Origin: an uncultured Oscillospiraceae bacterium
GTDB taxonomy: Bacteria; Bacillota; Clostridia; Oscillospirales; Oscillospiraceae
Direction: 5' to 3'
Length of the DNA: 13,951 nt
Assembly (NCBI GenBank): GCA_905205085.1
Contig: CAJLCG010000060.1
Span: forward strand, 1-13,951
Positions 1 through 13,951 of the stretch are shown here, in pieces (the first letter of the stretch is position 1; every line of letters begins with the position of its first letter). The notes beneath the pieces were generated by a model. It saw nothing but the letters and a program-made list of their open reading frames with translations. It was not told the DNA's origin and did no database searches. Both the position numbers and the translations under genes were made by a program.

Positions 1-858
1 AAAGCGGCCGGTAATATGCTCTGTACCAATACAGTTGATAAATGCCTTGGGGTCGGCCTGATGGACCATGCGGGTCATTTTCCGCACCTCGCCCACATAG
101 ACCACCGTGTAGATCAGAACACAGCGCTCGCCGTTATAAAGCCCCACACCCTCCACCAAGGTTGCGGTATGGTGCAGGTCCTGGATCTGAGCACACACGC
201 CGCCAGCGCTTTCCCGTCCGGTGACGATGAGCACCGTAACCTGGGTGCTGTCCGGGTCCATGACGCGTACGACCTGGGTAGAGGCAAACTGGAAGATAAT
301 GGAGTAAAGGGCGGAATCCCAGCCAAACAGGGCTCCCGCAATGATCAGCATGACCACATTGCCCGCCAAAATGTAGTTCCAGGTACTCACATTCCACCGC
401 TCCATCAGCGGAATGGCAATGAAGTCGGTGCCGCCGCTGGTAATGCGGACATAGAGGCAAATACCAATGGATACGCCGTTAATGAGTCCGCCGAACACTG
501 CCACCAGCAGAGGGTCCTCCGTAATGGGGAAGGAGGGCACCAAGTCGGTAAAAATACTGGTAAGTACAATGACAAAGCAGGACCAAAGAGTGAATCGCTT
601 GCCCACATACTTCAGACAGAACAGGGCAGGCAGGGCATTGATGGCAATATTAATGGGGCCAAAGGGCAGTTCTACCCCGGCAAATTCCCAGGCACATCGC
701 ATGATCAGGCGGGTCAGTCCGGTAAATCCTCCGGGAAACAGATCGCCCGCCTGGACAAAGCTGTTGAGGTTAATTGCTACGATCAGTGCAGAAATGGTGG
801 AAATGATCAGTCGGGCAACCACCGATTCTGCCAGATCCCGCTTTTTTCCCTGATTCAC
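1..858 (-). CDS. YitT-family membrane protein (DUF161 + DUF2179), 3' end cut by window edge
   Basis: The minus-strand frame is open from a GTG at 858 to the window edge (286 codons, no stop seen). The start is supported by GAGG seven bases upstream and lies 13 bases after the pgsA stop. Residues about 13-200 hold several hydrophobic segments and the family motifs PGGFTGL (42-48) and SGGTD (141-145). Residues about 220-286 form a soluble C-terminal domain resembling DUF2179 (GLYNGERCVLIYTV, then DPKAFI), ending in ITGRF. Family members usually stop shortly after this point, so only a few residues are probably missing. The family is a set of multi-pass inner-membrane proteins of uncertain substrate; the C-terminal domain is thought to be regulatory. 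The family call is firm and the function is unknown. It is probably the last or a late gene of the recA-pgsA operon. Confidence 0.85.
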   Translation of the reverse strand, partial: MNQGKKRDLAESVVARLIISTISALIVAINLNSFVQAGDLFPGGFTGLTRLIMRCAWEFAGVELPFGPINIAINALPALFCLKYVGKRFTLWSCFVIVLTSIFTDLVPSFPITEDPLLVAVFGGLINGVSIGICLYVRITSGGTDFIAIPLMERWNVSTWNYILAGNVVMLIIAGALFGWDSALYSIIFQFASTQVVRVMDPDSTQVTVLIVTGRESAGGVCAQIQDLHHTATLVEGVGLYNGERCVLIYTVVYVGEVRKMTRMVHQADPKAFINCIGTEHITGRF

Positions 859-871
859 GCAGACACCTCGT

Positions 872-1399
872 TTACTTTACCTCAGACAGAACGTCCAGGT
901 TCTTCATGAAGTACTCCACGCCAGACCAGATGGTGGTCAGCACGATCACTGCCACGCAGATGGCGCTGAGCTCCACAAACCGGGGCACCAGCAGCATCAG
1001 GCAGATACACACCATGGTGGAGGCGGTCTTTACCTTGCCCGACCATCCAGCAGCAATGACCCGACCCTTGTCAGCGGCCACCATTCGCAGGCCGGAAACG
1101 GCAAACTCCCGGATAATGACCACCAGCAGGGCCCAGCCGGGCATCTGGCCGATCTCTACAAACCACAGCATGGCGGCCGTCACCAGGCACTTATCCGCCA
1201 GGGGGTCCATAAACTTGCCGAAGTCGGTGGTCTGGTTGTAGTGCCGGGCGATATACCCGTCCAGGGTGTCGGTGAGACTGGCCACGATAAAAATAGCCAG
1301 TGCCCAGTAGTTGGCCCCCGGCACCTGCAGGTAAAGCACCAGCAAAAACAGGGGGATCATAACCACCCGAGCCAGGGTCAGCTTATTTGCGGTATTCAT
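872..1399 (-). CDS. pgsA: CDP-diacylglycerol--glycerol-3-phosphate 3-phosphatidyltransferase
   Basis: A 175-residue integral membrane enzyme that makes phosphatidylglycerol phosphate from CDP-diacylglycerol and glycerol 3-phosphate, the committed step to phosphatidylglycerol. The CDP-alcohol phosphatidyltransferase signature is complete: D44, D47-G48, A51-R52, G61, D65 and D69 (DTLDGYIAR ... GKFMDPLAD). The N-terminus MNTANKLTLARVVMIP matches the usual PgsA start, and length and hydrophobic profile fit the family. The start is ATG. The nearest good ribosome binding site (AGGAG) is about 12 bases upstream, longer than usual, so initiation may depend partly on coupling to rimO, which ends 28 bases before. 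The rimO-pgsA neighbourhood is common in Firmicutes. The yitT-like gene follows after 13 bases. Confidence 0.95.
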   Translation of the reverse strand: MNTANKLTLARVVMIPLFLLVLYLQVPGANYWALAIFIVASLTDTLDGYIARHYNQTTDFGKFMDPLADKCLVTAAMLWFVEIGQMPGWALLVVIIREFAVSGLRMVAADKGRVIAAGWSGKVKTASTMVCICLMLLVPRFVELSAICVAVIVLTTIWSGVEYFMKNLDVLSEVK

Positions 1400-1427
1400 G
1401 AGAATATTCAGCTCCTCTTACTCTTCC

Positions 1428-2753
1428 TTACTCTTCGATCTCGCCGGTCAGGTCGCCGTCGGACACGCCGGTGATGCGCACAGGGACAAACTCGCCGGCC
1501 GGCACCAGCCCCGCGGCAGTAAAGTACACATGGCCGTCAATCTCCACCGAGTCGGCATAGGTCCGGCCCACAAAGCACCCCGCCTGGCTGTCAAAGCCCT
1601 CGCAGAGCACCTCCATCCCCGTGCCCAGCCGCTCCTCGTTGTACTCGTCCATAATCCGAGACTGGAGATCCACCACCAGCTCTACTCGGCGGGCCGCCAC
1701 CTCGGGGTCCACCTGGTTTTCCATCTTCTCCGCCAGGGTGCCCTCCTCGGGGGAGAACTGGAACACACCGGCCCGCTGGAGCTTCTGTTCCTTGAGGAAC
1801 GCACACAGCTCCTCAAACTCTTCCTCGCCCTCGCCGGGCAAGCCGCAGATGAGGGAGGTGCGGATCACCACGTCGGGGATGGCTTTCCGCAGGCGGGCAA
1901 ACAGCTCTTCCAGCTCTGCCTTGGTATTGCGGCGGCGCATGGCCTTCAAAATAGCGTCGTTGCAGTGCTGGATGGGAATGTCCAGATAGTGGACGATCTT
2001 CTTCTCCTTGGCAATGACCTCCACCAGCTCATCGGTAATGGCCTCGGGGTAGAGATAGTGCAGACGAATCCAGTGGAAGGGCAGCTTACACAGCTCTCGG
2101 AGCAGGCCCGCCAGCGTGGTGCCGTCCCCCAGGTCGGTGCCGTAGCGGGTAATGTCCTGAGCGATGACAATCAGCTCCTTCACCCCGGAGTCGGCCAGAG
2201 ACTTGGCCTCCTCCAGCAGGTGGTCCATGGTGCGGCTGCGGTAGCGTCCACGGAGCTTGGGGATGATGCAGAAGGCGCAGCCGTTGCTGCACCCCTCGGC
2301 AATCTTCAGGTAGGCCGTATAGGGCGGGGTGGTGACGATCCGCTCCCCGTCGTCGTAGGCCCGGTCAATGCGCTCGAAGTGCTCCGGCCGCTCCCCGGCC
2401 ATCAGCTCCTCCACCGCAGTGACCACATCGGTATAGCTGCCGGTGCCCAGCATACCGTCCACCTCAGGCAGCTCTTTCCGGATATCGTCGGGGTAGCGCT
2501 GGGTGAGGCATCCGGCCACCAGCAGTTTTTTCAGCTTGCCCGCCTGCTTGAGCTGGGCCAGCTCCAGAATGTTCTCGATGGCCTCGCTCTTGGCCGACTC
2601 AATAAATCCGCAGGTGTTCAGCACCGCCACGTCGGCCCCCTCGGGCTCTCCAGTGACGGTGTGGCCCGCCTTGCGGCACAGGGCCATCATCTGCTCGGTA
2701 TTCACCAGATTTTTGGCGCAGCCCAGGGAGACAAAAGCAATTTTATAAGGCAT
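1428..2753 (-). CDS. rimO: Ribosomal protein S12 methylthiotransferase RimO
   Basis: A 441-residue radical-SAM methylthiotransferase that adds a methylthio group to a conserved aspartate of ribosomal protein S12. The N-terminal UPF0004 domain holds the auxiliary-cluster cysteines C12 (SLGCAKNL), C48 (NTCGF) and C82 (AGCLTQRY). The radical-SAM motif CxxxCxxC is C155, C159, C162 (GCSNGCAFC), followed by IPKLRGRYRSR. A TRAM-like domain forms the C-terminus. SLGCAKNLVNTE and the overall pattern favour RimO over MiaB. Two adjacent ATGs occur at 2756 and 2753; I chose 2753 because it is seven bases from AGGAG (2761-2765), against four for the other. The frame stays open to 2972, but that extension overlaps recX and lacks family similarity. 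It lies 26 bases after recX, so it is very likely co-transcribed. S12 (rpsL) itself is not in this window. Confidence 0.95.
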   Translation of the reverse strand: MPYKIAFVSLGCAKNLVNTEQMMALCRKAGHTVTGEPEGADVAVLNTCGFIESAKSEAIENILELAQLKQAGKLKKLLVAGCLTQRYPDDIRKELPEVDGMLGTGSYTDVVTAVEELMAGERPEHFERIDRAYDDGERIVTTPPYTAYLKIAEGCSNGCAFCIIPKLRGRYRSRTMDHLLEEAKSLADSGVKELIVIAQDITRYGTDLGDGTTLAGLLRELCKLPFHWIRLHYLYPEAITDELVEVIAKEKKIVHYLDIPIQHCNDAILKAMRRRNTKAELEELFARLRKAIPDVVIRTSLICGLPGEGEEEFEELCAFLKEQKLQRAGVFQFSPEEGTLAEKMENQVDPEVAARRVELVVDLQSRIMDEYNEERLGTGMEVLCEGFDSQAGCFVGRTYADSVEIDGHVYFTAAGLVPAGEFVPVRITGVSDGDLTGEIEE

Positions 2754-2779
2754 CATATCGCTCCTAATCTCGTTGTTTT

Positions 2780-3397
2780 TTAATCCAAATCGTCCCGGCT
2801 GTACCGGTCCAGGACCGGCCGGATCTCCTGCCACTGGTAGCCTCGGCGCAGCAGAGCATCGGAGACACGCTTGAGCTCCCGGCGGTCCACTTCTTTCCCG
2901 GCAAGCTTCTTGGCCACAAAGGCCTCGATGGCGTTTGTGGGGTCCTGCGCCTCCTCCAGAGCCTGCTCCCAAAGCTCCCGTGGAACCCCCCGTCGGTAGA
3001 GCTCGTCCTGGAGCTTCCGCACGCCGTAACCCCTACCGGAGTAGTGGCGTACCACGGTGGCAGCATACCGCTCATCATCCAGCAGCCCCAGCTCCTCCAG
3101 CCGGTCACAGATCTGGGCGGACTCCTCCTCAGAGGCCTCCCAGCTCTCCAGCTTGCGCTCCAGCTCCCGGCGGGAGATGGGCTTGGAGGCCGCCAGGTTC
3201 AGGGCTTTCTCCTTCAAGCCGCTCTTCCGGGCGGCCTGGTTGATAGCCTGGAGTTCCTCCTCCAGAAGTTCCTTCCCAGTATACAAGGAGAAATTCAGCA
3301 CCTCATTTTCGCCCACTCGCAGCAGGGTGCCGTCCTCCAGCTGGACCAGCCAGCGTCCCTGCACACGTTGGGAGGGCTTGAGCTGTACGATCTTCAC
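2780..3397 (-). CDS. recX: Regulatory protein RecX
   Basis: A 205-residue cytoplasmic modulator of RecA. In known systems RecX binds the RecA filament and restrains its recombinase and coprotease activities. The family pattern is visible: an N-terminal region, then helical three-helix repeats with SRRELERKL (about 95-103) and a GLLDDERYAATVVR segment (about 128-141), followed by a GYGVRKLQDELYRRGVP repeat and a final YQWQEIRPVLDRY. It starts with GTG directly abutting the recA stop (TAA then GTG), with GAGGA four bases upstream inside the recA end. This implies translational coupling and tight stoichiometric control by recA expression. Length is slightly above that of Proteobacterial RecX and normal for Firmicutes. 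Confidence 0.93.
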   Translation of the reverse strand: MKIVQLKPSQRVQGRWLVQLEDGTLLRVGENEVLNFSLYTGKELLEEELQAINQAARKSGLKEKALNLAASKPISRRELERKLESWEASEEESAQICDRLEELGLLDDERYAATVVRHYSGRGYGVRKLQDELYRRGVPRELWEQALEEAQDPTNAIEAFVAKKLAGKEVDRRELKRVSDALLRRGYQWQEIRPVLDRYSRDDLD

Positions 3398-4507
3398 TTA
3401 GTCCTCGCCGTCCTGGAAGTCGTCGGCGGAGATATCCACCGCCCGGCCCGCAGCCCGGGCGGCCGCCTGGCCCTGCTTGGACAAGAGCTTAAAGGAATTG
3501 GCGCGGATCTTGGCCTCCAGCTCGTCGGCCAGGTCGGGGTTATCCCGGAGATACTGCTTGGCGGCGTCCCGGCCCTGGCCCAGACGCAGCTCACCCATGG
3601 CAAACCAGGAGCCGCTCTTCTGCACCAGATCCAGCTTCACGCCCAGGTCGATGAGCTCGCCCACCTTGGAGATACCCTCGCCGTACATGATGTCAAACTC
3701 TGCCTCCCGGAAGGGGGGAGCCACCTTGTTTTTCACGATCTTGGCCCGGGTGCGGTTGCCGATGATCTCGGAGCCGCTCTTCAAGGCCTCAATGCGCCGC
3801 ACGTCGATACGCACGGAGGAGTAGAACTTCAACGCCCGGCCGCCGGTGGTAACCTCGGGGTTGCCGTAGACCACGCCCACCTTTTCACGCAGCTGGTTGA
3901 TGAAGATAACGATACAGTTGGTCTTGGCGATGGAGCCGGCCAGCTTGCGCAGGGCCTGGCTCATCAGGCGGGCCAGCAGACCCACGTGGCTGTCGCCCAT
4001 GTCGCCCTCGATCTCGGCACGAGGGGTCAGAGCGGCCACCGAGTCCACAACCACCACATCGATGGCGCCGGAGCGCACCAGAGCCTCACAGATCTCCAGC
4101 CCCTGCTCGCCGGTGTCGGGCTGAGCGATCAGCATGGAGTCAATGTCCACCCCCAGGGCCCGGGCGTAGGTGGGGTCCAGGGCGTGCTCGGCGTCGATGA
4201 AGGCCACCTCACCGCCCCGCTTCTGGGCCTCAGCTACCACATGGAGGGCCAGGGTGGTCTTACCGGAAGATTCCGGGCCATAGATCTCAATAATGCGGCC
4301 CCGGGGCATACCGCCGATGCCCAGAGCCAAATCCAGGGACAGAGAACCGGTGGGGATGGCCTCCACCATCACGTCCACATTCTCTCCCAGGCGCATGATG
4401 GAGCCCTTGCCGTAGGCCCGCTCGATCTGGGCCATGGCAGTCTCCAGCGCTTTCTTCTTATCCGAGGCGGGAGCGGCGCTCTCCACCACAGGCTTTTTGG
4501 TTGCCAT
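3398..4507 (-). CDS. recA: Recombinase RecA
   Basis: A 369-residue DNA-dependent ATPase that pairs homologous strands and, as a filament on single-stranded DNA, promotes LexA self-cleavage. Walker A is GPESSGKTT at residues 77-85. Walker B-like [10 protein letters not shown] and the loop segments around [12 protein letters not shown] follow, then the [11 protein letters not shown] motif and the ALKFYSSVR region. The acidic tail ([10 protein letters not shown]) is typical. The ATG start has GGAG ten bases upstream and gives the normal N-terminus ending in [20 protein letters not shown]. It is followed without a gap by recX and preceded by prmC (66-base gap). No LexA-type box is visible in that gap; the only candidate is a near-match far upstream, at 6940-6953. 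Confidence 0.98.
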
Positions 4508-4533
4508 ATTGCAATTACTCCTTTTCTTTCCTC

Positions 4534-4573
4534 GGCGGCCGGGCCGCCCAGCTATCCCGCGCTTGGCGCAGGG
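4534..4573 (-). other. Two GC-rich hairpins between prmC and recA
   Basis: Immediately after the prmC stop, 4573-4556 can fold as CCC-T-GCGC, loop CAA, GCGC-GGG (one bulged T). Then 4548-4534 is a perfect inverted repeat of GGCGGCC and GGCCGCC around one central base. No T-run follows either, so they are not classical terminators. The second ends about ten bases before the purine-rich stretch that carries the recA ribosome binding site, so it could affect mRNA processing, stability or pausing. This is structure seen by eye; the role is inferred. Confidence 0.4.
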
Positions 4574-5437
4574 TTATCCGTTGATGGTTCCCTCCACCAC
4601 ACGCCAGATGCCCTGGGTGTCGGCGGTGGTCTGAATCTGCTCAAATCCGTTCTGGGCCAGGATGTTTTCCACATCGGGAGCTTGGCCGATCCCCACTTCA
4701 AAAATTAGCGTACCACCCAGCCGAATGGCATTTTTCCATTTGGCGGCGATAAAGCGGTAGAAGTCCAGGCCGTCCTCACCGCCGTCCAGGGCCATGTGGG
4801 GCTCGTAGTCCTTCACGCTGTGGTCCAGACCTTCGATATCTCCGGTGGGGATGTAGGGGGGATTGCACACGATCACGTCAAAATCCCACAGGGAAGAGGC
4901 GGGAGGCTCCATGGCGTTCACCGACAGGCAGGTCACCCGGGCGTTGAGCTCATTGCGGCGCACATTCTGCTTGCACACCCGCAGGGCGCCCTCCGACAGC
5001 TCGCCCAGTACCACCCGGCAGTCCGGGGCGTTGGCAGCAATGGCCAGACCTACACAGCCGCTTCCGGCGCACAGGTCCAGCACCCGGGCACCCTCGCCCG
5101 CCGCTCTTGCCCGCAGGATGCCCCGCTCAGCCAGCACCTCGGTATCGATGCGGGGGATGAGCACGTCGCTGGAGATATCCAGGGGCAAGCCGTAGAATTC
5201 CCACTCCCCTACGATATAGGCCACCGGCTCTCCTGCCAGGCGGCGCTGCACCAGTTCCTCTACCCGGCGCTCCATCTCTCCAGAGACATACAGGGACATG
5301 TCCCGGTAGAACTGCTCCCGGCTCTTGTCGGCCGCATAGCAGATGAGCTCCCGGGCCTCCAGCTGTCCTGACTCAATGCCCGCCTTCCGCAGGCGTGCCC
5401 GAGTGTCCAGGAATAAATTGTTATAGGTGGTAGCCAT
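4574..5437 (-). CDS. prmC: Peptide chain release factor glutamine methyltransferase PrmC
   Basis: A 287-residue SAM-dependent methyltransferase that N5-methylates the glutamine of the GGQ motif of release factors RF1 and RF2. An N-terminal helical substrate-binding domain (about 1-75) is followed by the GEWEFYGL segment (77-84) and LIPR (93-96). The SAM-binding loop DLCAGSGCVGLAIA is at 121-134, and the catalytic NPPY at 192-195 stacks against the glutamine. The ATG start is preceded by GGAAGG at seven bases. In many Firmicutes prmC sits beside prfA; here it lies between a DUF1385 gene (upstream, separated by a repeat array) and recA. The link to DUF1385 is widely conserved. Its release-factor substrates are not encoded here. 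Confidence 0.95.
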   Translation of the reverse strand: MATTYNNLFLDTRARLRKAGIESGQLEARELICYAADKSREQFYRDMSLYVSGEMERRVEELVQRRLAGEPVAYIVGEWEFYGLPLDISSDVLIPRIDTEVLAERGILRARAAGEGARVLDLCAGSGCVGLAIAANAPDCRVVLGELSEGALRVCKQNVRRNELNARVTCLSVNAMEPPASSLWDFDVIVCNPPYIPTGDIEGLDHSVKDYEPHMALDGGEDGLDFYRFIAAKWKNAIRLGGTLIFEVGIGQAPDVENILAQNGFEQIQTTADTQGIWRVVEGTING

Positions 5438-5467
5438 TGCCTCACCTTCCGTCTTTTTTCTATACTG

Positions 5468-5508
5468 AGAGGAATATATCCTCTATGCTTTCTGTTTTGG
5501 AATCGGAT
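5468..5508 (-). promoter_or_regulatory. Possible promoter of prmC with an inverted repeat over the -10
   Basis: On the minus strand TTCCAA and TATATT are separated by 18 bases. The TATATT falls within an inverted repeat, AGAGGA-(5)-TCCTCT on the plus strand at 5468-5484. The -35 is a poor match, so the promoter call is weak. If real, it would let prmC-recA be expressed independently of DUF1385, downstream of the repeat array. Confidence 0.3.
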
Positions 5509-5528
5509 TTCTGCGTTGAAGCAGAGTT

Positions 5529-5570
5529 CGCGCTTCCCATTGTCACGCTGCGGATTGGGCGACGCACGCC
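5529..5570 (-). repeat. Truncated repeat unit (core only), array A
   Basis: The 31-base core at 5530-5560 matches the four other cores of the window: GCGCTT, seven variable bases, TCACGCTGCG, three variable bases, TGGGC (plus-strand reading). The rest of a unit is missing and the next core starts 45 bases later. It is the prmC-proximal end of array A. It lies in the transcribed leader of prmC if transcription comes from DUF1385. Confidence 0.7.
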
Positions 5571-5710
5571 TTAAGCGCTTCGTCCTGTCACGCTGCGCTT
5601 TGGGCCCATAGCCGGGTCGCTTTCGCTGCGTCTCGGGCAAAAACCAGTCCCGCTGCGCGGGCCTTGGGTTTTCACCCTCGCTGCGCTCCAAGCTCCCCTA
5701 TGGGCCTAAG
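5571..5710 (-). repeat. Type II repeat unit, array A
   Basis: A unit of about 140 bases with its core at 5575-5605, extended by GCCGGGTCG as in the other full units. It carries a central 33-base hairpin at 5640-5672 and the shared distal block CTCCCCTATGGGCCT. It corresponds to the unit at 8589-8740: same borders, same hairpin offset (about 70 bases), but clearly diverged inside. It contains no credible coding frame. Confidence 0.7.
5640..5672 (-). terminator. Terminator-like hairpin inside type II unit, array A
   Basis: Read on the minus strand, an outer arm AAAACC/GGTTTT encloses an inner stem CCCGC, loop GCA, GCGGG, and the 3' arm runs into five T's. It sits downstream of DUF1385 and upstream of prmC, so it could end or attenuate read-through from DUF1385. 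The internal loop between the two stems weakens the call. Confidence 0.4.
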
Positions 5711-5865
5711 CTCCGCGCTTCGCGCTGTCACGCTGCGGGCTGGGCGCATGGCCGGGTCGACAACTCCTCCGACTCCGGGCAGACCCGGCTCAGCCTCTGG
5801 CTGCCCCTGGGCTCTGCCCATCCGCTCCGGAGTCTGTCGCCCCTATGCGCCTGCCCTCCGCGCTT
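5711..5865 (-). repeat. Type I repeat unit, array A (about 94% identical to 8444-8598)
   Basis: A 155-base block bounded at both ends by CTCCGCGCTT (5711-5720 and 5856-5865). It aligns without gaps to 8444-8598 with nine differences counted by eye, four of them clustered in the variable part of the core and the other five all transitions. It holds three consecutive small hairpins: 5775-5788 (CCGGG, CAGA loop), 5791-5803 (CAGCC, TCT loop) and 5808-5820 (TGGGC, TCT loop), then the palindrome CTCCGGAG. Its end is four bases from the stop codon of the DUF1385 gene, so it begins the 3' untranslated region of that gene. Confidence 0.85.
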
Positions 5866-5869
5866 CTCC

Positions 5870-6856
5870 TTACCACGCGTCCTCGCCCTTATTCTCCGGC
5901 AGCACCAGCTCCAGGGCCTTAATGCCCACCTCAATCATGGAGTCATCCGGCTCAAAGGTGGTAAAATTCTGAAGCCACAGGCCGGGGGCCACCAAAATCC
6001 GGGTAATCGGCCCGTCGTGCCGTCCCGCCCAGCGGTTAAATTCGTAGCTGATGCCCACAATCAAGGGCAGCATAGCCAGATGGGCCAGAAAGCGCCACAC
6101 AACGTGGTGGATCGGCCAGATAGCAAAGATCACCGTGGACACCAGGATGGAGATAGCAATTACCATAAACAAAAAGCTGGTGCCGCAGCGGGGATGGTGC
6201 CGTGGCTGCTTGCGCACATTTTCCACCGTCAGAGGCAGCCCGGCCTCATAGCAGAAGATAGTCTTGTGCTCTGCGCCATGATACTGGAATACCCGGTGGA
6301 TATCCTTCATATGGGAGCAAAGTGCCAGATATCCAATAAAAATGATAATTTTCAGCAAGCTTTCTGCCACATTGCGCACCAACATAGAGTCGGTAAACAG
6401 GGTCACCGCAGTGCCCAGCAGGGTGGGCAAAAGGAAAAACAGGCCGATGGACATGCCGATGCCCAGCACCACCGCCACCATAATAAAGAAAGATGCTGCC
6501 TTCTCACTGCCCAGCTTTTTTTCCAGCCAAAGCTCAAACTTGGAAGGCTCCTCCTCCTGTGCATCCTCGTCCTCGGGATAAAACTCGGCGGAATACATCA
6601 GCGCCTTTACGCCCTCCACCATGGAGGCCAAAAAGGTCACCACGCCCCGCACAAGAGGCAGCCCCAGCAGGGGGTACTTGTCCTTAATGAATTTCAGTTC
6701 GCTCTCCCGAATGGCCATCTGGCCATCCGGCTGGCGCACCACAATGGCCTGCTTTTTCGGCCCGCGCATCATGATGCCCTCGATCAGCGCCTGGCCGCCG
6801 CACATGGTCTTAAAACCGCCCTTCGGGCAGGCGCAGTTTTTTTGCTCTGTTGACAT
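5870..6856 (-). CDS. DUF1385 family integral membrane protein (YqhQ-like)
   Basis: A 328-residue membrane protein of a widespread, poorly characterised Firmicutes family whose gene usually sits next to prmC, as here. Seen in the sequence: a Cys-containing N-terminus (C8, C10, C19) leading into the family signature GGQALIEGIMMRGP (20-33); four hydrophobic segments at about 122-144, 165-181, 226-248 and 252-272; QYHGAEHKT (191-199) and HPRCGTSFL (221-229), which are His/Cys-rich and look like a metal- or redox-active site; and a negatively charged cytosolic stretch at 94-104. The start is ATG with AAAGGAG about 11 bases upstream, downstream of a good promoter. The stop codon is followed directly by repeat array A. 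The function is unknown; the metal site is an inference from residue pattern only. Confidence 0.9.
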   Translation of the reverse strand: MSTEQKNCACPKGGFKTMCGGQALIEGIMMRGPKKQAIVVRQPDGQMAIRESELKFIKDKYPLLGLPLVRGVVTFLASMVEGVKALMYSAEFYPEDEDAQEEEPSKFELWLEKKLGSEKAASFFIMVAVVLGIGMSIGLFFLLPTLLGTAVTLFTDSMLVRNVAESLLKIIIFIGYLALCSHMKDIHRVFQYHGAEHKTIFCYEAGLPLTVENVRKQPRHHPRCGTSFLFMVIAISILVSTVIFAIWPIHHVVWRFLAHLAMLPLIVGISYEFNRWAGRHDGPITRILVAPGLWLQNFTTFEPDDSMIEVGIKALELVLPENKGEDAW

Positions 6857-6901
6857 GAATCTTGTTACTCCTTTTTTCCAGGGACAGGCAGACCCACAGG
6901 T

Positions 6902-6930
6902 ATTCTATCAAGTTCCCATGGGAATTGCAA
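6902..6930 (-). promoter_or_regulatory. Strong promoter of the DUF1385-prmC-recA block with a palindromic spacer
   Basis: On the minus strand TTGCAA (6930-6925) is followed by 17 bases and TAGAAT (6907-6902). The first 12 spacer bases are the perfect palindrome TTCCCATGGGAA. The same -35 and spacing occur in the tRNA-Leu promoter at the right end of the window. The promoter begins 15 bases after the stop of the upstream kinase, and transcription would start about 38 bases before the DUF1385 ATG. A repressor bound to the palindrome would block RNA polymerase; that part is inferred. Confidence 0.75.
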
Positions 6931-6939
6931 CCGAAAATT

Positions 6940-6953
6940 CGAACTTATGTTTC
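6940..6953. promoter_or_regulatory. LexA (SOS) box-like site
   Basis: CGAACTTATGTTTC matches the Bacillus LexA consensus CGAACRNRYGTTYC at 13 of 14 positions (the mismatch is T at the first R). It overlaps the last codons of the kinase gene and lies nine bases upstream of the -35 of the promoter that heads the block containing recA. The consensus is established; binding here is a prediction, and a chance match in 14 kb is not negligible. Confidence 0.4.
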
Positions 6954-8372
6954 AATCGGCAGACGGACCGTCACCAGACATCCTCCGCCCTCGGCATTTC
7001 CAATGTCCAGGGTTCCCTCATGGCGGGTGACGATCTCCTCACACACGGCCAGTCCGATGCCGGAACCTCTGGCCTTGGAGCTTCCCTTATAGAACTTGTA
7101 TTTTACGTGAGGCAGCTCCTCCTCCGGGATACCGGGGCCATAGTCCCGGATGCGGATGACCGCTGACTCCTCCTCTTGGGCAATGGATACGTCGATGCGT
7201 TTGCCCGAACCGCCGTGCTTGCCCGCGTTGTCCAGCAAGTTGCAGAACACCTGGCGCAGCCGCTCCGGGTCACCGCTGATGGGCACTGCCTCCTCCGGGC
7301 AGTCCTGGTAGGTCAGCTCAATGCCCTCACGGCGGAAGAACTCCCGGTAGGTATACACCGCGTCCTCCAGCTCCGCCTTCAAATCCAGCGGCTCCACCGA
7401 CAGGGTAAAGCGTCCGTCCGACATACGTGAGAACTCCAGCAGCTCCTCCACCATGTTGGTCAGCCGCCGGGCCTCGGAGACGATGATGTCCATGCCCTTG
7501 CGCACATCCTTGGGGTCCCGCAGCTCGCCGCTCTGGATGGTCTCGGCCCAGCCGGTAATGGCGGTCAGGGGTGTGCGCAGCTCATGGGAGACGGAGGAGA
7601 TAAACTCCGACTGAGTCTTCTCCGACTGCTTGATTTTCAGGGACATGTCGTTGATGGTGTCGGTCAGTTCCCCGATCTCATCATCAAATTTCTTTTCAAT
7701 CTGTACACCATAGCTGCCGTCGGCAATGAGCCGGGCGGTTTCCGTAATGCTGGCTAGGGGCTCCACAATGGAGCGGACAAAATACAGGTTGGAGAAATAC
7801 ACCAGGGCCAAAATCACAGCGCCCAACAGACAGGCCAAGGCTACTGACAGGAAAAACTGCCAATCAATAGCCACCAGTGAGGTAACGTACCGCACGATAG
7901 TTACGGTCTGCCCATGGTAGACCACTGGAGCGGAGGCGGCCACGATCCGCTCTCCGGTGTGGGGGTCCGTCCCCATCCACGCTTTAGACTCCTGATTGAC
8001 CAGTGCGCTCTGAATATCCGGTGTGCCCGGCGTAGTACCGGCCGCCAAATCATTGCTGGAGTACTGCACCGCCCCGGTGGTATCCAGGAATTGCAGTTCC
8101 AGCTTGGTCTTATTCTCAAACTCCTGCACCGCACTTTGCGCATTGGTCCAATACTGACTGCGGGTATAGGAGGCAAATCCCCGGGCCCGGTCCTCCGCCT
8201 GGCGCTGGAGATCGTTCATGGTGGTGGTATAGTAGTAACTCCACATGGCCGCGGCAAAGGTGCCCAAAGCCATGGCCAGCACCAACAGTACCACGCCTAC
8301 GCTGTTAATGAGCCAGCGCCGCCGGATACCTCGAATTTTCACTTTATCCGTTACAACGACCTTCTTGGCCAT
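6945..8372 (-). CDS. HAMP-type sensor histidine kinase
   Basis: A 475-residue membrane kinase. A cytosolic basic N-terminus is followed by TM1 (about 22-45), an extracytoplasmic sensor of about 120 residues (50-168) and TM2 (about 172-195). A HAMP linker (196-250; SIVEPLASITETARLIADG) leads to the HisKA domain with phosphoacceptor H263 (SSVSHELRTPLTAI). The ATPase domain has the N-box LLDNAGKH (N382), G1 RDYGPGIP (D410) and G2 GSGIGLAV (436-443). All catalytic motifs are intact. The ATG start has GGAGG seven bases upstream. It is the likely partner of the response regulator at 8745-9434 but is separated from it by a 372-base gap filled by a repeat array. The signal is unknown; the lipoprotein of the same block may take part in sensing. 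Confidence 0.92.
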   Translation of the reverse strand: MAKKVVVTDKVKIRGIRRRWLINSVGVVLLVLAMALGTFAAAMWSYYYTTTMNDLQRQAEDRARGFASYTRSQYWTNAQSAVQEFENKTKLELQFLDTTGAVQYSSNDLAAGTTPGTPDIQSALVNQESKAWMGTDPHTGERIVAASAPVVYHGQTVTIVRYVTSLVAIDWQFFLSVALACLLGAVILALVYFSNLYFVRSIVEPLASITETARLIADGSYGVQIEKKFDDEIGELTDTINDMSLKIKQSEKTQSEFISSVSHELRTPLTAITGWAETIQSGELRDPKDVRKGMDIIVSEARRLTNMVEELLEFSRMSDGRFTLSVEPLDLKAELEDAVYTYREFFRREGIELTYQDCPEEAVPISGDPERLRQVFCNLLDNAGKHGGSGKRIDVSIAQEEESAVIRIRDYGPGIPEEELPHVKYKFYKGSSKARGSGIGLAVCEEIVTRHEGTLDIGNAEGGGCLVTVRLPIET

Positions 8373-8443
8373 TTGAGCACCTCCCCTCCCGGGTTATGGG
8401 TTTTTCCGTAATGATTTGATTATGGATTGTCTGATACGGTAGT

Positions 8444-8598
8444 CTCCGCGCTTTGCACGATCACGCTGCGGGCTGGGCGCATGGCCGGGTTGACAACTTC
8501 TCCGACTTCGGGCAGACCCGGTTCAGCCTCTGGCTACCCCTGGGCTCTGCCCATCCGCTCCGGAGTCTGTCGCCCCTATGCGCCTGCCCTCCGCGCTT
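8444..8598 (-). repeat. Type I repeat unit, array B
   Basis: The second copy of the unit at 5711-5865: 155 positions, no gaps, nine differences. Both ends carry CTCCGCGCTT (8444-8453, 8589-8598); the distal one is shared with the next unit, giving a 145-base period. The core is at 8448-8478. Some differences fall in hairpin arms, and one becomes a U-G pair in the transcript (second hairpin), which suggests tolerance rather than loss of folding. About 70 bases of unremarkable A/T-richer leader (8373-8443) lie between this unit and the kinase start. Confidence 0.85.
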
Positions 8599-8740
8599 CG
8601 GCCTGTCACGCTGCGGATTGGGCGCGCGGCCGGGTCGATAACTCCGCTGTCTCCGCCGCCAAACAGAAGGCCTCTGGGCCTTCTTGGTTTGCCGGCATCC
8701 GCTCTGTCGTTATCTCCCCTGCGCGCCTATCCTCGCGCTT
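8589..8740 (-). repeat. Type II repeat unit, array B
   Basis: A unit of about 142 bases plus a border. Its core is at 8593-8623, followed by GCCGGGTCGA, a hairpin at 8659-8691 and the distal block CTCCCCTGCGCGCCTAT. It ends four bases from the stop codon of the response regulator (TAA then GGAGAAGCGCG on the minus strand), the same junction found after the DUF1385 stop. It pairs with the type II unit at 5571-5710, but the order of type I and type II units relative to the preceding gene is reversed. Confidence 0.7.
8659..8691 (-). other. Long imperfect hairpin inside type II unit, array B
   Basis: An eight-base perfect stem, AGAAGGCC and GGCCTTCT with a four-base loop (TCTG on plus, CAGA on minus), is extended by an AAA/TTT arm after two bulges. 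It lies at the same distance (70 bases) from the unit start as the hairpin 5640-5672 in the other array. The minus-strand 3' side ends in GTTTGG, a poor T-run, so it looks structural more than terminating and would let the kinase gene be transcribed. Confidence 0.55.
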
Positions 8741-8744
8741 CTCC

Positions 8745-9434
8745 TTAACTCCCCCACTTATATCCATAGCCCCACACGGTATTCACATAGGTGGGCTTGG
8801 TGGGATTGTCTTCGATTTTGATGCGCAGGCGGCGGATATTTACATCCACAATTTTCAGCTCGCCAAAGTAGTCCTTGCCCCATACCGCATCCAGGATTTC
8901 CTCTCGGGACAGGGCCTTCCCCGGGTTTTCCATAAACAGCTTCACAATGCCGTACTCCACCTGGGTCAGCTTTACCCGCTGTCCGTTCTTCTCCAACGTG
9001 CGGTTGCGGGTATTCAGCAGGAAGGGGGGCTGGCTGATCTCGTCGGGCGAGGTCTCCTCCTCTTCTCCGCCGGTGCGGCGGAATAGGGCGTCCACCCGGG
9101 CGGTCAACTCCGCCGGCGAGAAGGGCTTGGTCACATAGTCGTCTGCACCGGTCATCAGGCCGGTCACCTTGTCCATCTCCTGGGTCCGGGCGGTGAGCAT
9201 GATAATGCCAATTTTGTTGTCCATGGCCCGGATGCGGCGGCAGACCTCAAAGCCATCAATGCCAGGCAGCATAATGTCCAGCAGGGCCACCTTAATGCCC
9301 GGATTTTCCTTCAGGGCCACCAGAGCGTCCTCGCCGGTGGCGGCCTCAATGGTCTGATATCCCGCCCGCTTCAGGTTGATGACCACGAAGCTGCGAATGT
9401 TCTCTTCATCTTCCAGCACAAGAACTTTTCTCAT
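8745..9434 (-). CDS. OmpR/PhoB-family response regulator
   Basis: A 229-residue two-domain regulator. The receiver domain has acidic pocket D9/E10, phosphoacceptor D53 (LLDIMLPGIDG), T81, Y100 and K103 (DDYVTKPF). The winged-helix domain (about 130-229) contains LTQVEYGIVKLFMENPGKALSR, the recognition region VDVNIRRLRIKIED and the C-terminal hairpin YVNTVWGYGYKW. The ATG at 9434 is preceded by GGAAGG at six bases and gives the canonical N-terminus MRKVLVLEDEE; the frame stays open to 9527, but that overlaps the lipoprotein gene and is not family sequence. It follows the lipoprotein gene by 26 bases and is followed by repeat array B and then the kinase. It is expected to be phosphorylated by that kinase and to bind direct repeats upstream of its targets. 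Confidence 0.94.
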   Translation of the reverse strand: MRKVLVLEDEENIRSFVVINLKRAGYQTIEAATGEDALVALKENPGIKVALLDIMLPGIDGFEVCRRIRAMDNKIGIIMLTARTQEMDKVTGLMTGADDYVTKPFSPAELTARVDALFRRTGGEEEETSPDEISQPPFLLNTRNRTLEKNGQRVKLTQVEYGIVKLFMENPGKALSREEILDAVWGKDYFGELKIVDVNIRRLRIKIEDNPTKPTYVNTVWGYGYKWGS

Positions 9435-9460
9435 GGTTTTCCTTCCTTTCGCAGCATATC

Positions 9461-10915
9461 TTAGTCTGACCATCCGCTCTGGATCAGCTGGAAGGCCGAT
9501 ACCAGTTCCGTCTGGTCCATTCCGCAATCCCAGGAGGAATTGTAGAACGAGGCGGCATACACCGCGTTTTCCTCCTCCCGCAAGATGAAGCGGTTGGACG
9601 TGTTGGCCCGGTTGGTCTGACTGGTAAATTTGTAGATCACCAGGAAGGGGCTGGGGTCTCCGCTCTCCTCCAGGTGGTAGAAAATCACGGCCCGCTGACC
9701 GCTGATGGCGTCATAGCGGGAGATGGTGATTGAATCCTTCCAGCTGTCCGGAATGATCAGATACCATCCATCCGTCACATTGTGGTAGGTGGTACACACC
9801 GCATTACGCTGGCCATTATCATCGTACTGATACCAGTCGATCAGCCAGTAGTCGGAGGCGGTACTATCCTCCTGTCCCGGCAGCGGGCTGGGTTGGGGCA
9901 GCTCCAGCACCCCGTCCCCGTTGACGTCGGCAGGCTCCAGGTCCACATAGCGGCTGAGCGTCTCCCGGCTGATGCCGGTCTCCGGCGCCAAGCTGATGTT
10001 GGTAAGCTTACCCTGCTGGTAGGAGATCACGTCCACCACATGGCTGCCATCCGACAGCTCCGAGGAGACATACAGCGCTCTCACCGGCGGATCGCCGTTG
10101 ATGAAGTTCTGTTCCACTCCGCCGCGGCCTACACTCACCACTCCGGTGGACAGCGGCGCACTGTCCAGCTTCTGGAAGGTGCTGTCCTTCCAGCCGTACA
10201 CGTCTACCCCGCTGTTGGTCAGCGAGGGATCAATGCGCACAATGGCCACTTCGGTTCGGGTGTCCTGGTCGATATCGGTGAGGATATAGTCCCCATAGGC
10301 GGTGGTCATCCATTCGGTGCCCCGCAGATCATCTTTCTGCACGGAGGTGGTTGCGTTTTTACTGGCATCCGCCGCAGAGTTGGCCATTTGCAGCCGGGTG
10401 CGGCTCATGGGGGCTTCCACCGAGTATACACCGAGTAAATAGGCCCCGGTACTCATCTGCCAGCTGACCACCACTTCTTTTAATCCGCTGCCGTCCAGAT
10501 CAGCATAGTCCACCCGGTAGATGGCCGAGCCGTCCCCCTCCAGCATGGCGCTGACGGTGTAAGTTTCGTCCTCTCCTTTGGTGAAAAAGTAGATCTTCTG
10601 GGGCTTCTCTGCCCCCGGGACCCGGAAAAAGGTAACGGCGGTCTCCCGCTGGCCATCGCCATCCATATCCTGCAGCTGAATCAGCGCGGTATTATCGCCG
10701 GAGAGGACCGAGGTATCATCCACCTCGACTCCATATTCCTGGGCCAGACTGTCCTTGACCTCCCGAATCTTCTGGGTCAGATTTTCGTAATCCGCAGAGC
10801 GCTCCGGGCTCTGATAGAGTTCCTCCGAAGAGCGGAAAAAGCAGCCCGACAGCACCAGTACCAGTGCCATCAGCATGGCAGCCAGCACCCCTGTGGAAAT
10901 CCATCTGTTCTTCAC
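9461..10915 (-). CDS. Lipoprotein with Asp-rich DxDxDG-like repeats, partner of a two-component system
   Basis: A 484-residue secreted lipoprotein: basic start, hydrophobic segment 8-22 and lipobox LSGC with C25 as the lipidated cysteine. The body shows four Asp-rich motifs of the form DxDxDGxxE: near residues 83-91 (DMDGDGQRE), 139-147 (DLDGSGLKE), 214-222 (DIDQDTRTE, degenerate) and 330-338 (DVNGDGVLE). Each sits just before a beta-strand-like hydrophobic stretch. They resemble the calcium-binding loops of VCBS/FG-GAP-type beta-propellers. I set the start at GTG 10915 rather than GTG 10924, because the latter overlaps the ribosome binding site. It is the first gene of an operon with a response regulator (26-base gap) and a kinase, suggesting a role as an extracytoplasmic sensor or target of that system. 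No named family is recognised. Confidence 0.85.
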   Translation of the reverse strand: MKNRWISTGVLAAMLMALVLVLSGCFFRSSEELYQSPERSADYENLTQKIREVKDSLAQEYGVEVDDTSVLSGDNTALIQLQDMDGDGQRETAVTFFRVPGAEKPQKIYFFTKGEDETYTVSAMLEGDGSAIYRVDYADLDGSGLKEVVVSWQMSTGAYLLGVYSVEAPMSRTRLQMANSAADASKNATTSVQKDDLRGTEWMTTAYGDYILTDIDQDTRTEVAIVRIDPSLTNSGVDVYGWKDSTFQKLDSAPLSTGVVSVGRGGVEQNFINGDPPVRALYVSSELSDGSHVVDVISYQQGKLTNISLAPETGISRETLSRYVDLEPADVNGDGVLELPQPSPLPGQEDSTASDYWLIDWYQYDDNGQRNAVCTTYHNVTDGWYLIIPDSWKDSITISRYDAISGQRAVIFYHLEESGDPSPFLVIYKFTSQTNRANTSNRFILREEENAVYAASFYNSSWDCGMDQTELVSAFQLIQSGWSD

Positions 10916-10923
10916 AGCCCGCA

Positions 10924-10930
10924 CTCCTTT
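10924..10930 (-). promoter_or_regulatory. Ribosome binding site that fixes the lipoprotein start
   Basis: AAAGGAG on the minus strand stands eight bases from GTG 10915. An in-frame GTG at 10924 overlaps this site and cannot be served by it, so the shorter protein is preferred. Confidence 0.8.
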
Positions 10931-10976
10931 CTCTCATCCGCTTTGCGGCCTTGGTTCCATAAAAGTCCTGTTTATC

Positions 10977-10985
10977 ATCATACCA
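10977..10985 (-). promoter_or_regulatory. Extended -10 promoter of the lipoprotein-regulator-kinase operon
   Basis: TGG followed by TATGAT on the minus strand forms an extended -10 (TGN-TATGAT). No convincing -35 is seen at 16-18 bases, which extended -10 promoters tolerate. The start of transcription would be near 10970, giving an untranslated leader of about 55 bases. Confidence 0.55.
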
Positions 10986-11008
10986 TAAAAGGAAAGAAAA
11001 GAATATGG

Positions 11009-11022
11009 ATTTTTCGAAAAAT
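11009..11022. promoter_or_regulatory. 14-base perfect palindrome upstream of the lipoprotein promoter
   Basis: ATTTTTCGAAAAAT reads the same on both strands and is centred about 45 bases before the predicted start of transcription. It is flanked by GG and TCC, which nearly extend the symmetry. The position suits an activator or a repressor; the A/T runs could also act as an UP-like element. Confidence 0.4.
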
Positions 11023-11048
11023 TCCAGGTTCTTTTCCGGCATTATCAC

Positions 11049-11092
11049 GAAAAGCAGGCGCGCAGCGACAAAACTATGCCGCCGCGCGCCTG
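11049..11092 (-). terminator. Rho-independent terminator of the regulator-kinase operon
   Basis: Eleven bases after the kinase stop, CAGGCGCGC (11092-11084) pairs perfectly with GCGCGCCTG (11063-11055) over a 20-base loop. A short inner GCG/CGC pairing is possible. The tail CTTTTC follows. A nine-base GC stem with a T-run is a good terminator, although the T-run is short. Confidence 0.75.
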
Positions 11093-11102
11093 GCGCAAAC
11101 AA

Positions 11103-13025
11103 TCAGGATGCCTGGGGCAGAGTGACCATGGCTTTAAACAGGTCTCCGTCCACCACCAGCTCAAAGGTACCTCCCTGCAGCTCAGTCAAGCTGCGGGCAA
11201 TGGACAGTCCCAGTCCGGAACCCTCCGTGGTTCGCGAGGTATCGCCCCGGACAAAGCGCTCCATCAGCCGCTCCGCCGGAATATTCAGCGCCTCCCGGGA
11301 CACATTCTTGACCGCCAACGTGACGCTTCCCTTGCCCCGGATCAGTTCCACGTAGATTCGCGTGCCCTCCAGGGCATACTTGGCGCAGTTGCCCAACAGG
11401 TTGTCAATGACCCGCCACAAGTGGCGCCCGTCCGCGTAGACGTAGCTCTCCCCCTCCGGCTCGGTGCATACCACCGTCAGATGGCGCTCCTCCAGTTTCT
11501 CCTCGTACTCTCCCAGCGCCTGGCTGAGCAGCTGGTTCATACCGATCCGCTCCCGGTTCACCGACAGGGCTCCGGTGGACGCCTTAGACGCCTCCACCAG
11601 ATCTTCCGTCAGCTTTTTGAGCCGCTGGGACTTTCGGTCCAGCACCTCGATATACTCCTGGGCCTTTGGATCGGTCTGCTGGGTGGCTTTCAGGAGATTC
11701 ACATAGTTGATGATGGAGGTCAGCGGCGTTTTCAGGTCGTGGGATACGTTAGTGATCAGCTCCGCCTTGAAGCGCTCGCTCTTCATTTTCTCATCCACCG
11801 CGCTGTTCAGGCCGCTGGAGATGTTGTTCAGCGACTCCGCGTGGCGCTTAAGTTCGCCGGGCAGGCGGGTGGTATCAATTTTATGATTCACATTGCCCGC
11901 GGCAATCACATCGGTTCCCTTCCGAATCCGGCGAAATCCCGCCGACCACCAGCACACGATGACCAGCACCACCACGTTCACCACTATGCCGGGCAGCGGA
12001 CGGTAATAATACAGCGGCTCCCAGTAGTCTGCAAAAAAGATCACGCCCAGATAGGCGAGAAAGGCCAGGGTGCTTTTCCACGTAATGGGCAGGGTCTTCA
12101 TAAAATAAGCTGCGCTGGTCCACAGAAAGACAGCCAGCCGAAGCACCAGCGTGGTATGGACCAGAACATGGGCTTTACAGCGCACTGTGACGGTACGCAG
12201 CACCAGGGCTGCCACAGCTGCACCGCCCACTGCAATCATCCCAACCAGAGGGATGCTCTTGCGAACTGCCGCATCTCCATAATCCCACCAGTTCCACCAG
12301 GCGTCAGAAACTCCTCCCAAAAAATACATTTCCATAATCAGGACTGTTCCCAGCAGGAGAAGATAGGCCTCCAAGGGGATGTGCTCCTGCCAGGTGACAG
12401 CAACTCCCTCCTGCCCCGGCTTGTGGCCGGACCCCCAAAGGGCAAACAGAAAGAGGCCCGCTGCTGCCGCTCCCAAAGCAATGGTCAACCCCATATAGAA
12501 ATCAAAATTGGTGTAATCTAGGGAAAACTCCGCATAAATCTTATAAAATTCATCCTGCGTCTCCATATTCTCCATAGGTATGACCCCATAGAGGAGGATG
12601 CCTGAGTATTCTTCCCAAGTCAAAGCATAGACTTCCTGAACCTGTTGCTCTAATGTTCCCACAGATTCATCCAAATTAGTATAAATGACTTGGGTTCCAT
12701 CTTTTTCAAGAAACTGGTAACGAAAATTCGTGTTGCTCGGATCTAACTCGTTGTCTTTCTGTTTGACCTCGCTGCGGTAGACCTGCTCCGTCTCAAAATC
12801 CAAAACGCCCGTCAGTGCATTCTGGTAGTCCACATAGACCTTCACCCGGCCCACGTAGTCATCCAGCACCCGGGAAAATCTTCCCGTATCCTCGGGGGCA
12901 CTGTCATTGACGCAAGACAGGGCTATAATAGTCTTCTGTCCAAACACGGCACAGCCCCATACAGCTACCAGGAACAGCACCCAAGCCGCCAGACGGATCA
13001 GCAGGTTCTCCTGCGCCTTCCGCAC
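11103..13025 (-). CDS. Multi-pass sensor histidine kinase (VanS/PhoR-like core)
   Basis: A 640-residue kinase, longer than most VanS-type sensors. TM1 (about 11-29) is followed by a region of about 145 residues (30-177) and then by several hydrophobic segments at about 178-197, 218-237, 258-277, 287-308, 318-333 and 346-363. The HAMP-like linker is at 364-418. The HisKA box is TNVSHDLKTPLTSI with H429. The ATPase domain has N-box DNLLGNCAKY (N542), F591 and G2 GSGLGLSIA (602-610). The G1 motif reads VKNVS (572-576), lacking the usual DxG. An odd WWNWW cluster sits at 243-247. It starts with GTG abutting the TAA of the regulator, with AAGGGAGG seven bases upstream, so the pair is translationally coupled. 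A terminator follows. The signal is unknown; a cell-envelope stress role is only a guess from family resemblance. Confidence 0.92.
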   Translation of the reverse strand: MRKAQENLLIRLAAWVLFLVAVWGCAVFGQKTIIALSCVNDSAPEDTGRFSRVLDDYVGRVKVYVDYQNALTGVLDFETEQVYRSEVKQKDNELDPSNTNFRYQFLEKDGTQVIYTNLDESVGTLEQQVQEVYALTWEEYSGILLYGVIPMENMETQDEFYKIYAEFSLDYTNFDFYMGLTIALGAAAAGLFLFALWGSGHKPGQEGVAVTWQEHIPLEAYLLLLGTVLIMEMYFLGGVSDAWWNWWDYGDAAVRKSIPLVGMIAVGGAAVAALVLRTVTVRCKAHVLVHTTLVLRLAVFLWTSAAYFMKTLPITWKSTLAFLAYLGVIFFADYWEPLYYYRPLPGIVVNVVVLVIVCWWSAGFRRIRKGTDVIAAGNVNHKIDTTRLPGELKRHAESLNNISSGLNSAVDEKMKSERFKAELITNVSHDLKTPLTSIINYVNLLKATQQTDPKAQEYIEVLDRKSQRLKKLTEDLVEASKASTGALSVNRERIGMNQLLSQALGEYEEKLEERHLTVVCTEPEGESYVYADGRHLWRVIDNLLGNCAKYALEGTRIYVELIRGKGSVTLAVKNVSREALNIPAERLMERFVRGDTSRTTEGSGLGLSIARSLTELQGGTFELVVDGDLFKAMVTLPQAS

Positions 13026-13721
13026 TTAAATACCTCCCTTGTCCATCTTATAGCCCAGACCCCAGACCACCTTGAGGTACCGGGGCTCGGCAGGGTTGAT
13101 CTCAATTTTCTCCCGCAGGTGCCGGATGTGGACAGCCACCGTATTCTCCGAGCCGTAGGCGGGGTCATTCCACACCTGCTCATAGATCTGGGCCGAGGAG
13201 AAGACCTGGCCCGGGTGGGTCATGAGCAGCTTCAAAATATTATATTCAATGGGGGTAAGAGATACGGGCTCCCCGTCCACGGTCACTAGCTTGGCCCCGT
13301 CGTCCAGCGAGATGGGACCTACGCTCAAAAGTCCCGGCGCCTTCTCCGCTCCGCCCAGGGCGGTATAGCGCCGCAGCTGGCTCTTCACCCGGGCAATGAC
13401 CTCCAGCGGGTTAAAGGGCTTGGTAATATAGTCGTCCGCACCAATATTCAGGCCCAGAATCTTGTCGTTGTCCTCGCTTTTTGCCGTCAGCAGGATAATG
13501 GGCACATTGCTCCCCTCCCGCAGCTTGGCGGTAGCACGGATTCCGTCCAGTTCCGGCATCATAATATCCATCAGGATCAAGTGGATCTCATTTTGCTCCA
13601 CTGCCCGCAGAGCTTCATTCCCGTTATACGCCTTGACAGTCTTATATCCTTCGCTGCTCAGATAGATATCCAGGGCGGAAACGATATCTTTGTCATCATC
13701 ACAGATCAAAATGGTGTGCAT
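13026..13721 (-). CDS. OmpR/PhoB-family response regulator (VanR-like)
   Basis: A 231-residue DNA-binding regulator. The receiver domain has D8-D10 in the acidic pocket, phosphoacceptor D52 (LILMDIMMPELDG), T79, Y98 and K101 (DDYITKPFNP). The winged-helix domain (about 130-228) contains SLTPIEYNILKLLMTHPGQVFSS, the recognition helix region ENTVAVHIRHLREKIE and the final hairpin YLKVVWGLGYK. The ATG start has AAGGAG nine bases upstream. Its stop directly abuts the GTG of the kinase at 13025, so it is the cognate partner. It is transcribed away from the tRNA-Leu. The upstream region carries TTAAG-type repeats that could be its own binding sites. Confidence 0.95.
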   Translation of the reverse strand: MHTILICDDDKDIVSALDIYLSSEGYKTVKAYNGNEALRAVEQNEIHLILMDIMMPELDGIRATAKLREGSNVPIILLTAKSEDNDKILGLNIGADDYITKPFNPLEVIARVKSQLRRYTALGGAEKAPGLLSVGPISLDDGAKLVTVDGEPVSLTPIEYNILKLLMTHPGQVFSSAQIYEQVWNDPAYGSENTVAVHIRHLREKIEINPAEPRYLKVVWGLGYKMDKGGI

Positions 13722-13757
13722 GCTGTCCTTCTCCTTTACAAATGTTCTCTCATTGGT

Positions 13758-13801
13758 AGCATAGCACAGTCCTTTTAAGATGCAAGGCTTAAAATCTTAA
13801 G
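13758..13801 (-). promoter_or_regulatory. Promoter and inverted repeat upstream of the VanR-like regulator
   Basis: Minus strand: TTGCAT (13785-13780), 16 bases, then TATGCT (13763-13758), preceded by TGC as an extended -10. An inverted repeat, CTTAA-(4)-TTAAG (13788-13801), lies two bases upstream of the -35, and a third CTTAA follows inside the spacer, 22 bases from the first. Autoregulation by the regulator is an inference. Confidence 0.55.
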
Positions 13802-13856
13802 AACCGCTAAATTTTCTTCCATTTCCCCTGCCAAAGCCCGGATTTCCATTTTACTC

Positions 13857-13885
13857 TTGCAAATCGGGGTAAATTCATGTATAAT
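13857..13885 (+). promoter_or_regulatory. Promoter of tRNA-Leu
   Basis: TTGCAA (13857-13862), 17 bases, then a perfect TATAAT (13880-13885); the tRNA begins 13 bases later. This is a near-consensus housekeeping promoter, as expected for a tRNA gene, and it diverges from the promoter of the response regulator. Confidence 0.9.
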
Positions 13886-13898
13886 ACAGAAAGCCTTT

Positions 13899-13951
13899 GC
13901 CGGTGTGATGGAATTGGTAGACGTAGTGGACTCAAAATCCACCGCTGGCGA
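13899..13951 (+). tRNA. tRNA-Leu (anticodon CAA), 3' end cut by window edge
   Basis: The acceptor strand GCCGGTG is followed by a D-arm with GGAATTGGTAGAC and the anticodon stem GTGGA/TCCAC around the loop CTCAAAA, giving anticodon CAA (reads UUG). The sequence then enters what looks like the long variable arm (CGCTGGCGA) typical of leucine tRNAs, where the window ends. The T-arm and acceptor 3' strand are not visible. Confidence 0.93.

What the first reader, a model, noticed from the sequence alone, without database searches (positions are those of the whole stretch)
5529..8740. A modular, structured intergenic repeat family with five units in two arrays
Five cores of 31 bases (starting at 5530, 5575, 5715, 8448, 8593) keep GCGCTT, TCACGCTGCG and TGGGC at fixed spacing; the bases between vary. 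Four cores continue into full units of about 140-145 bases that tile head to tail with a CTCCGCGCTT-like border. There are two unit types: type I is about 94% identical between arrays, type II is diverged. No open frame is preserved and no transposase is near. I do not recognise it as a described family. It may be a mobile miniature element, a REP-like family or a structured RNA module.
Basis: seen in the sequence. Interest (0 to 1): 0.7.

Follow-up and report, generated by a model that had tools for sequence, protein, structure and literature searches.

The report
Modular hairpin repeats at stop codons
The window carries two small tandem arrays of an apparently undescribed family of hairpin-shaped DNA repeats, found in many genomes of one family of gut bacteria, that tend to sit in one orientation right at the end of protein-coding genes, which suggests mobile DNA that docks at gene ends.

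Summary
In detail: five cores lie exactly at the stated positions. Read along the flanking genes (window minus strand), a unit is left border GAAGCGC(G)GAG, a 130-140 nt imperfect hairpin with an exchangeable interior, right border GCAGCGTGACA. Four full units and one 45-nt remnant form two arrays. A covariance model hit 52 of 400 genomes of the bacterial family sampled; Rfam has nothing. The outer stem covaries. New: (1) Around 63 countable arrays found with the model, 22 have a same-strand frame's stop codon 0..+6 nt before the left border, 30 at -3..+6, 39 at -16..+6; the opposite-strand control at the right end gives 0 of 63. (2) Orthologous sites are filled, empty, or hold other interiors. 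(3) Arrays often end in a 3'-truncated copy; the mirror case was not seen (33 to 0). (4) In well-paired columns A-C mismatches are about as common as G-T, a weak hint of a DNA-level palindrome. Best reading: a new family of non-autonomous mobile palindromes, resembling BOX, REP and NIME repeats; mobilising enzyme unknown.

The parts
5728..5866 (-). Array 1, unit 1 (type A): left border at 5860-5866, 3 nt after the DUF1385 stop codon; right border GCAGCGTGACA at 5726-5736
   Evidence: R1 130.1 bits (training sequence); borders; distance to stop; hairpin z -5.8 on +, -4.6 on -
5588..5721 (-). Array 1, unit 2 (GGCCCAT outer-stem subtype)
   Evidence: R1 113.9 bits (training sequence); borders
5541..5581 (-). 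Array 1, remnant unit with both borders and most of the body missing
   Evidence: borders 5575-5581 and 5541-5551; not found by R1
5529..5536 (-). Array 1, trailing left border only (3'-truncated copy)
   Evidence: GAAGCGCG followed by unrelated AACTCTG
8606..8741 (-). Array 2, unit 1 (type A'): left border 8735-8741, 3 nt after the response-regulator stop codon
   Evidence: R1 129.4 bits (training sequence)
8461..8599 (-). Array 2, unit 2 (type A), 93.6% identical to array 1 unit 1
   Evidence: R1 134.1 bits (training sequence)
8444..8454 (-). Array 2, trailing left border only (AAAGCGCGGAG)
5870..6856 (-). gene upstream of array 1 in transcription order: DUF1385 family
   Evidence: PF07136, E 7.5e-90
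4574..5437 (-). gene downstream of array 1: prmC-like methyltransferase
   Evidence: PF17827 PrmC_N
8745..9431 (-). gene upstream of array 2: response regulator
   Evidence: PF00072, PF00486
6945..8372 (-). gene downstream of array 2: histidine kinase
   Evidence: PF02518, PF00512, PF00672

Best explanation
The arrays belong to a new family of non-autonomous mobile DNA palindromes of Oscillospiraceae and relatives. Shown by sequence: a unit is a polar cassette (left border GAAGCGC(G)GAG, covarying outer stem with a bulged A facing CA, exchangeable inner hairpin, right border GCAGCGTGACA); many first units stand in sense orientation at the stop codon of an upstream gene; the same site is empty, filled, or filled with another interior in related genomes; arrays often end in 3'-truncated copies. 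Inferred: units insert at the 3' ends of genes with help from an enzyme that recognises the hairpin foot; because a right border plus spacer resembles the docking site, further units join head to tail; interiors are exchanged by recombination between outer stems, and borders recombine to leave solo borders. Transcribed hairpins probably affect the mRNAs as a by-product.
For: Dispersed copies in many genomes. Site occupancy: at DUF1385|prmC the window and L183 (type A), L189 (type C) and L204 (two other units) start 3-4 nt after the same stop codon, L190 keeps only a left border, and in ten of the 30 loci read the spacer is 25-77 nt with no unit. At groES|groEL, L244 lacks the unit that L245 has, though both are 97% identical to the groEL query, while L243 and L246 carry another interior inside the same outer stem, spacer and tail. 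Docking: 22, 30 or 39 of 63 by window, control 0 of 63. In 25 of 36 arrays tested (35 of the 39 docked ones plus one undocked) the next gene is on the same strand; median distance for the 36 is 102 nt. Some units follow phage capsid, head-tail connector and tail-tube genes. One-sided truncation 33:0. Tails resemble the start of their own unit (7.7 of 14 positions) more than those of other arrays (5.5), 0/5000 permutations, 42 rows. A-C about as common as G-T in well-paired columns: 13 and 15 of 720, 6 and 7 of 663.
Against: No enzyme was found: PF01797 has no match in 5 of 15 carriers and none of 11 Y1 loci read is flanked by units on both sides. No target-site duplication was seen by eye. No insertion was caught between near-identical strains; L244 may be a loss (its spacer holds GCGAGCGCG, possibly a remnant). 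Over all 24 outer pairs of A1, G-T outnumbers A-C 52 to 8, or 17 to 8 without one fixed border pair, which favours the transcribed strand. An earlier, noisier control found 4 of 47 right ends 0..6 nt from an opposite-strand stop. The 33:0 asymmetry may partly be selection, since deletions into the upstream gene would be lethal; the tail similarity is confounded by lineage-specific borders. 24 of 63 arrays have no stop codon in the widest window.
Confidence: 0.57

Rival explanations
1. Cis-acting RNA elements: intercistronic or 3'-UTR hairpins kept by selection next to stop codons to protect the upstream message or tune stoichiometry, with family resemblance due to ancient spread.
For: Sense orientation at stop codons. 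Among 28 upstream proteins that I picked by hand from 63 are tpiA, rpsO, relA, grpE, HU, rpsJ, pgk, groES, groEL, dnaK, rplA and EF-G. Covariation and conserved bulges. G-T 52 against A-C 8 over all 24 pairs of A1 (17 against 8 without one fixed pair).
Against: In the well-paired columns G-T is no commoner than A-C (15:13 and 7:6), unlike RNA helices in general (recalled; my control was only six tRNAs, 3 against 0). A close relative does without the unit. Some units follow phage structural genes.
Confidence: 0.28
2. A REP/BIME family mobilised by a RAYT (REP-associated tyrosine transposase).
For: Palindromes, intergenic arrays, compensatory changes; GTAG REPs often supply stop codons (PMC3733652, passage seen), and here too some frames end at a TAG inside the unit.
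Against: Units are 130-140 nt, not 20-40; no GTAG/CGTC tag at the foot; PF01797 has no match at E 0.001 in carriers G002, G005, G034, G152, G276; of 11 Y1 loci read one has a unit about 1 kb away and none is flanked by two.
Confidence: 0.05
3. Transcription terminators or attenuators placed after genes.
For: Stable hairpins directly after stop codons.
Against: No T-run stood out after the units printed (by eye; no terminator scan was run); in 25 of 36 arrays the next gene is on the same strand.
Confidence: 0.04
4. attC-like recombination sites of an integron-type system: foldable imperfect hairpins in head-to-tail arrays after stop codons.
For: Architecture: hairpin with extrahelical bases, array polarity, position after a stop codon.
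Against: No integrase among the 12 window proteins scanned; no gene lies between units; attC core letters were not searched for.
Confidence: 0.02

Closest known systems
BOX elements of Streptococcus (PMC3049150, passages seen)
   Same: modular, stem-loop, intergenic, number and kind of modules vary; of 58 coding sequences overlapping a BOX, 36 take their stop codon from it
   Different: other host; BOX is boxA-(boxB)n-boxC with proposed similarity to an IS terminus, while here whole hairpins repeat head to tail between fixed borders and no parent IS is known; sequences were not aligned
REP / BIME with RAYT (PMC3733652, PMC2817692, passages seen)
   Same: palindromes with complementary changes, mosaic clusters, closeness to ORF ends
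   Different: several times longer, no GTAG or CGTC tag, no cognate Y1 transposase found
NIME of Neisseria (70-200 bp composite elements, mentioned in PMC3049150; dRS3 detail recalled)
   Same: short conserved borders alternating with variable bodies in intergenic arrays
   Different: borders here are not a 20-bp inverted repeat (recalled feature) and arrays dock at stop codons
MITEs
   Same: short, no known coding capacity, strongly base-paired, dispersed
   Different: terminal pairing of only 4 bp, no target-site duplication seen, GC-rich (67-68%), no parent transposase known

Membership tests
REP (RAYT-associated) | GTAG/GTGG (or CGTC) head at the foot of a 20-40 nt palindrome | tested here: not met
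   foot is GAAGCGC(G)GAG, unit 130-140 nt
REP (RAYT-associated) | a Y1 transposase gene flanked by two inverted copies | tested here: not met
   11 Y1 loci read: 1 with one unit nearby, 0 flanked on both sides; not every Y1 match was fetched
REP (RAYT-associated) | presence in carriers tracks the transposase | tested here: not met
   no PF01797 match at E 0.001 in 5 of 15 carriers tested
MITE | terminal inverted repeats | tested here: inconclusive
   ends can form 4 bp including a G-T, GCGC/GCGT
MITE | target-site duplication | tested here: inconclusive
   none seen by eye at DUF1385|prmC and groES|groEL; an 8-11 nt left border often recurs at the array end
MITE | ends shared with a resident insertion sequence | not tested
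   no IS library was compared
BOX | boxA, boxB, boxC sequence modules | not tested
   no BOX sequence was aligned
NIME | dRS3 inverted repeats between RS units | not tested
   feature recalled; no search was made
Known RNA family (Rfam 15) | score above the gathering threshold | tested here: not met
   0 matches at gathering in the window and 0 at E up to 5 over 5430-8760
Structured RNA in general | covarying pairs | tested here: met
   100 two-sided cells against 32.5 shuffled; 119 against 38.4; two other measures did not exceed shuffles (47/500 and 430/500). Equally expected of DNA palindromes
Structured RNA in general | G-U tolerated far more than A-C on the transcribed strand | tested here: inconclusive
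   15:13 and 7:6 in well-paired columns, but 52:8 over all 24 pairs of A1, 17:8 without one fixed border pair
Integron attC | conserved RYYYAAC / GTTRRRY cores and an IntI integrase | not tested
   motif recalled, not searched; no integrase among the 12 window proteins scanned

The most novel reading that the evidence does not exclude
A bacterial mobile palindrome with a dedicated stop-codon docking route: a free 3' end at the end of a translated gene primes templated copying of the unit from its left border, copying can run past one unit length, and it aborts at variable points, which leaves the polar arrays and 3'-truncated tails seen here (a rolling or SINE-like growth in miniature).
Probability: 0.13. 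Interest if true: 0.85.

Novelty: new variant of a known kind. Interest (0 to 1): 0.55.

Why it matters
If right, many genomes of a common gut family carry an undescribed class of small mobile DNA that marks the ends of core genes and some phage genes in one orientation. That gives a natural system to ask how an element finds gene ends, what long hairpins directly behind stop codons do to termination and mRNA decay, and which enzyme moves DNA palindromes when no RAYT is present. A covariance model for the family would also help to annotate intergenic gaps in these genomes.

Tried and rejected
REP/RAYT: rejected, see membership rows. Known RNA: no match. Plasmid or phage-borne family: no match to 5525-5870 in either annotated collection, although three IMG/VR contigs hold a core and some units follow phage genes. 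The Micromonospora locus L001 of the pattern scan is probably chance: 13.9 bits, E 0.031. 'New units always join at the stop-proximal end': not supported, since at DUF1385|prmC window and L183 share the proximal unit and differ distally. Target is any TAA/TGA/TAG: not demonstrated; some arrays follow other sequences.

Weak points of the counts., the first docking count, was noisy: 71 rows kept, 9 printed as dropped, L001/L038 skipped, some kept rows being internal AAGCG matches; 37 at 0..6 and 43 at -16..6. (82 rows, same noise) had 33 at 0..6 on the sense side and 4 of 47 in its control. I rely: 82 of the 86 model hits used (4 partial or weakest left out by hand), 69 arrays, 2 too near an edge and 4 preceded by a right border left out, 63 counted. 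Its widest window includes 9 arrays whose frame ends inside the unit, often at a TAG that the subtype carries anyway, so a chance open frame would score there; hence the 22/30/39 split. The 60 regions were picked by hand from the list; at least three (L314, L316, L317) are sites seen before. A3 is not independent of A1: it was chosen by the model, L314:2124-2260 is the same site as an A1 row (from L113), and L340 and L362 are near-copies of A1 rows. Of the 33 truncated-tail rows at least three (L038, L085, L158:4600) are not clean. Several of the 42 rows pair the tail with a wrong upstream start. In one search the script misplaced the gene end in several rows (window, L185, L195, L197, L198, L200, L206, L209) and found no prmC in three; these are not in the ten empty sites. 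27 of 300 includes a few weak matches inside genes. The chance figure printed is not used, since its set was chosen for docking.

Full report
What is there. The window is a stretch of minus-strand genes: YitT-like, CDP-alcohol phosphatidyltransferase, a radical SAM/TRAM protein, RecX, RecA, PrmC, DUF1385, histidine kinase, response regulator, an FG-GAP protein, histidine kinase, response regulator (Pfam). No transposase is among these 12. Read along the genes, the unit is GAAGCGC(G)GAG, hairpin, GCAGCGTGACA, a spacer of a few bases, then the next GAAGCGC. Array 1 (5529-5866) is a type A unit, a second subtype, a 45-nt remnant and a lone left border; array 2 (8444-8741) is unit A', unit A and a lone left border. 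Each first unit begins 3 nt after a TAA stop codon.

Structure. Single units fold better than shuffles (z -5.8, -4.6, -4.1). I aligned 37 type-A units by sequence (A1). RNAalifold predicts 29 pairs, 19 with two-sided changes. For the 24 outer pairs that I named, 94.4% of cells pair (84.0% shuffled) and 100 cells have two-sided changes (32.5 shuffled), 0/500 each; sliding the partner by 1-3 columns drops pairing to 26.6-45.4%. Two measures did not stand out: pairs with a two-sided change 12 against 9.9 (47/500) and further pair types 24 against 24.9 (430/500). A second set of 40 units, found with the model and aligned by sequence only (A3; chosen by the model and partly overlapping A1), gives 94.3% against 79.1%, 119 against 38.4, 16 pairs against 9.4, and slides at or below 40.6%. 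The first stem appears as GGAT/ATCC, GGGT/ACCC, GGGC/GCCC, GGAC/GTCC, GCTT/AAGC and GCGC/GCGC. A bulged A faces CA between the first two stems in nearly all rows.

RNA or DNA. In the 18 well-paired columns of A3, G-T and A-C cells number 15 and 13 of 720; in 18 columns of A1, 7 and 6 of 663. A sense RNA should tolerate G-U far more than A-C (general knowledge; my control of six tRNAs, 3 against 0, is too small). Against this, over all 24 outer pairs of A1 the numbers are 52 and 8, of which 35 G-T are one fixed border pair; 17 and 8 without it. I read this as a weak hint that the palindrome is kept at the DNA level, not as proof.

Distribution. The exact core occurs in 6 stretches of the genome collection (84,980 species), five of them in records named Oscillibacter, Oscillospiraceae (two), Flavonifractor plautii and an uncultured Clostridium, and one in Micromonospora that looks like chance. 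Those first five genomes all hold copies (28 matches). In the family sampled, the 160-nt unit matches 27 of 300 genomes with two candidates scored per genome, a few of the matches weak, and model R1 matches 52 of 400 with at most eight scored per genome. The right border GCAGCGTGAC is found 14, 25, 23, 13 and 51 times in G135, G213, G005, G004 and G085, against 1, 6, 6, 0 and 6 for the reversed control.

Docking at stop codons. In a first look, first units stood 0-5 nt after stop codons again and again. I then fetched 60 regions around R1 hits, picked by hand from the list without regard to flanks (a few sites had been seen before), and scored them. Of 63 countable arrays, 22 have a stop codon of a same-strand frame of at least 60 codons 0..+6 nt before the left border, 30 at -3..+6 and 39 at -16..+6. 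The same test for opposite-strand frames at the right end gives 0 of 63; an earlier noisier control gave 4 of 47. In some arrays the frame ends at a TAG inside the unit; there a chance open frame could score too. For 36 arrays (35 docked, one not) the median distance to the next gene is 102 nt, and 25 of these next genes are on the same strand. I picked 28 upstream proteins by hand out of 63: 26 have a Pfam family, among them tpiA, rpsO, relA (two), grpE, HU, rpsJ, DAHP synthase, pgk, groES, groEL, dnaK, rplA and EF-G, and phage capsid, head-tail connector and tail-tube proteins. Being hand-picked, they give no frequencies.

Turnover. At DUF1385|prmC, 366 of 400 genomes have the gene and 30 loci were read. 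G135 (87% identical over the gene) carries only type A where the window carries A, a second subtype and a remnant; G244 carries type C; G221 carries two other units; G403 keeps a bare left border; ten loci have spacers of 25-77 nt with none; others hold different sequence or could not be parsed. A gene with the same C-terminus in G002 (L066) is followed by yet another subtype. At groES|groEL, 374 of 400 genomes match and 30 loci were read: G258 and G159 share one interior, G084 has another inside the same outer stem, spacer and tail, and G214 has a 31-nt spacer with no unit. At RR|HK the window has A'-A, while G003 has C-A'.

Polarity. Among right-border/left-border junctions in the loci held at that point, 20 join two intact units, 33 have an intact unit upstream and only a 5' piece of a unit downstream, none has the reverse, and 7 have neither. 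The tail resembles the start of its own preceding unit more than those of other arrays (7.7 against 5.5 of 14 positions, 0 of 5000 permutations, 42 rows, some mispaired); lineage-specific borders explain part of this.

Mechanism. Shown: cassette anatomy, docking, orientation, presence/absence, interior exchange, polarity. Inferred: insertion by an enzyme acting in trans, growth at the right border, exchange by recombination, effects on mRNA. A Y1 transposase is not the answer in general: no match at E 0.001 in 5 of 15 carriers, and none of 11 Y1 loci read is flanked by units on both sides.

Literature. Eight full-text searches found no description of this family. From passages only: GTAG REPs often supply a TAG stop (PMC3733652), BOX elements encode the stop codon of 36 of 58 overlapping genes (PMC3049150), and RAYT genes are always flanked by two inverted REPs (PMC2817692). 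So closeness to stop codons has precedents; in what I saw I found none with this orientation bias and head-to-tail hairpin arrays.

Verdict. A real, apparently undescribed family; a new variant of a known kind (small mobile intergenic palindromes). The stop-codon docking and the one-sided tails are what a specialist would find surprising.

Noticed in passing
L068, L074, L009 (beside arrays); L205, L209 (DUF1385|prmC): A second palindromic repeat of the type GTAGGG(G)CGG...CCGCCC(CTAC), with a GTAG foot as in REPs, lies next to arrays or at the same intergenic site.
   Followed up: no
L185 (DUF1385|prmC) and L257 (groES|groEL), both from genome G349: Another hairpin-like repeat (GGGAATCC... / ...GGGGGGATTC) stands right after the stop codon at both sites.
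   Followed up: no
L133, L098, L103; IMG/VR contigs L007-L009: Units follow phage structural genes or lie in virus contigs, so prophages may carry the family between hosts.
   Followed up: partly
L073, L069, L165, L088: Some arrays without a stop codon in front follow what looks by eye like a CIRCE repeat, T-box sequence or tRNA gene.
   Followed up: no
L018, L020 (Flavonifractor plautii draft): Runs of N lie inside or beside units, so copy numbers in draft genomes are probably underestimates.
   Followed up: no
L251 (groES|groEL of G318), L126, L158:4600: Units that have lost nearly the whole hairpin but keep both borders.
   Followed up: partly
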